In this document: positions 1-64,000 of the stretch, one piece after another
How positions within the stretch are numbered: position 1 is the stretch's first letter
Layout of the letters: each line of letters starts with the position of its first letter
NCBI GenBank assembly: GCA_030615745.1
Contig: JAUWYR010000006.1
Coordinates: forward strand, 1-64,000
Source of the DNA: Candidatus Zixiibacteriota bacterium
GTDB taxonomy: Bacteria; Zixibacteria; MSB-5A5; SM23-73-2
Direction of reading: 5' to 3'
Length of the DNA: 64,000 bases
The notes under the pieces: model-generated
Seen by the model: the letters and a program-made list of their open reading frames with translations, nothing else
What the model was told of the DNA's origin: nothing
The model's database searches: none
Made by a program: the position numbers and the translations under genes

Positions 1-45
1 TTTTATTCTTGCTTTTCTGATGCTTTGGGAATCCGAAGGATGTCC

Positions 46-71
46 GAAGGACTCTTCGAGCTTCGCATAGG
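46..71 (+). repeat. Dispersed intergenic repeat, copy 1
   Basis: The 26-base core gaaggactcttcgagcttcg... is identical to 28500-28525, and the flanking tgatgcttt/cgggaat is also shared. Shorter reversed relatives (gcaaagctcgaagagtcttg) lie near 52093, 51978, 58368 and 61773. The copy sits outside any convincing gene. The neighbouring 90-117 hairpin (aaggcaaatccttttgccga) is related to the hairpin at 29492-29520. It looks like a REP- or MITE-like non-coding repeat. Confidence 0.7.
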
Positions 72-179
72 AATTCCCGAAGCTAAAAGGCAAAGGCAAA
101 TCCTTTTGCCGATGCATAAAACTATAACATCCCCAAAAACAATACATTCTCGTGCCCGCCAAGTCCCCCCGACCTGGCG

Positions 180-303
180 GGAGAACCCTGTCGGGTCAGG
201 GGGACCCGACAGGCACCTAATAGTAACGTAGGGGAGACCCTTGCCTGCCCGGCCAGGGTGGTCTCCCTAAAAGGGAGGGAATCCCCCCGCCAGAGGCGGG
301 GGG
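180..303. repeat. Cluster of palindromic hairpins in intergenic DNA
   Basis: Three successive inverted repeats are visible: cctgtcgggtc...gacccgacagg, a weaker ggggagacc...ggtctcc pair, and atccccccgcc...ggcgggggga. The first is the reverse complement of a hairpin at 50078-50112, differing at a few positions, so it belongs to a dispersed family. ORFs called across it (25..231, 122..319) are artefacts of the repeat. The rest of 1-439 holds nothing I recognise. Confidence 0.6.
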
Positions 304-439
304 ATTTCGCCAAGTTCAACCAGCCCCTCCCTTACTTTTTTAACTTTTGGAATAATAACATCTCCCAAAGAAAAAGATAGGGGGCTATCAACTAAAGTAT
401 AATCAAAATATAGTCGAAAAGTAAAATTAAGGGGGAAAA

Positions 440-592
440 ATGAATGAGCTGTCTTTTTTGATCTTAGCTTTATCAGTTTTAGTCTTAGCCTGGGCTCTGG
501 TCAGGGTAAATGAGAAGTTAGACCAGACTATAAAAACGGTTAGAAAATTCGAAAAGCTTTTTAATCTAATCAAAAAAAGAAAGTCCTCTTAA
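440..592 (+). CDS. Small single-span membrane protein (50 aa), not in ORF track
   Basis: An ATG preceded by a good ribosome-binding sequence (ttaaggggg, about 5 bases upstream) opens a 50-codon frame. Residues 4-21 are almost entirely hydrophobic (LSFLILALSVLVLAWAL) and would form one membrane helix. The remainder is basic and amphipathic, with alternating K/R and hydrophobic residues and a lysine-rich end. The purine-rich SD, the clean helix plus charged tail, and the lack of internal repeats argue for a real microprotein. I do not recognise a family. It could be a small regulatory membrane peptide or a chance ORF. It stands alone, with no partner gene within 600 bases. Confidence 0.5.
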   Translation: MNELSFLILALSVLVLAWALVRVNEKLDQTIKTVRKFEKLFNLIKKRKSS

Positions 593-952
593 ATAGCTTC
601 CTCGATCTCTTTTATCTTCAAAAAACAATAAAATCCCAAATTTGCCCTGCTAAAGTTTTAACCCGAGTAGTCGATTATATGAACTGAATTTAAAACAACT
701 ACTTAGATGAATTTAAGTCAAATTTTTTATAAGTAAATAAGTCCCCCTCTATTTTTGGGGGTGAAAAAAATGTTTAGTCTGAAACTTAAAAAAGGAGGTG
801 AAAGGCTCAAAAATTTTTTGCTGAAAGAAAATCTTTAAGTCAACTCATTAAGGAGGGAAAAAATTGAAAACAAAAAACAAGCTAAAAACAGCACTTCTTC
901 GGTAGTGATACAGTCTTCTCGATTCCCTCTCAGAGATTGTTGAATTTTTTGC

Positions 953-981
953 TTGACAAGTTTTTCCCTTTATCGTAAAAT
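953..981 (+). promoter_or_regulatory. Sigma70-type promoter for the TonB receptor operon
   Basis: TTGACA and TAAAAT are separated by 17 bases, close to consensus. The predicted start of transcription is near 988, giving a leader of about 220 nt before the TTG start of the receptor gene. The leader contains additional SD-like sequences (gaaggaggtgggc near 1130) not followed by a usable start codon. Confidence 0.65.
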
Positions 982-1210
982 ACTCGTAGTTGCTAAAGGA
1001 AGATAGCAGAATTTCGGTTTTTCGCCAGATATGCTTAATGATGCTTTAATTTGATTACAGAGCGGGGATGCCTTGAAAAGTAAGTTAGTTAAAACCAAAT
1101 CAAAATCGACAGAGACAACGTTCAAAAGAAGGAGGTGGGCCTATAGTCAATTTACAGTAAGAACTTAATAACTAAAAGTTAACCTCTATTCCAAGAAGGA
1201 GGGATGGAAA

Positions 1211-4129
1211 TTGTCAAAAAAACTATTTTTAAAGCTGATCTCATTGAGCTTGGTGTTATCCTTTTTGATGGTGCCCCTGATCCACGCAGGAGTCACCGGG
1301 AAGATATCCGGAATAATCAAAGACAGAGAGACCGGAGAGCTATTGCCCGGGGTGAGCGTGATGATTACCGGAACTACCAGGGGAGCTGCAACGAATATAA
1401 AAGGACAGTATTTCATTCTGAATGTGCCTCCCGGAAATTACAAGCTGAAAATCACACTCATGGGCTACGCTTCAACAGAGATCGAAAACGTTCAGGTATC
1501 GTTAGACTTGACCACCACCATTGATCTTGATTTAGCCTCCGAGGCGGTGGAGATAGCCGGTGTTACCGTGACCGCGGAGAGACCGATAATCGATCTGGAT
1601 TTAACTTCCACAGCCCATAGAATCACTTCCGTGGACGTGATTCACCGTCCGGTGATCAACACTGACGGAATTGTCTACCGTACTCCCGGTGTGGTCTTTG
1701 ACCCTATCGGTGGACCAATCAATCAAGGAACCCAGGGAACTGTGATCGGAAATGAAGGCGACAGGATAACCGACACCGCCAACCCGGGGATTACCTTGAG
1801 AGGAGGTCGTCCCCAGGAGGTAGTATATATGGTGGATGGGCTCTCTATCACCGATCCCATCCTGTCAGGTCAAGCCACCAATTTGAATCATTTTACTATC
1901 TCTGAGGTGCAGTTGATCACCAGCGGGTTCACTGCAGAATATGGTAATGCATTATCAGGTATCGTCAATTATGTCACCCAGGAGGGCGGAGCCAAGCTCT
2001 CCGGCCGATACCAGTATTCCACCGATGCAATTCTGGGAGATGACTATGATCTTGGAAGCAATGAGCACTTCTTAAGCTTCGCCGGTCCTGTGCCCGGCAC
2101 AAAGGAGAAGCTAAACTTTTATTTGTCCGGCAATCTGTATCTGACTGACGATTGGATGCCCCGACTTCACAAGCTCCCTCACCACCAACAGCAGACCTAC
2201 CGCACCCAAGGTAAGTTAACCTATAAGCTCACCCCTTCGATCACCCTGCGCACCGGTGGCTTCTTTAACCGCAGGCAATATGAAAGGTATGACCACACCT
2301 GGCTTTATAATCTGGAGGGTTTTGACTGTACTCTGGAGAAGGCCCAGCAGTTCTATATGGGTTTGACCCATATGCTTTCCAAAAGCACCTTTTACGACCT
2401 CAAAGTTGGTTACTTTAAAAACGATTATAGCATTGGCAGACGCTTGGACAGGAACTTTTTGGAACGCACTGCCTACGACCTGTACCCAACGGACACAGCA
2501 GCGGCAGAAGCCTACATTGCCGACCGTGAGAATGAGATCTGGGATGGCGAGTGGTGGAAGGACTACAAATTTCTTGAGGCAACCCCAGATACCAGCGAGT
2601 GGAGAAGATATCGAGAGCGCAGGCAGGAACAGAACTATCCTCTGGCTGTGGACAATTTGTTTTGGTCACACTATGATACCAGGACGTTCCAAACAAGAGG
2701 AAGTGAGGTCATCACCGGAAAGTTGGATATCACCAGTCAGGTCGATTTCCACAATCAGGTCAAAGCCGGTTTTGAGGTCAACTCCTATACGATCGACAGG
2801 CACTACAACAGCCTTCCCTGGGATGCTCAACCTTTCATAGATATCTATGAATATAAGCCTTTGGCCGGAGCCCTCTACATTCAGGACAAGATAGAATTCT
2901 CAGGACTTATAATTAATATCGGAGGGAGAGTGGATTATCTGAGCAAGGATGCTGATGCCTGGAAAGACGAGATGAACGTCCCAACCAGACCTGATCAACA
3001 TCCCGATTCTGTTGGCGGAAGAACGGACCCGCTCTGGGGCAAGGAGACGGACGATAACATTACCTTCAGTCCCAGATTAGGGATCTCCCATCCTGTTTCT
3101 GACAAGATGACTGTCTTCTTCAATTACGGCCATTTTACTCAACAGCCACGCTTCTTAGAGCTCTACACCGTTCTGGCTCCTAACCTGCAGAGGGCAAATC
3201 AACGGGTGGGAAACCCCGAGTTGAAGCCTAGCAGAAACATACAATATGAGCTGGGTCTGAATCGTGCCATAACCCAGGATATGAAGTTCAACATCACCGC
3301 CTATTACAAGGACATCTACAACATGACCCAGTCCGAAAGGATCTTCATCGTGCCCCAGCCCTACGATGTTTTTAAGAACTTAGACTATGCCAACGTAAAA
3401 GGGATGGAGATGACCTTATCTCAGCGACCCAGAGGATATCTGGCCTTCAACTTGAGCTATGTTTTGCAATTCGCTCAGGGGACCAACTCCGATTACATCG
3501 ACCAGTATGAATACCACTCCCGTGACGCCACCGATCCAGTAACCGGCTTGCCGAGGGTCTTCCCGCAGAGGATCAATCCCCTGGACTTTGACCGAAGGCA
3601 CGGCATCGTGTTGCAGGCCGATTTTAGATTCCCCCGTGATTTCAAGCTGGTGCCCTTGCAGAGCTTTGGAATTAATGTCATCTCCGAGGCCGGCAGTGGT
3701 CTTCCTTATACCAAGAGAGACTACCGGGGCAACCGAGTGGGAACTACCAATCAGTATCGCAAACCCTGGACTTACAACACCGACCTGACCATAGATAAAG
3801 GCTTTAATTTCGGGGGAAGGGAGATCAACGTCTTCGTCCAGGTATTCAACCTCTTTGACCGGACTAACATTATAAACGTCTATCCTGCGACTGGTCGTCC
3901 TGATGATGATGGCTATCGTCTGGACCCAGCGGCGGTGGTAGACCCGGGAGAAGACGATACTCATGAATACTGGAATTGGATAAAGGTAAAGGACACCGAT
4001 AAAAATGGAGAAATCAGCGCGGAGGAACAGGCCGCGGCATACACTAATGCCTATAAGGAATATGCCAAGGACCCAATGAACTATGGACCTCCGAGGCAGA
4101 TCAAGGTAGGCTTTTATATATCTTTCTGA
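1211..4129 (+). CDS. TonB-dependent outer-membrane receptor with N-terminal carboxypeptidase-regulatory-like domain
   Basis: This 972-residue protein has a signal peptide (residues 1-26, ending near IHAG) and a carboxypeptidase-regulatory-like beta domain at about 27-115 (KDRETGELLPGVSV, NIKGQYFILNVPPG). A plug domain follows at about 120-260 (LRGGRPQEVVYMVDGLSI), then a long beta-barrel ending in an aromatic residue (VGFYISF). By family it would import a ligand across the outer membrane using TonB energy; the ligand is unknown. The TTG start is chosen because aaggaggg lies 8 bases upstream and the signal peptide begins there. Oddly, an EF-hand-like loop (DTDKNGEISAEE) occurs about 45 residues from the C-terminus. 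It is first of three co-directional genes, and its DNA is visibly more GC-rich than the following region. Confidence 0.9.
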   Translation: MSKKLFLKLISLSLVLSFLMVPLIHAGVTGKISGIIKDRETGELLPGVSVMITGTTRGAATNIKGQYFILNVPPGNYKLKITLMGYASTEIENVQVSLDLTTTIDLDLASEAVEIAGVTVTAERPIIDLDLTSTAHRITSVDVIHRPVINTDGIVYRTPGVVFDPIGGPINQGTQGTVIGNEGDRITDTANPGITLRGGRPQEVVYMVDGLSITDPILSGQATNLNHFTISEVQLITSGFTAEYGNALSGIVNYVTQEGGAKLSGRYQYSTDAILGDDYDLGSNEHFLSFAGPVPGTKEKLNFYLSGNLYLTDDWMPRLHKLPHHQQQTYRTQGKLTYKLTPSITLRTGGFFNRRQYERYDHTWLYNLEGFDCTLEKAQQFYMGLTHMLSKSTFYDLKVGYFKNDYSIGRRLDRNFLERTAYDLYPTDTAAAEAYIADRENEIWDGEWWKDYKFLEATPDTSEWRRYRERRQEQNYPLAVDNLFWSHYDTRTFQTRGSEVITGKLDITSQVDFHNQVKAGFEVNSYTIDRHYNSLPWDAQPFIDIYEYKPLAGALYIQDKIEFSGLIINIGGRVDYLSKDADAWKDEMNVPTRPDQHPDSVGGRTDPLWGKETDDNITFSPRLGISHPVSDKMTVFFNYGHFTQQPRFLELYTVLAPNLQRANQRVGNPELKPSRNIQYELGLNRAITQDMKFNITAYYKDIYNMTQSERIFIVPQPYDVFKNLDYANVKGMEMTLSQRPRGYLAFNLSYVLQFAQGTNSDYIDQYEYHSRDATDPVTGLPRVFPQRINPLDFDRRHGIVLQADFRFPRDFKLVPLQSFGINVISEAGSGLPYTKRDYRGNRVGTTNQYRKPWTYNTDLTIDKGFNFGGREINVFVQVFNLFDRTNIINVYPATGRPDDDGYRLDPAAVVDPGEDDTHEYWNWIKVKDTDKNGEISAEEQAAAYTNAYKEYAKDPMNYGPPRQIKVGFYISF

Positions 4130-4190
4130 GGGTAAACTTAATGTATGAAAAACGATTCATCAAAAAATCAACCTTAAGAGGAGATTTGAC

Positions 4191-7100
4191 ATGGAGAAGT
4201 TAGAAAGAAAGCTTGTATTTTTCGTTGGGTTTGCCTTAATCTGCCTGTTTCTTTGCATATTGCTACCTATGCAAAGCCAGGCTCGAAAGGCGACCCACGA
4301 GGCTCCCCCACCTTTGGCAAAGATGGCTCAAACTGAGCACTCTACCAAGTACATAAGGCACGGTCTGGACATCAACGATTTCCGGGTTCCCATGACCAAC
4401 TATGCCCCCTTCGGGCAGTTTATTGATCTGGGAGCCGCCGGAGGTGAGTGGCCCAAAGGGACCAACGAGTTCTATATCTACGGTGCCGGCATATGGGTAG
4501 GCGGAACTGTTAACGACTCCAGTCTGCAGACCTTTAATTTCGCAAACGTAGGCACTAAAAGGGACACTGTTCTTTACGGAACCATAACCGACCCCCGGGT
4601 GGTGATCGGATATAATCCCAGCGGAGGAGCAGAAGAGTTCTCTGGACTGACTGATATATTCATCAGCGATCACCCCGAGGATTATGATACCCCGGATTTC
4701 TGGCCCCTTAGGGATGATGAGGGAAACCCGATCATCGTTGGCATCGAGGATAGCTACTGCGAGTTTGATGATCAGGATATTGAAAGATGGGACACGGGCA
4801 TCAACTCCAATGCCGGAGACGGGGTGGATATCGCCAAATATGGTTTGGGAGTTAAGGTCATCCAGCGCACTCACTCCTGGAACTACGAGAACAACAAGAC
4901 CATCCATTTCTTCATCTACCAGATAATAAACATAAGAGAGGACAAGGCGCCTATAAGGAATTGCTATGTTTCTATCATGTGCGATGCTGATGTGGGTCCT
5001 ACTGCCAATGATGATTTAGTCGGCTTCGATTACAGCCGGAATTTAGGCTATTGCTATGATAGCGACTTTGCTGAGCAGGGATTCGGCAGAATCCCGGGCT
5101 TTTTAGCCTATAAGTTTCTGGAAAGTCCGGTTGCCAACTATGATGTTGACTTGAATGGTGATGACCAGATCAGTGATGATTCCATACTCATAAATGATGT
5201 GTGGGTAAAAGACGTTAGAAAAGGAGAGCCCTTGGGTCTGACCTCCTTTAAGACCTCAAATTTGCAGTCAGGCGACCCGGATATCGAATCTGAGAAATAT
5301 ATAATCATGGCTGGACATAATTATCCGGATGTGGGAGACCAACGTTATGCTCCCTTCGATTTAGGGACTGGAACTACCCCAGTGGACCAGAGATTCTTCC
5401 AGAATACCGGACCCTTTCTTTTAGCTCCAGTGGGCCAGGAAGTAATAGATACGGTCTGGTACTGGGATTCCTCAACCGAGTCACTTCAAATAGCCAGCAT
5501 CGATACGATCATGGGAGATACCGTTAGGGTGGTGGTAGCAGTGATGATGGCTCCGGATGAGGAACAGCTTCCCCAGGTCGCGGATATAGCCCAATCCATC
5601 TATGATATCGGCTTCGTCCTTCCCAGACCTCCAGATCATCCTAACGTTACGGTGGTTCCAGATGATAAGAAGGTTTACATCACCTGGGACGATGTGGCGG
5701 AACTTTCTAAGGATCCGTATTATGGGTTTACCAGCGATCCTGCTAACGCTTTATATGATCCCAAATACAAAGAGATGGATTTTGAGGGATATAAGCTTTA
5801 CCGAAGCACCTCTGGACTCCCTGGAACCTTTGAGCTATTGGGCTCCTGGGATAAAACCAGCGTCACCCCACGGCATGTGGACGTCGAACAGCTATCTGGT
5901 CCTCAATTTGAGGGCACGGTCAGCTATGATGAGAGCAATACCGAAGGTTATATCCTGGCTTACGGTGGGACAGCACTCTTCGCCGGTCACGAATACTTAG
6001 TACAGGTCAAATCTGACAGTTCTTTCGCCATCACTGACTTAACCTTGGGAGTCGATATCCCGGTCACCGAGGAAGAGGATCACTGGTATGAAACCGGAGA
6101 ACCACCCTACGAATTTGAGTTGTTTGATGCGGACTTTTGGAGTCGGAGTGACTCCGCGGGCGTGGCTAATGGAACCCACGACAAGTATTTTGACGGCTGT
6201 AATCTTCTAATCGGCGGAATGGTGATCAATTTCACGGGAGACGATTCTACTTATGTCCCAACACAAGACATCATCTTCAAAATCACTGGCTTCTCCGAAG
6301 AATCGGAAGGAGAAAACCAGAAGGTGGCACACGCCTACATAGATACCGGGCTGATCAATGGAATGACCTACTACTACGATGTGATCGCCTATGATTTTCA
6401 ACCCTTCGCTTCCCCTCGCAGTCTGGCAAACGGTATCAGAGGAATAGCGGTGACTCCGCGTTCCAATGCCACGGGCTTTTCTCCAGCTGCCGTCCTTGAG
6501 GTGGAGCATACTTCCGGGCAGAGCGATGGCTCTGTCACCGCGGAGATAGTTGACCCCACAGCGGTCACCGGACATAATTACAAGGTGGTGTTCGACGATA
6601 GCGATCCCAGCAATATCGTCTGGCATCTGATTGATGTCAGCGTATCACCGGAAGATACAGTCTTGAAGGATCAAACCAACCAGGCAGGGGACGACGACTA
6701 TCTGGTGGTGGACGGTATTCTGGTCAGGGTTTCAGGACCGGATTTCAATGTCAAGTCCATAGTCGAAATCCAGAACGCTGCCGGACCGGTGGATCCGCCC
6801 GATAACGTTGGCTGGTCATGGAATTCCACACACGAGTTTTATGTTTCCACCGACGTTTCGGGATCTGACTTCACCCGAATGAACTGGAGGCATTACATAG
6901 GTATAGACGATTGGGAGATCAGGTTTACCGAAACTGGCAGTGAATACTATGACTGGAATACTGACGAAAAATGGCCTAATAGATGTCCATTTGAGGTCTG
7001 GAACATAGGGCCCGGAACTCCAGATGATCCGTCCGATGATAAAAGGATTCAGATATTCACTCTGGACGATGACGGTTCAGGGGATTGGAGCCCAGGTGAC

Positions 7101-7613
7101 AGAATATATCCATTCGAAAGGGAGTATGGCACCGAACCCTTGCCCGATTTTGCCGTCTACACTTGGGATGCTGATTTCCACATAGGTCGGATAATATTCA
7201 ACAGCTCGGTACCAGCTACCGGAACCATTGTCAGGTTCATCACTAACAAACCTAACGCTTCGGACGATGTCTTCACCTTCACGACCAAGGCGGCGATGAT
7301 TTCAAGCGATCTGGTTAATCTGGATGACATCAAGGTGGTTCCCAATCCTTACATCGTGCGGAATGCTTGGGAGCCGAGCCGGGATTATTCCCGTATCGCC
7401 TTCACTCACCTTCCCGATAAGTGCACTATCAGAATATACACTATTGCTGGTGATCTCCTCCAAACCCTGGAACATGAGAGTGCGGAACTTGATGGGAATG
7501 AGAACTGGGATCTTTTGACCAAGAATAACCAGAAGATCGCAGCAGGAATTTACATCTACCATGTGGAGTCAGATTACGGAGAGAAAATCGGGAAGTTCGC
7601 GGTGGTGCGATAA
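4191..7613 (+). CDS. Large secreted protein with fibronectin-III-like region and FlgD-like C-terminal sorting domain
   Basis: The protein has 1140 residues. An N-terminal hydrophobic segment (FVGFALICLFLCILL) acts as signal peptide. The middle is a long beta-rich extracellular region, with a fibronectin-III-like stretch around residues 480-560 (HPNVTVVPDDKKVYITWDD, then FEGYKLYRS). The last ~95 residues (DDIKVVPNPY, IRIYTIAGDLLQTLEH, GIYIYHVESDYGEKIGKFAVV) match the FlgD-Ig-like / type IX secretion C-terminal domain pattern used in FCB bacteria. The SD aagaggag precedes the ATG. It lies 61 bases after the TonB receptor and 27 before the PorV-like gene, so the three are probably one transcript. 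A surface-attached partner of the receptor is plausible, but the function is unknown. Confidence 0.8.
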   Translation: MEKLERKLVFFVGFALICLFLCILLPMQSQARKATHEAPPPLAKMAQTEHSTKYIRHGLDINDFRVPMTNYAPFGQFIDLGAAGGEWPKGTNEFYIYGAGIWVGGTVNDSSLQTFNFANVGTKRDTVLYGTITDPRVVIGYNPSGGAEEFSGLTDIFISDHPEDYDTPDFWPLRDDEGNPIIVGIEDSYCEFDDQDIERWDTGINSNAGDGVDIAKYGLGVKVIQRTHSWNYENNKTIHFFIYQIINIREDKAPIRNCYVSIMCDADVGPTANDDLVGFDYSRNLGYCYDSDFAEQGFGRIPGFLAYKFLESPVANYDVDLNGDDQISDDSILINDVWVKDVRKGEPLGLTSFKTSNLQSGDPDIESEKYIIMAGHNYPDVGDQRYAPFDLGTGTTPVDQRFFQNTGPFLLAPVGQEVIDTVWYWDSSTESLQIASIDTIMGDTVRVVVAVMMAPDEEQLPQVADIAQSIYDIGFVLPRPPDHPNVTVVPDDKKVYITWDDVAELSKDPYYGFTSDPANALYDPKYKEMDFEGYKLYRSTSGLPGTFELLGSWDKTSVTPRHVDVEQLSGPQFEGTVSYDESNTEGYILAYGGTALFAGHEYLVQVKSDSSFAITDLTLGVDIPVTEEEDHWYETGEPPYEFELFDADFWSRSDSAGVANGTHDKYFDGCNLLIGGMVINFTGDDSTYVPTQDIIFKITGFSEESEGENQKVAHAYIDTGLINGMTYYYDVIAYDFQPFASPRSLANGIRGIAVTPRSNATGFSPAAVLEVEHTSGQSDGSVTAEIVDPTAVTGHNYKVVFDDSDPSNIVWHLIDVSVSPEDTVLKDQTNQAGDDDYLVVDGILVRVSGPDFNVKSIVEIQNAAGPVDPPDNVGWSWNSTHEFYVSTDVSGSDFTRMNWRHYIGIDDWEIRFTETGSEYYDWNTDEKWPNRCPFEVWNIGPGTPDDPSDDKRIQIFTLDDDGSGDWSPGDRIYPFEREYGTEPLPDFAVYTWDADFHIGRIIFNSSVPATGTIVRFITNKPNASDDVFTFTTKAAMISSDLVNLDDIKVVPNPYIVRNAWEPSRDYSRIAFTHLPDKCTIRIYTIAGDLLQTLEHESAELDGNENWDLLTKNNQKIAAGIYIYHVESDYGEKIGKFAVVR

Positions 7614-7640
7614 TTGATAAAACAGTAGAGGAGGTAAATT

Positions 7641-8651
7641 ATGATGAAAAAATTCCTTATACTTTCGGTGGTGATATCGATCCTATGTTTTGCGGGTCAA
7701 GTCTGGGCTGCGGAGTTCGACAATCTGGGAACATCCGGGGCTCAGTTTCTCAAGCTGGATGTGGATGCCCGGGTGGTGGGCTTAGGGGGAGCAAATGCGG
7801 CTGTGACCCGGGGAGCGATGGCGCTCTACTATAATCCAGCAGGCATAGCAAACATGGATGAAAATAGTCTTGCTATCAGTTATACCGACTGGATCGCGGA
7901 TATCAAATATAACTACTTGGCTTACGCAAGGCCCCTATCCGGATTCGGAAACATTGGAGTTTACGTGGCGGTCTTGACCATGGACGACATGGAGAGGACG
8001 ACCCTGGAGGAGCCTGAAGGAACCGGAGAGATGTTCGGAGCCAATAGTTGGGTAGTGGGGATAAGCAATGCTCACCAGCTGACAGACCGTTTTTCCTTTG
8101 GTATAACCGCCAAATACATAAGGGAAAAGATATCCGAGCTTTCCTCGAGCTCAATCGCTTTCGATGTCGGCAGTATATACTACACTGGCTTTAGAACTCT
8201 CAGGATAGCAATGTCCACCCGAAACTTCGGAACAGACACTCAGTTCGATGGGACCGAGCTGGAGACCACCTACGACCATGACAATGATCCACGCACCACT
8301 GAGGTTGAAATAAGGATGAACACCCAATCCCATCCTCTGCCTCTAAGCTTCCGCTTGGGCGTGGCATATGATTTCGAATTAGGCGAGGAGAGCAAGCTTA
8401 TGGCAACAATGGACGGATACAACACCCGAGATCGAGGACAGCAAGGTAGTATGGGGTTTGAGTACGGCTGGCGTGATCAGCTCTTTCTCAGAGTTGGATA
8501 CAAGATGAGAGCAGACGAAGAAGGTATAGCAGTCGGCGGTGGCTATGATTTTGAGATTCCCGGATTCGGAACTATGGGAATCAACTACGCGTGGGCAGAT
8601 CTGGGTAGATTGGAAAACGCCCACCGATTCAGTCTGTTGCTAAACTTCTAA
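7641..8651 (+). CDS. PorV/PorQ family outer-membrane protein
   Basis: This 336-residue protein has a signal peptide (cleaved near GQVWA/AEF) followed by the family signature: an N-terminal SGAQFLKLDVDARVVGLGGA stretch, then TRGAMALYYNPAGIA and beta-barrel strands to the C-terminal SLLLNF. PorV-type proteins are outer-membrane shuttles of type IX secretion that handle substrates carrying C-terminal sorting domains. That fits the preceding gene, which has such a domain. The SD gaggaggt is 5-8 bases upstream of two consecutive ATG codons (7641, 7644), and either could be used. A terminator-like inverted repeat follows. I cannot tell whether this copy serves a general secretion system or only this operon. 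Confidence 0.85.
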   Translation: MMKKFLILSVVISILCFAGQVWAAEFDNLGTSGAQFLKLDVDARVVGLGGANAAVTRGAMALYYNPAGIANMDENSLAISYTDWIADIKYNYLAYARPLSGFGNIGVYVAVLTMDDMERTTLEEPEGTGEMFGANSWVVGISNAHQLTDRFSFGITAKYIREKISELSSSSIAFDVGSIYYTGFRTLRIAMSTRNFGTDTQFDGTELETTYDHDNDPRTTEVEIRMNTQSHPLPLSFRLGVAYDFELGEESKLMATMDGYNTRDRGQQGSMGFEYGWRDQLFLRVGYKMRADEEGIAVGGGYDFEIPGFGTMGINYAWADLGRLENAHRFSLLLNF

Positions 8652-8678
8652 AGCTGGAAACCAACGGCTTAAGGATAT

Positions 8679-8744
8679 AACGCCAGCTTCCTCTAATCCA
8701 GACTTTAACTCAAGTTGAGCTCTGGTGCCGAGGAGGCTGGCGTT
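8679..8744. terminator. Bidirectional terminator-like inverted repeat
   Basis: The 15-base arm aacgccagcttcctc pairs with gaggaggctggcgtt (one G-U) across a loop of about 36 bases. It lies between the convergent ends of the receptor operon and the nucleosidase gene. Confidence 0.5.
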
Positions 8745-8754
8745 CCGTTTCTTG

Positions 8755-8786
8755 GTTCTCTGTTGGTCTTAAGACCAACAGAGAAC
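8755..8786. repeat. Perfect 32-bp palindrome, copy 1
   Basis: The half gttctctgttggtctt is followed directly by its reverse complement with no loop. The identical 32 bp occurs again at 28653-28684. It lies between convergent genes and could form a cruciform or act as a terminator; its recurrence suggests a dispersed repeat. Confidence 0.8.
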
Positions 8787-8829
8787 AGGAAATCAAAGTC
8801 CCGCACAAACTAAAGAAAAAATAATCAAA

Positions 8830-9675
8830 TCAATTTAACTCTTTTAACAACTCCAGAACGAATTCTGCCGAATTATCAGCTACAACTTTCATAAACTCTT
8901 CTAACTCAGCCTCTGCAGTGGAGGAGCCGGAGCCTCCGGCTAAATCAGAGCAACTTCTGACTATTAAGATGGGAACATTGTTAATATTGGCTACCTGAAC
9001 CGAACCTGCTGACTCCATATCAACTATCTGAGCATTAAATTTTTCCTTTAACCACAATCTTTTCTCAACTTGATCGATAAAAGAGTTCCCGCTCACTCCG
9101 TTTCCACCTACTTTAATTTGAGGTAATCTACCCAAAATTGAGCGAAATCTCTTTTTTGCTTCATTTTTAACTGATTGTGCCTTTTCCAAAAGATTTGAAT
9201 CCACTTCAAAGTAAGTGACTGTATCCGATTCTCTTTTTCCTGGCATCGTAACAGGAACAGACATTATTTTAAATCCATTTTTATCGTAATAGCCGAAATC
9301 GTGGGTTACCCACTTATCTGGAATGATTATATCACCAATGTGATTCTCAGGGTTAATCCCACCACAGATCCCGGTGAATATAATCTGTTTAGGCTCGAAT
9401 TTGTCAATTAAAAGCTGAGTAGTCATAGCTGAATTAGTCATACCTATCCCTGAACTAACAACAACTAATTCTTTTTCTTGAAGCTTTCCCATCCAGAAAG
9501 TCCTGCCACAAAAAAATAAGCTATCCTCCAATTCGATATTTTTTCTTAAAAGTTCTCCCTCTTCCTTAAAGGCAAATATTATTGCAGTCCGGCTTTGATA
9601 TTTAGCCTTATCACAGGAAAGCCCAAGAAAGACTAATAATAGTAAAAGTAAAGAGTAAATTATTCTCTTTCTCAA
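8830..9675 (-). CDS. Lipoprotein of the MTA/SAH nucleosidase (PNP/UDP phosphorylase) family
   Basis: This 281-residue protein begins with a lipoprotein signal (LLLLLLVFLGLSC, lipobox LSC at about 19-21). The nucleosidase fold follows: AIIFAFKEEGELL, VVSSGIGMTNSAM, FTGICGGI, GDIIIPD, and the nucleoside-binding VDMESAGSVQVA followed by RSCSD with the family's catalytic aspartate. MTAN enzymes normally cleave 5'-methylthioadenosine or S-adenosylhomocysteine in the cytoplasm. A lipid-anchored, extracytoplasmic copy is unusual and may scavenge nucleosides. The start is a TTG with aaaggag upstream; there is no better ATG. It is last in a seven-gene minus-strand operon, 23 bases after the coiled-coil gene. 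Substrate specificity cannot be read from the sequence. Confidence 0.8.
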   Translation of the reverse strand: MRKRIIYSLLLLLLVFLGLSCDKAKYQSRTAIIFAFKEEGELLRKNIELEDSLFFCGRTFWMGKLQEKELVVVSSGIGMTNSAMTTQLLIDKFEPKQIIFTGICGGINPENHIGDIIIPDKWVTHDFGYYDKNGFKIMSVPVTMPGKRESDTVTYFEVDSNLLEKAQSVKNEAKKRFRSILGRLPQIKVGGNGVSGNSFIDQVEKRLWLKEKFNAQIVDMESAGSVQVANINNVPILIVRSCSDLAGGSGSSTAEAELEEFMKVVADNSAEFVLELLKELN

Positions 9676-9698
9676 ATCTCAAAACTCCTTTCTAAAAC

Positions 9699-10034
9699 TT
9701 AATCTTTTAAATTGGTGTCTGATCTTAAAAGTTCCAGACCTTTTTTGATTTTTTCTATATCTTCTTGAACTCCAATATGCATCTCTGCCAACTTCTTCTC
9801 CAATCCCGTAAGCCTGAGATCAAAAGATTCTAAAAACTCCTTTATCTCAGTTGTGTCTTTTTTCAAATCGTAAAATTCTTTTTTGTACTTCTTATCATCC
9901 GACTCTTTTTCACTGAGAAATTCTTCTATGTTGGAGAGCTTTAAGCTGATATCCTCGAGTTCTTCATCTAAAAGATTCCCCAATTCCTCAATAGCTTCCC
10001 CTATCTCCTCCAAATCCTCTTTTTCTATATCCAT
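9699..10034 (-). CDS. Small acidic coiled-coil protein
   Basis: This 111-residue protein lacks a signal peptide or membrane span and is strongly acidic at its N-terminus (EKEDLEEIGEAIEELG). Heptad-like spacing of hydrophobic residues continues throughout (SLKLSNIEEFLSEKES, DLRLTGLEKKLAEM), predicting one long coiled coil. No family is recognised. Its ATG begins one base after the stop of the zinc-ribbon gene, so the two are probably translationally coupled. It may be a cytoplasmic scaffold or partner for the membrane proteins of this operon (inference). Confidence 0.65.
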   Translation of the reverse strand: MDIEKEDLEEIGEAIEELGNLLDEELEDISLKLSNIEEFLSEKESDDKKYKKEFYDLKKDTTEIKEFLESFDLRLTGLEKKLAEMHIGVQEDIEKIKKGLELLRSDTNLKD

Positions 10035-10035
10035 T

Positions 10036-10197
10036 TTAGACTCCTTTTTTACCCACCTTTTTTATAAAAATTTTTGTTTTTTCTACTTTTTTAGTCTGGA
10101 ATCTGACTTTTCCGCACCTTGGGCATACCCATTTTCTCTGCTTATGAAATGAACGGGTAAGCTCTCTCATCTTCTTCCTACATCTGGGGCAATACAT
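10036..10197 (-). CDS. Zinc-ribbon microprotein (53 aa), not in ORF track
   Basis: Translation of the 160-base gap on the minus strand gives an ATG-started 53-residue protein with two CPRC knuckles (YCPRCRKKM near the start and WVCPRCGK at 23-30), then a lysine-rich tail. The four cysteines form a typical zinc ribbon. Its start lies one base after the stop of the upstream membrane gene, and its stop lies one base before the next start, so it is locked into the operon by translational coupling. The paired knuckles and the exact fit between two genes make chance unlikely. It may bind nucleic acid or another operon product; the function is unknown. Confidence 0.75.
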   Translation of the reverse strand: MYCPRCRKKMRELTRSFHKQRKWVCPRCGKVRFQTKKVEKTKIFIKKVGKKGV

Positions 10198-10198
10198 C

Positions 10199-10795
10199 TC
10201 AATCAATTATATGTAAAAAATCTCCCAAAAGAAACTGAAGCCTTCCGATAAGCAAAGATATTCTCGACATAACTGTATAGCCGAAGGTAGCTCCAAAAAA
10301 GACCATCAAAAACCACGTTCCCACCTTAGCAGGTGCTCCAAACCACCCCGTATGCTTTTTGGAGAAGAAAAAGTATATCAAAGTTGTACACAAAGCTGTC
10401 ATCACCACTATCCCATCGAATGAGGTAAATTTTAACATCGATGCCTTCATCTGTGCCATAATCTGCGCCTCTATCACAGCTGGAATGGATACCCCGGCAC
10501 CTGCACCTATTATCAAAGCCAATGATATTCTTGAGACCCAGCTGATTTTTGGGAAAAATCTTAAAAACATAAAAAAGCCTAAAATTCCGGGGATTATATA
10601 TAAAAGATTCCCCTCTTTAAAAAGTGGTAAAAAAAGCGTGGGCAAAACGGTTGTATTTATGGCGATGACTAAAAAATAGCCTACTGATATACCCACCAGA
10701 AGATGTTCCGCAAACTTGTAAAATGGGTTGTCCTTGTATAAAAATGAAAAGATGAAAAGTGTCAACAAAGCTGATGTCAGAATTCCTATATCCAT
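10199..10795 (-). CDS. Uncharacterised polytopic membrane protein
   Basis: This 198-residue protein is almost entirely hydrophobic, with about six predicted helices (for example ILTSALLTLFIFSFLY, LLVGISVGYFLVIAI, YIIPGILGFFMFL, LALIIGAGAGVSIPAV, WFLMVFFGATFGYTVM). A short polar loop with FSKKHTGWFGAP separates the last two. It has no recognisable transporter or enzyme motif. The ATG lies very close behind gagaggg. It sits between the anchored globular protein upstream and the zinc-ribbon microprotein downstream, all on one strand, and probably forms part of a membrane complex with the other membrane proteins of this operon (inference). Confidence 0.65.
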   Translation of the reverse strand: MDIGILTSALLTLFIFSFLYKDNPFYKFAEHLLVGISVGYFLVIAINTTVLPTLFLPLFKEGNLLYIIPGILGFFMFLRFFPKISWVSRISLALIIGAGAGVSIPAVIEAQIMAQMKASMLKFTSFDGIVVMTALCTTLIYFFFSKKHTGWFGAPAKVGTWFLMVFFGATFGYTVMSRISLLIGRLQFLLGDFLHIID

Positions 10796-10853
10796 CTCCC
10801 TCTCTATTTAGCATCTCTTAGGGATGATAACATCCCTAAGGAACACTAATATT

Positions 10854-11654
10854 TTATTTCCTTAATTTTCCACTCAAAAAATAACTCACATTTCCTAATA
10901 CAACTAAAAGCAAAATCACCACATGAGCAACAGACTGGGCATCCATCCCCTTACTACCCATCCCAGGTTTATTGATCAATATTTCGTATTCCGCAGCTCC
11001 TTTAAGTCCCCCTACCAAGCCAGTTATCTGTTTAGAGCTTAAATATGGATAATATGTGGTTGCCATCACCGCAGTGACCGCAATGGCTACTCTTTGATTA
11101 TACCTTGCCTCTGCGTAATTTATCCAGTAGGTTGGCAGATCACCATCAGCCAAAGATACAACCAGAGAAATATCCTCATAGTTTTTAATCTCTTTGGTAA
11201 GGTTTAATTTTGAAGTGGAAATTCCCTTGTAATCCTCTGGAAATACACGATGTAGGTCTTCGCCTAAACCTAAGATCGCAGCAGTATATTGGGGTCTGAA
11301 ACCTAAGAAAACGTAATCTCTACCATATTTCCTATCATATTCATTCGCCACATTTCTCAAAATCTCATCCCCGATTGCAGTCCCCTCAGCAAGCAAAGCG
11401 AAGCTTACAACTTTAAGATTTTTAGAAAAACAATGCCTTAAAATCGCTTGAGCCATTGGTTTTATCTCAGGCAAGGATGAAGCCTCGTGGTCGAATGATA
11501 CTAAAACAACTTCACCCTGCTCCAACTCCTCAATAGAATCATAGACCATCTTCACTTCCTTGGTCACCTTATTGGGAAGACCTATCTTGAATATCAGAGG
11601 AATCGCAACAGAGATTGCGATTAAGACAAAAATTATTCTACGGTCTATTTTCAT
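10854..11654 (-). CDS. Uncharacterised doubly anchored membrane protein
   Basis: The track frame opens at a non-ATG codon inside the upstream gene. I place the start at the internal ATG (MKIDRRIIFVL), giving 266 residues and a 4-base gap to the upstream stop. An N-terminal helix (IIFVLIAISVAIPLIF) and a C-terminal helix (HVVILLLVVLGNVSYFL) flank a soluble region of about 210 residues with alternating beta and alpha segments (GEVVLVSFDHEASSLPE, LKVVSFALLAEGTAIG, GRDYVFLGFRPQYTAAILG). No enzyme signature is recognised, though the DHEAS, GTAIG and LADGDLPTYW segments look conserved-type. The central domain probably lies on one side of the membrane and works with the neighbouring polytopic proteins. 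Confidence 0.65.
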   Translation of the reverse strand: MKIDRRIIFVLIAISVAIPLIFKIGLPNKVTKEVKMVYDSIEELEQGEVVLVSFDHEASSLPEIKPMAQAILRHCFSKNLKVVSFALLAEGTAIGDEILRNVANEYDRKYGRDYVFLGFRPQYTAAILGLGEDLHRVFPEDYKGISTSKLNLTKEIKNYEDISLVVSLADGDLPTYWINYAEARYNQRVAIAVTAVMATTYYPYLSSKQITGLVGGLKGAAEYEILINKPGMGSKGMDAQSVAHVVILLLVVLGNVSYFLSGKLRK

Positions 11655-11658
11655 CTTT

Positions 11659-12279
11659 CTATTCTCTCCCCAGATAAGTCCTTTCAATCCCTAAAATGAT
11701 TCTCAAAGAGGTCGAAATCGTTCCCAATCCAATTCCGATTAGAATTCCTCTCCTTGCTGCCATCGAGGGGAAATTCAAAATCCAGTTGGCTAAATCAGGA
11801 ACCGATGAATGGATCATCTCTCCTATCGGGACCCGACCCAACATAACTATGCCTGCGGACAGAAGAAGAATCGTCGCCTCTTTAGTCCTTGCCCTGAATC
11901 CTCTGTAAGCAGCAGAAGCAACAAAGAATGCTAAGAGAGAAAACATCGTTGACTGCATGGGAACCTGGAGATTATTGAACATCCATAAAAAAGGTGAACC
12001 CTGATCTGTCCCTTTTGCAAATCCCAAAATTACCATTGAGAAAAGTCCTAAAAGAGCAATCAGATTGTATCCCCATCCCTTTGCTTTATCCGAAACTTTT
12101 TTGCTATTTATCTTTATGTAATTGGCTACCCCTACCAGTAATGTAAAAACATATATGATCTGCATCCAGTCTAAGACATTTTCATAAGCAAAGATAAATG
12201 ATCTTTTAGGAATGAAAAACTGAATCAGCATAAATGCGCCAAAACCAAAACAGACTATAATCGGTAACTGCCTTCTCAT
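11659..12279 (-). CDS. Uncharacterised polytopic membrane protein
   Basis: The 206 residues contain five to six predicted helices (LPIIVCFGFGAFMLIQFF, IIYVFTLLVGVANYI, LIALLGLFSMVILGFA, TMFSLLAFFVASAAY, ILLLSAGIVMLG, ILIGIGLGTISTSLRIIL). Short polar loops separate them, including FAKGTDQGSPFLWMFNNLQ between helices 3 and 4. No family is recognised by eye. It lies 51 bases downstream of the DUF6754-like gene and 4 bases upstream of the doubly anchored protein, consistent with one transcript and stoichiometric production. I see no charged residues inside helices that would suggest a transporter path. Confidence 0.65.
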   Translation of the reverse strand: MRRQLPIIVCFGFGAFMLIQFFIPKRSFIFAYENVLDWMQIIYVFTLLVGVANYIKINSKKVSDKAKGWGYNLIALLGLFSMVILGFAKGTDQGSPFLWMFNNLQVPMQSTMFSLLAFFVASAAYRGFRARTKEATILLLSAGIVMLGRVPIGEMIHSSVPDLANWILNFPSMAARRGILIGIGLGTISTSLRIILGIERTYLGRE

Positions 12280-12330
12280 CTTACTAAGATATTATGATAG
12301 ACAGGGCACCTTGCCCTCTCTTTTTTCATC

Positions 12331-13215
12331 TTAAGGAAAAAGCTTTGTGAGAAATTCAGAATTAAACGTTGCCAAGATTCCACCAGCTAAAACCAAGATT
12401 ATTATTAAAATCTTCAAAAAGTCCTGCCCTTTTATGCTTCCCAAGACCATAGGGTCTTTTGTCAAATATCCGCTGGCTGCAAAAAGCTCCTCCCCGATCA
12501 AGGTATAATCGCAGGCAACAATAAAAAATGAGAGCTGGATAGTGGAATCTGTCCCAGCTATCTGAATTGCTCCTATGGAGTTTCCGGTCTCAGCCAGAAT
12601 CAAAGATTCTGCCTCGAATGTTCCTAAGAAAAGATTGGTCGCGGGCTTTTGCCTCACCATTATCCCATCGACCGCTGCCACGTAACCGAACTGGCTCTGG
12701 GTGACGAAGAAGATATTATCCGGATTGTAAAACTCAGGATGCCCGGCTCTGGTAAAACTCTCCTTAACAACCTCCTGTGCAACAGCCATAACAACTGGGT
12801 CGTAATTAGGAAAGATCAAAGGAGTGTTATACTCGGCAACTTTTTCAGCGACAGTTCCTAATATGTTCATCGAAGCCATAGTAGCCACTCTATCCATTTT
12901 GCCCAGACCAGCAGAATATAGAATCGGCTTACCCATCTCAGTCGCTCTTCCTATAGCATCATCTATTGCCTGAAGACCAGCTATTTCACGGATAAAAAGC
13001 TTCCCCTTCTTTTTGCCATAGATTATAAAGAAAAATATCAAAACAATACAGGTAACTAATCCAGCAAGGACATTTGCTTTGTTAGGGTCAAACCACCTCT
13101 GTTTTAACTCTTCTACTTCATTTTTCTGGGCGAATGCAGGTGCAATCGAATTGAGAAGAAAAAAGAAAAGTAATAATAAAAACAATATGAAAATTCTTTT
13201 TTTAGGTTTCAGCAT
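12331..13215 (-). CDS. Membrane protein, probably DUF6754 family
   Basis: The 294-residue protein has an apparent signal peptide (LFLLLLFFFLLNSIAPAFA), a second helix (VLAGLVTCIVLIFFFIIY), a conserved-looking soluble domain (REIAGLQAIDDAIGRATEMG, KPILYSAGLGKMDRVATMAS) and a C-terminal helix (LKILIIILVLAGGILATF). The DAIGRATEMGKP segment resembles what I recall of DUF6754 proteins, so that assignment is tentative. It heads the seven-gene minus-strand operon. No good SD is visible at the ATG. By recall, such proteins occur with other uncharacterised membrane proteins in several candidate phyla; nothing in the sequence states the function. Confidence 0.6.
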   Translation of the reverse strand: MLKPKKRIFILFLLLLFFFLLNSIAPAFAQKNEVEELKQRWFDPNKANVLAGLVTCIVLIFFFIIYGKKKGKLFIREIAGLQAIDDAIGRATEMGKPILYSAGLGKMDRVATMASMNILGTVAEKVAEYNTPLIFPNYDPVVMAVAQEVVKESFTRAGHPEFYNPDNIFFVTQSQFGYVAAVDGIMVRQKPATNLFLGTFEAESLILAETGNSIGAIQIAGTDSTIQLSFFIVACDYTLIGEELFAASGYLTKDPMVLGSIKGQDFLKILIIILVLAGGILATFNSEFLTKLFP

Positions 13216-13301
13216 AGGAAGTATGAAAGCAAAAATTTGAGTATAAGCTAACCGAATCTTTTATGATGTCAAGCCAAAATTGATTTTTTGGAGTGTAAAG
13301 C

Positions 13302-13413
13302 TCCCCCGCATTTTGCGGGGGAATCTACGACTTCAGCTTTACCTCAAACTTTACTTGACAAAAAGCTCAGATTTAATTATTCAATATCCGTAGGTCGGAT
13401 TTCCAAATCCGAC
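13302..13413. repeat. Two intergenic hairpins
   Basis: A GC-rich hairpin (tcccccgca-tttt-gcggggga region, 13302-13322) is followed by gtcggattt-cc-aaatccgac at 13394-13413. The second, with its flank cgtag, recurs in reverse orientation at 59255-59279. They lie between divergent genes, so they are not simple terminators. A weak promoter-like TTGACA (13355) lies between them. Confidence 0.55.
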
Positions 13414-13439
13414 TTAATATTCGAGAATAAAAAGACTTA

Positions 13440-14675
13440 ATGCCAATTATGAAAAAACTAATTTTAGTCACTTTTCTTTTCTTATCAATACTTTCCTGCT
13501 CTGATAGAAAAGAAGAGGTTCAAATCCACCTTTCCTTCTGGCAGTTCTGGACTGATCCTGAGGTCAGCCCAACAATTGCGAAGTTAGTATCTGAATTCGA
13601 AGAGGAGAATCCAGGGGTAAAAATAAATCTCACTGACCTGACCTGGTCAGATGGACATGAGAAGATAGTCGTTGCTTTCAGTTCGAAAACCGCACCCGAT
13701 GTTTTGGAATTGGGCTCTGACTGGGTTTCTGAGTTCTCATCTGAAGGTGTTCTTATGGATATCACAGAACAGGCGGAAAAAATAAAAGAGAACCACCTTA
13801 TGTGGGGGCCTGTTACCTACAAAGGGAAAATCTATGGATTCCCCTGGATTTTAGACACCAGGGTTTTGTTTTATAATAAACATTTGATGAAAGAAGTTGG
13901 ATTGGACCCCGAAAATTTTCCCCAGACCTGGGATGAGCTTCTGGACTTCTGCAAAAAAATCAACACTTTAAAACCGAAAGCTTACGGTTTTGGAGCTAAT
14001 TCTTTTGAACGACACAGGTTATACAAAAAGTTTTTGCCTTTCTTCTGGTCAAACGGAGGTAAAATATTAAATAAAGACTGGACTGAATCTCAAATCAACA
14101 GTTCTGAAGGGGTGCAAGCTTTAGAGTATTATAAAAAGTTAACAAAACAAGGTTTAATGGATACTCAAAGAAATTTAGATGAAAGGTTCAAAAAAAATCA
14201 AATTGGATTTTTGATCTCAGGTGGATGGCTTCTACACAATATCGAAAAAAACCATCCAGAACTTAATTTTGGAGTCTGTCTTATGCCCAAACCGAAAAAG
14301 GATAAAGGAATTCCTGCATCATTTGCCGGAGGGGAGTATCTGGTGATAAGTAAGGATTCAAAACATAAAAAAGAGGCAATAAAATTTATAAAATTTTTTA
14401 TAAAAAAAGAAAACTGTTTAAAACTTTGCAAGACCATCGGAAGTGCATCTCCATCAGCAAAAGATGCTCATTTGGACCCATATTATCAAAACGACAAAAA
14501 TCTTTCGGTTTTCCAGAATCAGCTAAGATATTCAATCTCTCCACCTGCTCATCCCAAATGGGTTTATATCGAAGAGATAATCGAGAAAGCAGTGGAAAAT
14601 GTGATGTATGATAAGAAAACGCCTGAACAGGCTCTGGGTGAAGCGAAGATAAGAATAGATAGGCTATTAAAGTAG
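13440..14675 (+). CDS. Sugar ABC transporter substrate-binding lipoprotein (orphan)
   Basis: This 411-residue protein has a lipobox (LFLSILSCSD) and the layout of family 1 extracellular solute-binding proteins: HLSFWQFWTDPEVSPTIAKL at the mature N-terminus, EFEEENPGVKINLTDLTWSDG, APDVLELGSDWVSEF, then a periplasmic two-lobe body with SFAGGEYLVISKDSKHKK near residue 285. It would bind a sugar or oligosaccharide for uptake. No permease or ATPase gene is adjacent; a complete importer with its own binding protein lies at 46.9-51.3 kb. Two ATGs three codons apart (13440, 13449) both fit. The TAG stop is embedded in a palindromic repeat that begins at 14672. Confidence 0.85.
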   Translation: MPIMKKLILVTFLFLSILSCSDRKEEVQIHLSFWQFWTDPEVSPTIAKLVSEFEEENPGVKINLTDLTWSDGHEKIVVAFSSKTAPDVLELGSDWVSEFSSEGVLMDITEQAEKIKENHLMWGPVTYKGKIYGFPWILDTRVLFYNKHLMKEVGLDPENFPQTWDELLDFCKKINTLKPKAYGFGANSFERHRLYKKFLPFFWSNGGKILNKDWTESQINSSEGVQALEYYKKLTKQGLMDTQRNLDERFKKNQIGFLISGGWLLHNIEKNHPELNFGVCLMPKPKKDKGIPASFAGGEYLVISKDSKHKKEAIKFIKFFIKKENCLKLCKTIGSASPSAKDAHLDPYYQNDKNLSVFQNQLRYSISPPAHPKWVYIEEIIEKAVENVMYDKKTPEQALGEAKIRIDRLLK

Positions 14676-14726
14676 GTCGAGATTCCGATCTCGACAATAA
14701 AATGTCGATTTTGAAAATCGACCTAC
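14672..14726. repeat. Double-hairpin palindromic repeat overlapping a stop codon
   Basis: The stems gtcgagat...atctcgac and gtcgatttt...aaaatcgac are enclosed by the outer pair gtaggtcga/tcgacctac, giving a cloverleaf-like structure. The TAG stop of the solute-binding protein lies inside its left arm. The rest of 14727-15142 has a small hairpin (acagcccttgtggctgt) and several TTGACA sequences but no gene. Confidence 0.6.
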
Positions 14727-14968
14727 AAAGATTTATGCTTGACAAAAAAAATTCTGTAGGAACAGCCCTTGTGGCTGTCCTTCAGGATATAAGGTATCTT
14801 GCTCTTGACTTCGTCTTACCAGTTTATATAGATTATGGGTCGGTTGCCGAGTCATCTATCTTATCTTTCAAGTAGCCTAAATTCCAAAATTCTATAAGTT
14901 GAGCCACAGACCCGAATTTTACCCCAAATGCTTGACATAATCGGGGGAATGCTCTCCCTACTTTTCCG

Positions 14969-14996
14969 TTGACAAAACTAAAGAATTTCTTATCCT
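14969..14996 (+). promoter_or_regulatory. Candidate promoter for the 5'-nucleotidase gene
   Basis: TTGACA is followed after 16 bases by TATCCT. It lies about 145 bases upstream of the nucleotidase start. A second TTGACA at 14934-14939 lacks a good -10 element. Confidence 0.4.
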
Positions 14997-15142
14997 TTTA
15001 ATTAGTGATTTTAAAAAGAAAAGCTTTGTTCTTGACGGATGTTAGCCCAGACGAATCTTTGTTATCCGCCAATGTTTAAAGTTTCGGTGAAGATAACTGA
15101 TAGGTATAATATCTCGTGAAAATAAAGTAATGATGTGATGTG

Positions 15143-16651
15143 ATGAAAAAAAGGAAAATTGTTCTCTATTTTATTTTTTGTGCTTTAATCTTCTTTTTTT
15201 GCTCCGATTGTGGAAAGCAACCTGAGGTTGAGAAGATTACGATTTTTTACTGGAACGATTTCCATGCGTCATTTCATCCTTACCGGTCCTCTTTTGACCC
15301 TGAATCACCTTTTGTCTCAGGTAGCGCTTATTTTTCTTCCTGGCTTGATTCCTTGAAGAAAAGAAGTGATAATTCGGTTTCAGTCTGTGCTGGGGATGAG
15401 TTGATGGGAACACCACTTTCCACTTTGACTTCTGGTAAAGCTGAGTTTGAGATTTTGAATATTATACGACCTGATGTTTTTGAACTGGGCAACCATGAGT
15501 TCGATTATGGATTGGAGAACCTGAGAAGTTTAATAGATTTTGCTGAGTTTCCGATTATTTGTGCTAATGTAATCGATGAAGAAACCGACACTACTTTAGT
15601 TCCACCTTATTTGATTTTGCAAAAAGGAAAAGCAAAACTTGCTTTTTTGGGATTGAATACTGAAACCCTGAAGCAGGTGGTAGTGGAAAAAGGGACTGTG
15701 GGACTGAAGGTAAAATCAGCGAAGAAGACTCTGGAAAAGTATTTGGACTCCTTAGATAAAGAAACTGACTTGATTGTTTTGGTCAGCCATATGGGGATCG
15801 AAAAAGATAAGAAGATAGCTAAAATGGTTAAAGGGATAGATATAATTATCGGCGGGCACAGCCATACTTTTCTTTTTTATCCAAAGGTAATTAACCAAAC
15901 GGTAATATGTCAGGCGGGTTCCAAAGGCAGGTACATCGGAAAATTAGATCTGGTCGTTGATTTGGAGAAAGATAGGCTAATAAACTATGAGGGAAGACTA
16001 ATTGAAACTTTGAATGATAAAGTTTCCCCAAATCTTTTTATTCAGCAAAAAATCGATTCTTTAGAAAAAAGTCTTGCGCCTGATTTAGACAAAGTTATAG
16101 GTGAGCTTTTAACTCCCTGGAAAAGAAAATCTGATGGTGAATCTAATTTAGGAAACTGGGAGGCGGATGTGATGAGGGAGCATACAAACTCTGATGTTGC
16201 TTTTATTAACTCAGGTGGAATGAGGAAAGACCTGCCAAAAGGACAAATAAAAGTTCGTGATATATGGGAGATAAATCCATTCTCAGACCATTTTGTCAGT
16301 TTTTATTTAACCGGAAAGCAGCTTCTAAATGTGTTAGAGCTTAACTCTTCTTTTGATTATGTGCTTATGCAGGTCTCTGGAGTCAAATATAGTTACGATC
16401 CCAGAAGACCTAAAGGGAAAAGGGTGATCGATTTGTGGATAGATGAAAAACCACTTTTGCCGAATAAAAGATATAAAGTAGCTATCAACGATTATATGCT
16501 GGACCATTTGGAAAAGTATATCGGAATTTCAAAAAAGAAAATAGATTACAGAATTTTTCCTGAACTTGACCGGGATGTATTTATTAAAGCAGTAAAAAAG
16601 CAAAAAATAATAGATTCTAAAATTGAGGGCAGGATTAAAAAGAAAAGATAA
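15143..16651 (+). CDS. 5'-nucleotidase / UDP-sugar hydrolase family lipoprotein
   Basis: The protein (502 residues from the ATG at 15143; the track uses a GTG one codon earlier) has a lipoprotein-like signal with cysteines near FFFCSDCGK. The metallophosphatase domain carries the expected metal motifs: FYWNDFHASF, CAGDELMGTP, LGNHEFDYGLENL, VLVSHMG and GGHSHTF. The C-terminal 5'-nucleotidase domain (about 310-490) has FINSGGMRKDLPKG for substrate binding. Such enzymes hydrolyse extracellular nucleotides to nucleosides and phosphate. Together with the nucleosidase lipoprotein at 8.8 kb it hints at nucleotide salvage at the cell surface (inference). The next gene follows after 15 bases. Confidence 0.88.
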   Translation: MKKRKIVLYFIFCALIFFFCSDCGKQPEVEKITIFYWNDFHASFHPYRSSFDPESPFVSGSAYFSSWLDSLKKRSDNSVSVCAGDELMGTPLSTLTSGKAEFEILNIIRPDVFELGNHEFDYGLENLRSLIDFAEFPIICANVIDEETDTTLVPPYLILQKGKAKLAFLGLNTETLKQVVVEKGTVGLKVKSAKKTLEKYLDSLDKETDLIVLVSHMGIEKDKKIAKMVKGIDIIIGGHSHTFLFYPKVINQTVICQAGSKGRYIGKLDLVVDLEKDRLINYEGRLIETLNDKVSPNLFIQQKIDSLEKSLAPDLDKVIGELLTPWKRKSDGESNLGNWEADVMREHTNSDVAFINSGGMRKDLPKGQIKVRDIWEINPFSDHFVSFYLTGKQLLNVLELNSSFDYVLMQVSGVKYSYDPRRPKGKRVIDLWIDEKPLLPNKRYKVAINDYMLDHLEKYIGISKKKIDYRIFPELDRDVFIKAVKKQKIIDSKIEGRIKKKR

Positions 16652-16666
16652 ATCAAGGAGTTTTCT

Positions 16667-17053
16667 ATTAAAAAGAAATTCTTTTTCAATCGTTGGATAT
16701 GGGTTATATCTTATGCAGTCCTTATCTTCGTTTTGACCTCCTCACCTGGTCTTTCTTATCCAAAATTTGGCTTTGATCTTATGGATAAATTTTATCACTT
16801 TTTGGTCTATGCGGGTTTGTCCTATCTTTTGTTTTTAGCATTTTTTAAAACAAAAAATCTTTATTTTAAAGAGAAAGCTTATTTTTTCAGTATATTTTTA
16901 GGTACAATTCATGCTTTGACAAGTGAGCTTTATCAGAGTTTTGTTCCGGGAAAATATTGTGATTTTTTTGACTTTTTAGCCGACTTTATAGGTGTGATTT
17001 CGATTCAGTTTTTTCTTTTTATTCATCAAAGATTAAAAAAGGAAAGTGTATAA
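16667..17053 (+). CDS. VanZ-like membrane protein, probable ATT start
   Basis: The track starts this frame at an internal TTG (16733), but homologous-looking sequence extends upstream: KKKFFFNRWIWVISYAVLIF is a typical first VanZ helix. Reading upstream, no ATG, GTG or TTG occurs before the nucleotidase stop at 16649-16651. The only start with a well-placed SD (aaggag, 6 bases away) is ATT at 16667, giving 128 residues. Four predicted helices and the family motif SELYQSFVPGKYCDFFDFLAD are present. VanZ-like proteins are small membrane proteins of mostly unknown function, named after a teicoplanin-resistance gene. The frame is the same as that of the upstream gene, so readthrough of its TAA is the alternative. 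Confidence 0.7.
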   Translation: MKKKFFFNRWIWVISYAVLIFVLTSSPGLSYPKFGFDLMDKFYHFLVYAGLSYLLFLAFFKTKNLYFKEKAYFFSIFLGTIHALTSELYQSFVPGKYCDFFDFLADFIGVISIQFFLFIHQRLKKESV

Positions 17054-17066
17054 ATCTGGATTTTTA

Positions 17067-17094
17067 TTGACAAGACTTTTTTAATTTTTATCAT
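17067..17094 (+). promoter_or_regulatory. Candidate promoter for hisS
   Basis: TTGACA followed after 16 bases by TATCAT, immediately downstream of the VanZ-like gene. The predicted transcript would start just before the hairpin that overlaps the hisS ribosome-binding site. Confidence 0.5.
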
Positions 17095-17119
17095 AATAGA
17101 AAGTAAAATGATTTAATTT

Positions 17120-17144
17120 CTCAAAAGCCCTGAAAAGTTTTGAG
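17120..17144 (+). promoter_or_regulatory. Leader hairpin with U-run over the hisS SD
   Basis: Arms ctcaaaa and ttttgag flank an 11-base loop. They are followed by ggattttttt and then the ATG at 17155. The likely SD (gaggga, 17142-17147) lies partly in the right arm. The element could act as an attenuator or translational lock; no T-box is visible. Confidence 0.4.
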
Positions 17145-17154
17145 GGATTTTTTT

Positions 17155-18417
17155 ATGGAGTTTAGGTCGATATACGGAACTGGTGACATTTTACCTGAGG
17201 ATAGTTTTAAATGGCAACACATCGAGGAGAAGGTAAAAAAGATTATGGCTTTTTATAATTATAAAGAGATAAGAACACCTATTTTTGAGAGCACCCAGCT
17301 TTTTTCCCGCTCAATTGGTGAGGATACAGATATAGTGAGGAAAGAGATGTATACTTTTTTGGACCAGGGCAAAAGAAGCCTCACTTTGCGTCCTGAAGCT
17401 ACAGCATCCGTGGTCAGGGCTTATCTTGAGCATAATCTGGGCAAGGTTTTTCCTTTTGTAAAACTATATTATATTGGTCCTATGTTCAGGCAGGAAAGAC
17501 CACAGAAAGGGAGATTGCGTCAGTTTCATCAATTCGGTGCAGAGGCAATTGGCTCTTTAGACCCTTTGGTGGATGCTGAGCTAATAGAGCTTTCAACAAG
17601 AATTCATCACGATCTTGGAATAGAGGATTACACCTTACATTTGAACAGCATCGGATGCAAAAAATGCAGGTCAGCTCATCGTGATCTCTTTATCAAGTTT
17701 ATAAAAGATAGATTTGAAAATTTCTGTTCAGAATGCCAGCTCAGGCTGAATCGAAATCCATTGAGGATTTTTGATTGTAAAAAAGAAGGGTGTGTTAAGA
17801 TTTTAGCTTTTGCACCTAAAATGATTGATTTTTTATGTGAGGAGTGCAGAACACATTTTGAAAAGGTCAAAAGTTATTTGAAAAAATTAGGTATCGAGTA
17901 TAAAGAGGATCCATCATTGGTCAGGGGTTTGGATTACTATACAAAAACAGTATATGAGTTAAAATCCTCCCTTTTGGGCGCACAAGACACCCTATGTGGT
18001 GGTGGAAGATATGACCTTTTAATAGAGGAATTAGGAGGAGAACAAACTCCTGCCATGGGTTTTTCCGCTGGGATGGAGAGGATACTTTTGGTTTTAGAGC
18101 TCAAGAAAAAAAAGTTTGGGGAGGATGAAAGATTAGATTTTTTTATCTGTCCTTTAGGACAGGGGGCGAAAGAAAAAGCATTGAAATTGATAAAAGATAT
18201 AAGGAAGAAGAATCTTAGATCCGATATGGACTATCTTAATCGTAGTCTGAAGTCCCAGATGAAGGAAGCCAACCGACAGAAGGCAAAAAAGGTGCTAATT
18301 ATCGGAGAGGAAGAGTTAAAAAAAGGGGTTATAATATTAAAAGATATGGAGAGTGGAGAGCAAAAAGATGTTGGAATGAATGAGTTTTTAAATGAGATTT
18401 CTGCTTATGAAGAATAA
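17155..18417 (+). CDS. hisS: Histidyl-tRNA synthetase
   Basis: HisRS charges tRNA-His in the cytoplasm. From the ATG at 17155 the protein has 420 residues, the normal length. It begins YGTGDILPEDS, has class II motif 2 (PMFRQERPQKGRLRQFHQFG), the histidine-specific patch LVRGLDYYTKTVYEL, motif 3 (GGGRYDLLIEELGG...GFSAGMERI) and the C-terminal anticodon-binding domain (DFFICPLGQGAKEKALKL). A central insertion has cysteines spaced like a zinc site (KKCRSAH, FCSECQL, CEECRTHF). The track's upstream TTG start is inside the leader hairpin and less likely. The HEPN gene overlaps its 3' end. Confidence 0.95.
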   Translation: MEFRSIYGTGDILPEDSFKWQHIEEKVKKIMAFYNYKEIRTPIFESTQLFSRSIGEDTDIVRKEMYTFLDQGKRSLTLRPEATASVVRAYLEHNLGKVFPFVKLYYIGPMFRQERPQKGRLRQFHQFGAEAIGSLDPLVDAELIELSTRIHHDLGIEDYTLHLNSIGCKKCRSAHRDLFIKFIKDRFENFCSECQLRLNRNPLRIFDCKKEGCVKILAFAPKMIDFLCEECRTHFEKVKSYLKKLGIEYKEDPSLVRGLDYYTKTVYELKSSLLGAQDTLCGGGRYDLLIEELGGEQTPAMGFSAGMERILLVLELKKKKFGEDERLDFFICPLGQGAKEKALKLIKDIRKKNLRSDMDYLNRSLKSQMKEANRQKAKKVLIIGEEELKKGVIILKDMESGEQKDVGMNEFLNEISAYEE

Positions 18418-18820
18418 ATCGACAAAAAGAACAAATCCTGAGAAGGTGGCTAAGCTCTGGTTCGATAAATCTAAGGAGGATTTGAAATCTGCCAAAGCAA
18501 TGCTTGAAGCGCGTAGATATAGCTGGTGTGCTTTTATCTGCCAACAGGCGATAGAGAAATACTTAAAGGGAGCTTATGTGGAAAAGTTTAATCAGGTCCC
18601 TCCTTATATTCACAGAATAGAAAGACTTTGCAAGGAGCTTGGACTGGATATTCCAGAAAAACATTTTGATTGGATTGTTAGGATCGATAAATATTATATA
18701 GCTACAAGGTATCCTGCTTATAAAGAGGCGATAAGTATCAAAAAGTATAGCCAGGCGGAAGAAATCTATAATAAAACTAGAGAGATTTTGAAATGGTTAA
18801 AAGAAACAATCAAAACTTGA
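18392..18820 (+). CDS. HEPN-domain protein of a HEPN/MNT pair
   Basis: This 142-residue protein matches the HEPN family (COG2250-like): LWFDKSKEDLKSAKAMLEA, then CAFICQQAIEKYLKGAYV, HRIERLCKELGLD and the C-terminal YYIATRYPAY. In HEPN/MNT toxin-antitoxin modules the HEPN protein is the toxin, an RNase in characterised cases, neutralised by the nucleotidyltransferase partner. A canonical R-x4-6-H catalytic pair is not evident here. Starts at 18392 or 18407 are both possible, and both overlap the end of hisS. The following MNT gene overlaps by 28 bases. Its insertion between hisS and aspS, which are often adjacent, suggests acquisition into a housekeeping operon. Confidence 0.85.
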   Translation: MRFLLMKNKSTKRTNPEKVAKLWFDKSKEDLKSAKAMLEARRYSWCAFICQQAIEKYLKGAYVEKFNQVPPYIHRIERLCKELGLDIPEKHFDWIVRIDKYYIATRYPAYKEAISIKKYSQAEEIYNKTREILKWLKETIKT

Positions 18821-19128
18821 AGATAATCAAAAGGTTTTTGAAAAAAGTAAGTGAAGAAATTGAGATTGATAAAGTCATACTTTTTGGATCAGTAAGTAAG
18901 GGCAAACAGAAAAGATGGAGCGATATCGATTTAGCTATCATCTCTGATGATTTCAAAGGGATTAACAATTTTGAAAGATTGGTGATATTAGGGAAGCTGG
19001 CTTGGTATGCTAACGCAACGGAAATAGAGGCTATAGGGTATACAACGGATGAATATAAGAACGCAACTAAGTTAGATTTTTTAGGTGAGATAAAAAGGAC
19101 CGGGAAGATTGTTTATCAGAAAAATTAG
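18793..19128 (+). CDS. MNT-type minimal nucleotidyltransferase (antitoxin partner)
   Basis: The 111-residue protein carries the nucleotidyltransferase signature VILFGSVSKGKQKRWSDID (G-S followed by D-x-D at the usual spacing), residues about 28-47. In HEPN/MNT modules this enzyme inactivates the HEPN partner, by AMPylation or oligo-adenylylation in studied cases. The ATG overlaps the HEPN gene by 28 bases, so the pair is translationally linked. The aspS start follows 19 bases after its stop. Length and motif are complete, with no sign of decay. Confidence 0.88.
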   Translation: MVKRNNQNLKIIKRFLKKVSEEIEIDKVILFGSVSKGKQKRWSDIDLAIISDDFKGINNFERLVILGKLAWYANATEIEAIGYTTDEYKNATKLDFLGEIKRTGKIVYQKN

Positions 19129-19147
19129 TAAGAAATAATTTAACAAA

Positions 19148-20980
19148 ATGGCTAATTTCGAAGATTTAAAACGAACCCATACCTGCGGGGAATTACACAA
19201 AGGGGATGCAGGCAAAAAAGTGATTTTGAATGGGTGGGTGCACAGGTGGAGAAATCACGGCGGGGTTATATTTATTGACCTTCGTGATAGATATGGGTTA
19301 ACCCAAGTCGTTTTCAAGCCGGATTCTTTGGATGAGGAGACAATAAAGAATGCTTCTCATCTTCGGGCAGAGTATGTGATAAGTGTTGAAGGAAAGGTTA
19401 ACTTAAGACCTGAAGGGATGAGAAATCCCAATTTGGAAACAGGTGATATTGAACTTTTGGTAGAAAAACTTACAATTTTAAATCCATCCAAAACCCCTCC
19501 TTTTGAAATCGAGGACCATACTGATGCAAAAGAGGAGCTGAGATTAACATATAGATACTTAGACTTACGCAGAGCTCCTTTACAGGAAAAGATTAAAATC
19601 AGACACAAGGTAACCAAAGCTGTGAGAGACTATTTGGATTCGCAAGGATTCTACGAGATAGAAACCCCTCTTTTGATAAGAAGCACACCCGAGGGAGCAA
19701 GGGATTTTATTGTTCCTTCGAGGACAAATCCAGGCAAATTCTTTGCCCTTCCCCAATCACCCCAGCTTTTAAAACAGATTCTGATAGTCTCAGGGTTTGA
19801 TAAGTATTTTCAGATAGCACGCTGCTTAAGGGATGAGGACTTAAGAGCAGATAGACAGCCCGAGCACACACAGATAGATATGGAGATGGCATTTGTTACA
19901 GAGGATGACGTTTTTAGTGTGGTCGAAGGGATGATGGCTTATGTCTTTAAAAAAGTCTTAGATGTTGAGGTCAAAACTCCTTTTCCCAGACTAAGATTTG
20001 TTGAAGCGATGAAAAGATATGGGACAGACAAACCAGATACCAGATTCGAGCTAAAGATAGAGGATTTAACAGATATTTTGGCTTCGTCTGGATATAAGGT
20101 ATTTTCTGAGACGATTAAAAATGAAGGGAAAGTTCAGGGAATAAATTTCAAAAGGGGTGGATTTTTGTCGAGAAAAAAAATAGAACAGTTAGAGCAATTT
20201 GTCAAAGAATCTGGTGCCAAAGGACTTCTATGGATTGCAAAGACAAAAGATGGTTTAAAATCTCCTTTTATCAAATTTATCAGCCAAGACGAAAAAGAGA
20301 TTATCTGTGAGAAATTGGGAGTTGAGGAGGGTGACATCGGCTTTATAATAGCGGATAAAGAGGAGATTGTCTTAACATCCTTGGGTAAATTGAGAAAAGA
20401 GATAGCAGAAAGATATAATCTTATCGAGGGCTCTAAATGGAATTTTGTCTGGATAACAGAGTTTCCTTTGTTCGAGTATAATCCTTTTGAGAAAAGACTG
20501 GTGGCGATGCACAATATAGTGACTATGCCCTATGAGGAGGATATTTATAAGTTAGATGAAGGATTCAAATCAGATCTTTCAGTAGATAATCCTTCCCATC
20601 CCTGGCGCAATATAAAAGCAAGACAATACGATTTAGTCTTAAATGGGGTGGAGATTGCCTCAGGTGGAATCAGAAATCATAAAAAAAATATTCAGCAAAA
20701 GATTTTAAACATCCTGGGGTGGGATAATAAAAAAGCAGAAAAAGCCTTTGGCTTTCTTTTAAAAGCCTTAGAATACGGTGCTCCTCCTCATGGAGGGATA
20801 GCCCCTGGATTGGACAGGATTGTTGCTTTGATGACCGGCTCCGATTCCATCAGAGATGTGATCGTATTTCCCAAGACCACTCAGGCACTATCTTTGATGG
20901 ATGGTGCTCCAGCAGAGGTGGAAAAGAACCAACTGGAGAAGTTAGGTATTAAATTAGATTTAGAAAAAGACAAAAACTAA
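19148..20980 (+). CDS. aspS: Aspartyl-tRNA synthetase (bacterial type)
   Basis: At 610 residues this is the full-length bacterial AspRS. An OB-fold anticodon-binding domain (VILNGWVHRWRNHGGVIFIDLRD) comes first, then class II motif 2 (IARCLRDEDLRADRQPEHTQ), a GAD insertion domain (about 300-410) and motif 3 (PHGGIAPGLDRIVALMTG). The motif has CLRDED where CFRDED is most common. It charges tRNA-Asp; whether it is discriminating or also charges tRNA-Asn cannot be decided here. It follows the HEPN/MNT pair and precedes phoH by 10 bases. Confidence 0.96.
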   Translation: MANFEDLKRTHTCGELHKGDAGKKVILNGWVHRWRNHGGVIFIDLRDRYGLTQVVFKPDSLDEETIKNASHLRAEYVISVEGKVNLRPEGMRNPNLETGDIELLVEKLTILNPSKTPPFEIEDHTDAKEELRLTYRYLDLRRAPLQEKIKIRHKVTKAVRDYLDSQGFYEIETPLLIRSTPEGARDFIVPSRTNPGKFFALPQSPQLLKQILIVSGFDKYFQIARCLRDEDLRADRQPEHTQIDMEMAFVTEDDVFSVVEGMMAYVFKKVLDVEVKTPFPRLRFVEAMKRYGTDKPDTRFELKIEDLTDILASSGYKVFSETIKNEGKVQGINFKRGGFLSRKKIEQLEQFVKESGAKGLLWIAKTKDGLKSPFIKFISQDEKEIICEKLGVEEGDIGFIIADKEEIVLTSLGKLRKEIAERYNLIEGSKWNFVWITEFPLFEYNPFEKRLVAMHNIVTMPYEEDIYKLDEGFKSDLSVDNPSHPWRNIKARQYDLVLNGVEIASGGIRNHKKNIQQKILNILGWDNKKAEKAFGFLLKALEYGAPPHGGIAPGLDRIVALMTGSDSIRDVIVFPKTTQALSLMDGAPAEVEKNQLEKLGIKLDLEKDKN

Positions 20981-20990
20981 AAGGAAAAAC

Positions 20991-21968
20991 TTGGCAAAAC
21001 AAATTACTAAAAAAATCGATTTGACTGGTGTTGACCAGAGAATCCTATTTGGTCAGAGCGATGCTTTTTTGCGCTTGATTCAGGGAGAGTTCGATGCTAA
21101 AATCGTTGCTCGAGGGGATGGGATAAGGTTAGAAGGTGAAGAAAAAGAGGTGGAGAAGATAGAAAAGCTTTTCTCTGATTTGGTCTTTTATGTTAAGAAA
21201 AATCAAGAGCTGAATGAAAAATATCTTCTTTACACTATCTCAATGATAAAGGAAGGGGAAAAAGGACCTTTCGAAGATCTTCAGACCCAGACTTTAGTAA
21301 CTTCACTTACAACCAAGAAGGGCATTAAGCCTCGAACTTTAGGTCAGAAAGATTATCTTAAAGCTATGGAGGAATATGATATAGTTTTAGTTATAGGTCC
21401 TGCAGGAACAGGGAAGACCTATTTAGCTGTAGCTATGGCAGTTTCCGCATTGAAGCAAAAAAGGGTGGGAAGGCTTGTTTTGGTCAGGCCTGCAGTAGAA
21501 GCTGGTGAAAGCTTAGGCTTTTTACCGGGAGATATAAAGGCTAAAGTTGACCCATATCTGAGGCCAGTATACGATGCTTTACATGATATGCTATCTGCTG
21601 AAAAGATGAGAAGACTTTTGGAATTGGGGATAATTGAGATATCCCCTTTAGCTTTTATGAGGGGAAGGACTTTGAACAATTGCTTTGTTATCTTAGATGA
21701 GGCTCAGAACACAACCTCTGACCAGATGAAGATGTTTTTAACCAGATTAGGGGAGGACTCTAAGGCTGTTGTTACCGGGGATATTACCCAGATCGATTTG
21801 ACCAATAAATCCGCTTCTGGACTTGTGAGGTCGCAAAGAATTTTATCTGGAATTAAAGGGATAAAGTTCGTATATCTTACTGAGAAAGATGTGGTAAGAC
21901 ACAGATTGGTTCAGGATGTGATCAAAGCCTACGAGAGGTCCGAAGCACGACAAAAAGGAGGAAGTTAG
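20991..21968 (+). CDS. phoH: PhoH-like ATPase (YbeZ type)
   Basis: This 325-residue cytoplasmic protein has an N-terminal KH-like region and the PhoH ATPase core, with Walker A LVIGPAGTGKTYLAVAMA (about 131-148), LVRPAVEAGESLGFLPGD, Walker B CFVILDEAQN and VVTGDITQIDL. PhoH/YbeZ proteins are linked to RNA metabolism and work with YbeY, which is encoded two genes downstream. The start is TTG with aaggaaa a few bases upstream; no ATG lies nearby in frame. Order phoH-pgpH-ybeY-corC is a conserved bacterial arrangement. Confidence 0.93.
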   Translation: MAKQITKKIDLTGVDQRILFGQSDAFLRLIQGEFDAKIVARGDGIRLEGEEKEVEKIEKLFSDLVFYVKKNQELNEKYLLYTISMIKEGEKGPFEDLQTQTLVTSLTTKKGIKPRTLGQKDYLKAMEEYDIVLVIGPAGTGKTYLAVAMAVSALKQKRVGRLVLVRPAVEAGESLGFLPGDIKAKVDPYLRPVYDALHDMLSAEKMRRLLELGIIEISPLAFMRGRTLNNCFVILDEAQNTTSDQMKMFLTRLGEDSKAVVTGDITQIDLTNKSASGLVRSQRILSGIKGIKFVYLTEKDVVRHRLVQDVIKAYERSEARQKGGS

Positions 21969-21979
21969 AGGCAAGAATT

Positions 21980-24226
21980 TTGCCTCGATTTATGTTTAAA
22001 TTGCCTTTTTTAAGGTGGAAAGTAAGGTTAAGAAAGCTTTTCTTCCCCCAAAAAGATAATAACAAAAAGCCACAAAAAAAGACTTTAAATAAAATTTTAA
22101 GGCTTTTTTTAGCTTTAGCCTCCCTTTTGTTTATCTCCTTTATATATCCGTTAGAATCGATGTATCAGCCTCCTCAACTTCCTCAAGAGGGTGAGATCGC
22201 CAAAGAGGAGATAATTGCACCATTCGCCTTTCCAATTCTTAAAGACTCAGAGGAGTTGGAGAAGGATAAAAAGCTCGCTTTGTCCAATCTCTCCATTATC
22301 TTGAAACGCAAAAAAAATATCACTGATTCTGCTTTTAACTCAGTTGAGCTGTTTTTTTCTAAACTTGACAGCTTGAACAAGAATACTAAAAGTATAGCCC
22401 AGCGAAAAGAGAAGCTCACCCTGGTCTTTCCTTTCTTAAGTGGCGAGATCATAAGGCTTTTGGCTGATGAAAAATCTTTTGAAAGGCTTAAATCAAATTG
22501 CTTACAGATTCTTTCTAAGATATATAAAATAGGGGTGGTAAGCGATTTTCAGAATCGGTCTTTTGATAATCTCAACTCTATTCTGATCTTGGATGGGAAC
22601 AAAGAGATTTTGATAACCACTAAGGATAAGATTTTAACCCTATCCAAAGCCAAAGAAGAAAGGCTTTTATCTTTAGCCTGGAGAAGCTTTAAAAACGATG
22701 GTCTTTATGCAAAGACAGCCTATGAGATTTTATCCAATTTTTTAGCTCCGAATCTTGAGTTGGATCTTGAGGAGACCAATAAACGTAAAGAGGAGCTTTT
22801 AGCCTCAATACCCAAGCATAAGGGATTGGTTTTGAAAGGTGAAAAGATTGTCGAAAAAGACCAAAAAGTAACCCGCAGTGAGCTGGAGAAACTTTCCTCT
22901 TTAGCCTCCTCTAAGGTGAAATGGAGCTTTGAGGATAATCGCTGGGAATTTGTCCTTTTAATTTTAGGAAGGATGGTCTTTGTATTCTCGATTATTTTAA
23001 TTTTGGTAATATTTTTATATCTTTTTAAAAGGGATGTTCTTTTTGACTCTTCCAAACTATTGATGATCACCATATTGATCTTATCCGGGGTTTTTTTAGC
23101 ATATCTTATCGGATTTAAGTGGCAACTTTCAGAATATCTGGTTCCAGTAGCATTGACCTCCCTTCTTTTGACTATTCTTTTAGGGGTGGAGGTTGGGCTG
23201 ATAGCAACCTTCACCTTATCTATTCTTCTGGGGATGATGCACAACTTTAATTTCAACTTCACCCTGGTCTCTTTAGTTGCGGGGAGTGTAGGAGCTTATA
23301 GTGTGAAGGAGGTTTCTCATAGATATAAGTTTTACCGCCCCATGCTTTATGTTTGCTTTGTATACGTGGTCATGATTTTTCTGATGGAGTCTTTAAAATT
23401 TTCTCCAACATCTAAAGTTATAGAATATTGTGGTTATGGAATATTCAATGGATTTATTTCCACTGTTTTAACTATGGGACTTTTGCCATTGTTCGAATCC
23501 CTCTTTAACATAACCACGGATATAACCCTTCTGGAGCTCTCTGATTTGAACAACCCGCTTTTGAAAAGGTTAGCTCTGGTTGCTCCTGGAACCTATCATC
23601 ATTCGATCGTTGTTGGTAATTTAGCTGAGGCAGCTGCTAAAGATTTAGGAGCTAATACTCTTTTAGCAAGAGTAAGTGCTTATTATCATGACATAGGAAA
23701 AATGGAGAAGCCTGAATATTTTGTGGAAAATCAGATGGGGTTCAAAAGCAAACATAAGAAGCTAAGCCCATCGATGAGCGCTTTGATTTTAGAGTCCCAT
23801 GTTAAGGAGGGAGCTGAAATGGCGAAAAAAGCAAAGCTCCCTAAAAAGATAATAGACATCATAAAAGAGCATCACGGCACCACAGTGATGAGTTACTTTT
23901 ACAATAAGGCATTGGAGCAGGGTGCTTCTGAGGAGGTAAAGGACGAATACCGATATCCAGGTCCCAAGCCCCGTTCAAAGGAAGCAGGTATTTTAATGCT
24001 CGCAGATGCAGTAGAGGCAGCATCGCGCACCCTCGAGGACCCTAAAGCTTCAAGGATAAAAGGAGTTATCAAAAAGATCATAATGGATAAGTTAGAGTTG
24101 GGTGAGTTAGATGAATGTGACCTGACATTAAAAGACCTCCATGCTATAGAGGAAAGCTTTGTGCCAATCCTGATAGGGGTTTTCCACCCGAGAGTTGACT
24201 ATCCCCAGCTGGTAGAGGAAAAATGA
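21980..24226 (+). CDS. pgpH: 7TM-HD phosphohydrolase (PgpH-type cyclic-di-AMP phosphodiesterase)
   Basis: The 748-residue protein has an N-terminal membrane helix (about 36-55), a large extracytoplasmic 7TMR-HDED region (about 60-330), seven helices (about 330-510), and a cytoplasmic HD domain with GTYHHSIVVGNLAEAA (about 539-554), AYYHDIGKMEKPEYF and later IIKEHHGTT. Characterised members hydrolyse c-di-AMP, a regulator of potassium and osmotic balance. The start is either TTG at 21980 or ATG at 21992; a small inverted repeat (gaggcaagaattttgcctc) surrounds the former. It lies between phoH and ybeY in a standard operon. Confidence 0.93.
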   Translation: MPRFMFKLPFLRWKVRLRKLFFPQKDNNKKPQKKTLNKILRLFLALASLLFISFIYPLESMYQPPQLPQEGEIAKEEIIAPFAFPILKDSEELEKDKKLALSNLSIILKRKKNITDSAFNSVELFFSKLDSLNKNTKSIAQRKEKLTLVFPFLSGEIIRLLADEKSFERLKSNCLQILSKIYKIGVVSDFQNRSFDNLNSILILDGNKEILITTKDKILTLSKAKEERLLSLAWRSFKNDGLYAKTAYEILSNFLAPNLELDLEETNKRKEELLASIPKHKGLVLKGEKIVEKDQKVTRSELEKLSSLASSKVKWSFEDNRWEFVLLILGRMVFVFSIILILVIFLYLFKRDVLFDSSKLLMITILILSGVFLAYLIGFKWQLSEYLVPVALTSLLLTILLGVEVGLIATFTLSILLGMMHNFNFNFTLVSLVAGSVGAYSVKEVSHRYKFYRPMLYVCFVYVVMIFLMESLKFSPTSKVIEYCGYGIFNGFISTVLTMGLLPLFESLFNITTDITLLELSDLNNPLLKRLALVAPGTYHHSIVVGNLAEAAAKDLGANTLLARVSAYYHDIGKMEKPEYFVENQMGFKSKHKKLSPSMSALILESHVKEGAEMAKKAKLPKKIIDIIKEHHGTTVMSYFYNKALEQGASEEVKDEYRYPGPKPRSKEAGILMLADAVEAASRTLEDPKASRIKGVIKKIIMDKLELGELDECDLTLKDLHAIEESFVPILIGVFHPRVDYPQLVEEK

Positions 24227-24241
24227 TCTGGTAAGTTTTTG

Positions 24242-24697
24242 ATGAAGAAAGCAGTTTATCATAATAATATCGAGGTAGCTAATCTCCATCCAAGACAAAA
24301 AGTTTTTTTAACCGGGATAAAAAAGTTAGTCCAAAAAATATTAGAGGGCGAAAAAAGATCCGAGAAGTTAAATATTGTTTTTGTGGACGATAAATTTATA
24401 AGAAGATTAAATCGAAAATTTACCAAAAGGAACTTATCTACCGATGTCTTGTCATTTGGGATGAAAGAGGGTAAAAAGATAAGAGCCGAATTTGATATTC
24501 TTGGGGATGTTTATGTTAACTTGGATCAGGCAAAAAAAAATGCTAAAAGTTTCGGTCAAAGATTTGAAGATGAGGTTAAACTTTTAGTAACTCATGGGAT
24601 TTTGCATCTTTTGGGATATGAGCATAAAAGTAAAAAAAAGGCTTTGTTTATGAGGAAAAAAGAGGATTTTTATCTCAATTTCAAAAAAGGGAATTAG
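24242..24697 (+). CDS. ybeY: rRNA maturation endoribonuclease YbeY
   Basis: The protein has 151 residues from the ATG at 24242 (the track uses a TTG one codon earlier). It has the family features STDVLSFGM, DILGDVYVNLD and the zinc-binding THGILHLLGYEH (H-x3-H-x5-H) at about 118-129. YbeY is a metal-dependent endoribonuclease needed for 16S rRNA 3'-end maturation and ribosome quality control. Its stop is followed directly by the ATG of corC with no gap. The usual aspartate between the last motif and C-terminus is replaced by a lysine-rich tail, which is a minor difference. Confidence 0.94.
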   Translation: MKKAVYHNNIEVANLHPRQKVFLTGIKKLVQKILEGEKRSEKLNIVFVDDKFIRRLNRKFTKRNLSTDVLSFGMKEGKKIRAEFDILGDVYVNLDQAKKNAKSFGQRFEDEVKLLVTHGILHLLGYEHKSKKKALFMRKKEDFYLNFKKGN

Positions 24698-25591
24698 ATG
24701 AGTTTAGTAAAAGATTTTTTAAAAAAAGTTAGGGGAAATTTGAGTCGGCTATCCCCTGTTTCTGATGAAAAAAGATTTCGGAATCGATCAAGAGATAAAA
24801 AAAAGGGAGTGGAAAAAGAGCTTAGTTCGATTGAAGAGGTAAAGAGGCTTGAAGAGGATGAGAAGAGGATGGTTAGCCGAATTATCGAATTCGGAAAGAC
24901 CTCGGTTAAGGAGATTATGCTTCCCAGGATCGATATTGTCTGTGCTTCGTTTGACACACCTTTGCGTAAGGTAAAGGAGCTTATTCGAAAACATGGTCAT
25001 TCAAGAATCCCTATTTACAAGGACAGCATCGACAATATAATAGGAATTTTGTATGCTAAAGATCTTCTTTTAGTCGAGGATAAGGGAGGACTTGATATAT
25101 CTAAGCTTGTTCGGAAACCCTATTTCATTCCAGAATCCAAAAAGATCGACGAGCTTTTAAAAGAGATGAAAAAAGAAAAAATACATTTAGCAGTGGTGGT
25201 GGATGAATACGGAGGAACTGCAGGGCTGGTTACTATGGAGGATATTCTGGAGGAGATCGTGGGGGAGATCCAGGATGAGTACGATATGGAAGAGGAGAAG
25301 ATAAAAAAGATTGACGAGCAAAACTTTCGTGTCTCAGCCGGTATCTCGATTGAGGATTTAAACGAAGCTTTGGGTACAGATATACCGGAAAAAGAGTTTG
25401 AGACAGTAGGAGGGTATATCTACGATTTAGTTGGAAGCGTACCCAAGGAAGGGGAGATCTTAGAATCCTCTGGTCTGAAATTCTTAGTTGAGAAGGTTGT
25501 TGGTCAGAGGATAAAGACAGTGAAGGTGACTAAATTGAAAAAGCCTGAGGGGCTTAAAGAAGAGGATAAAAATTCTCCGAACAAGACTTAG
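24698..25591 (+). CDS. corC: CorC/YbeX-type CBS-domain protein
   Basis: The 297 residues form a CBS pair (about 70-190: VKEIMLPRIDIV, HGHSRIPIYKDSIDNIIGI, then VVDEYGGTAGLVTMEDILEEIVGEI) and a CorC_HlyC transporter-associated domain (about 205-285: FETVGGYIYDLVGSVPKEGE). There is no membrane DUF21 domain. Such proteins are associated with divalent-cation efflux or resistance. The N-terminal ~45 residues are very basic. The start codon abuts the ybeY stop. Confidence 0.92.
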   Translation: MSLVKDFLKKVRGNLSRLSPVSDEKRFRNRSRDKKKGVEKELSSIEEVKRLEEDEKRMVSRIIEFGKTSVKEIMLPRIDIVCASFDTPLRKVKELIRKHGHSRIPIYKDSIDNIIGILYAKDLLLVEDKGGLDISKLVRKPYFIPESKKIDELLKEMKKEKIHLAVVVDEYGGTAGLVTMEDILEEIVGEIQDEYDMEEEKIKKIDEQNFRVSAGISIEDLNEALGTDIPEKEFETVGGYIYDLVGSVPKEGEILESSGLKFLVEKVVGQRIKTVKVTKLKKPEGLKEEDKNSPNKT

Positions 25592-25630
25592 AACCGTTCT
25601 CTGAATTCCTACTGAAATCAAAATCTCTTG

Positions 25631-26776
25631 ATGCGTCCGCAAATGCCAAAAAAAAGCAAGGTTTTCATCACCAGATGTAAGGATTACCATTTAGACAATG
25701 TAAGAGAGACACTTAGGCTTTCCTTACAACATCTTGGCGGATTGCAAAGATTTGTAAAAAAAAATGACAGGGTCTTAATAAAGCCAAATCTTTTATCTTC
25801 AAGAGAGCCTGAAAAGGCAGTAACTACACATCCATCCCTGGTTTTTGCTGTTGTAGAAGAGGTTAAAAAAATTGGTGGGATTCCTTTTATCGGAGACAGC
25901 CCAGGAGGGACCGAGAAGGGTATTGAAAGGCTGTGGAGAAATACCGGGATGGCAGATGTCTCTGAAAAAACTGGTGCAGAGCTTCTGTCATTTGAGAAAG
26001 CTGGTGTTTATAAGAAAGAGGCTTTATCCGGCAAAACATATTTTATCTCCAGGCAAGCTATAGACTTTAATGTTATAATAAATCTTCCCAAGCTAAAGAC
26101 ACATACCCTAACACTTTTTACCTGTGCGGTTAAGAACATGTTCGGGGTTATACCTGGATTCAGAAAAGGTGAGTATCATAAAGAGGCGCCAAAGCCAAAA
26201 GATTTCGCCGAAGTTATTGTGGATATCTTCTCTCTGGTTAAGCCGCAGATAACTATAGCAGATGCGATAGTATGTATGGCTGGAGATGGTCCCTCCTCTG
26301 GTGAACCTCAATACTTAGGAGTTATTTTAGCTTCAGAGGACCCTGTGGCTTTGGATGCTGTAGCTGCTAAGATAATGGGGTTTAAGGATAATGAGATCGA
26401 TACCACTAATATTGCAAAAGAAAGAGGATTAGGAGCTGGAGAACTTTCGGAGATTGAAATTATAGGTGAAAACTTACCCGATCTCTTTGGATTTGATATT
26501 AAACTTCCCTCAAACAGATTTTTAAGACTAATCCCGAAATTCTTAGTTAAGCTTTTAGCTCCCTATATCTGGGTGAGACCTGCGATATTAGATGGCAATT
26601 GCACCAATTGTAACATATGCGTAGAAAACTGTCCGGTTAAAACCATTCATCCAGGAGATCCAATACCGGTTTATGATTATTCGAATTGTATCAACTGTAT
26701 GTGCTGTCATGAGCTTTGTCCACATCGGGCGATTTATTTAGAGAAATCTTGGTTGTCGAAGATGATAGGGAGGTAA
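25631..26776 (+). CDS. DUF362 protein with C-terminal 4Fe-4S ferredoxin pair
   Basis: This is a ~381-residue cytoplasmic protein. The DUF362 domain (about 10-300) has VLIKPNLLSSREPEKAVTTH, FIGDSPGGTEKG, INLPKLKTHTLTLFTCAVKNMFG and ADAIVCMAGDGPSSG. The C-terminus carries two clusters: CTNCNICVENCP and CINCMCCHELCP. Function is unknown, probably redox or metallo-cofactor related. The start may be ATG 25631 or 25643; neither has a good SD. Its last 31 codons are duplicated perfectly at 28546-28638, beyond the dockerin gene. Confidence 0.88.
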   Translation: MRPQMPKKSKVFITRCKDYHLDNVRETLRLSLQHLGGLQRFVKKNDRVLIKPNLLSSREPEKAVTTHPSLVFAVVEEVKKIGGIPFIGDSPGGTEKGIERLWRNTGMADVSEKTGAELLSFEKAGVYKKEALSGKTYFISRQAIDFNVIINLPKLKTHTLTLFTCAVKNMFGVIPGFRKGEYHKEAPKPKDFAEVIVDIFSLVKPQITIADAIVCMAGDGPSSGEPQYLGVILASEDPVALDAVAAKIMGFKDNEIDTTNIAKERGLGAGELSEIEIIGENLPDLFGFDIKLPSNRFLRLIPKFLVKLLAPYIWVRPAILDGNCTNCNICVENCPVKTIHPGDPIPVYDYSNCINCMCCHELCPHRAIYLEKSWLSKMIGR

Positions 26777-26779
26777 AAA
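26684..26779. repeat. 96-bp perfect direct repeat, left copy
   Basis: Starting at aattgtatcaactg, it covers the last codons of the DUF362/ferredoxin gene plus its stop and three more bases. It is identical to 28546-28641. The two copies flank the GC-rich dockerin gene. Confidence 0.95.
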
Positions 26780-26786
26780 TTGAAAG

Positions 26787-26820
26787 GAAACCCCAGCTTC
26801 TCAGTAAGAACTGGGGTTTC
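26787..26820 (+). terminator. Hairpin terminator after the DUF362 gene
   Basis: A 10-base stem gaaaccccag / ctggggtttc with a 14-base loop lies 10 bases past the stop, just outside the repeat. The 3' U-run is weak (ttt). Confidence 0.55.
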
Positions 26821-26883
26821 ATGGAATTCTGCTCAATTGTCAATATCACGATGAGAAGCTTAGTCCCACCATTGCAGTTAATA

Positions 26884-28128
26884 TCAAATGCCTGACGAAC
26901 AATCCGGAGCAGGGCCGCCCTTCAGAAGATAATTAGCCAAATAAATGACGTCTGCCAAGTTACAGGAGTCATCGTTGTTCACATCAGCGCAGGCTGAGAA
27001 TGGACTTGGCGGACATACTGGCTCTGGACCTCCTTTTAGCAGATAGTTGGCAAGGTATATGACATCTCCTAAGTTTATGCTTTGATCGCCGTTGACATCA
27101 CCACAGATGAAAGGACAAGCGTCGCCAGTGCCGTCGCAGTCGGAGTCTTCTTGTAGCGGGTTGTAAGTGTAAGGGCAGTTGTCTGCCAGATCATGAATCC
27201 CGTCGCTGTCGTAGTCAGGTCCCTCCTCCTCTGGCGGAAGAACTCCGTGGGCAGCCAGCAGGGCCTGCTCGCGAGTCATACGCTTGTAATGCGTGTCCGC
27301 AGGGTTAATACAATCGCAGGGTATCGGCCACACCCCGGGGAAGAAATTGCTGCTGGCAGCAACCGGCACTTCAGAAGTGAGGGGATTACAATCGTGATCC
27401 ACCGAATCCCCGCCGGGCGAGGTGACTATACCAAAACCAGGATCAAAGTATGTCCAGCGTCCACAGAGCGTTTGGAAAGAAATCACCATTGGATCATAAC
27501 CGAGGTCCAATACCTGCACCTGATGTGGATCCCCCACCTTGGTGAAAATAAACCGCGGAGTTACAGGGAGGGTGGCGTCGAATGTGCCCCCGTCAGAACA
27601 CTCATGGCGGATGGTCATCGAGCCAATATGCTGGGTGTCCACGCTCGACAGGCACACCTTTACGTCCCACAGTTCGGGGTCTTGGCCGCCATCCCAGGTC
27701 ACCGTGATCGGGTTGATACTTTTCAAAGAGAGCGCTATGATTTCGATCGGAATCATGTCCGAGTCACCGCACGCTGGCAAAAACGCCGTGTCCAGCCGCT
27801 CGACGATCACGTCAGCCGGCCATATCTGGGGAATTGGATCCCCCTCTAAGGTAATGGGTTGGTCAAACGGATCCGACCCGGGGCCAAAAAAGTCTGCAGG
27901 TATCGGCATGACGGTGAAGTGGGAGTCGACAGTAGCACCACCCGAGGGTGTAGACCACAAGTCCACACCAGGAAGAACATTGTCGGCTGATGTGGGTAGG
28001 GTCGCGAAGACGCCAAACATCACAACTGTAACCACCAGCCCCACAACGTGCCTTAAACCAAAGTTCCTAACAGAAGATTTTTTGGAACGAGCAGAATTAC
28101 TGAAACTATTTTTTCTTAAACTTCTCAT
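26884..28128 (-). CDS. Secreted protein with thrombospondin-3 repeats and dockerin pair
   Basis: This 414-residue protein has a long basic N-terminus followed by a signal helix (VVGLVVTVVMFGVFATLPTSA). A unique region of about 270 residues with scattered cysteines follows, then TSP3-like calcium loops (DYDSDGIHDLADNCPYTYNP, DSDCDGTGDAC). A dockerin pair ends the protein (GDVNGDQSINLGDVIYLANY and ADVNNDDSCNLADVIYLANY). The start is well supported by ggaggt 6 bases upstream. Its codon use is clearly more GC-rich than the neighbours. It lies between two copies of a 96-bp repeat derived from the adjacent gene, suggesting insertion. I do not recognise the unique domain. Confidence 0.8.
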   Translation of the reverse strand: MRSLRKNSFSNSARSKKSSVRNFGLRHVVGLVVTVVMFGVFATLPTSADNVLPGVDLWSTPSGGATVDSHFTVMPIPADFFGPGSDPFDQPITLEGDPIPQIWPADVIVERLDTAFLPACGDSDMIPIEIIALSLKSINPITVTWDGGQDPELWDVKVCLSSVDTQHIGSMTIRHECSDGGTFDATLPVTPRFIFTKVGDPHQVQVLDLGYDPMVISFQTLCGRWTYFDPGFGIVTSPGGDSVDHDCNPLTSEVPVAASSNFFPGVWPIPCDCINPADTHYKRMTREQALLAAHGVLPPEEEGPDYDSDGIHDLADNCPYTYNPLQEDSDCDGTGDACPFICGDVNGDQSINLGDVIYLANYLLKGGPEPVCPPSPFSACADVNNDDSCNLADVIYLANYLLKGGPAPDCSSGI

Positions 28129-28349
28129 GACTTACCTCCACTTTCCAGACCAGCTATTTGTTCTTAGTTCAGACAGCACCTTAGAACAATGGAAGTCAGT
28201 TTTTTGTGAATGTTGCTTGAAACAGATTATCTACATCCAATCAAATTAATATTCATAGGCATCCTCCTTCCTGATAAGACAGCTTGCAGGTCGGATATGA
28301 TCGCAGACTTTTCCAACACTTTCTCTTTGTAACTTCTACTTATTTGTTA

Positions 28350-28378
28350 AATATAAGCCTTTTCTGCTATTTTGTCAA
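28350..28378 (-). promoter_or_regulatory. Sigma70-type promoter for the dockerin/TSP3 gene
   Basis: On the minus strand TTGACA is followed after 17 bases by TATATT. The predicted leader is about 215 nt. It includes a SD-preceded nine-codon ORF (MNINLIGCR), ending about 110 bases before the gene. Confidence 0.55.
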
Positions 28379-28499
28379 GCGAAATCTGTGTTTATCACCT
28401 TATAGTTAAGAGAGGTATAGCTATATAGACCTCGAGTTTAGAGCGAGCTACTCATTTTTGAAGAGGATTTCAGTTCATCTTTTGATGCTTCGGGAATGG

Positions 28500-28525
28500 G
28501 AAGGACTCTTCGAGCTTCGCATAGG
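28500..28525 (+). repeat. Dispersed intergenic repeat, copy 2
   Basis: Identical over 26 bases to 46-71 and with the same upstream tgatgctt-cgggaat context. It lies 20 bases from the right 96-bp repeat. Confidence 0.7.
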
Positions 28526-28545
28526 TATTTACCAACGGTAGCCCA

Positions 28546-28638
28546 AATTGTATCAACTGTATGTGCTGTCATGAGCTTTGTCCACATCGGGCGATTTATT
28601 TAGAGAAATCTTGGTTGTCGAAGATGATAGGGAGGTAA
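28546..28638 (+). pseudogene. Duplicated 3' fragment of the DUF362/ferredoxin gene
   Basis: This encodes the final 30 residues of the upstream ferredoxin protein, including the CINCMCCHELCP cluster, with no start codon or upstream reading frame. It is part of the right copy (28546-28641) of the 96-bp perfect direct repeat. Perfect identity means the event was recent, or the copies are kept equal by recombination. Confidence 0.85.
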
Positions 28639-28652
28639 AAAGTAAAAATCCT

Positions 28653-28684
28653 GTTCTCTGTTGGTCTTAAGACCAACAGAGAAC
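28653..28684. repeat. Perfect 32-bp palindrome, copy 2
   Basis: Identical to 8755-8786. It lies 11 bases beyond the right 96-bp repeat. Confidence 0.8.
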
Positions 28685-28758
28685 AACGAGGACCAATTTA
28701 TAATTTTTTTGATGGCTCAAGCTCAGATCATAGAGCGCTCAGCCCTGACCAACGGTAA

Positions 28759-28811
28759 CCCAGGTTGCCCCCAACCTGGGCAAAAAAAGACCCACCTTGA
28801 GGCAAGGTGGG
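28759..28811. terminator. Tandem hairpins, terminator-like
   Basis: cccaggttg-cccc-caacctggg is followed by aaaaaaaga and then cccaccttg-agg-caaggtggg-ttt. The second has A- and T-rich flanks and could terminate from either side. The surrounding 28685-28944 contains no gene I can support. Confidence 0.55.
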
Positions 28812-28944
28812 TTTACGATTAACTATAAAGTAGTGGACGAATTTAGAACTTTTTTGATGGCAGAAGACTCAGATTCTCCTCTGTGTGAAGATATTCAAAA
28901 GCTGATTGCTCACATTCAGATATAGCAAGCGGAGGGTAGTTTCA

Positions 28945-29433
28945 TCAGAATAAAACCCTCCAGACAAAAATACCAATCATTGTACAACCTAAGATAAACT
29001 TAATTAATCCACCGAACAACAGACCTAAAAAAGCCCCACTGCCTGCTTTCAAGGCTGGGATTCCCTTTTTGCCAGCTATTAACTCAAATAAAACAGCAAA
29101 TAAAAAAGGTAGAATAACAATTCCTACTAATCCGAAAAAAATCCCAATAATCAATCCGATCACCGCACCAATTGCTCCGGTTCCTCCTCCTCCCATTTTC
29201 TTTACTCCTAAATAATTGGCTAAATAATCAATGATAAAACTAAATACAGTCAAACCAGCAAAAATAAATATTAAATTAACAGTAATTTTCTTAAATCCGG
29301 ATAAAACTCCATATAAAAGAGCCCCTCCAAAAATAAGAGGAACGCCAGGAATAATTGGTAGAAAGACACCTGTTAATCCAACTAACATTATTATTAGTAT
29401 ACCTATGAATATCAGGATTTCTGAAAAGCTCAT
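28945..29433 (-). CDS. DUF456 family membrane protein
   Basis: The 162 residues form the typical DUF456 pattern: an N-terminal helix pair with GVFLPIIPGVPLIFGGALLYG, a second pair (IFAGLTVFSFIIDYLANYLGVKKMGG), then glycine-rich helices (GAIGAVIGLIIGIFFGLVGIV) and a last pair. It is an integral membrane protein of unknown role. The ATG is preceded by aaaaggaaa at good spacing. It stands alone between repeat-rich gaps. Confidence 0.85.
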   Translation of the reverse strand: MSFSEILIFIGILIIMLVGLTGVFLPIIPGVPLIFGGALLYGVLSGFKKITVNLIFIFAGLTVFSFIIDYLANYLGVKKMGGGGTGAIGAVIGLIIGIFFGLVGIVILPFLFAVLFELIAGKKGIPALKAGSGAFLGLLFGGLIKFILGCTMIGIFVWRVLF

Positions 29434-29491
29434 TTAAGTTTCCTTTTAACAACTATTTAAAATGGTTTTAAAGGAAATGCAAGACCTACTT

Positions 29492-29560
29492 GATGCATCG
29501 GCAAAAGGATTTGCCGATGATCGAGCTTCGGTAATTCCTATTACCAAAGCATCATATAAT
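29492..29560. repeat. Intergenic hairpin repeat related to the 20-118 copy
   Basis: catcggcaaa-agga-tttgccgatg forms a hairpin, followed by gagcttcggtaattcc and a mirrored gaat/attac...gcatcat end. The hairpin matches the reverse of 90-117. The 63-aa ORF called across it (29462..29653) is therefore not a gene. Confidence 0.55.
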
Positions 29561-29765
29561 TCAATTACATTTTTCCCGAAGCTAATTGGCATCCCGCAAT
29601 TAGAGGGAAGCATCATAAAATTCAATCCTGAAGGATTGAGTTACATTTTTTGAATTTTCGCCTATCGTAAAGATGTTCACACATAGATCACTTATTTGGA
29701 ATGCAAAAGTTATGATTTTGGACGCCACAATAAATTGTGGCACTCCAGAAATAAAAAAAATAAAA

Positions 29766-29790
29766 AATCCTGCGATCCCCCCGCAGGATT
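29766..29790 (-). terminator. Terminator of the C25 peptidase gene
   Basis: The stem aatcctgcg / cgcaggatt with a 7-base loop is preceded on the plus strand by a run of A, giving a U-tract for minus-strand transcripts. Confidence 0.7.
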
Positions 29791-29822
29791 TTCCCCATTT
29801 AGGATAGCGGACTCTGAGATAG

Positions 29823-32096
29823 CTAAAAGCTACATGGGGCAGGCCCTCCTTTTAAACAATAATTGGCTATAAGGATTGCATCAGCTAAATCTATGATGTC
29901 GTTGCAGTCAGCATCTGCTAACTCTAAAGGATCAGGTTCCGGTCCATTTTTGAGAATATAATTGGCTATAAAGATGACATCTGCAAGATTTAAAAGACTA
30001 TCACCATTTGCATCACCGGGTTGATAGTTTACGACCTCGATTGGATACTGGAAAGGGATAAAATTCTGAGAGGTTATGACCAAAGATATCTCTGAGGTAT
30101 CAGAGACACAGAAGCTGAAATCAACTTGACCTGCTGAACCAGTAGTATCTCTCAGATAAATCTCCGGAGCTTTGTTTAAACAAACCATAGCACCGGATAA
30201 AGGAAATCCTTCATTGGTAACCTCAACGTTGATCTGGTGAGTTCCTAATTTGAGTTTTTTAGGATGGGAGACTATAAGTTCAGATAATGAGTCAGTCCAG
30301 ATACAAAGCTCAGGGTCTCCTAACAGGTTCAAAGCATACAGAGCCCACCTTAAATATCTGCCGCTGTTTTTTCTGGCTAAGGGAACATAGAACGCTTTAG
30401 CATCTGCTAAGGTTTTTCCAGCGTTAAAACTATTTTCTGCAAAAAGATACCTGAAGAACTGAATATCTAACTGTGGTCCAGACCCATGGGTGGGCTCTCC
30501 TGGAACGCCCCAGCCGTAACGGCTGTTTCCTATATAAGCTATGCATCCTCCATTCGGGTTATTTATGGAATGTTCCCCCAGACAATCATAGTCAAAAGCA
30601 TTGGAAAAACATGAGATAGTATAAAGAACAGATAGTCTGGAAGAATTGGTTAATGCGTCCATATCTGAACGATACCAATAATCGGGTCCCAAGCTAAAGC
30701 CGGTTACACTCCCATGAGCATAATGGTTAATTAAGTTTTTGCCAGAGTTGAAATTTAATCTGAAAGAGGTTTTGCTTAAATTTTCCAGGCTTTCATATAA
30801 TTTTGTTATATCAAATTGAGGAGGAATGTAGAAATTCTCGATCAAATCTTTCAGTTCCCCTCCATCAGTATAGGGGGGATCCCATAGAATCTCACCTACT
30901 AAGAGAATCTTGGTTGTGTAATCGGTTGAGGGATTTGCTTCATAGGTAAGGACTTTATTCACAAAAGTCTGAGCGTGAGTTGTTGTGATCGCTGGTGCTC
31001 TTCCCACAAAGACATCAGGATAAAGATCAACCAAATCCTCGTATTCTCCGAAAATGGTATCACCATCCCAGTTCCAGTCTCCATCCAGATCAGAATAATA
31101 AAGGTCAGCTGGAATTTCATCTCTCCAATCCCCTTCGTATTCAAAAGCCCAGGCTATTCTATGAGGAATGTGCTGGGTATCTCCCCCTAATAATACCCAG
31201 ATAGTTCCGTAGTTTTGATAGGCATGGCGGATGAAGTTTCTGATCTTTTCCGGCTCATCTGCTCCGGAAAAATTGGCTGTTATCCATTCCACTGTTTTAA
31301 TCTCTGATAAAATTCCTTTTCTGGTTTTCCAGTCTACCAGGGGTTGAAAAGCTAAGACAAAAGAGGTTGGTGCGATTATTAGATACTCTATCAGGGTATC
31401 TTGTGCTGAAAATTTTGTCTGGGGTAAAACCACTTCTTCAGGGTTTATCACCACTTTTTTAATAACATCTGAATGGAATTTAGCTCCCACAAAAGACCTA
31501 TTATAAATGGGTAAAGGCCTTTTCTCTGATTCCTTATATACAAACTTCAGCTCGAAGTCAGTATAAAAAATAAGTTTTTTTTGATCAGGGATGTATTGTA
31601 GAGGATACAAAAAGATCTCAGCTGTTTTCTGCCCACATAAAAATCCAAAAGACCCCAATTCTACAAGCTTTCCGGGAAACTCTTTGTTAGATTGATATAT
31701 CAAAGGATCCGGGGGGATAAATTCAATTCCAGTATTCATCTCAGATAGTGGAACCTCCGGTTGAACAGGGAAGATTTTATATTCTTTAGAGAGTATATTT
31801 TTTTCTGCGGAGACCAAAAATACATCCTTAATCTCTAAATCTTCTGGAACAGCAACTCGCAAAATCTTTACTGGCAAATCAGGAGCTCCAATAGGAGCAA
31901 AGCTATGAGCATCTTTTAAAATAACTTTATCAAACCGATCTTTTTCTACCAATCCTTCGGATTTTTCAATCCTGAGCTCAGATAGGTTAAATTTTAACTT
32001 AACCTCATCTGTTTTGGAAAATATTTTGGATGCTGAAAATAAAAAAACGAAAAATATTAAAGTCGAAAAAGGGCTAAAAATTAAGATCTTCCGCAT
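29823..32096 (-). CDS. Gingipain-type cysteine peptidase (C25) with C-terminal dockerin
   Basis: This secreted 757-residue protein has a signal peptide (FSTLIFFVFLFSASKIFS), a propeptide-like region, and a C25 catalytic domain. IWVLLGGDTQHIP, the catalytic-type histidine in NHYAHGSVTG (His ~461) and cysteine in LYTISCFSNAFD (Cys ~496) are present with the family's spacing, followed by GGCIAYIGNSRYGW. A beta-sandwich (about 610-690) and a dockerin pair follow (GDANGDSLLNLADVIFIANY, ADCNDIIDLADAILIANY). In the family these are secreted endopeptidases, usually cleaving after Arg or Lys; specificity here is unknown. A consensus promoter lies 60 bases upstream. Confidence 0.88.
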   Translation of the reverse strand: MRKILIFSPFSTLIFFVFLFSASKIFSKTDEVKLKFNLSELRIEKSEGLVEKDRFDKVILKDAHSFAPIGAPDLPVKILRVAVPEDLEIKDVFLVSAEKNILSKEYKIFPVQPEVPLSEMNTGIEFIPPDPLIYQSNKEFPGKLVELGSFGFLCGQKTAEIFLYPLQYIPDQKKLIFYTDFELKFVYKESEKRPLPIYNRSFVGAKFHSDVIKKVVINPEEVVLPQTKFSAQDTLIEYLIIAPTSFVLAFQPLVDWKTRKGILSEIKTVEWITANFSGADEPEKIRNFIRHAYQNYGTIWVLLGGDTQHIPHRIAWAFEYEGDWRDEIPADLYYSDLDGDWNWDGDTIFGEYEDLVDLYPDVFVGRAPAITTTHAQTFVNKVLTYEANPSTDYTTKILLVGEILWDPPYTDGGELKDLIENFYIPPQFDITKLYESLENLSKTSFRLNFNSGKNLINHYAHGSVTGFSLGPDYWYRSDMDALTNSSRLSVLYTISCFSNAFDYDCLGEHSINNPNGGCIAYIGNSRYGWGVPGEPTHGSGPQLDIQFFRYLFAENSFNAGKTLADAKAFYVPLARKNSGRYLRWALYALNLLGDPELCIWTDSLSELIVSHPKKLKLGTHQINVEVTNEGFPLSGAMVCLNKAPEIYLRDTTGSAGQVDFSFCVSDTSEISLVITSQNFIPFQYPIEVVNYQPGDANGDSLLNLADVIFIANYILKNGPEPDPLELADADCNDIIDLADAILIANYCLKGGPAPCSF

Positions 32097-32134
32097 CTTA
32101 TCAACTCTGCTAAAATTAATATAGCTTTTAATTT

Positions 32135-32162
32135 ATTATAATAAAAAATGCTTTTTTGTCAA
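32135..32162 (-). promoter_or_regulatory. Consensus promoter of the C25 peptidase gene
   Basis: On the minus strand TTGACA-16-TATAAT, both elements perfect. It lies back-to-back with the plus-strand promoter at 32183. Confidence 0.7.
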
Positions 32163-32182
32163 GGTCGTTTTATGGTTTTTGT

Positions 32183-32212
32183 TTGACAAAAAAGTCTTTT
32201 TTTAGCTATATT
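32183..32212 (+). promoter_or_regulatory. Promoter of the leuD-like gene
   Basis: TTGACA-18-TATATT, divergent from the peptidase promoter 20 bases away. The predicted leader is about 75-80 nt and AT-rich. Confidence 0.55.
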
Positions 32213-32296
32213 TATTTGTTTATATGCATAGATGAATATATTAAAAAATAGAATCGATTTTTTCATTAAAAAGTTAAAAAAAAAAGGGAGAAAAAG

Positions 32297-32794
32297 ATGC
32301 TAAAAAAAGGCAGAGCCTGGGTCACAGATGATAATATCGACACAGATCAGATCTATCACGGGCAATATCTTCCCTTAACCGACCCTGAAGAGATGGCAAA
32401 GCATGCTATGGAGTTTGTTCCCGGTTTCGAAGACTTTGCTCAAATTATGAAATCAGGGGATATAATTGTAGCTGGGAAAAATTTCGGGTGTGGAAGCTCA
32501 AGAGAACATGCGGTTATTTGTCTGAAGGAGGCAGGTGTAAGCTGTGTTATGGCTGAGTCATTTTCAAGGATTTTTTATCGTAACTCCATAAATTTAGGAT
32601 TTCCACTTTTGGAATGTGAGGGGATATCAAAAAGAGTTAAAACCGGTGATAAGTTGGAGATAGATACCCAGACCGGATTTATCAAGAATTTGACCACTTC
32701 AGAAAAGATAAAGGGGAAACCACTCTCAGGTCTTGAGTTAGAGATAACCCAAAAGGGTGGGCTTTTGAATTATCTTTTGAGTCTAAAAAGTTAA
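32297..32794 (+). CDS. leuD: Isopropylmalate/homoaconitate dehydratase small subunit (LeuD-like)
   Basis: The 165 residues form the aconitase swivel domain: [20 protein letters not shown], then [20 protein letters not shown] (about 60-79), [19 protein letters not shown]. The short form with [16 protein letters not shown] resembles the archaeal-type LeuD/HacB group used in leucine or related pathways. The SD aagggag precedes the ATG. No large subunit (LeuC) or other pathway gene is in the window, so it is orphan here; the partner must be elsewhere. Confidence 0.88.
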
Positions 32795-32831
32795 AAGCCT
32801 AAAAAAAGGAATCTGGTTAGCTTAGAAATTT

Positions 32832-33167
32832 TTGACCTATCCTCTTGTGATAAAATATTTTTTAGATTTAAAGCCTCAAAAAATAATCTACGTTTCCTGT
32901 AATCCTTCTACTTTAGATCGTGCTCTTAAGCTTTTGTGTGAGAGATACTGTTTTTTAGAAGTTATCTGTCCCATAGATATTTTTCCCCACACTTATCATA
33001 TAGAGTCGGTGGCCAAATTTCACGAAAATAAAAACTTTAAATTCTTCTTCTCCTATTTTAATTTCTACAATAGATGCGAGCATCAGCTAATAAAGCTTCC
33101 TCGGGCTTTATTAAGGTGCTGGTCCTGCGAGAAAGAGATATTTGACGATATAGATCACGTCAGCTAA
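32832..33167 (+). pseudogene. C-terminal remnant of an RlmD/TrmA-type RNA uridine methyltransferase
   Basis: The frame reads VIKYFLDLKPQKIIYVSCNP, then STLDRALKLLCERY and IDIFPHTYHIESVA, the last ~65 residues of 23S rRNA m5U methyltransferases (SCNP with the catalytic cysteine, then the DMFPHTxHxE motif). Everything upstream, including the SAM-binding domain, is absent; the preceding 37 bases after leuD show no continuation. The natural stop seems lost, because the frame runs on for another ~45 low-complexity residues into the end of the opposite gene. It has no SD. This is a decayed fragment, not an active enzyme. Confidence 0.75.
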
Positions 33168-34733
33168 GTTTATTTTTGAATTTGAATTAGCATCTCCCGA
33201 CTCTTTGGGATAGGGAGGGGGTCCACTTTTTATAAGATATTTTGCTAAATATATAGCATCGAGTATATCTATAACCCCATCATGATTGGTGTCTCCTCTT
33301 TTGAAGATCAAGCCAAACTCGGTGTTGTTGGTATTGTAGTTGTCGTGATTCTGTTCACCCCATAAAATTAGATAAGGGTTGTAAGGGGTGTGCATATTTA
33401 AAAGATGAACATAATAGACGGTGCCATCAGGACTTAGTGATGGTATGTCGGTGGACATAGCCAGATCAAGGGTGTCATCTAAGTTTACATCCGCTAAGGT
33501 AGGGGGGCTAGCAAACCCTTGAATTTCTTTAGGGTAGTCGGGCAATAAGTTGCCAAATCGGTCATAAGCATAATATCTTCCCATACCGTTGTAGAGCGCG
33601 TTGTCAGTCAGAATAATTTCCACCCAGCCGTCATTGTTTATATCCGCAACAACAGGGTCGCGGAAATGGTGGTTCCATTCAAAAATAATGGGCCAGCCGG
33701 GCTGGTAGGTTCCATCATATCTGAAAACGTGGATGTTGGGATAGGGTTCACCTGCATAATCGGTTGTATAATAGGTGCACCAGATTATCTCCTTATAACC
33801 GTCCTTATCGATATCGCAAGCCACCGGGGAAGCAGTAGGCTCAACATCATAAAATATCGGAAATCCGGGCATCGGCTCCCCATTTGACCTCCAGACACCG
33901 AGCATCCCCCCCCAGTCAGGCCAATTGTCTGCGCTCTCCAGAACTTCGAGCTTTCCATCCAGGTCTAAATCGCTCAATACTAAATGAGTGATCGATCCAG
34001 CTCCCAGATGCCAACCCTCAGGTCCCTCCACCGGAAAACCCGGTAGAGGAGTTCCGTCCGAGCTCCAGGCCCAAAGGTGGAAGCTTGATACTGCCACAAT
34101 ATCCAGATTTCCATCTAAGTCCAGGTCACCTGTTGCTGCAGGTCCGGTAAGTATCTCATATTTTATCCCTATGGGGAGCTGTTTGGGCCAGCCAGAAAGT
34201 GGCTCACCATCATCATCGATAACATATATGGATGAGTCATGGGCAGGAACAATCACAGTTTCCAATTTTCCGTCTTTATCCAGGTCCGATATTGCGGGGT
34301 CAAAGCAGGGGGTATACTGAGTAACTATAGCAGGAAAACCATCGTGGATAGTTCCGTTCTGGTGGTAGACAAAGAGTTTGTAGATGTGAGTGGTGCGCTC
34401 TAACTCGAGTGATACCACATCATTCTGCCCGTCACCGTCAACGTCCCCTATGGCAGACCCGTAAGAAAAGATTCCATAAGGGTTGGAGAGCAGGGGCCAC
34501 CCGGGTAAACGGGAGCTGTCATATTTCCACACGTAGATGCTGTCAAAATCAGAAGGGAATAATATCTCCAAATCCGGATTAGAATCCAGATTACTGGCTA
34601 TAGGCCTGTTAGGATGTCTGAACAGAGCTTCATCGTAAACCACCGTCTGAGGCCAGCCAGGGAATTCGGTCTGGGCATAAGAGAGGTTAAGCAGAAATAG
34701 GATAAAAATCAGAAATATTTTAAAAAATTTCAT
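33111..34733 (-). CDS. Secreted FG-GAP/VCBS beta-propeller protein with dockerin
   Basis: I start at the ATG giving MKFFKIFLIFILFLLNLSYAQ (signal peptide; 540 residues). The track uses a TTG 8 codons earlier. The body contains repeated FG-GAP/VCBS-like blades, each with an aspartate-rich loop (GDVDGDGQNDVV, SDLDKDGKLETV, GDLDLDGNLDIV, CDIDKDGYKEII, ADINNDGWVEII) and a GWP or GFP turn. The C-terminus is a dockerin pair (GDTNHDGVIDILDAIYLAKY and GDANSNSKINLADVIYIVKY). A calcium-binding seven-bladed surface protein is likely; the ligand is unknown. Its 3' end overlaps the remnant methyltransferase frame on the other strand. Confidence 0.85.
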   Translation of the reverse strand: MKFFKIFLIFILFLLNLSYAQTEFPGWPQTVVYDEALFRHPNRPIASNLDSNPDLEILFPSDFDSIYVWKYDSSRLPGWPLLSNPYGIFSYGSAIGDVDGDGQNDVVSLELERTTHIYKLFVYHQNGTIHDGFPAIVTQYTPCFDPAISDLDKDGKLETVIVPAHDSSIYVIDDDGEPLSGWPKQLPIGIKYEILTGPAATGDLDLDGNLDIVAVSSFHLWAWSSDGTPLPGFPVEGPEGWHLGAGSITHLVLSDLDLDGKLEVLESADNWPDWGGMLGVWRSNGEPMPGFPIFYDVEPTASPVACDIDKDGYKEIIWCTYYTTDYAGEPYPNIHVFRYDGTYQPGWPIIFEWNHHFRDPVVADINNDGWVEIILTDNALYNGMGRYYAYDRFGNLLPDYPKEIQGFASPPTLADVNLDDTLDLAMSTDIPSLSPDGTVYYVHLLNMHTPYNPYLILWGEQNHDNYNTNNTEFGLIFKRGDTNHDGVIDILDAIYLAKYLIKSGPPPYPKESGDANSNSKINLADVIYIVKYLFLAGPAP

Positions 34734-34798
34734 CTTATTTTCTCTTTTTTTGAGCAAAGCTAAAAGTTCTGCTCTGCCGATAAAGTGATAAATATTTT

Positions 34799-34826
34799 CG
34801 CTGAGCAGGGATTGAACCTGCCCAGC
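34799..34826 (-). terminator. Hairpin between the small secreted gene and the propeller gene
   Basis: cgctgagcagg-gattgaa-cctgcccagcg pairs almost perfectly. It lies downstream of the 34855-35253 gene and has a T/A-rich flank on the left, fitting minus-strand termination. Confidence 0.5.
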
Positions 34827-34854
34827 GAACAGCTTATCTTTTCATCGCCTGTAT

Positions 34855-35253
34855 TTATTTCTGTGGCTCATAGGGCAACATAACCAGATCCACACGTTCG
34901 TCGGGAAAACCCCAGGTAAAGTATACATAGTGCCACTCGGAATTAGTTAATCGGCCTCTTCCCTGCACCCAATACCAACCCTCCGGCATTTGGGGAGGAA
35001 ATAAATACTTATAGTCATAGGAGGGTCCAGGACGCTCTTCGATACGAACATATCTCAGTGAATCCTCTTCCCGATCTTCCCAAATGGCTACATAATCATC
35101 ATCGTCACGATTACCTTCGTAGGTGACATACCCCCAGATATGCCATCTGGGCCTTGGAGCTGCCTCGGTTTGTGGTCTTACCCAAAAGGCTATGACCAGA
35201 AAAGATGTAATTAGGCAAAAAGATAACAGCAAAATTATTCTCTTCCTTGACAT
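34855..35253 (-). CDS. Small secreted or membrane-anchored protein of unknown function
   Basis: The 132-residue protein starts with a helix (IILLLSFCLITSFLVIAFW) that is either a signal peptide or an anchor. The mature part is rich in tryptophan, tyrosine and acidic residues (RWHIWGYVTYEGNRDDDDYV, EGWYWVQGRGRL, WHYVYFTWGFPDERVDLVML), suggesting a small beta-sandwich or prealbumin-like fold. No family is recognised. ATG with aggagtt upstream. It sits between the propeller gene and the M1 peptidase region with its own terminator, so it is probably monocistronic. Confidence 0.65.
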   Translation of the reverse strand: MSRKRIILLLSFCLITSFLVIAFWVRPQTEAAPRPRWHIWGYVTYEGNRDDDDYVAIWEDREEDSLRYVRIEERPGPSYDYKYLFPPQMPEGWYWVQGRGRLTNSEWHYVYFTWGFPDERVDLVMLPYEPQK

Positions 35254-35323
35254 CTTATTAACTCCTGTAAAAAAATTTTAACTTCGAGTTGTTTTTATCA
35301 ATATCTTTTAAAGTAATAAAGCC

Positions 35324-35348
35324 CCAGCCCCGCCACAGGCGGGGCTGG
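35324..35348. repeat. GC-rich hairpin
   Basis: Perfect 11-base stem ccagccccgcc-aca-ggcggggctgg in otherwise AT-rich DNA. Further right are a GA-dinucleotide run (35383-35397) and a degenerate piece of the dispersed repeat (35570-35612). Confidence 0.5.
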
Positions 35349-35640
35349 ATAGACTCTTCCCCATCCAGATACTATAAACTCGAGAGAGAGAGAGAGTTTT
35401 AAAATAGGCATAAGCCCACCTATTTCGTGAAAATTGTTTTAATCTCTATTCCTAATCTTAATATAATTCTAACTTATTATTTGTCAAGGAATTTTTAAAT
35501 AGTCTCGTCAGAAGCTTTGCTCCTGACACAACCCATAAAATGGAGTGCAATCCCGCCATAGGCTATATCCAAATTAGTTTCGGGAATTCCTGTTCCTGAA
35601 GCATCTGAAAAAGTGGATACAAATTCATTGATTTCACCTA

Positions 35641-35668
35641 TTGACAATCAGAAAGTTTATATTAAATT
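35641..35668 (+). promoter_or_regulatory. Candidate promoter of the M1 peptidase gene
   Basis: TTGACA-16-TAAATT. The transcript would start at the hairpin described next, leaving a leader of about 60 nt. Confidence 0.4.
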
Positions 35669-35677
35669 AAAAATATG

Positions 35678-35704
35678 GGCTAATCTTCAGGGGTTAGCCT
35701 TTTT
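35678..35704 (+). promoter_or_regulatory. Terminator-like leader hairpin before the M1 peptidase
   Basis: The stem ggctaa / ttagcc with a 10-base loop is followed by ttttt. It lies between the promoter and the SD (ctggagg), so it may attenuate transcription. A similar hairpin-plus-U-run is found before hisS. Confidence 0.35.
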
Positions 35705-35738
35705 GTTAGAATAATATCTAAAAAACTGGAGGTCTAAA

Positions 35739-37955
35739 ATGAAGTGTCTTAAAAGGATTTTAATCTTAGGAGTTATCCTTGTTGTATCAGGATTTATAAT
35801 TATCTGGGCTCAATCTCAACCCAAAGAAGAGAAAAAGGTGGTAACAGATTTGACTCCCTCAGAACTTCATAAGCTATTAGGAGAGATGAAAGCCAGAAAA
35901 CTTTTGAAGCAAAGGGAGGCGATGAAAAAGGTGGGATTGAAGGCACCGGCTAATCAGGATGATTACGATGCTTTATACTATGGCTTGAATTTGACTATCA
36001 ATGATACAAATCAGACTATTTTTGGCTGGGTGAATATGGAAGCGGAAAGCAGAATCGATGGATTAACCTTAGTTTCGCTTGATTTAATCAATTCCTTAAC
36101 TGTTGACTCGGTCAAGCTCGGCAGCACTTCCCTTTCCTTTGACCATATTAACAACTTAATCGACATTACACTGGATAAAGCATATAATACCGGTGAGAAG
36201 TTTGTGCTCTCAGTTTTTTATTATGGACATCCAGAACCAGGAGGATTTCTGGCTTTTACCTTCGAGACCTATAACGGATACCCAATGATCTCAAGCTTAA
36301 GCGAACCCTTTTTCGCCCGAAACTGGTGGCCCTGTAAGGATTTTCCACACGATAAGGCTGATTCAGCTGATATCAACATAACAGTAAGACCTGACCTTGT
36401 GGTCGCTTCCAATGGGACATTGAGGGATACCCTCACCAATCCAGATGGAACCAAGACATTTAAGTGGCACGAATCTTATCCCATAACTACCTATCTCATA
36501 TCAGTTGCAATTTATCCCTATTCTATTTTTTCCCACTATTATCTTTATTCCCCTACTGACTCGATGGAAGTGAGATATTTCGTTTTCCCTGATTACCTGG
36601 GAACTGCTCAAGTCTATTATCAGATAACCGTCCCTGCAATAGAATATTATGCTGAAACTTTTGGAGAATATCCCTTTTTATCGGAAAAATATGGGATGGC
36701 ACATTTTAAATGGGGTGGAGCAATGGAGCATCAGACCTGTACCACCATTAGGTGCTGGTATTATGGTTGGGCTATTATCGTGCATGAGCTGGCTCATCAG
36801 TGGTGGGGGGATCTGATAACCTGCAGGGACTGGCATCATATCTGGCTAAACGAGGGATTCGCTTCCTATTGTGAGCCACTATTTCGAGAACATACTTCAG
36901 GTCAATCCGCTTATCACGATTATATGGAGGGTATGGATTATCCTTATGGCGGAACAATTTATGTCGTTGATACTACAGATGTTTATGAGATCTTCAGCCT
37001 CAGAGTCTATCATAAGGGAGCCTGGGTTCTGCATATGCTCAGGCATGTAGTTGGAGATTCGACATTTTTCGATATTCTAAGAGCTTATTATTCTGATCCT
37101 CGTTATGCTCACGGAACAGCGGTTACCGAGGATTTTCAGGGTATTTGTGAAAATGTTTATGGATATGATCTAGACTGGTTTTTTCAGGAGTGGATTTATG
37201 GCGAGTATCGACCGAATTATCATTATTCCTGGATCTATGAGCCCTCGCCTGAAAGCTACGATGTGTATCTGCACATAGATCAAATACAGACCACTGATCC
37301 TGAGGTTTTTACTATGCCTATTGATATAACTATAAAAGATACTACAAGTGTTGAAGAGACCACTCTGGTGGTTTTTAACAATTTACGTTTTCAGGATTTT
37401 AAATTAACTGTTGAGATTCTTCCTCAAAAATTGGAATTTGACAAGGATAACTGGATCTTAAAATATTCAACAAAGACTAGCTATGGATTAAATATTGTCA
37501 CAACCTCTTTACCTGATGGAAAAACTTTTTGGACTTATTACGATACCTTAGAAGCAAAAGGAGGAACCCCTCCTTATGAGTGGGCAGTTATATCCGGTGA
37601 TTTTCCGGATGGATTGAGCTTAAGCTCTTCCACAGGAATAATCTCCGGTGCTCCCTTTGTAGCGGATACATTCGATTTCACTGTTCAGGTAGAGGATTTG
37701 AGTAGTCTTACCGATACACAGGATTTCACTATAGTGGTTGAGTATGATACAACTGCGCAATGCGATTTAGTTTATGATGATAAGGTGAATTTATCAGATG
37801 TGGTCTTTTTAGCCAACTATCTTTTCAAATCAGGTCCTGCGCCAAATCCTTTGAAGTGCGGGGATGTGGACTGTGATGGTTCTACTGAGGTATCTGATGT
37901 TATTTACATCGCTAATTATCTTTTGAAAGGTGGACTGGATCCGTGCTGGTGGTAA
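35739..37955 (+). CDS. M1-family aminopeptidase with Ig-like domain and dockerin
   Basis: This secreted 738-residue metallopeptidase has a signal helix (LILGVILVVSGFIIIWAQ), an N-terminal beta domain, and a thermolysin-like catalytic domain. GGAMEHQT is the exopeptidase (GAMEN-equivalent) motif. The zinc site is VHELAHQWWGDL with WLNEGFASYCE (H-E-x2-H at ~349-353 and Glu ~372, 18 residues between). A putative Ig domain (GGTPPYEWAVISGDFPDGLS, about 610-670) and a dockerin pair (DLVYDDKVNLSDVVFLANY, DVDCDGSTEVSDVIYIANY) follow. It removes N-terminal residues from peptides, here outside the cell. It may act after the C25 endopeptidase in protein breakdown (inference). A terminator follows. Confidence 0.92.
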   Translation: MKCLKRILILGVILVVSGFIIIWAQSQPKEEKKVVTDLTPSELHKLLGEMKARKLLKQREAMKKVGLKAPANQDDYDALYYGLNLTINDTNQTIFGWVNMEAESRIDGLTLVSLDLINSLTVDSVKLGSTSLSFDHINNLIDITLDKAYNTGEKFVLSVFYYGHPEPGGFLAFTFETYNGYPMISSLSEPFFARNWWPCKDFPHDKADSADINITVRPDLVVASNGTLRDTLTNPDGTKTFKWHESYPITTYLISVAIYPYSIFSHYYLYSPTDSMEVRYFVFPDYLGTAQVYYQITVPAIEYYAETFGEYPFLSEKYGMAHFKWGGAMEHQTCTTIRCWYYGWAIIVHELAHQWWGDLITCRDWHHIWLNEGFASYCEPLFREHTSGQSAYHDYMEGMDYPYGGTIYVVDTTDVYEIFSLRVYHKGAWVLHMLRHVVGDSTFFDILRAYYSDPRYAHGTAVTEDFQGICENVYGYDLDWFFQEWIYGEYRPNYHYSWIYEPSPESYDVYLHIDQIQTTDPEVFTMPIDITIKDTTSVEETTLVVFNNLRFQDFKLTVEILPQKLEFDKDNWILKYSTKTSYGLNIVTTSLPDGKTFWTYYDTLEAKGGTPPYEWAVISGDFPDGLSLSSSTGIISGAPFVADTFDFTVQVEDLSSLTDTQDFTIVVEYDTTAQCDLVYDDKVNLSDVVFLANYLFKSGPAPNPLKCGDVDCDGSTEVSDVIYIANYLLKGGLDPCWW

Positions 37956-37975
37956 AAGTGTAATTTGTTGGTAAG

Positions 37976-37994
37976 GGCGGAACTTGTTTCCGCC
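37976..37994 (+). terminator. Rho-independent terminator of the M1 peptidase gene
   Basis: The 7-base stem ggcggaa / ttccgcc with a 5-base loop is followed by six T residues, 20 bases after the stop codon. Confidence 0.8.
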
Positions 37995-38009
37995 TTTTTT
38001 ATTTTTTGG

Positions 38010-38037
38010 TTGCAATTTTGTCGAAAGAGGTTATATT
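38010..38037 (+). promoter_or_regulatory. Candidate promoter of tRNA-Ser
   Basis: TTGCAA-16-TATATT, ending about 97 bases before the tRNA. Confidence 0.35.
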
Positions 38038-38133
38038 TTCGTAAAATTTAAAGTGAAATAGTCTTTTTTAAAAAGAGGTGATTAAATATAAGTTACTAAC
38101 AACCATTAACTATCTACTAACCACCAATAGGTC

Positions 38134-38217
38134 GGAGGGCTAGACCTAACTGGTAAGGCAGTGGACTTGAAATCCACCGTCCGTAAGGACTTGCGGGTTC
38201 GAATCCTGCGCCCTCCG
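38134..38217 (+). tRNA. tRNA-Ser (UGA anticodon)
   Basis: Acceptor stem GGAGGGC / GCCCTCC, anticodon stem GTGGA / TCCAC with loop CTTGAAA (anticodon TGA), a long variable arm (gtccgtaaggac) as expected for serine, and T arm gcgggTTCGAATcctgc. The discriminator base is G and CCA is not encoded. Imperfect inverted repeats flank the gene (38092-38125 and 38233-38264). Confidence 0.92.
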
Positions 38218-38377
38218 CTTTTAAAAGTTTTTAGTGGTTAGTTTATAGCTGTTAGTTTTGTTGCTGGAAGTTTTTGAGAGCCTCACCCTTATATAGCTAT
38301 AAACATTTTCTCCCTTAAAAAATTTCAGGGTATTCCGATAAAAAGTATAGATAAATTTGTTAAAGAGTGCCTGCCTT

Positions 38378-38443
38378 GAGGATAGCTGGTTGAACTAAGG
38401 GAACTTCGGTTCTCACCTCCTTTGCTTCAACCAAGCTATCCTC
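38378..38443. ncRNA. Long hairpin with internal UUCG stem-loop (terminator or small RNA)
   Basis: gaggatagctggttgaa pairs with ttcaaccaagctatcctc (one bulge) and is followed by ttttact on the plus strand. Inside, gggaac-ttcg-gttctc forms a UUCG tetraloop. A simple terminator would not need the second stem. It lies 160 bases after tRNA-Ser. The sequence alone does not tell whether it is a terminator or a structured RNA. Confidence 0.4.
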
Positions 38444-38539
38444 TTTTACTGTAAAGGTTAAAAAAGAAATGAAAGTAATTAAGCTAAGTTGAGTTAACAC
38501 CCAAAGTCTTTTATTAAATTCTTCTTAGAAATTTTAAGA

Positions 38540-39298
38540 TTAGAATTGTCTAAACATCACTTTTTGGGTCTCTGTATCCACAAAAGCATAAAATCTATCT
38601 TTTAAAGCACCTGGATTCACCACTTTTGTCTGTTCAATTTTCTCCTCTCCTTGTGCCTTATGTGCATGCCCGCAAAAAGCCAAAGATGGTTTGTATTTTT
38701 GGATAATATCATTTATCACAGCAGAACCTTTGTGTTTCCCATTATCCGAATCGAGCTTTCCCACAGGTGGAGTGTGGAACAATAAAATCTTTTGCTGATT
38801 AAAGTTAGACAAAAATTTAAGCCCGTAATCTGCCTCCCACCTTGGATATTGCAGAACAAAGAAATCCTCTTTATCTTCTTCTGTTATCTCACCTCCGAAT
38901 CCAGCTATAACTGAATCGTTAAAAACGAAAAAGGAATGATGGACTATATGAATGTTCGGGTTTTTCATAGCCTCTGTTGCCACTTTCAGATACTGGCTTA
39001 TTGGAGAATCAACATTTCCAGGTATCAAAACTGTTGGTCTGTTCGACTTGGCTATCTGGAGATAGAATTTCCAGTAAATGTTTGTATTTTCCTCGATCTC
39101 CTCTTTTATTTTTGGCTTATTTTTATCAGGCATTCTTTTCTCTTTTTTCGCCTCTGCCCATTCGGTACATTTTATTCTCCATTTTAAGATATCGCCGGTG
39201 AAGATCACCAGGTCGAAATTTGAATTTTTAACAGCATCAAAAAAATCAGTCCAGATTTCTTCTTTTCCGTGAAAATCAGACAAAGATAGTATTTTCAT
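38540..39298 (-). CDS. Calcineurin-like metallophosphoesterase
   Basis: This is a 252-residue cytoplasmic protein with the metal motifs LSLSDFHGKEE (about 4-14), VIFTGDILKW, IPGNVDSP (the Asn with a non-His follower), LLFHTPPVG and FCGHAHKAQG. It is probably a phosphatase or phosphodiesterase acting on small molecules; the substrate is unknown. An insertion of about 35 basic residues (AEAKKEKRMPDKNKPK) follows the second motif. ATG with aaaggagaaaa upstream. It is monocistronic, followed by repeats. Confidence 0.85.
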   Translation of the reverse strand: MKILSLSDFHGKEEIWTDFFDAVKNSNFDLVIFTGDILKWRIKCTEWAEAKKEKRMPDKNKPKIKEEIEENTNIYWKFYLQIAKSNRPTVLIPGNVDSPISQYLKVATEAMKNPNIHIVHHSFFVFNDSVIAGFGGEITEEDKEDFFVLQYPRWEADYGLKFLSNFNQQKILLFHTPPVGKLDSDNGKHKGSAVINDIIQKYKPSLAFCGHAHKAQGEEKIEQTKVVNPGALKDRFYAFVDTETQKVMFRQF

Positions 39299-39332
39299 TT
39301 TTTTCTCCTTTCAGACCTAAGCTCTTCCGTAG

Positions 39333-39410
39333 CGTCGGGGTTTATCCCCGACGTTAATCAAATTACATAGGTAATTCTCTGGTTAGTGCTGGAATTGGAT
39401 TTCCAGCACT
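39333..39410. repeat. Two intergenic hairpins
   Basis: cgtcgggg-tttat-ccccgacg (39333-39353) and agtgctggaa...ttccagcact (39385-39410). They lie between two genes on the minus strand. Confidence 0.5.
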
Positions 39411-39486
39411 GTTTAAAATCTGGAAAATTCAATTCCTAACTAAAAAGAGCCTTAGCTACAATTTTTTCGTAGTGTTAAATTTATCC

Positions 39487-40257
39487 TTAAGACCTATTCC
39501 TCTTATGAAATATCTTAAAACCTGCTTTTTCTAATCTTGCAACTGAAGTGAAATATGGATCGCAAAACTCCTCCTCTAAATAATCAAAATAACCAAGCTT
39601 TTTGAGTTTTCTTTTCATAATTTTGTCTTCCACTTGGGGCATCAAAATTGGGTCGTTCATACAGGCAATATGAAATTTTAGATTTGCAGAAATTAAATTT
39701 TTTATCCCCAGATAAGGAAGCTCAAAAAACTCTGATTTTGCCCCAGTCCTTTTTTCAAACCCTTTCGGTGTTCCCGCTTTTAAACAGAGTCTTATATACA
39801 CATTTTTGTATTTTTTTAATTTGGAAACATAATCTTTATCATCTCCAAAAAGGATACCATTGGTCTCTAAGATGAAAAGATAATCTGTGGTATTTACTAA
39901 ATCCAAAACTTTTAAAAGGTGTTCTTTACCCAGTGTTGGTTCACCACCGGAGATTCGGAGTCGTGGAACATTTTTCTTTTTCGCATTATAGACCAGTCTG
40001 TCAAACACCTGTTCAGGAGAATAAAAATCTTTTTCTTTTTCAGGGAAGTCCCTTGACCAGTTAACCCAGCAAAAGATGCATCTGAGGCAGCATCCCACTG
40101 TATACCCGGTTGAGATTCCACGATAAACACCGGTGCAGTAGAATTTGGTATATTTTTTCAAACCCCCTTTGCAAACGATATTTTCTGTTCGTTTAGCCAG
40201 TTCCAAAGGGTCAAATGGTTTGAAATTTTGAGTTATGTACCTTGGATAGGATTCCAT
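39487..40257 (-). CDS. Radical SAM protein
   Basis: The 256 residues include the [4Fe-4S]-binding motif GCCLRCIFCW (C-x3-C-x2-C, about 55-63), the SAM-binding GGEPT (LRISGGEPTLGKEHLL, about 102) and TNG (LFILETNGILFG). The TIM-barrel seems to end near residue 200, after which a basic C-terminal part follows. The reaction is unknown; the size and layout resemble activase-like or small modifying radical SAM proteins. No substrate peptide or partner is adjacent. The SD is weak. Confidence 0.85.
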   Translation of the reverse strand: MESYPRYITQNFKPFDPLELAKRTENIVCKGGLKKYTKFYCTGVYRGISTGYTVGCCLRCIFCWVNWSRDFPEKEKDFYSPEQVFDRLVYNAKKKNVPRLRISGGEPTLGKEHLLKVLDLVNTTDYLFILETNGILFGDDKDYVSKLKKYKNVYIRLCLKAGTPKGFEKRTGAKSEFFELPYLGIKNLISANLKFHIACMNDPILMPQVEDKIMKRKLKKLGYFDYLEEEFCDPYFTSVARLEKAGFKIFHKRNRS

Positions 40258-40422
40258 TTAAGTTTTTCAAAGCAACATTTTCGTCCCATCTGAAAGGGAC
40301 GGCTACCATTATTTTAATTCTCTTACACTCTCCTAACAAAGCCTTTCTGACCTTTTTTGCTAAAACGAATAGAGAAACACATCAGGATGAACCTTTAGGA
40401 TAAACCTTCTCTAACTGGTTTG

Positions 40423-41130
40423 TTATTTTTTTAAACAGAAATCCTTTACCACACAAATCTCGCACTTTTTCTTCCGACAGAAATCCTTAGTTAATCTTAG
40501 CAAAGCTGCTTCGAAATCGGCAAAATCTTTTCCTTTTACCTTATTTTCTTCCCACACCCTTTTCAGTTCAACTAAGATTTTGTCTTTTTTAATAACTTTG
40601 GGCAAAAGCCCTAAACTTCTTGCTCCTTCGATTACCAGAGCACCGGGCAAAGGTTCTGCTTTTTCCCAGATTTCTCTTAGTTCCCTTAAAAATATATTAC
40701 AAGTTACATCCCCGATCCCTTTGCCCAAATCCTTTATTTTTTGCTCTAAATCTTTCTGGTCTTTTGCGAAGGAATGGAGTTTGTTCAAATCTTTTTGATA
40801 TTTGTCTTTTAAATCTTTTGTTATCTCCAAAAGTTTAGTCGCAGTTTTGAAATCATACCTAACATATCCTCCGTTATCCAAAATTCTTACCAGTCCATCC
40901 CAGCCAGTTTTTAAAATATCAGATGGGGTTAAAACATCCTCTTTTTTAAATTCGGCAAAGGTTCGAAGCACAATTGTCTCAGATATCCTTGCACCAAAAA
41001 GGATGGAGCCTAAAAACCATTTGAATATCTCCTCAGCTTCTTTTTTTGAAAGATCAATATCTAAGCTAACTGAGAACTTTTCGCCTAAATTATTTAACAA
41101 AAGTTTTATAGCCTTATTTTTACCCATCAT
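40423..41130 (-). CDS. Endonuclease III-like (HhH-GPD superfamily) protein, atypical active site
   Basis: The 235-residue protein has the helical layout of HhH-GPD DNA glycosylases (ILFGARISETIVLRTFAEF, LGKGIGDVTCNIFLRELR) and a C-terminal cysteine cluster (FCRKKKCEICVVKDFC). In endonuclease III the hairpin reads like GVGRKTA with a catalytic lysine and is followed by a VDTHV aspartate; here GIGDVTC lacks the lysine and no equivalent aspartate is clear. The cysteines are spaced C-x4-C-x2-C-x5-C, shorter than the usual C-x6 in the first gap. It could be a divergent glycosylase or a non-catalytic DNA-binding relative. No linked gene suggests which. Confidence 0.7.
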   Translation of the reverse strand: MMGKNKAIKLLLNNLGEKFSVSLDIDLSKKEAEEIFKWFLGSILFGARISETIVLRTFAEFKKEDVLTPSDILKTGWDGLVRILDNGGYVRYDFKTATKLLEITKDLKDKYQKDLNKLHSFAKDQKDLEQKIKDLGKGIGDVTCNIFLRELREIWEKAEPLPGALVIEGARSLGLLPKVIKKDKILVELKRVWEENKVKGKDFADFEAALLRLTKDFCRKKKCEICVVKDFCLKK

Positions 41131-41430
41131 ATCTCACTTTTTAATTTTAATTATAAAGAATTTCTTTTTTTTCACAAGAGTTGTTTTGAAAAATTGAAAT
41201 TGATTTCCAGCCTGAGAGGTCTTATGATTAGGAAAAGATTTTTTTATTAAGAAACAAAAAATAAGTTAAAAGAATTCAGTTAAAAAAAATCTATATGAGA
41301 AAAGAATATAAGTTTTTCACTTAACTTAAATATGGATCAAAAGCTTGAAAAAATAAGAACAAAAAATTAGTCCAAAAGTTTAAAAATTTTTTTTATAGTT
41401 TTGAAAATTTAGTCAAAATTTAGTTTTTCC

Positions 41431-41458
41431 TTGACTTTTAAGAATGGAACACTAAAAT
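41431..41458 (+). promoter_or_regulatory. Promoter of the osmolyte operon
   Basis: TTGACT-16-TAAAAT. The predicted start lies only about 12 bases before the ATG of the first gene, so the leader would hold just the SD (gaggt). Confidence 0.55.
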
Positions 41459-41476
41459 TAAGAAATGAGGTAAAAG

Positions 41477-42685
41477 ATGGGAGATTTTTTTCAACAAGGA
41501 GCAATTTCCACATTACATAGATTAGGGCACAGGGTTCTTGAGTCTTTAGAAGCGGAGTTAAAAGAGCACGGAACTCACAGACCTTTAGCTTTAATTCTAC
41601 CTGCTGTTTATGCTGAGTTTGAAAGGAAAGCTTTGCCTAATATCCTCAGGCAATTAAAAGAAGTCGACTATTTAAATGAAATAGTGTTGGTGATGAACAA
41701 GACCGATGCGATGGAGTTCAAAAGAGCTAAAAAGACTTTGAAAAATTTTGGTCTTGATATAAATATCGTCTGGAGCTCAGGTCCCAGAATAGGTGAGCTT
41801 TATAAACTCCTGGAGAAAAACGACCTCCATTTAGGGGAGGATGGTAAAGGGAGGTCAGTCTGGATTGCTTTCGGGTATGTGATAGCAAATGATAAAAGCG
41901 AAGTCATTGCCTTGCACGATTGCGATATAATAAACTATAATCGCGAGCTTTTAGCCAGGCTTTGCTATCCTCTGGCTAATCCTAATTTGGGGTACGAGTT
42001 CTGCAAGGGTTATTATTCGAGAGTTACTGACAGAATGTATGGAAGGGTCACCAGACTTTACTTCACTCCTCTTGTTCGTGCTTTGCAGAAGATCGTGGGT
42101 TATCATCCATTTTTAGTCTATTTGGATAGTTTTCGTTATCCTTTAGCTGGTGAGTTCAGCTTAGATGTTGATTTAGCAAGAGTTACAAGAATCCCAAGTG
42201 ACTGGGGCTTAGAAGTGGGGATGTTGGCTGAGGTTTATAGAAACTGTGTTTCTAAAAGAATCTGCCAGGTTGACTTAGTGGAAACCTACGAACATAAACA
42301 CCAAGAGCTTTCTCCAACAGATCCCACAAGGGGGCTTATGAAAATGTGCATTGATATAACCAAATCTCTTTTCAGAACTCTTTCCCAGGAAGGTGTTATC
42401 ATATCAGCCGGTCTTCTGCGCACCTTAGCAGGAACCTGTCTGAGAACCGCTCAGGATGCTATAAAAAAATATGAAGATGATGCTTTTATCAACAAACTAT
42501 TTTTTGATCGTCATGCTGAGGTGACTGCAGTTGAAGCCTTTTTAGAGGGTATTCAGATCGCTGGGAACGAATTTCTATCCGAGCCTCTGGGAGTCCCTGA
42601 GATCCCTAACTGGAACCGGATTACTTCAGCTATTCCAGATTTCTTAGAGAGGCTTAAAGAAGCGGTGGCAGAGGATAACAGATAA
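41477..42685 (+). CDS. gpgS: Glucosyl-3-phosphoglycerate synthase-like glycosyltransferase (GT81)
   Basis: This is a 402-residue cytoplasmic enzyme. Typical GpgS features are LALILPAVYAEFERKALPNI, VIALHDCDIINYNRELLARL (nucleotide-sugar/metal motif, about 137-156), NLGYEFCKGYYSRV, FRYPLAGEFSLDVDLARV and PSDWGLEVGMLAEVYRN. It would transfer a sugar from NDP-glucose to 3-phosphoglycerate, giving glucosyl-3-phosphoglycerate, the first step of glucosylglycerate synthesis. It heads a run of nine plus-strand genes that includes a kinase, second transferase, MscS-like protein, phosphatase and sugar importer. That context supports an osmolyte role. The acceptor specificity is inference. Confidence 0.85.
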   Translation: MGDFFQQGAISTLHRLGHRVLESLEAELKEHGTHRPLALILPAVYAEFERKALPNILRQLKEVDYLNEIVLVMNKTDAMEFKRAKKTLKNFGLDINIVWSSGPRIGELYKLLEKNDLHLGEDGKGRSVWIAFGYVIANDKSEVIALHDCDIINYNRELLARLCYPLANPNLGYEFCKGYYSRVTDRMYGRVTRLYFTPLVRALQKIVGYHPFLVYLDSFRYPLAGEFSLDVDLARVTRIPSDWGLEVGMLAEVYRNCVSKRICQVDLVETYEHKHQELSPTDPTRGLMKMCIDITKSLFRTLSQEGVIISAGLLRTLAGTCLRTAQDAIKKYEDDAFINKLFFDRHAEVTAVEAFLEGIQIAGNEFLSEPLGVPEIPNWNRITSAIPDFLERLKEAVAEDNR

Positions 42686-42711
42686 GCCTACCCTTAAAAC
42701 AAACTAAATTT

Positions 42712-44037
42712 ATGGAATCATACTTGAGGGAAAAGGCTAAATCAATATTTTTTGCATCCTTAAAAGGTGCAGACCCAAAACTTTGCGTAAAAAGATTCTT
42801 AATGGTTGAAAACGGTTATATTTTAGCCGGGGATTTAAGAAAAAAATTAAATGGGATTAATAAAATCTTGGTTGTGGGAGCTGGAAAAGCTTCAGCTTTG
42901 ATGGCTCAAGCTACAGAGGAGGTTTTAGGGGATGAAATCGATTCTGGAGCAGTGGTCTCTAAAACAGGGTATCAAGCTCCCCTGAAAAAAATAAAGCTTT
43001 ATTTTGGAGGACATCCATACCCTGACGAAAACGGAGTTAAAGGGACGCAGACGATAATTCAAACCGTTTCTGAAGCTGGTGAGAACGACCTGATCATCTC
43101 TCTTTTCTCAGGAGGGGGATCATCTCTTCTGGTTTCTCCTTTTGATGGAATAAGTTTAGAGGATAAAAAAAGGATCACCCGGCTTCTTCTGGAATGTGGT
43201 GCTAATATCGATGAAATAAATACTATTAGAAAACATATATCTAAAGTAAAAGGTGGAAGATTGGCTAAGTTAGCTTACCCTGCTCAAATAGTATCTTTAA
43301 TTTTATCAGATGTTATCGGAGATAGATTGGATTCCATTGCTTCCGGACCAACTGCTCCTGATCCAACTACTTTCAAAGACTGTCTTGAGGTTCTTTTTAA
43401 ATACAAATTGATGGACAAAATCCCCAAATCAATAAAAGTTTTTTTAGAGAACAATCAGAACAAAAAAGATTGTGAGACCTTAAAACCAGAGGATTTAGTC
43501 TTTGAAAAAGTGAAAAATATAATAGTGGGCTCAAATCTTTCAGCCTTAAAGGAAGCGCAGAGAAAAGCAAAAGAGCTGGATTTCAATACCCTTATGTTAT
43601 CTTCCACCATCTCAGGTGACACCAGAAAAGCTGCCTTAGAACATGCTGAGTTAGCCAGAAGAATAAAGGTTGAGAAAAAAATCGTTCCTCCTCCTGCCTG
43701 CGTTATCTCTGGAGGTGAAACCACAGTGGAAGTCAAGGGGAAGGGATTAGGCGGAAGGAACCAGGAGTTCGTATTGGTTTCAGCTATCGAGATCGATGGG
43801 CTTAAGAATGTTGTGATTGCCAGTTTGAATACTGACGGAACTGATGGACCAACAGATGCTGCTGGTGCTATCTGCGATGGATTCACAGTTTCTCGTGCGA
43901 AAAAAAAGAATTTGGATCCAAGAGAATATCTGGATCAAAATGATTCCTATCATTTCTTTCAACAATTAGGTGATTTGATAAAGACCGGTCCAACCAATAC
44001 CAATGTTATGGATATCCATATAATTTTAGTGGGTTAG
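42712..44037 (+). CDS. Glycerate 2-kinase (MOFRL/GckA-TtuD family)
   Basis: The 441-residue protein has the N-terminal DUF4147 kinase region (KILVVGAGKASALMAQAT, SLFSGGGSSLLVSPFDG, ISKVKGGRLAKLAYPAQ, LILSDVIGDRLDSIASGPTAPDP) and the C-terminal MOFRL domain (VISGGETTVEVKGKGLGGRN, SLNTDGTDGPTDAAGAI). It phosphorylates D-glycerate to 2-phosphoglycerate. Placed directly after the GpgS-like gene, it may return glycerate from osmolyte turnover to glycolysis, or feed acceptor supply (inference). The start is 26 bases after the preceding stop and the next gene begins 5 bases after its own. Confidence 0.88.
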   Translation: MESYLREKAKSIFFASLKGADPKLCVKRFLMVENGYILAGDLRKKLNGINKILVVGAGKASALMAQATEEVLGDEIDSGAVVSKTGYQAPLKKIKLYFGGHPYPDENGVKGTQTIIQTVSEAGENDLIISLFSGGGSSLLVSPFDGISLEDKKRITRLLLECGANIDEINTIRKHISKVKGGRLAKLAYPAQIVSLILSDVIGDRLDSIASGPTAPDPTTFKDCLEVLFKYKLMDKIPKSIKVFLENNQNKKDCETLKPEDLVFEKVKNIIVGSNLSALKEAQRKAKELDFNTLMLSSTISGDTRKAALEHAELARRIKVEKKIVPPPACVISGGETTVEVKGKGLGGRNQEFVLVSAIEIDGLKNVVIASLNTDGTDGPTDAAGAICDGFTVSRAKKKNLDPREYLDQNDSYHFFQQLGDLIKTGPTNTNVMDIHIILVG

Positions 44038-44042
44038 AAGTT

Positions 44043-45308
44043 ATGCCAAAAAGCATCTTAATCAAAGAGGCAAAAGAAAAAGTAAAAGAATACAATAAGG
44101 CTGACATTGTGATCGGAATACCGAGCTACAACAATGCTCGAACAATATCCCATGTGGTAAGAGCGGTATCAGCTGGATTGGCTAAATATTTTTCAAAATA
44201 CAATTGTATAATTGTCAACTCAGATGGTGGGTCCAAGGACGGAACTCCAGATCTGTTTAAAGAGACGATGGTGGAGGATTTTGATACTATCTTGATGGAG
44301 CATCCGGTCTATCCGGTGCATAAGATAGTTACTCCCTACCATGGTATTCCTGGAAAGGGGAGTGCTTTTCGCACCATCTTCGAGATTGGACATCTTCTTC
44401 AGGCTAAAGTCTGTGCGGTTGTGGATTCAGATCTCAGAAGCATCACTCCTGAATGGCTGGAGGCATTGATCGAGCCGGTTTTGTTCCATGGTTTCGATTT
44501 TGTAGCCCCCCTATATCAACGTCATAAATATGACGGAACCATCACCAACTCCATTGTCTACCCCCTTACCAGGGCTTTGTATGGGAAAAGAATAAGACAG
44601 CCGATCGGAGGTGAATTCGGCATCTCCGGGAATTTGGTCTCTTTCTTTTTGAAAAACAAGAAGATTTATTACACGGATGTTGCGAGATTTGGGATAGACA
44701 TTTGGATGACTACTACCGCGGTGGCTTGTGGTTTTAAGGTATGCCAATCTTTTTTAGGCGCAAAAATACACGATCCCAAAGACCCCGGAACTGACCTTGT
44801 CTCGATGCTTTCTCAGGTGGTAGGTCCGGTTTTTAATTTAATGGAGACATATAATGACAGTTGGTCTGAGGTCGCAAGCTCGGTTCCGGTTCCGGAGTTT
44901 GGATTCAAATTCGAGGTAGCAACTGATCCGGTGAGAGTGAATCTGGAGAGGATGGTGGAAAGCTTCAAGCAGGGAGTATCCGATTTAGTCTCGGTCTGGG
45001 AGAAATTTTTATCAGGCGATGTCCTTTCTGAACTGAGGAGGATATCCTCCTATAACGTATTAGAATTCAGGTTTCCTAAAGAACTTTGGGTAAGGATAAT
45101 CTATGATTTTTCTTTAGCTTACTACAAAAAAGTTCTGGCTAAAGACCACATCTTAAAGTCTTTAACTCCCCTTTATTTAGGTAGAACTGCATCTTTTGTC
45201 AACGAAACCATGGAAAGCACTTCTTCTGAGGTGGAGGAAAGAATAGAAAGCTTGTGTCAGGAATTTGAAAAACAAAAAAGTTATCTTTTATCTAAATGGG
45301 AAAAATAA
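44043..45308 (+). CDS. Second family 2/81-type glycosyltransferase of the osmolyte cluster
   Basis: The 421-residue enzyme has an N-terminal GT-A fold: ADIVIGIPSYNNARTISHVV, IIVNSDGGSKDGTPDLF, GIPGKGSAFRTIFEIG and the DxD-type AVVDSDLRSITPEWL (about 117-131). Then come IRQPIGGEFGISGNLV and YTDVARFGIDIWMTTTAVA, which resemble glucosylglycerate synthases. The C-terminal ~130 residues are helical. It may form glucosylglycerate directly from glycerate, or extend it with a second sugar, as in mannosylglucosylglycerate pathways. The two possibilities cannot be separated by eye. Confidence 0.8.
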   Translation: MPKSILIKEAKEKVKEYNKADIVIGIPSYNNARTISHVVRAVSAGLAKYFSKYNCIIVNSDGGSKDGTPDLFKETMVEDFDTILMEHPVYPVHKIVTPYHGIPGKGSAFRTIFEIGHLLQAKVCAVVDSDLRSITPEWLEALIEPVLFHGFDFVAPLYQRHKYDGTITNSIVYPLTRALYGKRIRQPIGGEFGISGNLVSFFLKNKKIYYTDVARFGIDIWMTTTAVACGFKVCQSFLGAKIHDPKDPGTDLVSMLSQVVGPVFNLMETYNDSWSEVASSVPVPEFGFKFEVATDPVRVNLERMVESFKQGVSDLVSVWEKFLSGDVLSELRRISSYNVLEFRFPKELWVRIIYDFSLAYYKKVLAKDHILKSLTPLYLGRTASFVNETMESTSSEVEERIESLCQEFEKQKSYLLSKWEK

Positions 45309-45320
45309 AAAGGAGTGATT

Positions 45321-46022
45321 ATGAGTTTTATATTGATATCAAGTTTTTTTGTTCAATTTTGGGAAAGGCTTAAGATCTTAAGTCCTAAAGTGCTTGAGTT
45401 TTTGCTTATCATCGTGTTGGGATTTGTCCTTGCTTGGATTCTAAAAGTGGTAGTCCGTGAAATCTTAAAGACGGTGAAATTCGATAGCTTATGCTATCGC
45501 ATCGGTTTGTCCAGTGCCTTAGCCAGAGCAAATGTCATAAGAACTCCTTCGGAAATCATCGGGTTGATTGTCTACTGTGTAGTGATCTTTTTGATTCTTT
45601 TGGTCAGCTTAAGCACTTTGAATATTCGGGCAGTTGATCAAATGGCTTCGTCATTTTTAGTTTATCTCCCCCGTTTTCTCATTGCGGTTTTAGTCTTGAT
45701 CTTCGGATATCTTTTAGCTGGATTTGTGGGAAGAGCTATATTGATCGCCTTAGTGAATGCCCAGGTAAAGTCAGCTAAACCGATTTCGATTGCGGTGCAT
45801 GTTTTGATTTTAATTCTATTTTTGGCAATGGGAATCGAGCAACTCGGTATTGCAAAAGGAGTGGTTGTTGCTACCTTTTCTATACTTTTCGGAGGTGTGG
45901 TCTTGGCTTTAGCTATTGCTTTTGGTCTGGGTGGAAAGGACATGGCTAAAGACTTTTTGGAAAAAAGAGCTAAATCCTCCCGTGAACCAAAAAAGAAACC
46001 GGATGAGTTCTCCCACATCTAA
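45321..46022 (+). CDS. Small membrane protein with conserved TM helices, MscS-related
   Basis: From the ATG with aaggag 5 bases upstream the protein has 233 residues (the track starts at GTG 45315). It has about five helices, with two internal repeats of the TM_helix pattern (VLEFLLIIVLGFVLAWILKVV; LPRFLIAVLVLIFGYLLAGFVG) and a final helix ending ALAIAFGLGGKDMAKDFLEK, like the pore helix and start of the beta domain of MscS. The beta domain itself is absent. It may release or gate osmolyte during hypo-osmotic shock, fitting its position between osmolyte synthesis genes. Confidence 0.75.
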   Translation: MSFILISSFFVQFWERLKILSPKVLEFLLIIVLGFVLAWILKVVVREILKTVKFDSLCYRIGLSSALARANVIRTPSEIIGLIVYCVVIFLILLVSLSTLNIRAVDQMASSFLVYLPRFLIAVLVLIFGYLLAGFVGRAILIALVNAQVKSAKPISIAVHVLILILFLAMGIEQLGIAKGVVVATFSILFGGVVLALAIAFGLGGKDMAKDFLEKRAKSSREPKKKPDEFSHI

Positions 46023-46027
46023 AAAGG

Positions 46028-46889
46028 ATGAAAAAAAAGATATTGATATTCACCGACTTAGATGGAACCCTTCTCGATTACCACACCTACTCTTTTAAGC
46101 CAGCACTTTCAGCTTTAAAAAGGATAAAAAAAAGGAAAATCCCACTTATAATCTGCACCAGCAAGACCAGGGCTGAGATAGAAATTTATCAAAAAAAAAT
46201 TAGAAAATCATCATCCCTTCATCTCAGAGAATGGAGGAGCAATCTTTTTACCAGAAGATTATTTTAAAAAAACCTCTTTAGGTTTGAAAAAATGCGAATG
46301 CATCAAGAGAAAGGATGGATATAAAGTAAAAGAACTCGGCACTCCTTATAATATCTTGAGAGAAAAACTCTTTGAGATAACAGAAAAATTTGGTCAGAAA
46401 GTCAAAGGGTTCGGAGATATGAGTGTAAAAGAGATAAGAAAAAATTATGGGTTGAATTCAAAGGAGGCAACTTTAGCTAAAAAAAGGGAATATGATGAGC
46501 CTTTTTATTTTGTCACTTCACCAGATGAGGACACTTTAAAAAGAATTCAAGAAAAGTTTTATAAGATTGGATTGAATATGGTGAAGGGTGGAAGACTTTT
46601 TCATCTAACAGGAGGAAATGATAAGGGGAAGGCTACAAAGATACTTAAAAAGATGTATGAAAAAGAGTGGGAAACGAAAATAAAATCTATTGGATTAGGG
46701 GATAGCTTGAATGATTTGCCAATGCTTTCAGAAGTTGATTTTCCTGTTTTAGTCAAACTGCACAATGGGAGATATGAGGAAAAGATTATAAAAAAGCTTA
46801 ATCCCTTTTTGGCTAAAGGGATTGGAGCAAAGGGATGGAATGAGGCTATTATAAAAATATTAGAAAGGATTGATGAAGATGAAAAATAA
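46028..46889 (+). pseudogene. Mannosyl/glucosyl-3-phosphoglycerate phosphatase (HAD-IIB), frameshifted at a 9-A run
   Basis: The first frame (46028-46267) gives the HAD start FTDLDGTLLDYHTYSFKPAL and TSKTRAEIEIYQKK. After the nine-A run at 46191-46199 the homologous frame is the other one, reading HHPFISENGGAIFLPEDYF and then the track ORF 46284..46889 (GDMSVKEIRKNYGL, GGNDKGKATKIL, GLGDSLNDLPMLSE, the last with metal-binding Asp). Removing one A joins both into a ~286-residue MpgP-family enzyme. MpgP enzymes dephosphorylate the product of the GpgS-like synthase. Sequencing error, a slippage-controlled gene or a true null are all possible; the rest of both frames looks intact. Confidence 0.8.
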
Positions 46890-48348
46890 AAGCATAATAA
46901 GGCTTAGTTTTTTTATTTTGATTTTTTTTGTGGTTTTTTCCTTGTTTTTTTGTGAAGAGAAACCAAAAAACGAGATGACAGTCTTAATCCGGATGATGGA
47001 TATTCAGGATTTATGGTTTAGAGAGAAGATGAAGGAGTTTGAAAAGGAAAACGATGTTAAACTTAATATCGTTACTTTTGATAAAGTTGAAGATGTTAAA
47101 AAGATGATCGAACTTGAGCTAAAATCCGGGAAAAAAAATATCGGTCTGGTCAAGACCGCCTATGAGATGGTCTATCCTTTGGCTAAGGGGGATTATTTAA
47201 TCCCCTTAAAAGAAATTATTGATACTCTTCAACTAAAAGATGACCTTTCCGAGTATCTTCCCCTGTCTTTAGAGATCGGGACTATCGATGGAGAGGTCTT
47301 CTACATTCCAAGAAAACTTGAGACTTATCTTATGTTCTATTTGAAATCCAAGGTGGAGGATGTTTTAAACAACTGGGAAAAGGACAGGGCAAAAATCGAT
47401 GAGATGCTGAAACAGGTAAATGGCTATGGATTGCCCAAAGGTTATATTCTGGAAAAGGACCCAAACTTGTGGGACTTTTATGATTTAGTGGTCTTATCCT
47501 ACTTTTGGGCAAATCATCCTTATTTTGGGCTAAAACTTCCCCGGATGGCTCATCGGGGCAAAAAATATGCTGGGACAACAAATGAGCTTTACACCAGAAT
47601 ATTCGAGTTAGGAGGAGATCAAAAAGATATCATCGAGATGGACACAGATCCAGTGGTGGATATGTTCTGGTGGGAGGGGTTTTTTGTAAAAAATAATCTC
47701 TACAATCCAGGGATGTGGGAGCAGAGCTGGTCAGGAGGAGGGATATGGAAAGCGATATCCGAGGGACAGGTGTTTTTAGCTTTTATGCATCAGATAGATC
47801 TTTTTTTTATTCACGGTGGTTCAGACCCGACTATGACCGGATATTTAAAAGAACCAGAAGATTTAGGGATTGCAATTATGCCTGTGGGTGTCTCTTTGGA
47901 GATAGGAAGTTCTGGGATCCCCAAAAGAAAAGGAGAGCATAAGTCAAATCTATATGGCTGGTGGTGGGGGATTCCAAAAACATCTCCTTCACCTGAGCTT
48001 TCCTACAAATTAGCTCGATTTATCACCAACAAAGTTAACCAGATAGAGGAGTGCTCCCGTTTCGGTATGTTTCCTGTAAGGGTCGATGTTACAAAGGAGA
48101 TTTCAAAAACATTTTTTAAGGACTGGAAAAGAGAAGTCTTCGAAGTTTCTCAAAAGCAGTTTGAAAAAGGAACAAAGCCGTCACCTTCCCTTTTCTCCTT
48201 GCCACTTTTGAACAAAAACTATCTTGACGCCTGGTATGAGATAGCAGTTGAAAAAAAACTTACAGACAGGAAAGAAATAAAATCTGTGTTAAAAAAGTAT
48301 GCTCAAAAAAATAAAGAAATACTCAACCTGGGAAAAACTGAAAGATAA
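46879..48348 (+). CDS. Sugar ABC transporter substrate-binding lipoprotein
   Basis: From ATG 46879 (SD aaagga, 9 bases away) the protein has 489 residues. It has a lipoprotein signal (LFFCEEKPK) and a family 1 solute-binding body: VLIRMMDIQDLWFREKMKEF, a ligand-lobe segment with DFYDLVVLSYFWANHP, GGIWKAISEGQVFLAFMHQ, and a late GWWWGIPKTSPSPELSYKLA. It captures a sugar or sugar derivative in the periplasm for the adjacent permeases. The start overlaps the end of the phosphatase gene by 11 bases and its 3' end overlaps the first permease by 50. It differs clearly from the orphan binding protein at 13.4 kb. Confidence 0.88.
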   Translation: MKNKSIIRLSFFILIFFVVFSLFFCEEKPKNEMTVLIRMMDIQDLWFREKMKEFEKENDVKLNIVTFDKVEDVKKMIELELKSGKKNIGLVKTAYEMVYPLAKGDYLIPLKEIIDTLQLKDDLSEYLPLSLEIGTIDGEVFYIPRKLETYLMFYLKSKVEDVLNNWEKDRAKIDEMLKQVNGYGLPKGYILEKDPNLWDFYDLVVLSYFWANHPYFGLKLPRMAHRGKKYAGTTNELYTRIFELGGDQKDIIEMDTDPVVDMFWWEGFFVKNNLYNPGMWEQSWSGGGIWKAISEGQVFLAFMHQIDLFFIHGGSDPTMTGYLKEPEDLGIAIMPVGVSLEIGSSGIPKRKGEHKSNLYGWWWGIPKTSPSPELSYKLARFITNKVNQIEECSRFGMFPVRVDVTKEISKTFFKDWKREVFEVSQKQFEKGTKPSPSLFSLPLLNKNYLDAWYEIAVEKKLTDRKEIKSVLKKYAQKNKEILNLGKTER

Positions 48349-49183
48349 CCTGTTTATTATCGGGATCACTGTTCCTTCATTTCTTTACCTTTTTGCCTTC
48401 TTAGTAATTGTCCTTTTTTACCTGTTTAAATTCTCTTTTGGGGAGGGTTTGCCCATATTATCTGTTTTCTCAGAGGGTGAATTCAGAAAAGCTTTGTTCA
48501 GGACTTTCTGGTTTATGCTTGTGGGCACTCCTCTTCAGCTTGTGGTGGGGATAATTTTAGCTTTGTTGGTCTATGAGAGTTTTAAAGGAGTAGGGTTGGT
48601 AAGAAGTTTGTTTTTGGTTCCCATTGCTATACCTGCTTTAGTAACTGCGGTGATTTTGAATCTTTTATTTTCCTATCCTTTTGGTCATATCAATGATCTT
48701 TTTTTAGGAAAACATTTTTTCTTTCCGAAAATTTTTACAGCTCCTTTGAATTTCAGTGGCTCTGAGTTTTTTTCCATAAGTCTCGCTATGCTCGGAAAGG
48801 TATGGAGGGATATGCCGATTGCGATGCTTATTATCTTAGCCGGGCTTCAGACCATAGAGAAGGAGGGGTATGAAGCAGCTCAGATTATGGGCGCAAGCTT
48901 TTGGCAGAGGTTTAAATATATCACCCTCCCACTTCTAACCCCGGCAATCTCCACTGTTTTGATCTTAAGGTCTATCGAGAACTGGAAGGAGTTTATTTTC
49001 CCTTTTATCGTTGCTCCAGCCTATCCTCTCTTAGGAGTATTAATCGAGAGATTATATCATGTTGAACAGAATCCTCAGCTTGCTTGCGCCTGTGCCTTGT
49101 GGTTAGTGATATTTATTGGAGCAAGTGTTTTTCTTTTTACTTTTTTAACTAAAGCTGTAAGAACATATTTGGTCAAAGTTTAA
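48299..49183 (+). CDS. Sugar ABC transporter permease, MalF/UgpA type
   Basis: The 294-residue protein has six predicted helices (IGITVPSFLYLFAFLVIVLF near the start) and the EAA loop typical of importers: EGYEAAQIMGASFWQRFKYITLPLL (about 181-205), which contacts the ATPase. It is the first of two membrane subunits. The start overlaps the binding-protein gene by 50 bases; no later ATG would keep the first helix. The next permease begins 12 bases after its stop. Confidence 0.9.
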   Translation: MLKKIKKYSTWEKLKDNLFIIGITVPSFLYLFAFLVIVLFYLFKFSFGEGLPILSVFSEGEFRKALFRTFWFMLVGTPLQLVVGIILALLVYESFKGVGLVRSLFLVPIAIPALVTAVILNLLFSYPFGHINDLFLGKHFFFPKIFTAPLNFSGSEFFSISLAMLGKVWRDMPIAMLIILAGLQTIEKEGYEAAQIMGASFWQRFKYITLPLLTPAISTVLILRSIENWKEFIFPFIVAPAYPLLGVLIERLYHVEQNPQLACACALWLVIFIGASVFLFTFLTKAVRTYLVKV

Positions 49184-49195
49184 AAAAAAGCAAAT

Positions 49196-50020
49196 ATGGG
49201 AAGTTTAGTTAAAATAATTCTTATTGGAATAATAATCTTTTTCATAATCTTTCCCATCTTTATCCTTTTTAAATATTCTATATCAGACAAAGATAGCGTT
49301 GTTACTGGAGGAAAATATCCTGAACCTTTCTGGCCCTTTAACCCGAATTTCAAGATGTTTGAATCCCTTTCTGTTAGAGGTGATTTTTTATACTCTGGAA
49401 TGGTCAGCTTAGAAGTTGGTCTTTTGACTGTGATTTTTTGTCTTTTTTTAGGTGTTCCCACTGCTTATGCCTTAGCCCGATTCAAAATTCCAGGGGTGGG
49501 GGTTTTGCTTTTCTTTCTTTTGTCAATCAGGTTATTTCCGGACATATCAGCAGTGATACCTGTTGCAGAGCAGTTTTTTAAACCCCCGTTTTCCTATTTG
49601 CCTCCTTTGGTTTTGGTAGCCTTAGCTCACACCCTCCTATCATTGCCTTACACTATTTATATTGCGGAAGGTGTTTTCGAGTCCATACCAAAAGACTTAG
49701 AAGAACAATCTCAGGTGTTGGGAGCTTCCAGAGCTTATTCTTTTTTAAGGATTTTAACACCTTTAGCTTTGCCAGGATTAGGAGCAGCTGCAATCTATAC
49801 ATTTCTTTTATCCTGGAACGAATTTGTATTTGCCTATTTTCTTTTGTTTCAGGGAACCGAGAGCACCCTGCCGGTTTACCTTTTAAGAATTTTGACCTGG
49901 TCACCTCAGAAGAATTTCATAGCTGCTATATCTCTTTTAATATGTATTCCTGTTATAATATTTACATTTGCAGTTCAGAGGTATATGAGAACTGGACTGA
50001 CCGCAGGAGCGGTAAAATGA
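49196..50020 (+). CDS. Sugar ABC transporter permease, MalG/UgpE type
   Basis: This 274-residue permease has a first helix (IILIGIIIFFIIFPIFILF), a short periplasmic loop, then helices and the EAA loop (IPKDLEEQSQVLGASRAYSFLRILTPLALPGL, about 163-194). It pairs with the preceding subunit to form the membrane channel. After its stop a 220-base gap containing a palindromic repeat precedes the ATPase gene, possibly reducing ATPase expression relative to the permeases. Confidence 0.9.
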   Translation: MGSLVKIILIGIIIFFIIFPIFILFKYSISDKDSVVTGGKYPEPFWPFNPNFKMFESLSVRGDFLYSGMVSLEVGLLTVIFCLFLGVPTAYALARFKIPGVGVLLFFLLSIRLFPDISAVIPVAEQFFKPPFSYLPPLVLVALAHTLLSLPYTIYIAEGVFESIPKDLEEQSQVLGASRAYSFLRILTPLALPGLGAAAIYTFLLSWNEFVFAYFLLFQGTESTLPVYLLRILTWSPQKNFIAAISLLICIPVIIFTFAVQRYMRTGLTAGAVK

Positions 50021-50077
50021 TATAAGATCACCTTGTAACTTTTGATTATGATTCTTAATGATTAATAACACTAAAAG

Positions 50078-50139
50078 GTGCCTGTTGGGTCCCCTGACCC
50101 AACAGGGTTCTCCAGTCAGGTCGGGGACCTGACTGGCAC
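50078..50139. repeat. Double palindrome inside the ABC transporter operon
   Basis: cctgttgggtc-ccct-gacccaacagg and ccagtcaggtc-gggg-acctgactgg are nested in gtgcc/ggcac. The left half is a reverse-complement relative of 182-216. It lies between the second permease and the ATPase gene. Confidence 0.65.
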
Positions 50140-50240
50140 AGATAAATGTAGTTGCTCGATTTATCGAGCTATAGTGTCTTTTGAATCAGGCAACTACGAA
50201 GGAAAAACACTAAAAGATTTGCAAATAAAAAAGGATTGTT

Positions 50241-51251
50241 GTGGCTGAAGTAAAATTAGAGAATTTAAGCAAATTTTTCGGAGAAGTTAAGGCTGTGGAT
50301 AACATAGACTTAAAAGTTGAGGATGGAGAATTTTTGACTCTGGTTGGTCCATCCGGTTGTGGTAAATCTACCACTTTAAGACTGGTAGCTGGATTAGAAA
50401 AGGTAACCAAAGGAAAAATCTATATTGATAACCTGATGGTCAATGATATTCCTCCTCAGAAAAGGAATATCTCCATGGTTTTTCAGAGCTATGCCCTTTT
50501 TCCACATATGTCGGTTGAAGCTAATATTGGATTTGGTTTGAAAATAAGAAGAATGGATAAGGATAAAAAAAATAAAAAGATAGAGTGGGCTTTAGAGCTT
50601 TTAAGTTTAGATGGATTAGAAAAAAGGTTACCTAAAGAGCTTTCAGGTGGTCAACGACAGAGAGTAGCATTGGGAAGAGCATTGGTCTTGGAGCCTGATG
50701 TTCTACTTTTAGATGAGCCCTTGTCAAATCTCGATGCGAAATTAAGGATGAGGATGAGAACTGAACTGAAAAGGCTTCATAAAAAGGTAAAAGCGACTAT
50801 AATTTACGTTACCCATGACCAGGCAGAGGCGATGACCCTCTCTGACAGGTTAGCTGTGATGAAGGATGGAAAGATATTACAGGTGGGCACACCTGAGGAT
50901 GTATATGAAAAACCGAAGGAGGTATTCACCGCAGGCTTTATCGGCTCTCCCACGATGAATTTTCTGGATGGAGAGTTTTTTCCTTTTGTTAAAGATAAAA
51001 ATATAATCGTTGGAATAAGGGCTGAAGACTTAAAATTATCTCGAAAAGAAGTGCCAAATTCTATAAAAGGGAGGTCAATTGTAATTGAGACCTTAGGCTC
51101 GGATAATTATCTTTATGTTGAGGTCTCAGACACTCTGGTTTCAGTCAGACTTAAGCCTGAGGAGAAAGTTCTTGAAGGGGAGGAGGTTTGGTTGGTTTTT
51201 GAAGAGAAGAGGATACATAGGTTTGATAAAAATTCGGGGCAAAGAATTTGA
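50241..51251 (+). CDS. Sugar ABC transporter ATPase (MalK/UgpC type)
   Basis: The 336-residue ATPase has Walker A VGPSGCGKSTTLR (about 36-48), Q-loop MVFQSYALFPHMSV, signature LSGGQRQRVALGRAL (about 134-148), Walker B VLLLDEPLSNLDAKLR, the H-loop YVTHDQAEAMTLSD, and a C-terminal TOBE-like regulatory domain (about 250-330). It energises the sugar importer encoded just upstream. The start is GTG with aagga six bases away. As in other MalK-like proteins, it may also serve other importers, perhaps including the orphan binding protein at 13.4 kb (inference). Confidence 0.93.
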   Translation: MAEVKLENLSKFFGEVKAVDNIDLKVEDGEFLTLVGPSGCGKSTTLRLVAGLEKVTKGKIYIDNLMVNDIPPQKRNISMVFQSYALFPHMSVEANIGFGLKIRRMDKDKKNKKIEWALELLSLDGLEKRLPKELSGGQRQRVALGRALVLEPDVLLLDEPLSNLDAKLRMRMRTELKRLHKKVKATIIYVTHDQAEAMTLSDRLAVMKDGKILQVGTPEDVYEKPKEVFTAGFIGSPTMNFLDGEFFPFVKDKNIIVGIRAEDLKLSRKEVPNSIKGRSIVIETLGSDNYLYVEVSDTLVSVRLKPEEKVLEGEEVWLVFEEKRIHRFDKNSGQRI

Positions 51252-51311
51252 AATCACAAGAGAGTTAAATAGTTGCGTCAGGACTGGGGACCTGACATAA
51301 TACTAAATTAA

Positions 51312-51417
51312 CGGAGCCTTCATGGCTCCGATACCATCGAATCTGCGTAGAGACTGTATTTTTGTTGTTGCCGAATTTCTAATTCGGCAATACCTTGCTG
51401 TATTTAAAATGCAGCAA
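51312..51417. repeat. Cluster of hairpins between convergent genes
   Basis: cggagcc...ggctccg, ttgccgaatt-tct-aattcggcaa (perfect 10-base stem) and ttgctg...cagcaa follow one another. They lie between the ABC ATPase and the NTF2-like lipoprotein and may terminate both. Confidence 0.5.
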
Positions 51418-51455
51418 CAACATTCGATATAAAAATTTTTGGTAGTTTTTTAATC

Positions 51456-51878
51456 CTAATCCTCGTAGTAGAATATTTTCCATCTACCCTCTTTTAAATA
51501 TAAACGCACATTGGTATATCTGTAAATCCCTGTTTTTAAATGCATAAAGGTTAGCTCAACAGTTGCAGTATCACCCTCAAATTTTGCATCCCCAATAACT
51601 TTACGATAGTTTTCCCATTTCACCCTAATAGTGCCATCCTTTAAAAAGTGTCTTTTAAGCTGATTTTTCGCCTGATCTAATTTTTCTTCAGGTAAATATG
51701 GGAATTTTTTTTGGGTTAACATATCGAAATCAACCAACATTTGCAGAGCTAAAGAGTCAGATTTTGCCACAGCTTTTATGAATTTTATCACCGTTTGTCT
51801 TGGATCAGGCCTTCCTCCACACTGGATAACAATAGAAAATAGCGTCGTAAAGACCCCTATATAAAATACTTTTTTCAT
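51456..51878 (-). CDS. Small lipoprotein with NTF2-like fold
   Basis: This 140-residue protein begins with a lipoprotein signal (IGVFTTLFSIVIQCGG). The mature part looks like a cystatin/NTF2-like domain (DUF4878-type): PRQTVIKFIKAVAKSDSLAL helix, then GDAKFEGDTATVELTF, YRYTNVRLYLKEGRWKIFYY strands. Such lipoproteins are common and of unknown role. The SD aaggaaggt is well placed before the ATG. It is monocistronic, with repeat-rich DNA on both sides. Confidence 0.7.
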   Translation of the reverse strand: MKKVFYIGVFTTLFSIVIQCGGRPDPRQTVIKFIKAVAKSDSLALQMLVDFDMLTQKKFPYLPEEKLDQAKNQLKRHFLKDGTIRVKWENYRKVIGDAKFEGDTATVELTFMHLKTGIYRYTNVRLYLKEGRWKIFYYED

Positions 51879-51974
51879 TCAGACCTTCCTTTTTTATTTA
51901 GTTTTCTTTACAGGTTAATCTAAATTGAGGATATTGTCAATAATTTTTTGAATTGTGTCTGGAAAGATGTTAAT

Positions 51975-52215
51975 GGAGTGTGCAAAGCATCTTGACGATA
52001 AACCTTCAGGTTTACTTAGAAAAGATTCTATTTATCTTTAAAATTTAATAGATCAAGCTAAAGCTTGATACTCCAAAAAGAAAAAATGGAGTGTGCAAAG
52101 CTCGAAGAGTCTTGACGACATCTCCGTATGGATCAAGAGATTGACGATAAACCTTCAGGGTTACAGGAAAAAACTATATTATAAGTCAAGCTGAAGCTTG
52201 ACACTCCAATATAGT
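51975..52215. repeat. Repeat-rich intergenic stretch
   Basis: Two similar units (gtgcaaag...cttgacgataaaccttcagg...) lie about 115 bases apart, each paired with a mirrored segment (tcaagctaaagcttgatactcca; tcaagctgaagcttgacactcca). The units are inverted-repeat ended and related to the dispersed copies at 46, 28500, 58368 and 61773. No gene is visible. Confidence 0.6.
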
Positions 52216-52260
52216 TACTCTAAGCTTGCACTTTAATTTTTTGCTTCGATTGGTAGAAAT

Positions 52261-52289
52261 AAAAAAGCCATCCAGAGGATGGCTTTTTT
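52261..52289 (-). terminator. Terminator of the sigma54-activator gene
   Basis: aaaaaagccatcc-aga-ggatggctttttt is a perfect stem flanked by A and T runs, 11 bases past the stop on the minus strand. Confidence 0.85.
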
Positions 52290-52300
52290 AAATTAAATCT

Positions 52301-55168
52301 TTATTTTTTCTTTGGCGAAACTAAGTTATATCGCTTCATCTTGAACCTTAAGGATGACTCAGGGATAGAAAGGGCACAAGCAGTTGTTTTTTTAACCCAG
52401 TTGTTGTCGCTTAAAGCCTTAAGGATATATTGTTTTTCTAATAAAGCCATGCGCTCATACAAGGAAAGCTTATCTTTTTTTAACTCCTCAGGAATTGTGA
52501 ATTTGTCAGATAGAGCATCGAGCTGGGTTGTCCCTTTACCTTTATCGAAAGTTAAAACCCTTCTAACCTCGTTCTCCAGTTCCCTTACATTTCCTGGCCA
52601 GTCGTAGTTGGTGAAAAGTTCCAAAATTAAAGGAACTAAATTGGAGAAAAGAGAAGGATTTTGTGAATAACTTTTGATAAAGTGATCTACCAGAAGAGGA
52701 ATATCCTCCCTTCTTTCCTTCAAAGGCGGAATTTTGATATGAACTGCATTCAAACGATAGAACAAATCCTTGCGGAAGTTCCCTTTTTCAACCTCATCTT
52801 CCATGTCTTTATTAGTTGAGGACATTATCCTTATGTCTACTTTTCTGAGCTTTGTCTCACCTAAGCGGGTGAACTCTTTGTCTTCCAAAACCCGCAGAAG
52901 TTTGATCTGGGAGGATAGCTTTATATCTGCTATCTCATCCAGATACAAAGTTCCTCTGTCAGCCTCCTCTAAAAGACCTCTTTTATCAAAAGTAGCTCCG
53001 GTATAAGCGCCCTTTTTGTGTCCGAAAAGCTCCGACTCGAAAAGGGATTCAGGCAGAGCAGCGCAATTTATCGCAATGAATTTTCCTTCTTTTCTTCCGC
53101 TCGAATAATGGATAGCTTTTGCAATCAGGTCTTTGCCAGTTCCTGTCTCACCTTCAAACAAAATAGGAAGATCGGAATCTTTGACCTGCAAAAGCTTCCA
53201 CAAGATCTTCAACATCTTTGGATTCTGAGTTATAACAGTTGGGAAACAGGAGGTTAACTCAAGCTGTTGCCTTAATTTAAGATTGTCCTGTTCAAGTCTT
53301 TTCTTCTCAAACTCAACCAATTTCAATCCGATCACATCTGCAAAAGCAACAGCAAAATTAAATTGGTTTTGAGTGAAAAAAGATCTTGGCAATAAATCCC
53401 CATTCCTGTCGAGGTATAAATATCCCTCCACTTTTTCTTGTGATTTAAGAGGAATAAAAAGAAGGCTTTGGACTTGTTCTCCATTCAGTTTTAAACCGTT
53501 TGTGCTAATTATGGGTTGTTCTCTTTTCTTTTGAGAATCAGGTAGTTCGAAAAATATTTTGTGAGCGCCCTCAGGTCCAATATTTAAACACGAGATGACT
53601 TTAAAATTATTTTCATCATTTTTCAAAAGTATAAATCCCCTATCCGCCTCGATTCTTTTTGCCAAAATATCCAAGATTTCCTTTAAGCTTCCTCCTTTAA
53701 GTCCCCTGTATTCACCCTCTGATAGATATCTTCGAAACAACCTGTATTCGTTCTCAAAAGATAATGATTTTTCCGAGATCAAGTTTTCGATACCCTCCCT
53801 TAAACTCTTTATCTTTTGAAGCTTTCCCTCATCTAAAAGTTGAGTAAAAAGAATTTGAGCTAAATCTAAGGATTGTAGCGCTTGGTCTAACTCCTTTTTC
53901 TCCAAAAATAAATAAGCCTTTGAAAGTTGAGCTTCTGCAGAAAAGTGGGGTATTTTTATTTCCGAGAAAAGTTTTTGGCTTTTTTCCAAAAAGCTTAAAG
54001 ACTTCTGATAATCAAAACAGCCTTCTTTTCCTGCTTTAAGAAAGGTTTTAGCTAATTCATATTTTGCCCCTAAATTCTGAAAAAGGTCGATACTTTTGGA
54101 AAAATATGTTAAAGATTTTTCCTTTTGTGCCTTTTTTGACCATATCTCTCCTAAGATACGATAGATTGCTCCTTGTTCTGTTCTCTCATTCAAAGATAGG
54201 GATATGTTCAAAGACCTCTCGCAATAAGCTAAAGCGGTATCGAGTTCATCTTTGGCAGTTTTCAATTCAGCTAAAATCCTAAAGGTCTGCGAAGCTATAT
54301 CCCCTTCAGGAGCATTCTTTTCTATTATCTTAAGTGTTTTGTTGCAACAATCCTCTGTTTTTTCATAATCCCCTTTTGCTAAAGAAAGCTCCGCAGAATA
54401 TTCATAATAGATGGCTAAATCCCTGGTGAGATTGTTTTTTTGTATCAGCTTTTTTGCTTTTTGATAAAAGGAGAAAGACTGGACAAAGTCTTTTTTCAAA
54501 AATTTAATATATCCTAAGGATAGATAACCATGGGCTAAAAAGACCTCGTCTTTTTGTTTTTGGTTAATCAAAATGCTTTTTGAGAGATTCTTTTCAGCCT
54601 CATAGATTTTACCCTGTAAGATATTAACCCTTGCTAAATTAGCTAAAAGCCCACCTTTTTTTTGCTTATAATCTATTTCCTCAGATAGTCTAATAGATTC
54701 TTTCAGATATTCCTCTGATTTAGGGAAGTCTGATTGAATAAAATATATCTGGGCTATCTTGTTATATCCGGCTATAATTCCCTTAATATCATCTATCCTT
54801 CTGTAGGTAGCAATCGCATCTCTAATCTGGATTTCTGCTTCTTTGAGTCTACCAGTGGAAAGATAAATATTGCCCAAAATCCATAAGAGCTCTGCTATTC
54901 TTTTGTTCTCCAGAGTATTTTTGAAAAAATGATAGGCAATTTTGGCTTCAGGTAAAGCCTCCTTATACCTACCTTGATTAGATAAGACTTCAGCCAAAAG
55001 ATAAGATAAAGTAGCAGAGTCTTGAGTGAAGGGGAAAAGCTTTTGGTTTAGCTTTAACTCCCTTATCTCTGCTAAGGCTTGGTTGTAAGCCTTCTTCCGG
55101 ATTAACTCTTCTATAGCCTCAAGTTTTAAAGAAAAACTTAAGACTTTTTCATTAGCTTTGGTTTTCAT
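52301..55168 (-). CDS. TPR-GAF sigma54-dependent transcriptional activator
   Basis: At 955 residues this is an unusually large bacterial enhancer-binding protein. TPR-like helical repeats fill about 15-430 (for example ALPEAKIAYHFFKNTLENKR, AEIQIRDAIATYRRI). A GAF-like domain lies at about 470-620. The AAA+ domain follows, with Walker A FEGETGTGKDLIAKAIH (about 667-683), the sigma54 contact loop FGHKKGAYTGATF (GAYTGA), and Walker B GTLYLDEIAD. A Fis-type helix-turn-helix ends the protein (ALSIPESSLRFKMKRYNL). No receiver domain is present. Its ATG abuts the stop of the small secreted protein gene. TPRs often bind peptides, so a sensing role for a secreted peptide is possible. Confidence 0.93.
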   Translation of the reverse strand: MKTKANEKVLSFSLKLEAIEELIRKKAYNQALAEIRELKLNQKLFPFTQDSATLSYLLAEVLSNQGRYKEALPEAKIAYHFFKNTLENKRIAELLWILGNIYLSTGRLKEAEIQIRDAIATYRRIDDIKGIIAGYNKIAQIYFIQSDFPKSEEYLKESIRLSEEIDYKQKKGGLLANLARVNILQGKIYEAEKNLSKSILINQKQKDEVFLAHGYLSLGYIKFLKKDFVQSFSFYQKAKKLIQKNNLTRDLAIYYEYSAELSLAKGDYEKTEDCCNKTLKIIEKNAPEGDIASQTFRILAELKTAKDELDTALAYCERSLNISLSLNERTEQGAIYRILGEIWSKKAQKEKSLTYFSKSIDLFQNLGAKYELAKTFLKAGKEGCFDYQKSLSFLEKSQKLFSEIKIPHFSAEAQLSKAYLFLEKKELDQALQSLDLAQILFTQLLDEGKLQKIKSLREGIENLISEKSLSFENEYRLFRRYLSEGEYRGLKGGSLKEILDILAKRIEADRGFILLKNDENNFKVISCLNIGPEGAHKIFFELPDSQKKREQPIISTNGLKLNGEQVQSLLFIPLKSQEKVEGYLYLDRNGDLLPRSFFTQNQFNFAVAFADVIGLKLVEFEKKRLEQDNLKLRQQLELTSCFPTVITQNPKMLKILWKLLQVKDSDLPILFEGETGTGKDLIAKAIHYSSGRKEGKFIAINCAALPESLFESELFGHKKGAYTGATFDKRGLLEEADRGTLYLDEIADIKLSSQIKLLRVLEDKEFTRLGETKLRKVDIRIMSSTNKDMEDEVEKGNFRKDLFYRLNAVHIKIPPLKERREDIPLLVDHFIKSYSQNPSLFSNLVPLILELFTNYDWPGNVRELENEVRRVLTFDKGKGTTQLDALSDKFTIPEELKKDKLSLYERMALLEKQYILKALSDNNWVKKTTACALSIPESSLRFKMKRYNLVSPKKK

Positions 55169-55492
55169 TTACCTTTCTTTTTCAGAGTTAGGCTTTTGAA
55201 AACTTTTGGCTTCGCCTTTTCTAACCTCTTTTTTTGTCCTCTCCTGGACTTGCCCTAAGGACTGAGAATGGGTTTTGTAAACCAATACTGTGAAATAAGG
55301 TGCCCAGTTAAAGTTCCAGTCAATAATCAGAAAAATACCATCATTTCCTGGCACAGGTTGTATCCCTTTTATATCATCCCAGGGGTGACCTCTTGGGTCA
55401 GGTTCATCATCTCCGGATCCAGGATAAGCTGAAAAAGTTAAGGAAAAGATGAAAAGAAAGAGGATTAGGAGGCTTAAAATCTTTTTTAACAT
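55169..55492 (-). CDS. Small secreted protein coupled to the sigma54 activator
   Basis: The 107-residue protein has a signal peptide (LSLLILFLFIFSLTFSAYPGSG). A mature segment rich in Pro, Gly, Asp and Trp follows (DEPDPRGHPWDDIKGIQPVP, LIIDWNFNWAPYFTVLVYKT), then a highly charged tail (ERTKKEVRKGEAKSFQKP). No family is recognised. Its TAA is followed immediately by the ATG of the activator gene, so both are made from one message. It could be a signal, a surface protein or an activator-controlled product. SD aggagataaa precedes the ATG. Confidence 0.65.
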   Translation of the reverse strand: MLKKILSLLILFLFIFSLTFSAYPGSGDDEPDPRGHPWDDIKGIQPVPGNDGIFLIIDWNFNWAPYFTVLVYKTHSQSLGQVQERTKKEVRKGEAKSFQKPNSEKER

Positions 55493-55962
55493 TTTATCTC
55501 CTCCAAATCAAAGGATGAAAGTTCAAAAAAACAATAATTTCAGAAAATTCAAATTAAAAAAAACTTAATTATTTTTTACCATTTAAAATTTAACAAAAAA
55601 TCCAGTTTTTGTCAAGTATTATTATCTAAATCTTTCCAATAAATTATACGGGTTGATTAATTTTTGATTAGAGGGTTTTTATTAAGCTAAAAAGCCTTCA
55701 TTGGCAATTCCAGCTTTATCGTCTAACATTCCCTTTTCACAAAGGTTTTAGGCAGGATAAATTCCTTCCTCTATTGAAATATTAATAAGTTCTAAATTAT
55801 AGCACTGAGCATCTAACTCTCCAGTGATTTTTTGGAGATTTATTCGACAATCTTTTAAGAATTCGAAAGGGTTAAAAGATGAAAAAGTCTGAGTTAAATC
55901 GGATAAAAAGAATTTCTTAGAGTGATTCTAAAAAACTCAATTTCTAAAACAGATTTAATAAT
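55493..55962. other. Gap with one start-less open frame
   Basis: The 470 bases between the M50-HlyD gene and the small secreted gene are AT-rich. On the minus strand a 56-codon frame (55748-55918) is open and looks protein-like (DLTQTFSSFNPFEF, DCRINLQKITGELD) but has no ATG, GTG or TTG. I do not call it a gene. Confidence 0.4.
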
Positions 55963-58296
55963 TTACCACCAGGACCAAATCTCCACTCTGAGGTAGCGAA
56001 TTATCCTTCTGGTTAAAATGTAGAGCAAACTTTTTTTCCCACAGTAGATTTTGGCGTGTCCTGTCATTCCAGATCTTAGGAGGCTATTTTTATTTTCGAT
56101 TTTGCTTGTTACCAAAAATATCCTTTTTTTCCCAGAATACTCTGATTTAAAAGCTACCCTTGAGACTTTTCCATAAAATGACTCAAAAGGATAAGATCTA
56201 ACCTTTGCCTTAACCTCAAGATCCGGCTTGACCACATCCATATCTTTTTCTGATACTTTGATCAAAACTCTGACTGTATCCAAATTCTCTATTTTTAAAA
56301 AAGTTGAATCCGCTCTTGCGGAGGTGACAATTCCTGAGATAGGACTTTTTATCCTTGACGCTTCTATTTGGGATTCTAAAGCTTCCTTTTCTGCTATTAA
56401 ACTCTTCAGCTCTGCTTGAGCCATCTTTATCTGTTCTGGCTCTGCCCCAGATTTTAAAATCAGAAGTTCATTCTGTGCAATCTCCTTTTCCTTTTTGAGA
56501 ACTGAATAATCTGTCTCGATTTTTTCGAGCTCTTCATCTGAAATCAGATTTTTTTTATGTAGATTTTTGGCTCTTTTTAGCTCTTTTTCTTTTGCGGATA
56601 ATCTGATCTCGGTTTGCTTAACTTTATCCTTTGCCTTTTCCAGCTCCTCTTTTTTGGGCAAGTTCAAAAGGAATTCCAAATACGCTTTTGCCTTCTCTAT
56701 TCTGGCATTTATCTCTTTTAACTTGGTTTGGTATTGAGCTGAGGCAAAAGTGGCGATAACTCTACCCTTTTTAACCCTATCTCCCTCCTTTAAATTCGAT
56801 TTGAGATTAACCACCCCATAATCCCCGGACATAAGCTTCAAGAAATTAGTCTCCTTTCTCTGCTCAGACCCGGAGACAAAAAGGTTCTCCTGAAGATAAC
56901 CATCAGGCTGAGTTACAAGTGTGTATGATTCTAAGGGCTGAATCTCGCATTCTGATGAAATCCTCAACTCGATCGGAAAAAGGAACAAAAATAAAAAAAG
57001 TGCAAAAATTATTATGCTGTAAGTTAAGATTTTTCTCGGTTTTTTCATTTCCTCTTTCTTAAAAAGCAAAAATTTGAATGTTCCTGCAAGAAAAATCTGA
57101 GCTGGATTTTTAAAGATAACATATAAAATCAACAAAAACAAGACCAGTCCATAACCTTGAAACTGTGAGACCAAAAACTTTTCCACTTTAAAGAAAATAT
57201 AGCCTAACAGGAGAACAGAATAGACAACAGAAAAAAAACCGTATACCAAAAAAGTTTTTTTCTGTTTTTTTGGTAAATCGATTTGCGGAAGGTCCAATTT
57301 GAGGATTTTTCTTTTGAAAACGGAATTTAAAAATCCAAAAGCTTTTTTTCTTAAATTTGGAATCTCTAAATAATCTGATAAAATATAGTAGCCATCGAGT
57401 TTTATCAAAGGATTGAAGTTGAACAAAAGTAAGATCCCCGAGGCGATCATAAAAACCAAAAGAAAACTATTTAGTTGGGTATCGAGTGCGGTTATTCTCC
57501 AGAGTATGGTTGCTGTTGCCCACATCACAAGATGAATAAAAGGACCAGCTAAAGAGACCAGAAGCTTTTTTTTCTTCTCACCAAACATCCAGGCATCGGA
57601 GACATTGGTGAAAAAAGCTGGTTGAAGATAAATTAACAAAAACCCCATCTCATGGACATCTCCGCCAAAATGCTTACAGGTCAGGGCATGTCCGAGCTCG
57701 TGGAAAAAGCCCATAAAAAATACTGCAACCCAAAGTTTCAGAATAGTAGATGGGTGATATAATCTTTTGAGACTATATCCTAAATCCTCCCAGTTCGAGA
57801 TGGTTATGACAAAGGCTAAAAATATTGCTAATAAGGATAAAAATACAAATTTTTTAGTATAAAAGAATCTTGATTTTTTCAGAAGTTTAGTTAAAAACCT
57901 ATCCGGATCAAAGGCTTTGACTTTAATAAAAAGGATTTTCTTTAAAAGATTTTTCTCTTTTTCTGCCTCATATCTAAGCTTTGAAAGCTCTCTTGTTAAG
58001 CTCTCTGTTTCCAAAAATCGAGATTTATCCAACTGAGAAATGAATTTATTTAAAACTTCCTCTTTTAATTTTATTTTGAAATGGTCTTCGAAAATTTCTT
58101 TTATTTTTTCTCTGGAATTTTTGCCATCCAGATTCTTAATAATGAAATATTCGTGTTCTTTTACCCTGAAGAATTTTTTAGTGAGGGGGTCTTTTATAAC
58201 ATAATAGATTTCCCCCTCGAATTTTTGTTGGCTTATGATTAAATCTTTTCTTATCTTGGGATACTCTTCTGTCATTTTTTTAAAGATATTTTTCAT
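55963..58296 (-). CDS. PqqD-like / M50 metallopeptidase / HlyD fusion membrane protein
   Basis: The 777 residues combine three parts. A PqqD-like winged-helix region (about 1-105: YYVIKDPLTKKFFRVKEHE) comes first. A site-2-protease-type M50 membrane domain follows, with FFHELGHALTCKHFGGDVHE (HExxH at about 197) and NPLIKLDGYYILSDYLE carrying the third metal ligand. Helices and an HlyD-like adaptor then occupy about 450-715, with a lipoyl half (LKSNLKEGDRVKKGRVIATF), a long coiled coil (AKDKVKQTEIRLSAKEKELK) and the second half (IKSPISGIVTSARADSTF). Such fusions occur near peptide-modification or export systems. No ABC exporter is seen here. Possible partner: the small secreted protein downstream. 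Confidence 0.88.
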   Translation of the reverse strand: MKNIFKKMTEEYPKIRKDLIISQQKFEGEIYYVIKDPLTKKFFRVKEHEYFIIKNLDGKNSREKIKEIFEDHFKIKLKEEVLNKFISQLDKSRFLETESLTRELSKLRYEAEKEKNLLKKILFIKVKAFDPDRFLTKLLKKSRFFYTKKFVFLSLLAIFLAFVITISNWEDLGYSLKRLYHPSTILKLWVAVFFMGFFHELGHALTCKHFGGDVHEMGFLLIYLQPAFFTNVSDAWMFGEKKKKLLVSLAGPFIHLVMWATATILWRITALDTQLNSFLLVFMIASGILLLFNFNPLIKLDGYYILSDYLEIPNLRKKAFGFLNSVFKRKILKLDLPQIDLPKKQKKTFLVYGFFSVVYSVLLLGYIFFKVEKFLVSQFQGYGLVLFLLILYVIFKNPAQIFLAGTFKFLLFKKEEMKKPRKILTYSIIIFALFLFLFLFPIELRISSECEIQPLESYTLVTQPDGYLQENLFVSGSEQRKETNFLKLMSGDYGVVNLKSNLKEGDRVKKGRVIATFASAQYQTKLKEINARIEKAKAYLEFLLNLPKKEELEKAKDKVKQTEIRLSAKEKELKRAKNLHKKNLISDEELEKIETDYSVLKKEKEIAQNELLILKSGAEPEQIKMAQAELKSLIAEKEALESQIEASRIKSPISGIVTSARADSTFLKIENLDTVRVLIKVSEKDMDVVKPDLEVKAKVRSYPFESFYGKVSRVAFKSEYSGKKRIFLVTSKIENKNSLLRSGMTGHAKIYCGKKSLLYILTRRIIRYLRVEIWSWW

Positions 58297-58363
58297 AATT
58301 TACCAAAATAACACAAAATAAGTCAAGGGAAAAATGCTTGATGTTTTGTGGGCTGTTTTTTGT

Positions 58364-58583
58364 GGAGTATGCGAAGCATCTTGACGATAAATCTTTAGAT
58401 TTCTTCTGTGGTCTATTTTGGTAGCCGGAGGCTTCAGCCTACGGATGAGGGTGATGATTTTCAGAATATTCACCCATATGGGCGGCTACCGACTTCCTAC
58501 ACATTATGGGATGCGGAAGTTTGCCAATCACCTCACCCCTGACCCCTCTCCTCTTAAGGAGAGGGGAACAAAAAGGGGTGAGG
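58364..58583. repeat. Three dispersed repeat types in one gap
   Basis: A gcgaagcatcttgacga unit (58369-58387), a tagccggaggcttcagcc element (58434-58495) and a palindrome cctcacccctgacccctctc...gaggggaacaaaaaggggtgagg (58531-58583). The last type encodes LTPNPSPLKERG-like peptides in many unrelated bacterial genomes and is non-coding. A second copy lies at 59296-59350. Confidence 0.65.
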
Positions 58584-58634
58584 TTTTCTAACTATCAGGA
58601 GTAGCTCCTGACCGAACAGTAAAAAGGGGTGATT

Positions 58635-59138
58635 TTATTTTTTGTTTTTGCGTTTTACTCTACTGTAGCCATTGGATGCTTTTTTATTGGTGGGGTCTAA
58701 TGACAAAGCTGAAAGGTATTGGGCTTTAGCTTTTTCAAAATTTCCTAAAGACTCATAAGATCGACCCAAGCAGACTCTGATTTCCGAGATCCAGACTTTG
58801 TTACCTTTGTTTAATTCTATAGCCATTTCAAAGCTTGAGATTGACTTTTTATAATAGCCCATTTTCTGGTAAGTTAATCCCAGATAATAGAAAGCCTCCC
58901 AATTGCTGGGATCTTCATCCACTGCCTTTTTAAATTCCTGCAATGCCTTGCTAAATTTCTCTTTACGAAAGAATTTCATTCCGTTTTGTAAATGATTGCC
59001 TGACGCCACCTTTTGTCCATAATTTTTTGCACTTGGAGGGTGAGGTGATTTACCAATCACTACCACTTTTCTACTTGTGCATGATAGAAAAGTCAGTAAC
59101 AAAGAGATGATAATTAAAAATTTAACTTTCTCTCTCAT
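58635..59138 (-). CDS. TPR-repeat lipoprotein
   Basis: I start at the ATG giving MREKVKFLIIIS (167 residues), because aaggtggg lies 7 bases upstream; the track uses a GTG four codons earlier. The lipobox is LTFLSC. Three to four TPR units follow: NGMKFFRKEKFSKALQEFKK, WEAFYYLGLTYQKMGYYKKS, IRVCLGRSYESLGNFEKAKA, with a basic C-terminus. It is probably a periplasmic assembly or scaffold protein; the partner is unknown. Transcribed in the same direction as the M50-HlyD gene, 340 bases upstream of it, but separated by repeats. Confidence 0.8.
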   Translation of the reverse strand: MREKVKFLIIISLLLTFLSCTSRKVVVIGKSPHPPSAKNYGQKVASGNHLQNGMKFFRKEKFSKALQEFKKAVDEDPSNWEAFYYLGLTYQKMGYYKKSISSFEMAIELNKGNKVWISEIRVCLGRSYESLGNFEKAKAQYLSALSLDPTNKKASNGYSRVKRKNKK

Positions 59139-59254
59139 AAATATACCCACCTTTACATTTTTTGGTATTCTTTTTTATTATCGGAATTAGCTTAAACTAT
59201 ATTTAGTTAAAATAAAATCAATAAAATGCTCTTAAAACATGAATAAGATGGTGT

Positions 59255-59350
59255 GGTCGGATTTGGAAATCCGACCTACGGGAGCTTACTCATCCACCTT
59301 ACCCCTAACCCCTCTCCTCTTAAGGAGAGGGGAACAAAAGGGGTGAGGTT
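59255..59350. repeat. Two dispersed palindromic repeats
   Basis: ggtcggatttggaaatccgacctac (59255-59279) is the reversed copy of 13390-13413. acccctaacccctctcctct...gaggggaacaaaaggggtgagg (59301-59348) is a copy of 58536-58583. The 79-aa ORF over this stretch is an artefact. Confidence 0.7.
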
Positions 59351-59434
59351 TTTTAAAATTTTTGGGAACCTTAAGAAAGCCGGCGTAGAGTGGAATTTAC
59401 CTTCACCCATTATGGGCGTACACAAGCTTCGCCT

Positions 59435-60589
59435 CTATGCACTTTTCTTTAATACAGCTATCAGCGCCTCTATCTCCTCTTCGGTGTTATAAAAATGAGG
59501 AGAAACTCTTATACCTCTTTCCCGATATGAGACAAAGATATTCTTTTTAGTCAGTTTTTTATAAAGTTTTTGAGTGTTTTTGCTTGAGAAACTTAAAATT
59601 GAAGATCTGTGTTTCGGATTAAGGTCTGTTCTTATCTTATAAGGAGAATCTTTCAAATACTCTATTAGTCGATCTAAAAGTCTTCTGTTGTGTTGTTCGA
59701 TATTTTTTATTCCTATTTCCAATAAAAGCCCCAAGGATGAGTGCATTGTCATAATAGAGCTGAAAGGATAGGAGCCGGTTGCAAACCTGCGGGCATCAGG
59801 AAAGGGTTTTAAATCGTATCTTAAAAGGTCGGTGAAATTGGTTTTCCAGTCAACTCCCATCCAGCCGGAAAAAGAGGGCTTTAATTTTCTTTTGGCTTTT
59901 TTAGAATAGTAAAAAAATCCGCAAGCATCGCCGGAAAGAAGCCATTTCTGCCCACCACAACTTAAAAAATCTATTTTGAGCTTTTTGACATCCAAATTTA
60001 GATTTCCAATCCCTTGGATTCCGTCCACCACAAAAAATATATCATTTTTCTCACAGATTTTGCCGATTATTTCAAGATCATTTTTGAATCCGTTGAAAAA
60101 CTGAATATAGCTTAAGGATAAAACCTTTGTTTTTGAATCGATCGATTTGATAAAATTTTCGATATCGAAAAACCTATCTTTGTTAGGAATAAATTTTATT
60201 TTGACCCTTTTGCTTTTTAGACTAAGCCAGGGATAAACATTTGCTGGGAACTCAACATCTGATAAAAGGACTTTATCATTTGGTCTTAAATCTAATCCAC
60301 AGACTGCAAAGTTCAACCCGAAAGAAGTATTAAAACAAAAGCCTATCTCCTCAACTTTCGCATTTATTAATTTAGCTTGTTTTTTGCGGGTTTTATCCAA
60401 AAGAGCAAACCAGATCTTGTCAGTATCACCGGTTTTTTGCAAGGTTGCATATTTGTTGAACTCCTCTTTTGCTTTTAAAGAACACAAAGGTATTGGTCCA
60501 AAAGAAGCATGGTTTAAGTAGTTAATTCTCTTATGAGTAAATGGAAACTCTTTTCTATATTTTTTCAAATCGATTCTTGGCTTTTTCAT
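59435..60589 (-). CDS. Class V PLP-dependent aminotransferase
   Basis: This is a 384-residue cytoplasmic enzyme of the cysteine desulfurase / isopenicillin-N-epimerase fold. INYLNHASFGPIPLCSL is the N-terminal signature, NTSFGLNFAV and VEFPANVYPW lie in the cofactor region, VVDGIQGIGNLNLDV is the aspartate contacting the pyridine nitrogen, and SCGGQKWLLSGDACGFFY holds the Schiff-base lysine. C-terminal ERGIRVSPHFYNTEEEIEAL is complete. No desulfurase active-site cysteine loop is evident, so an aminotransferase, epimerase or lyase is more likely. The gene stands alone on the minus strand, and its substrate is unknown. Confidence 0.88.
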   Translation of the reverse strand: MKKPRIDLKKYRKEFPFTHKRINYLNHASFGPIPLCSLKAKEEFNKYATLQKTGDTDKIWFALLDKTRKKQAKLINAKVEEIGFCFNTSFGLNFAVCGLDLRPNDKVLLSDVEFPANVYPWLSLKSKRVKIKFIPNKDRFFDIENFIKSIDSKTKVLSLSYIQFFNGFKNDLEIIGKICEKNDIFFVVDGIQGIGNLNLDVKKLKIDFLSCGGQKWLLSGDACGFFYYSKKAKRKLKPSFSGWMGVDWKTNFTDLLRYDLKPFPDARRFATGSYPFSSIMTMHSSLGLLLEIGIKNIEQHNRRLLDRLIEYLKDSPYKIRTDLNPKHRSSILSFSSKNTQKLYKKLTKKNIFVSYRERGIRVSPHFYNTEEEIEALIAVLKKSA

Positions 60590-60694
60590 AATTTATTTGT
60601 TTAAAATATTGCAAAAATAAATTTTTGCACTCCAGTAGGTAGATTTTCTCATTTGAGTCATTTCTGACCAAAATCGACTTCCCTTTACCCGCAT

Positions 60695-61696
60695 CTACAA
60701 CCAACCATTGCTTTTATACCATTCGACACTCTCCTTTACTCCTTTTTCAAAAGTATATTTGGGGAAAAATCCAAGCTCATCTTTAGCCTTGGATGAACTA
60801 CATAGCCAGTATTTTTGGGTTATCTCCTTTGCTTTTTCCGAGTTCAAAGCAGATGTTTTTCCTTTTAGTTTTCCCAAAAGCTCTGAGAAGAAGGCAACTA
60901 TCATAAATATAAAAACAGGTATCCTTAAATATATAGCTTTTACCTTCAGTGCATCCTGAATAACTTTTTCTGTCTCCCTTAAAGAATAAGGTCTGTCATC
61001 TGCTAAAAAATAGATTTGTCCAATCCCTTTTTCTGATTCTGCAGATAAGATAATCCCTTCTACTAAATCTTTTACATATATTAAACTTATGTAGCTTTCT
61101 TTTTTTCCGAATAGAGGCTTTAAGCCTTTATTAATAAATTTGAAGAAAAGATATATATCCTTATCTCTGGGTCCATAAACAGATGGTGGCCTGATTACAG
61201 TTATTGGAAGCTTTCCCTTATATTTTAAAACCTCCACCTCAGCTAAAAGCTTGCTTTTACCATACTCAGATATTGGATTAAAAGGAGATTTTTCATCTAC
61301 TGAGCTGAAATCTTTACTAGGTCCTACAACCGACTGGGTGCTTATATACAAAAACCTTTTTATATGAGAATTTTTTTCATAACAGGTCTCGATCAAATTT
61401 TTAGTCCCTTGATAATTGACATTGTAAAAATCTTTTCTGCTTTTAGCTTTGGTTAAAGCTGCAACGTGAAATATAAAATCAACTTCTGAAACAACCTTTT
61501 CCAAAAAGCTTTTATCAAAAAGACTGCCAAAGAAAAGCTCAACATCCAAATCTGAAAGCCATCTTAAATCACTTGTTTTTCTTACCAGGCATTTAACTTT
61601 ATACCCTTTTTTTAATAAAGCCTCTGTGAGATGGCTTCCAATAAAGCCATTGGCGCCTGTAACCAATACTTTCTTTTGTCGAACTTCTTGATTCAT
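60695..61696 (-). CDS. NAD(P)-dependent epimerase/dehydratase-family reductase
   Basis: The 333-residue extended SDR has VLVTGANGFIGSHLTEALLK (dinucleotide-binding, about 10-29), FIFHVAALTKAKSRKDFYNV, the catalytic-type ISEYGKSKLLAEVEVLKY (Y-x3-K, about 144-148), VIRPPSVYGPRDKDIY and a hydrophobic segment at about 250-268 (YLRIPVFIFMIVAFFSELL) suggesting membrane association. It resembles the 3-beta-hydroxysteroid/3-ketoacyl reductase branch. Divergent from the alpha-oxoamine synthase gene 165 bases away; in ceramide-producing bacteria a similar reductase acts on the product of that synthase. This role is inference. Confidence 0.85.
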   Translation of the reverse strand: MNQEVRQKKVLVTGANGFIGSHLTEALLKKGYKVKCLVRKTSDLRWLSDLDVELFFGSLFDKSFLEKVVSEVDFIFHVAALTKAKSRKDFYNVNYQGTKNLIETCYEKNSHIKRFLYISTQSVVGPSKDFSSVDEKSPFNPISEYGKSKLLAEVEVLKYKGKLPITVIRPPSVYGPRDKDIYLFFKFINKGLKPLFGKKESYISLIYVKDLVEGIILSAESEKGIGQIYFLADDRPYSLRETEKVIQDALKVKAIYLRIPVFIFMIVAFFSELLGKLKGKTSALNSEKAKEITQKYWLCSSSKAKDELGFFPKYTFEKGVKESVEWYKSNGWL

Positions 61697-61731
61697 CTAA
61701 ATAAAAGATTTAAAATACTCAGCAATTTTGC

Positions 61732-61760
61732 TTGACAAAACTTGCTTTATTTCATACCAT
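61732..61760 (+). promoter_or_regulatory. Promoter of the alpha-oxoamine synthase gene
   Basis: TTGACA-17-TACCAT. A dispersed-repeat unit (atgcgaagcatcttgacga, 61774-61792) lies in the predicted leader. Confidence 0.5.
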
Positions 61761-61860
61761 AAAAATTCAAAATATGCGAAGCATCTTGACGATTTCGCTA
61801 ATTTTTTAAAGTATCAATTTTTTAAAGTTTAGCAACAATAATTTGAAGAAGGTTTAAAAA

Positions 61861-63042
61861 GTGGACATTTTCGAAAAATGCAGAAACTTTGTAGATGCCA
61901 AAGAGGTGATGGCAAAGGGTTTTTATCCCTATTTTAATCCCATCTCCTCTGGCGCAGATACTGAGGTCATAATCAACGGCAGAAAGATAATAATGATTGG
62001 GTCTAACAATTATCTGGGTTTGACCTCTCATCCCAAGGTTAAACAAGCGGCTATTGATGCTGTTGAAAAATATGGTTCCGGCTGCACCGGGTCGAGATTT
62101 TTGAATGGGACTTTAGATATCCACGAGGAGCTGGAAAGAAGACTGGCAAAATTTATGAAAAAAGAGTCAGCTTTAGTATTTTCCACTGGATTTCAGACCA
62201 ATTTGGGCACTATCTCATCATTGGTGAGTAAAAGGGACTATATGATAACAGATCGCTCAGACCACGCAAGCATTGTTGATGGATGCAGGTTATCTTTTGG
62301 AAAGGTTTTGAAATTCAAACACAATGATATGTCAGATCTGGAAAGAGTATTATCAAATCATGACCAAGAGGGCGGAAAGATAATTATTGTGGATGGGGTT
62401 TTCAGCATGGAGGGTGATATTGCTAATCTTTTAGAGATTGTGAGATTGGCAAAAAAGTATGATGCGAGAGTGATGGTGGACGATGCCCATGCTATTGGTG
62501 TTTTAGGTGAGAATGGAATTGGAACAACAGAGCATTTTGGATTGGAGGATGAGGTGGATTTAGTGATGGGGACCTTCTCCAAGTCTTTTGCCTCATTGGG
62601 TGGTTTTATAGCCGGACCTGAGGATGTGATTCACTATATCAAGCATTTTGCAAGGTCTTTGATCTTCTCCGCCTCAATGCCACCTTCAGCAGTGGCTTCC
62701 TGTTTAGCAGCTCTGGATATAATCGAGACTGAGCCTGAAAGGAGAAAAAGGTTATGGGAGATAACCCATAGGATGCAAAAGGAATTCAAGAAGATGGGAT
62801 TTAACATTGGAAAAACTCAGACTCCGATAACTCCAATATATGTTGGTGATGATATGAAGTGCTTCCAATTCTGGAAGATGCTTTTCGACGAGGGGATATT
62901 CACCAATCCGATAATTTCTCCAGCAGTTTCACCAGGCTCTCAGCTTTTGAGAACAAGCTATACCGCCACCCACACCGATGAGCAGATGGACAGGGTTTTG
63001 GAGGTTTTCTCAAGGGTGGGGAAAAAGATGGGGGTGATTTAG
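61861..63042 (+). CDS. Alpha-oxoamine synthase family PLP enzyme (serine palmitoyltransferase-like)
   Basis: This is a full-length 393-residue enzyme. GSNNYLGLTSHPKVKQAAID, YGSGCTGSRFLNGTLDIHEE, DHASIVDGCRLSFGKVLKF, VDGVFSMEGDIANL, VDDAHAIGVLG (Asp contacting PLP) and MGTFSKSFASLGGF (Schiff-base lysine) are all present. The family condenses an amino acid with an acyl-CoA: glycine C-acetyltransferase, 8-amino-7-oxononanoate synthase or serine palmitoyltransferase. The N-terminal FYPYFNPISSGADTEV and the adjacent reductase favour serine palmitoyltransferase and thus sphingoid base synthesis, but substrate choice cannot be proven. The start is GTG with aagaagg upstream. Confidence 0.88.
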   Translation: MDIFEKCRNFVDAKEVMAKGFYPYFNPISSGADTEVIINGRKIIMIGSNNYLGLTSHPKVKQAAIDAVEKYGSGCTGSRFLNGTLDIHEELERRLAKFMKKESALVFSTGFQTNLGTISSLVSKRDYMITDRSDHASIVDGCRLSFGKVLKFKHNDMSDLERVLSNHDQEGGKIIIVDGVFSMEGDIANLLEIVRLAKKYDARVMVDDAHAIGVLGENGIGTTEHFGLEDEVDLVMGTFSKSFASLGGFIAGPEDVIHYIKHFARSLIFSASMPPSAVASCLAALDIIETEPERRKRLWEITHRMQKEFKKMGFNIGKTQTPITPIYVGDDMKCFQFWKMLFDEGIFTNPIISPAVSPGSQLLRTSYTATHTDEQMDRVLEVFSRVGKKMGVI

Positions 63043-63245
63043 TTTTTCAAGAAATTGTACTAGGTATATCATTCTGCCATACAAGTTATAGCGGGGTACC
63101 TTACACCGACAGATAAAAGGAAGTAAGAGGGATAGTTTAACCAGAGGGATGTATATCTGAAACGATTATGAAATGCTCAAAAAGTAGGAAGATATCAGTT
63201 CTACATCGGATATAAACAACATGGTTGAACTTTTTGCATAATCGA

Positions 63246-64000
63246 ATGAACGAAAGTAGAATTTCTGTTTTAAGTTGTCCAAATTGTCGATCGTGGCTAG
63301 TTATAGATTACCGAGATCAAAAGTTTTACCAAAAAGGTATAAATGTTTTGGTATATGAGTGCCCCTTTCTTGTATGCAAAAAATGTGGTTTTGAAAAATT
63401 AGTAGATATTGCTTCAAGGACAATTGAACATCGTTTGAATAAGGCTTTGAGTGAGGGAGCCAAACAGATTGAAATTCAGGGTCCTCCAAAGCGTCTTCGA
63501 TTTGATTATTCAGAAGATATACCTTTCGAGTATGATGGGAGGGATTGGTGGGCAATTCCAGGACTCCATCGTCCATGGGACGAAGGTTTTTTGACGCCTG
63601 TATTCTTTCGACGTAAGGTTTTGACCAAATATATGACGCAACCAGGATATTTCTTAGGAATGTCTTCTGCAACTGGTGGTGCGATAGGTTTTCACGAGCG
63701 TTGGTCTATTCGCTTTGGTATAAATCAACGAAATGAAGTGGCTATATGGCTTGGTTACATAGCTAGACTACCGGAAGAGGAAAGGTATTATTTGCGCTCT
63801 GAGAATATTCCATCTTCACACGATGTTGGCTCAGATTTTTTCACTGCATCCATTGAGGTAATAGCTCCGAGTCCTTCGCCTGAACTAAAGATTCTGGAAG
63901 CCAGAGACCGTTTCTACAAATCAGTTTTTCAGAAATGGGAAGTCTCCATCTCACATTTTGATAATGAAGCGATAGATAGCATGGAAAATATAGTAAGACC
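63246..64000 (+). CDS. Partial gene: zinc-ribbon protein running off the window edge
   Basis: This frame is open for at least 251 codons to the window edge, so it is absent from the ORF track. It starts MNESRISVLSCPNCRSWLVI; a second pair (VCKKCGFEKLV) completes a zinc ribbon in the first ~55 residues. Later segments look conserved-type: YDGRDWWAIPGLHRPWDEGF, IGFHERWSIRFGINQRNEVA, IWLGYIARLPEEERYYLRSE and ELKILEARDRFYKSVFQKWE. I do not recognise the family. The ATG lacks a good SD, so the start is uncertain. The minus-strand ORF 63301..63672 is its shadow. Confidence 0.7.
   Translation, partial: MNESRISVLSCPNCRSWLVIDYRDQKFYQKGINVLVYECPFLVCKKCGFEKLVDIASRTIEHRLNKALSEGAKQIEIQGPPKRLRFDYSEDIPFEYDGRDWWAIPGLHRPWDEGFLTPVFFRRKVLTKYMTQPGYFLGMSSATGGAIGFHERWSIRFGINQRNEVAIWLGYIARLPEEERYYLRSENIPSSHDVGSDFFTASIEVIAPSPSPELKILEARDRFYKSVFQKWEVSISHFDNEAIDSMENIVR

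Follow-up and report, generated by a model that had tools for sequence, protein, structure and literature searches.

Four adjacent genes of the window, the whole 64,000-nucleotide stretch of contig JAUWYR010000006.1 from a Candidatus Zixiibacteriota bacterium, recur as a conserved unit, A-B-C-D, and very probably encode one membrane machine. This system is apparently undescribed, as the literature search returned no paper that uses the name DUF6754 and no other relevant work. We judge it evenly balanced whether the four proteins represent a new and ancient class of inner-membrane machine. Such a machine would comprise four subunits that are inherited together, with a Rossmann-like domain on either side of the membrane. 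It would be near-universal in at least two phyla, Cloacimonadota and that of the window, would also occur in many more, and would have been duplicated into tandem arrays of paralogous complexes that evolve together and are assisted by a MutL-type ATPase.

An ORF check of the window confirmed the seven genes on one strand that the original prediction had described (Table 1). The junctions of one base (D-E and E-F) and of four bases (B-C) were also correct, and the remaining intergenic gaps were 51 nt (A-B), 58 nt (C-D) and 23 nt (F-G). For C, the listed TTG at position 11687 is an alternative start upstream of the ATG. The gap between C and D holds a perfect inverted repeat that has no second occurrence anywhere in the window. 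A is a full-length, high-scoring member of DUF6754, with 368.9 bits against a Pfam cut-off of 27 over model positions 2-257 of 257, and B, C and D gave no Pfam or NCBIfam match above cut-off.

Table 1. Genes and local elements of the window around the A-B-C-D cassette.
Feature	Position	Strand	Description
A	12331..13215	-	DUF6754 (PF20539), 294 aa; N-terminal signal/anchor
B	11659..12279	-	206 aa, polytopic, about 5-6 TM segments, outside known families
C	10854..11654	-	266 aa, two anchors, ATG start, outside known families
D	10199..10795	-	198 aa, polytopic, 6 TM segments, outside known families
E	10036..10197	-	53 aa, ATG start, zinc-ribbon-like, CPRC...CPRC
F	9699..10034	-	111 aa, coiled-coil protein
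G	8830..9675	-	281 aa, TTG start, MTA/SAH-nucleosidase-like lipoprotein
Perfect inverted repeat	10817..10841	-	C-D gap; RNA hairpin without U tract
Sugar-type ABC solute-binding lipoprotein gene	13440..14675	+	PF01547, 168.6 bits; divergent from A

The single conserved seven-gene operon that had been proposed did not hold, and the recurring unit across the loci compared was A-B-C-D, to which E is added in one paralogue clade. Gene order was kept in 161 of the 176 testable cases for A followed by B, in 150 of 160 for B followed by C and in 149 of 154 for C followed by D, with median gaps across loci of 12, 0 and 2 nt, respectively. A was present in all genomes of the phylum (133/133) and C in 129 of 130, including 79/79 among the better genomes. 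The unit also occurs in many other, mostly uncultured lineages, including anammox planctomycetes, whose sampled genomes carry one cassette together with the partner genes MutL and K described below. The genes thus stay together and in order across many phyla, the opposite of the dispersed homologues that would speak against the prediction.

The cassette is often found in tandem, in arrays of two to three copies. The window's genome contains five paralogous sets, three of them tandem; because the fifth is divided between contigs, with A-B on one and C-D on another, adjacency of the four genes is not absolute. Neither the five sets nor the MutL-K partners could have been seen in a first reading of the window alone. 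Trees were built separately for A, B, C and D, and jointly. The separate trees showed the same cassette clades, the only mismatch being one extra row in P2 (B and C), and this concordance indicates that each set is inherited as one unit. Two fusions, one of A with a peptidase S49 (L132) and one of C with D (L134), come from the same long-read MAG and were left out as evidence, because they may be indel artefacts.

The copy in the window is of an old subtype, the S type, in which E is a conserved fifth gene. E was present in all nine S-type members that could be checked, after D in L022, L031, L034, L040, L048, L075 and L147 and farther downstream in L148. Its sequence contains two CPxC-type knuckles (CPRC and CPRC), and the relatives keep CPxC or CRxC pairs. 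Judged by these motifs, E is a zinc-ribbon-like protein. It is a true member in this paralogue's clade, and its earlier inclusion was upheld to this extent. Homologues of the solute-binding protein gene are transcribed away from A in L022, L031, L034, L040, L042, L048, L075 and L147, and the gene is a usual, not an invariable, neighbour of S cassettes. In the window's genome this link to sugar transport is partly broken, as the related permeases are found on a different contig. Importers of the sugar ABC type (SBP_bac_1 plus permeases) are likewise multi-subunit membrane systems; however, Pfam, NCBIfam and PDB sequence searches assigned neither B nor D to an ABC permease family, and the cassette contains no ABC ATPase.

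F and G are local genes outside the core cassette. HMM matches of F were confined to the window, L147 and L148, homologues of G at the locus were likewise restricted to the window's order (L147 and L148), and in relatives extra genes are inserted between E and F/G. A seven-gene complex was ruled out on these grounds. Of the dedicated, undescribed membrane complex in the original prediction, therefore, the ABCD system stood and the composition did not, E being confined to one clade and F and G being local. By its sequence, G is an ordinary nucleosidase-type lipoprotein of the MTA/SAH-nucleosidase superfamily, with 94.7 bits for TIGR01704 (cut-off 73.8), 148.9 bits for PF01048 and 159.9 bits for NF004079, just under the cut-off of 169. 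The motifs KEE, DMES and SDLA align with MEE, EMEA and SDLA of an MTAN structure (PDB 4gmh). We take the aligned residues to be the glutamates and the aspartate that act in catalysis in this family. Whereas MTA/SAH nucleosidase is a cytoplasmic enzyme, G is a predicted lipoprotein by its N-terminal signal, which ends in the lipobox LGLSC. A role in the SAM cycle was considered because of G here and of MetK and AhcY, which neighbour the fifth cassette and also L047; among about 100 loci, MetK/AhcY occurred independently only twice, which is near chance by a rough estimate, and the role was kept as a lead only. A defence function was rejected, since PADLOC gave no match for A-E or K; its matches were generic nucleosidase-type ones for G and one weak coiled-coil match for F.

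The predicted models of A (pLDDT 89) and C (pLDDT 95.6) both showed an alternating beta-alpha order within a TM-Rossmannoid-TM architecture, and in A the Rossmann-like domain lies between TM segments at about residues 44-70 and about 266-284. The two architectures are alike despite lacking profile support: recognisable homology of A and C found no support at a profile-comparison probability of 6%, on the TM helix only, and neither did homology of B and D. Foldseek matches were weak and generic, with a best E of 6.5e-3 for A (nothing at 1e-3) and 5.5e-4 for C, and TM-scores of about 0.3-0.4 in general and 0.34-0.48 for C. The SLOG/Moco-carrier protein (PDB 2iz7 and 6y01), an alternating beta-alpha Rossmann-like domain, was the top or a near-top fold match for both, with weak scores and no sequence match; this carrier is soluble, whereas in A and C each end of the domain is tethered to the membrane. 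No close PDB relative of A or C was found by fold, and the absence of a close match to any known family agreed with the original prediction. PDB sequence searches gave no relatives for B and D, nothing credible for C and K, no match for the soluble domain of either A or C, and FN3 matches only, to the N-terminal part, for A.

Topology was assessed from the charge bias computed over 154 family sequences. In A, the K+R count is 4.6 immediately after TM1 vs 0.8 after TM2, and in C it is 3.1 before TM1 and 4.1 after TM2, suggesting that the domain of A is cytoplasmic and that of C is periplasmic. The array paralogues of A carry a periplasmic FN3 domain, and the window A has none. Most invariant residues of A follow predicted strands (G103, G198-E203, E209-G211, G221-T222, D236 and E242-E243), a position consistent with a Rossmann-type pocket; given the weak and generic Foldseek matches, we regard a ligand pocket in A or C as putative.

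In several phyla, A is immediately preceded on its 5' side by two genes, one for a MutL-family ATPase and the other, K, conserved and lipoyl-like. Both are absent from the window, and MutL is present in the window's genome and its relatives. The ATPase gene upstream of the arrays is a clear member of MutL/GlmL (PF13941), scoring above cut-off with 431 bits in L090 and 349 bits in the copy of the window's genome (L010). Known members of this family accompany cobalamin-dependent mutases, whereas the partners here are K and ABCD. K scored 16.2 and 17.3 bits against Biotinyl-lipoyl (PF00364), below the cut-off of 22.1. MutL-K fused ORFs exist, in which RnfC_N and NQRA_N were under cut-off, and in several genomes, such as G090, MutL-K is unlinked to the array.

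That A, B, C and D probably form one complex is well supported, and we tentatively propose, as a plausible reading of its function, that they are obligate subunits of one inner-membrane complex that moves or senses a ligand from two sides. The polytopic B and D would form the core within the membrane, A would expose its Rossmann-like domain to the cytoplasm and, in the majority of paralogues, a fibronectin-III domain to the periplasm, and C would hold a second Rossmann-like domain on the periplasmic side. Pockets on both faces, inside in A and outside in C, would be coupled via B and D, so as to move or sense, in whichever direction the complex may act, a small polar ligand, perhaps of the sugar or nucleotide type. 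From the cytoplasmic side, the MutL-family ASKHA ATPase and the lipoyl-like K may mature the complex or supply it with energy. Paralogous cassettes would provide parallel or joint versions of it, and the window copy would be a specialised S-type version with the small E added and a genomic link to sugar uptake. The lack of a recognisable transport motif, ATPase or kinase within ABCD speaks against this mechanism.

The domains on both faces of the membrane would also suit a signal transducer, in which C, on the periplasmic side, and A, with its FN3 domain, detect a ligand or the envelope state and, through B and D, cause the cytoplasmic domain of A to regulate a partner. The many paralogues per genome could then sense different inputs, sugar in the S type, in keeping with the divergent sugar-binding-protein gene, and a STAS-domain gene sits inside one cassette. 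We nevertheless consider this reading unlikely: an output domain, whether kinase, cyclase, HTH or another, is absent from A-D, the strict requirement for B and D alongside C exceeds what a receptor would need, and the presence in almost every genome of arrays with near-identical architecture points to a core task and not to an optional sensory one. A little less likely still is an envelope scaffold or assembly platform, organising for example envelope synthesis or a secretion machine. The paralogous cassettes would then supply the subunits of a single large hetero-oligomer, and MutL-K would be a chaperone that uses ATP to assemble it. Triplicated arrays that keep paralogue identity fit such a platform, as do the FN3 domains of A, the large N-terminal extensions in Cloacimonadota, and the membership of MutL in the ASKHA family, whose known relatives are, by family names, accessory proteins of mutases. 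However, genomes with a single cassette exist (G136, G137 and G139, each with one DUF6754 gene), so a multi-cassette oligomer is not required, and the invariant polar residues seem to resemble a pocket rather than an interface only.

The loosely assembled 3' end of the run, with F, G and the genes inserted in relatives, would suit merely co-regulated envelope genes held by operon selection, the seven-gene run being a local operon. As an account of A-D we hold this to be very improbable, since the near-strict order, the co-duplication of all four genes and their concordant trees are unexpected for loosely related genes, and most members have no solo copies.

The finding is similar in type to the FESNov catalogue (PMC10849945), which collects unknown but conserved gene families from uncultivated taxa whose genomic context is conserved as well; the main text of that work names neither Zixibacteria, DUF nor Cloacimonadota, and its supplementary tables could list some of the families. 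The DUF6754 family is without assigned function, and its Pfam entry name refers neither to the three partner families nor to the repetition of the cassette nor to the link with MutL-K. With three families lacking a Pfam or NCBIfam model and the fourth a DUF, the ABCD system has been invisible until now. The near-universal occurrence of a multi-copy system in a whole phylum, together with its presence in many other lineages, suggests that it likely has a basic envelope or energy role, and the defined unit of ABCD and MutL-K makes its function directly testable.

The seven minus-strand ORFs of the window, designated A to G, were separated in that order by gaps of 51, 4, 58, 1, 1 and 23 nt, matching the original prediction of two one-base junctions and one of four bases. 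No Pfam or NCBIfam match above cut-off was obtained for the polytopic B and D or the doubly anchored C. G could be aligned to solved MTA/SAH nucleosidases and retained the KEE, DMES and SDLA motifs. The C-D gap contains an inverted repeat forming a hairpin with no U tract and no second copy within the window, which could be an RNA-processing site, an attenuation site or a mobile palindrome. Upstream of A lies a 26-nt sequence, TCGGATTTGGAAATCCGACCTACGG, that contains a palindrome. Beyond the solute-binding gene next to A is a 5'-nucleotidase-type gene, so that A-B-C-D is flanked on both sides by nucleotide- or nucleoside-type hydrolases, the other being G.

Features of the window and of related loci (coordinates within the window or the locus named)
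Feature	Location	Strand	Remark
ORFs A to G	window 13215-8830	-	seven genes
A, DUF6754		-	PF20539, 368.9 bits, cut-off 27
E, zinc-ribbon-like microprotein		-	
F, coiled coil		-	
G, MTA/SAH-nucleosidase-type protein		-	lipoprotein signal; Pfam, NCBIfam
C-D gap	window 10796-10853		perfect 10-bp inverted repeat
Hairpin in C-D gap	window 10817-10841		-22.9 kcal/mol, z -4.6
26-nt sequence	window 13387-13412		
Second copy	window 59257-59282		one mismatch
5'-nucleotidase-type gene	window 15140-16651		PF02872
Fifth cassette type	L155 7507-14800		also L011, L161
Three tandem genes	L047 7833-9575		~185 aa each
A-peptidase S49 fusion	L132 8321-10708		long-read MAG G023
C-D fusion	L134 3539-5254		long-read MAG G023
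W gene	L010 2073-2480		16 other loci
MutL-K fusion ORF	L162 2465-5308		K half with repeated barrel-sandwich-like segments
MutL-K fusion ORF	L163 1768-4569		as above
MutL-K fusion ORF	L164 563-3358		as above

Iterated profiles matched A in all 103 loci, B in 99, C in 94, D in 90, E in 5, and F and G in one each. A-B-C-D was the recurring gene order, frequently in two or three repeats; once all later loci were added and cases at contig ends left out, the next gene was B after A in 161 of 176 cases, C after B in 150 of 160, and D after C in 149 of 154, with median gaps of 12, 0 and 2 nt, respectively. The claim of a seven-gene unit therefore held for an in-order A-B-C-D core, found together in records of many phyla, but not for the seven genes as one set, as E is added in one paralogue clade and F and G are local.

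Within the window's own assembly there were five PF20539 matches, and the locus DNA had diverged matches on contigs C27 and C55. C27 carries three A-B-C-D sets (cassettes) in tandem (L009), C55 carries A-B alone (L011), and contig C12 a fifth C with D; identities to the window proteins across the other cassettes were ~50% for A, 45-55% for B, ~40% for C and ~45% for D. A fifth cassette type, A-B-STAS-C-D, is followed 3' by NDP-sugar pyrophosphorylase-like, SAM-synthetase-like and adenosylhomocysteinase-like genes, and is split in the window's genome, with A-B and C-D on different contigs.

When 157 complete cassettes were placed in one joint tree (FastTree, local supports), positions 1, 2 and 3 of tandem arrays from different families fell into separate clades, and the window cassette belonged to a distinct clade, S, together with L017, L020, L022, L031, L034, L040, L048, L075, L147 and L148. 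In the window's order, array positions 2 and 3 hold paralogues other than those in the rest of the phylum. Separate A, B, C and D trees each recovered the same five clades, the sole deviation being one extra row, L091, in clade P2 for B and C. Paralogous cassettes have thus not exchanged genes, as would be expected of co-adapted subunits.

The periplasmic FN3 domain, present in the majority of other A proteins, is missing from most of those in the S clade. Of the nine S-clade loci with downstream sequence available, eight have E directly 3' of D; in L148, from another family of the window's order, E lies farther downstream and a 566-aa secreted-type protein is encoded between D and E. Genes for a methyltransferase in L147 (sister genome) and a D-alanyl-D-alanine carboxypeptidase-type protein in L148 split E from F, ruling out F and G as subunits of the conserved system and indicating that they form a local tail. 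A sugar-type ABC solute-binding gene adjoins A divergently in the window and eight relatives, and is followed by two permease genes in seven of the eight; related permeases occur on another contig of the window's genome without that binding protein close by, and in genome G105 the binding protein and permeases are together near the cassette array instead. The sugar-transporter link is thus repeated, not rigid.

A was present in 133 of 133 genomes of the window's phylum, mostly in three to six copies, C in 129 of 130 (79 of 79 better genomes), and A in 30 of 31 sampled Cloacimonadota genomes; 14 well-known genomes used as controls all lacked A. Further A-bearing records were titled, not always correctly, Stahlbacteria, WOR-3, Latescibacterota, Edwardsbacteria, Fermentibacteria, Poribacteria, anammox Planctomycetota, Armatimonadota, Gemmatimonadaceae and others. 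The "Ignavibacterium" title of L022 (G133) is probably wrong, because its match coordinates and scores are identical to those of G078, from the window's phylum, and the two are apparently one genome. L094, a record titled Zixiibacteriota, and L153, from genome G104 of the window's order, carry identical cassettes, which makes Zixibacteria the probable phylum of the window. Besides shorter forms, Cloacimonadota have DUF6754 proteins of ~930-1050 aa with long N-terminal extensions (L065, L072, L080, L083; genomes G135-G174); the one tested, from L072, gave no Pfam match. In L047, three tandem genes lie directly 5' of a cassette, the first with a sub-threshold match to a haem-NO-binding family. 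The two fusions in G023 are possible indel artefacts.

MutL-family genes (PF13941, ASKHA ATPase family) were found in 34 loci and the partner gene K in 32. The usual arrangement is W-MutL-K, placed immediately 5' of A or close to the array, with K-A gaps of a few bases (e.g., L032, L037, L090). K (~375 aa, 60% mean identity across partner-gene records) has a lipoyl-like start scoring under the Pfam cut-off. Of 130 genomes from the window's phylum, 121 carry K (78 of the 79 better ones), sometimes away from the array. W, a family of ~110-160 aa without Pfam matches, usually lies 5' of MutL. In three genomes, ORFs of 931-947 aa join a MutL half, Pfam-confirmed in two of the three, to a distant K half, which supports the view that MutL and K would act together.

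The predicted structures of A (pLDDT 89) and C (pLDDT 95.6) were alike: a TM, an extra helix, an alternating beta-alpha domain of six strands and a second TM. Profile comparison of A and C found no sequence homology. Foldseek gave weak Rossmann-like matches only, and for each protein the molybdenum-cofactor carrier protein ranked first or nearly so, in keeping with the original prediction of an undescribed complex. Mean K+R counts in the 15 residues flanking the TMs of 154 family members were 1.8 before and 4.6 after TM1 and 2.3 before and 0.8 after TM2 for A, and 3.1, 1.6, 1.9 and 4.1 for C. The positive side is thus the domain side in A and the outer side, toward the protein ends, in C, and by the positive-inside rule the A domain would be cytoplasmic and the C domain periplasmic. 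Rossmann-type folds bind ligands after strands, and in both A and C many of the invariant positions follow predicted strands, from which we infer a candidate Rossmann-type ligand site.

Conserved order and co-inheritance suggested that ABCD very probably forms one heteromeric inner-membrane complex. In the reading we tentatively prefer, a ligand would be moved or sensed between putative pockets of A, in the cytoplasm, and C, in the periplasm, with B and D as a possible route between them and MutL-K as a putative ATP-dependent partner. A pure signal transducer appears unlikely, and a structural platform slightly more so; we favor ligand movement or sensing over both.

The DUF6754 name and a description of the system were not found in the literature searched, chiefly the main texts of open-access papers, and the families may already be catalogued somewhere without function. 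No tested family resembles the ABCD system, which as a gene system lies far from known kinds.
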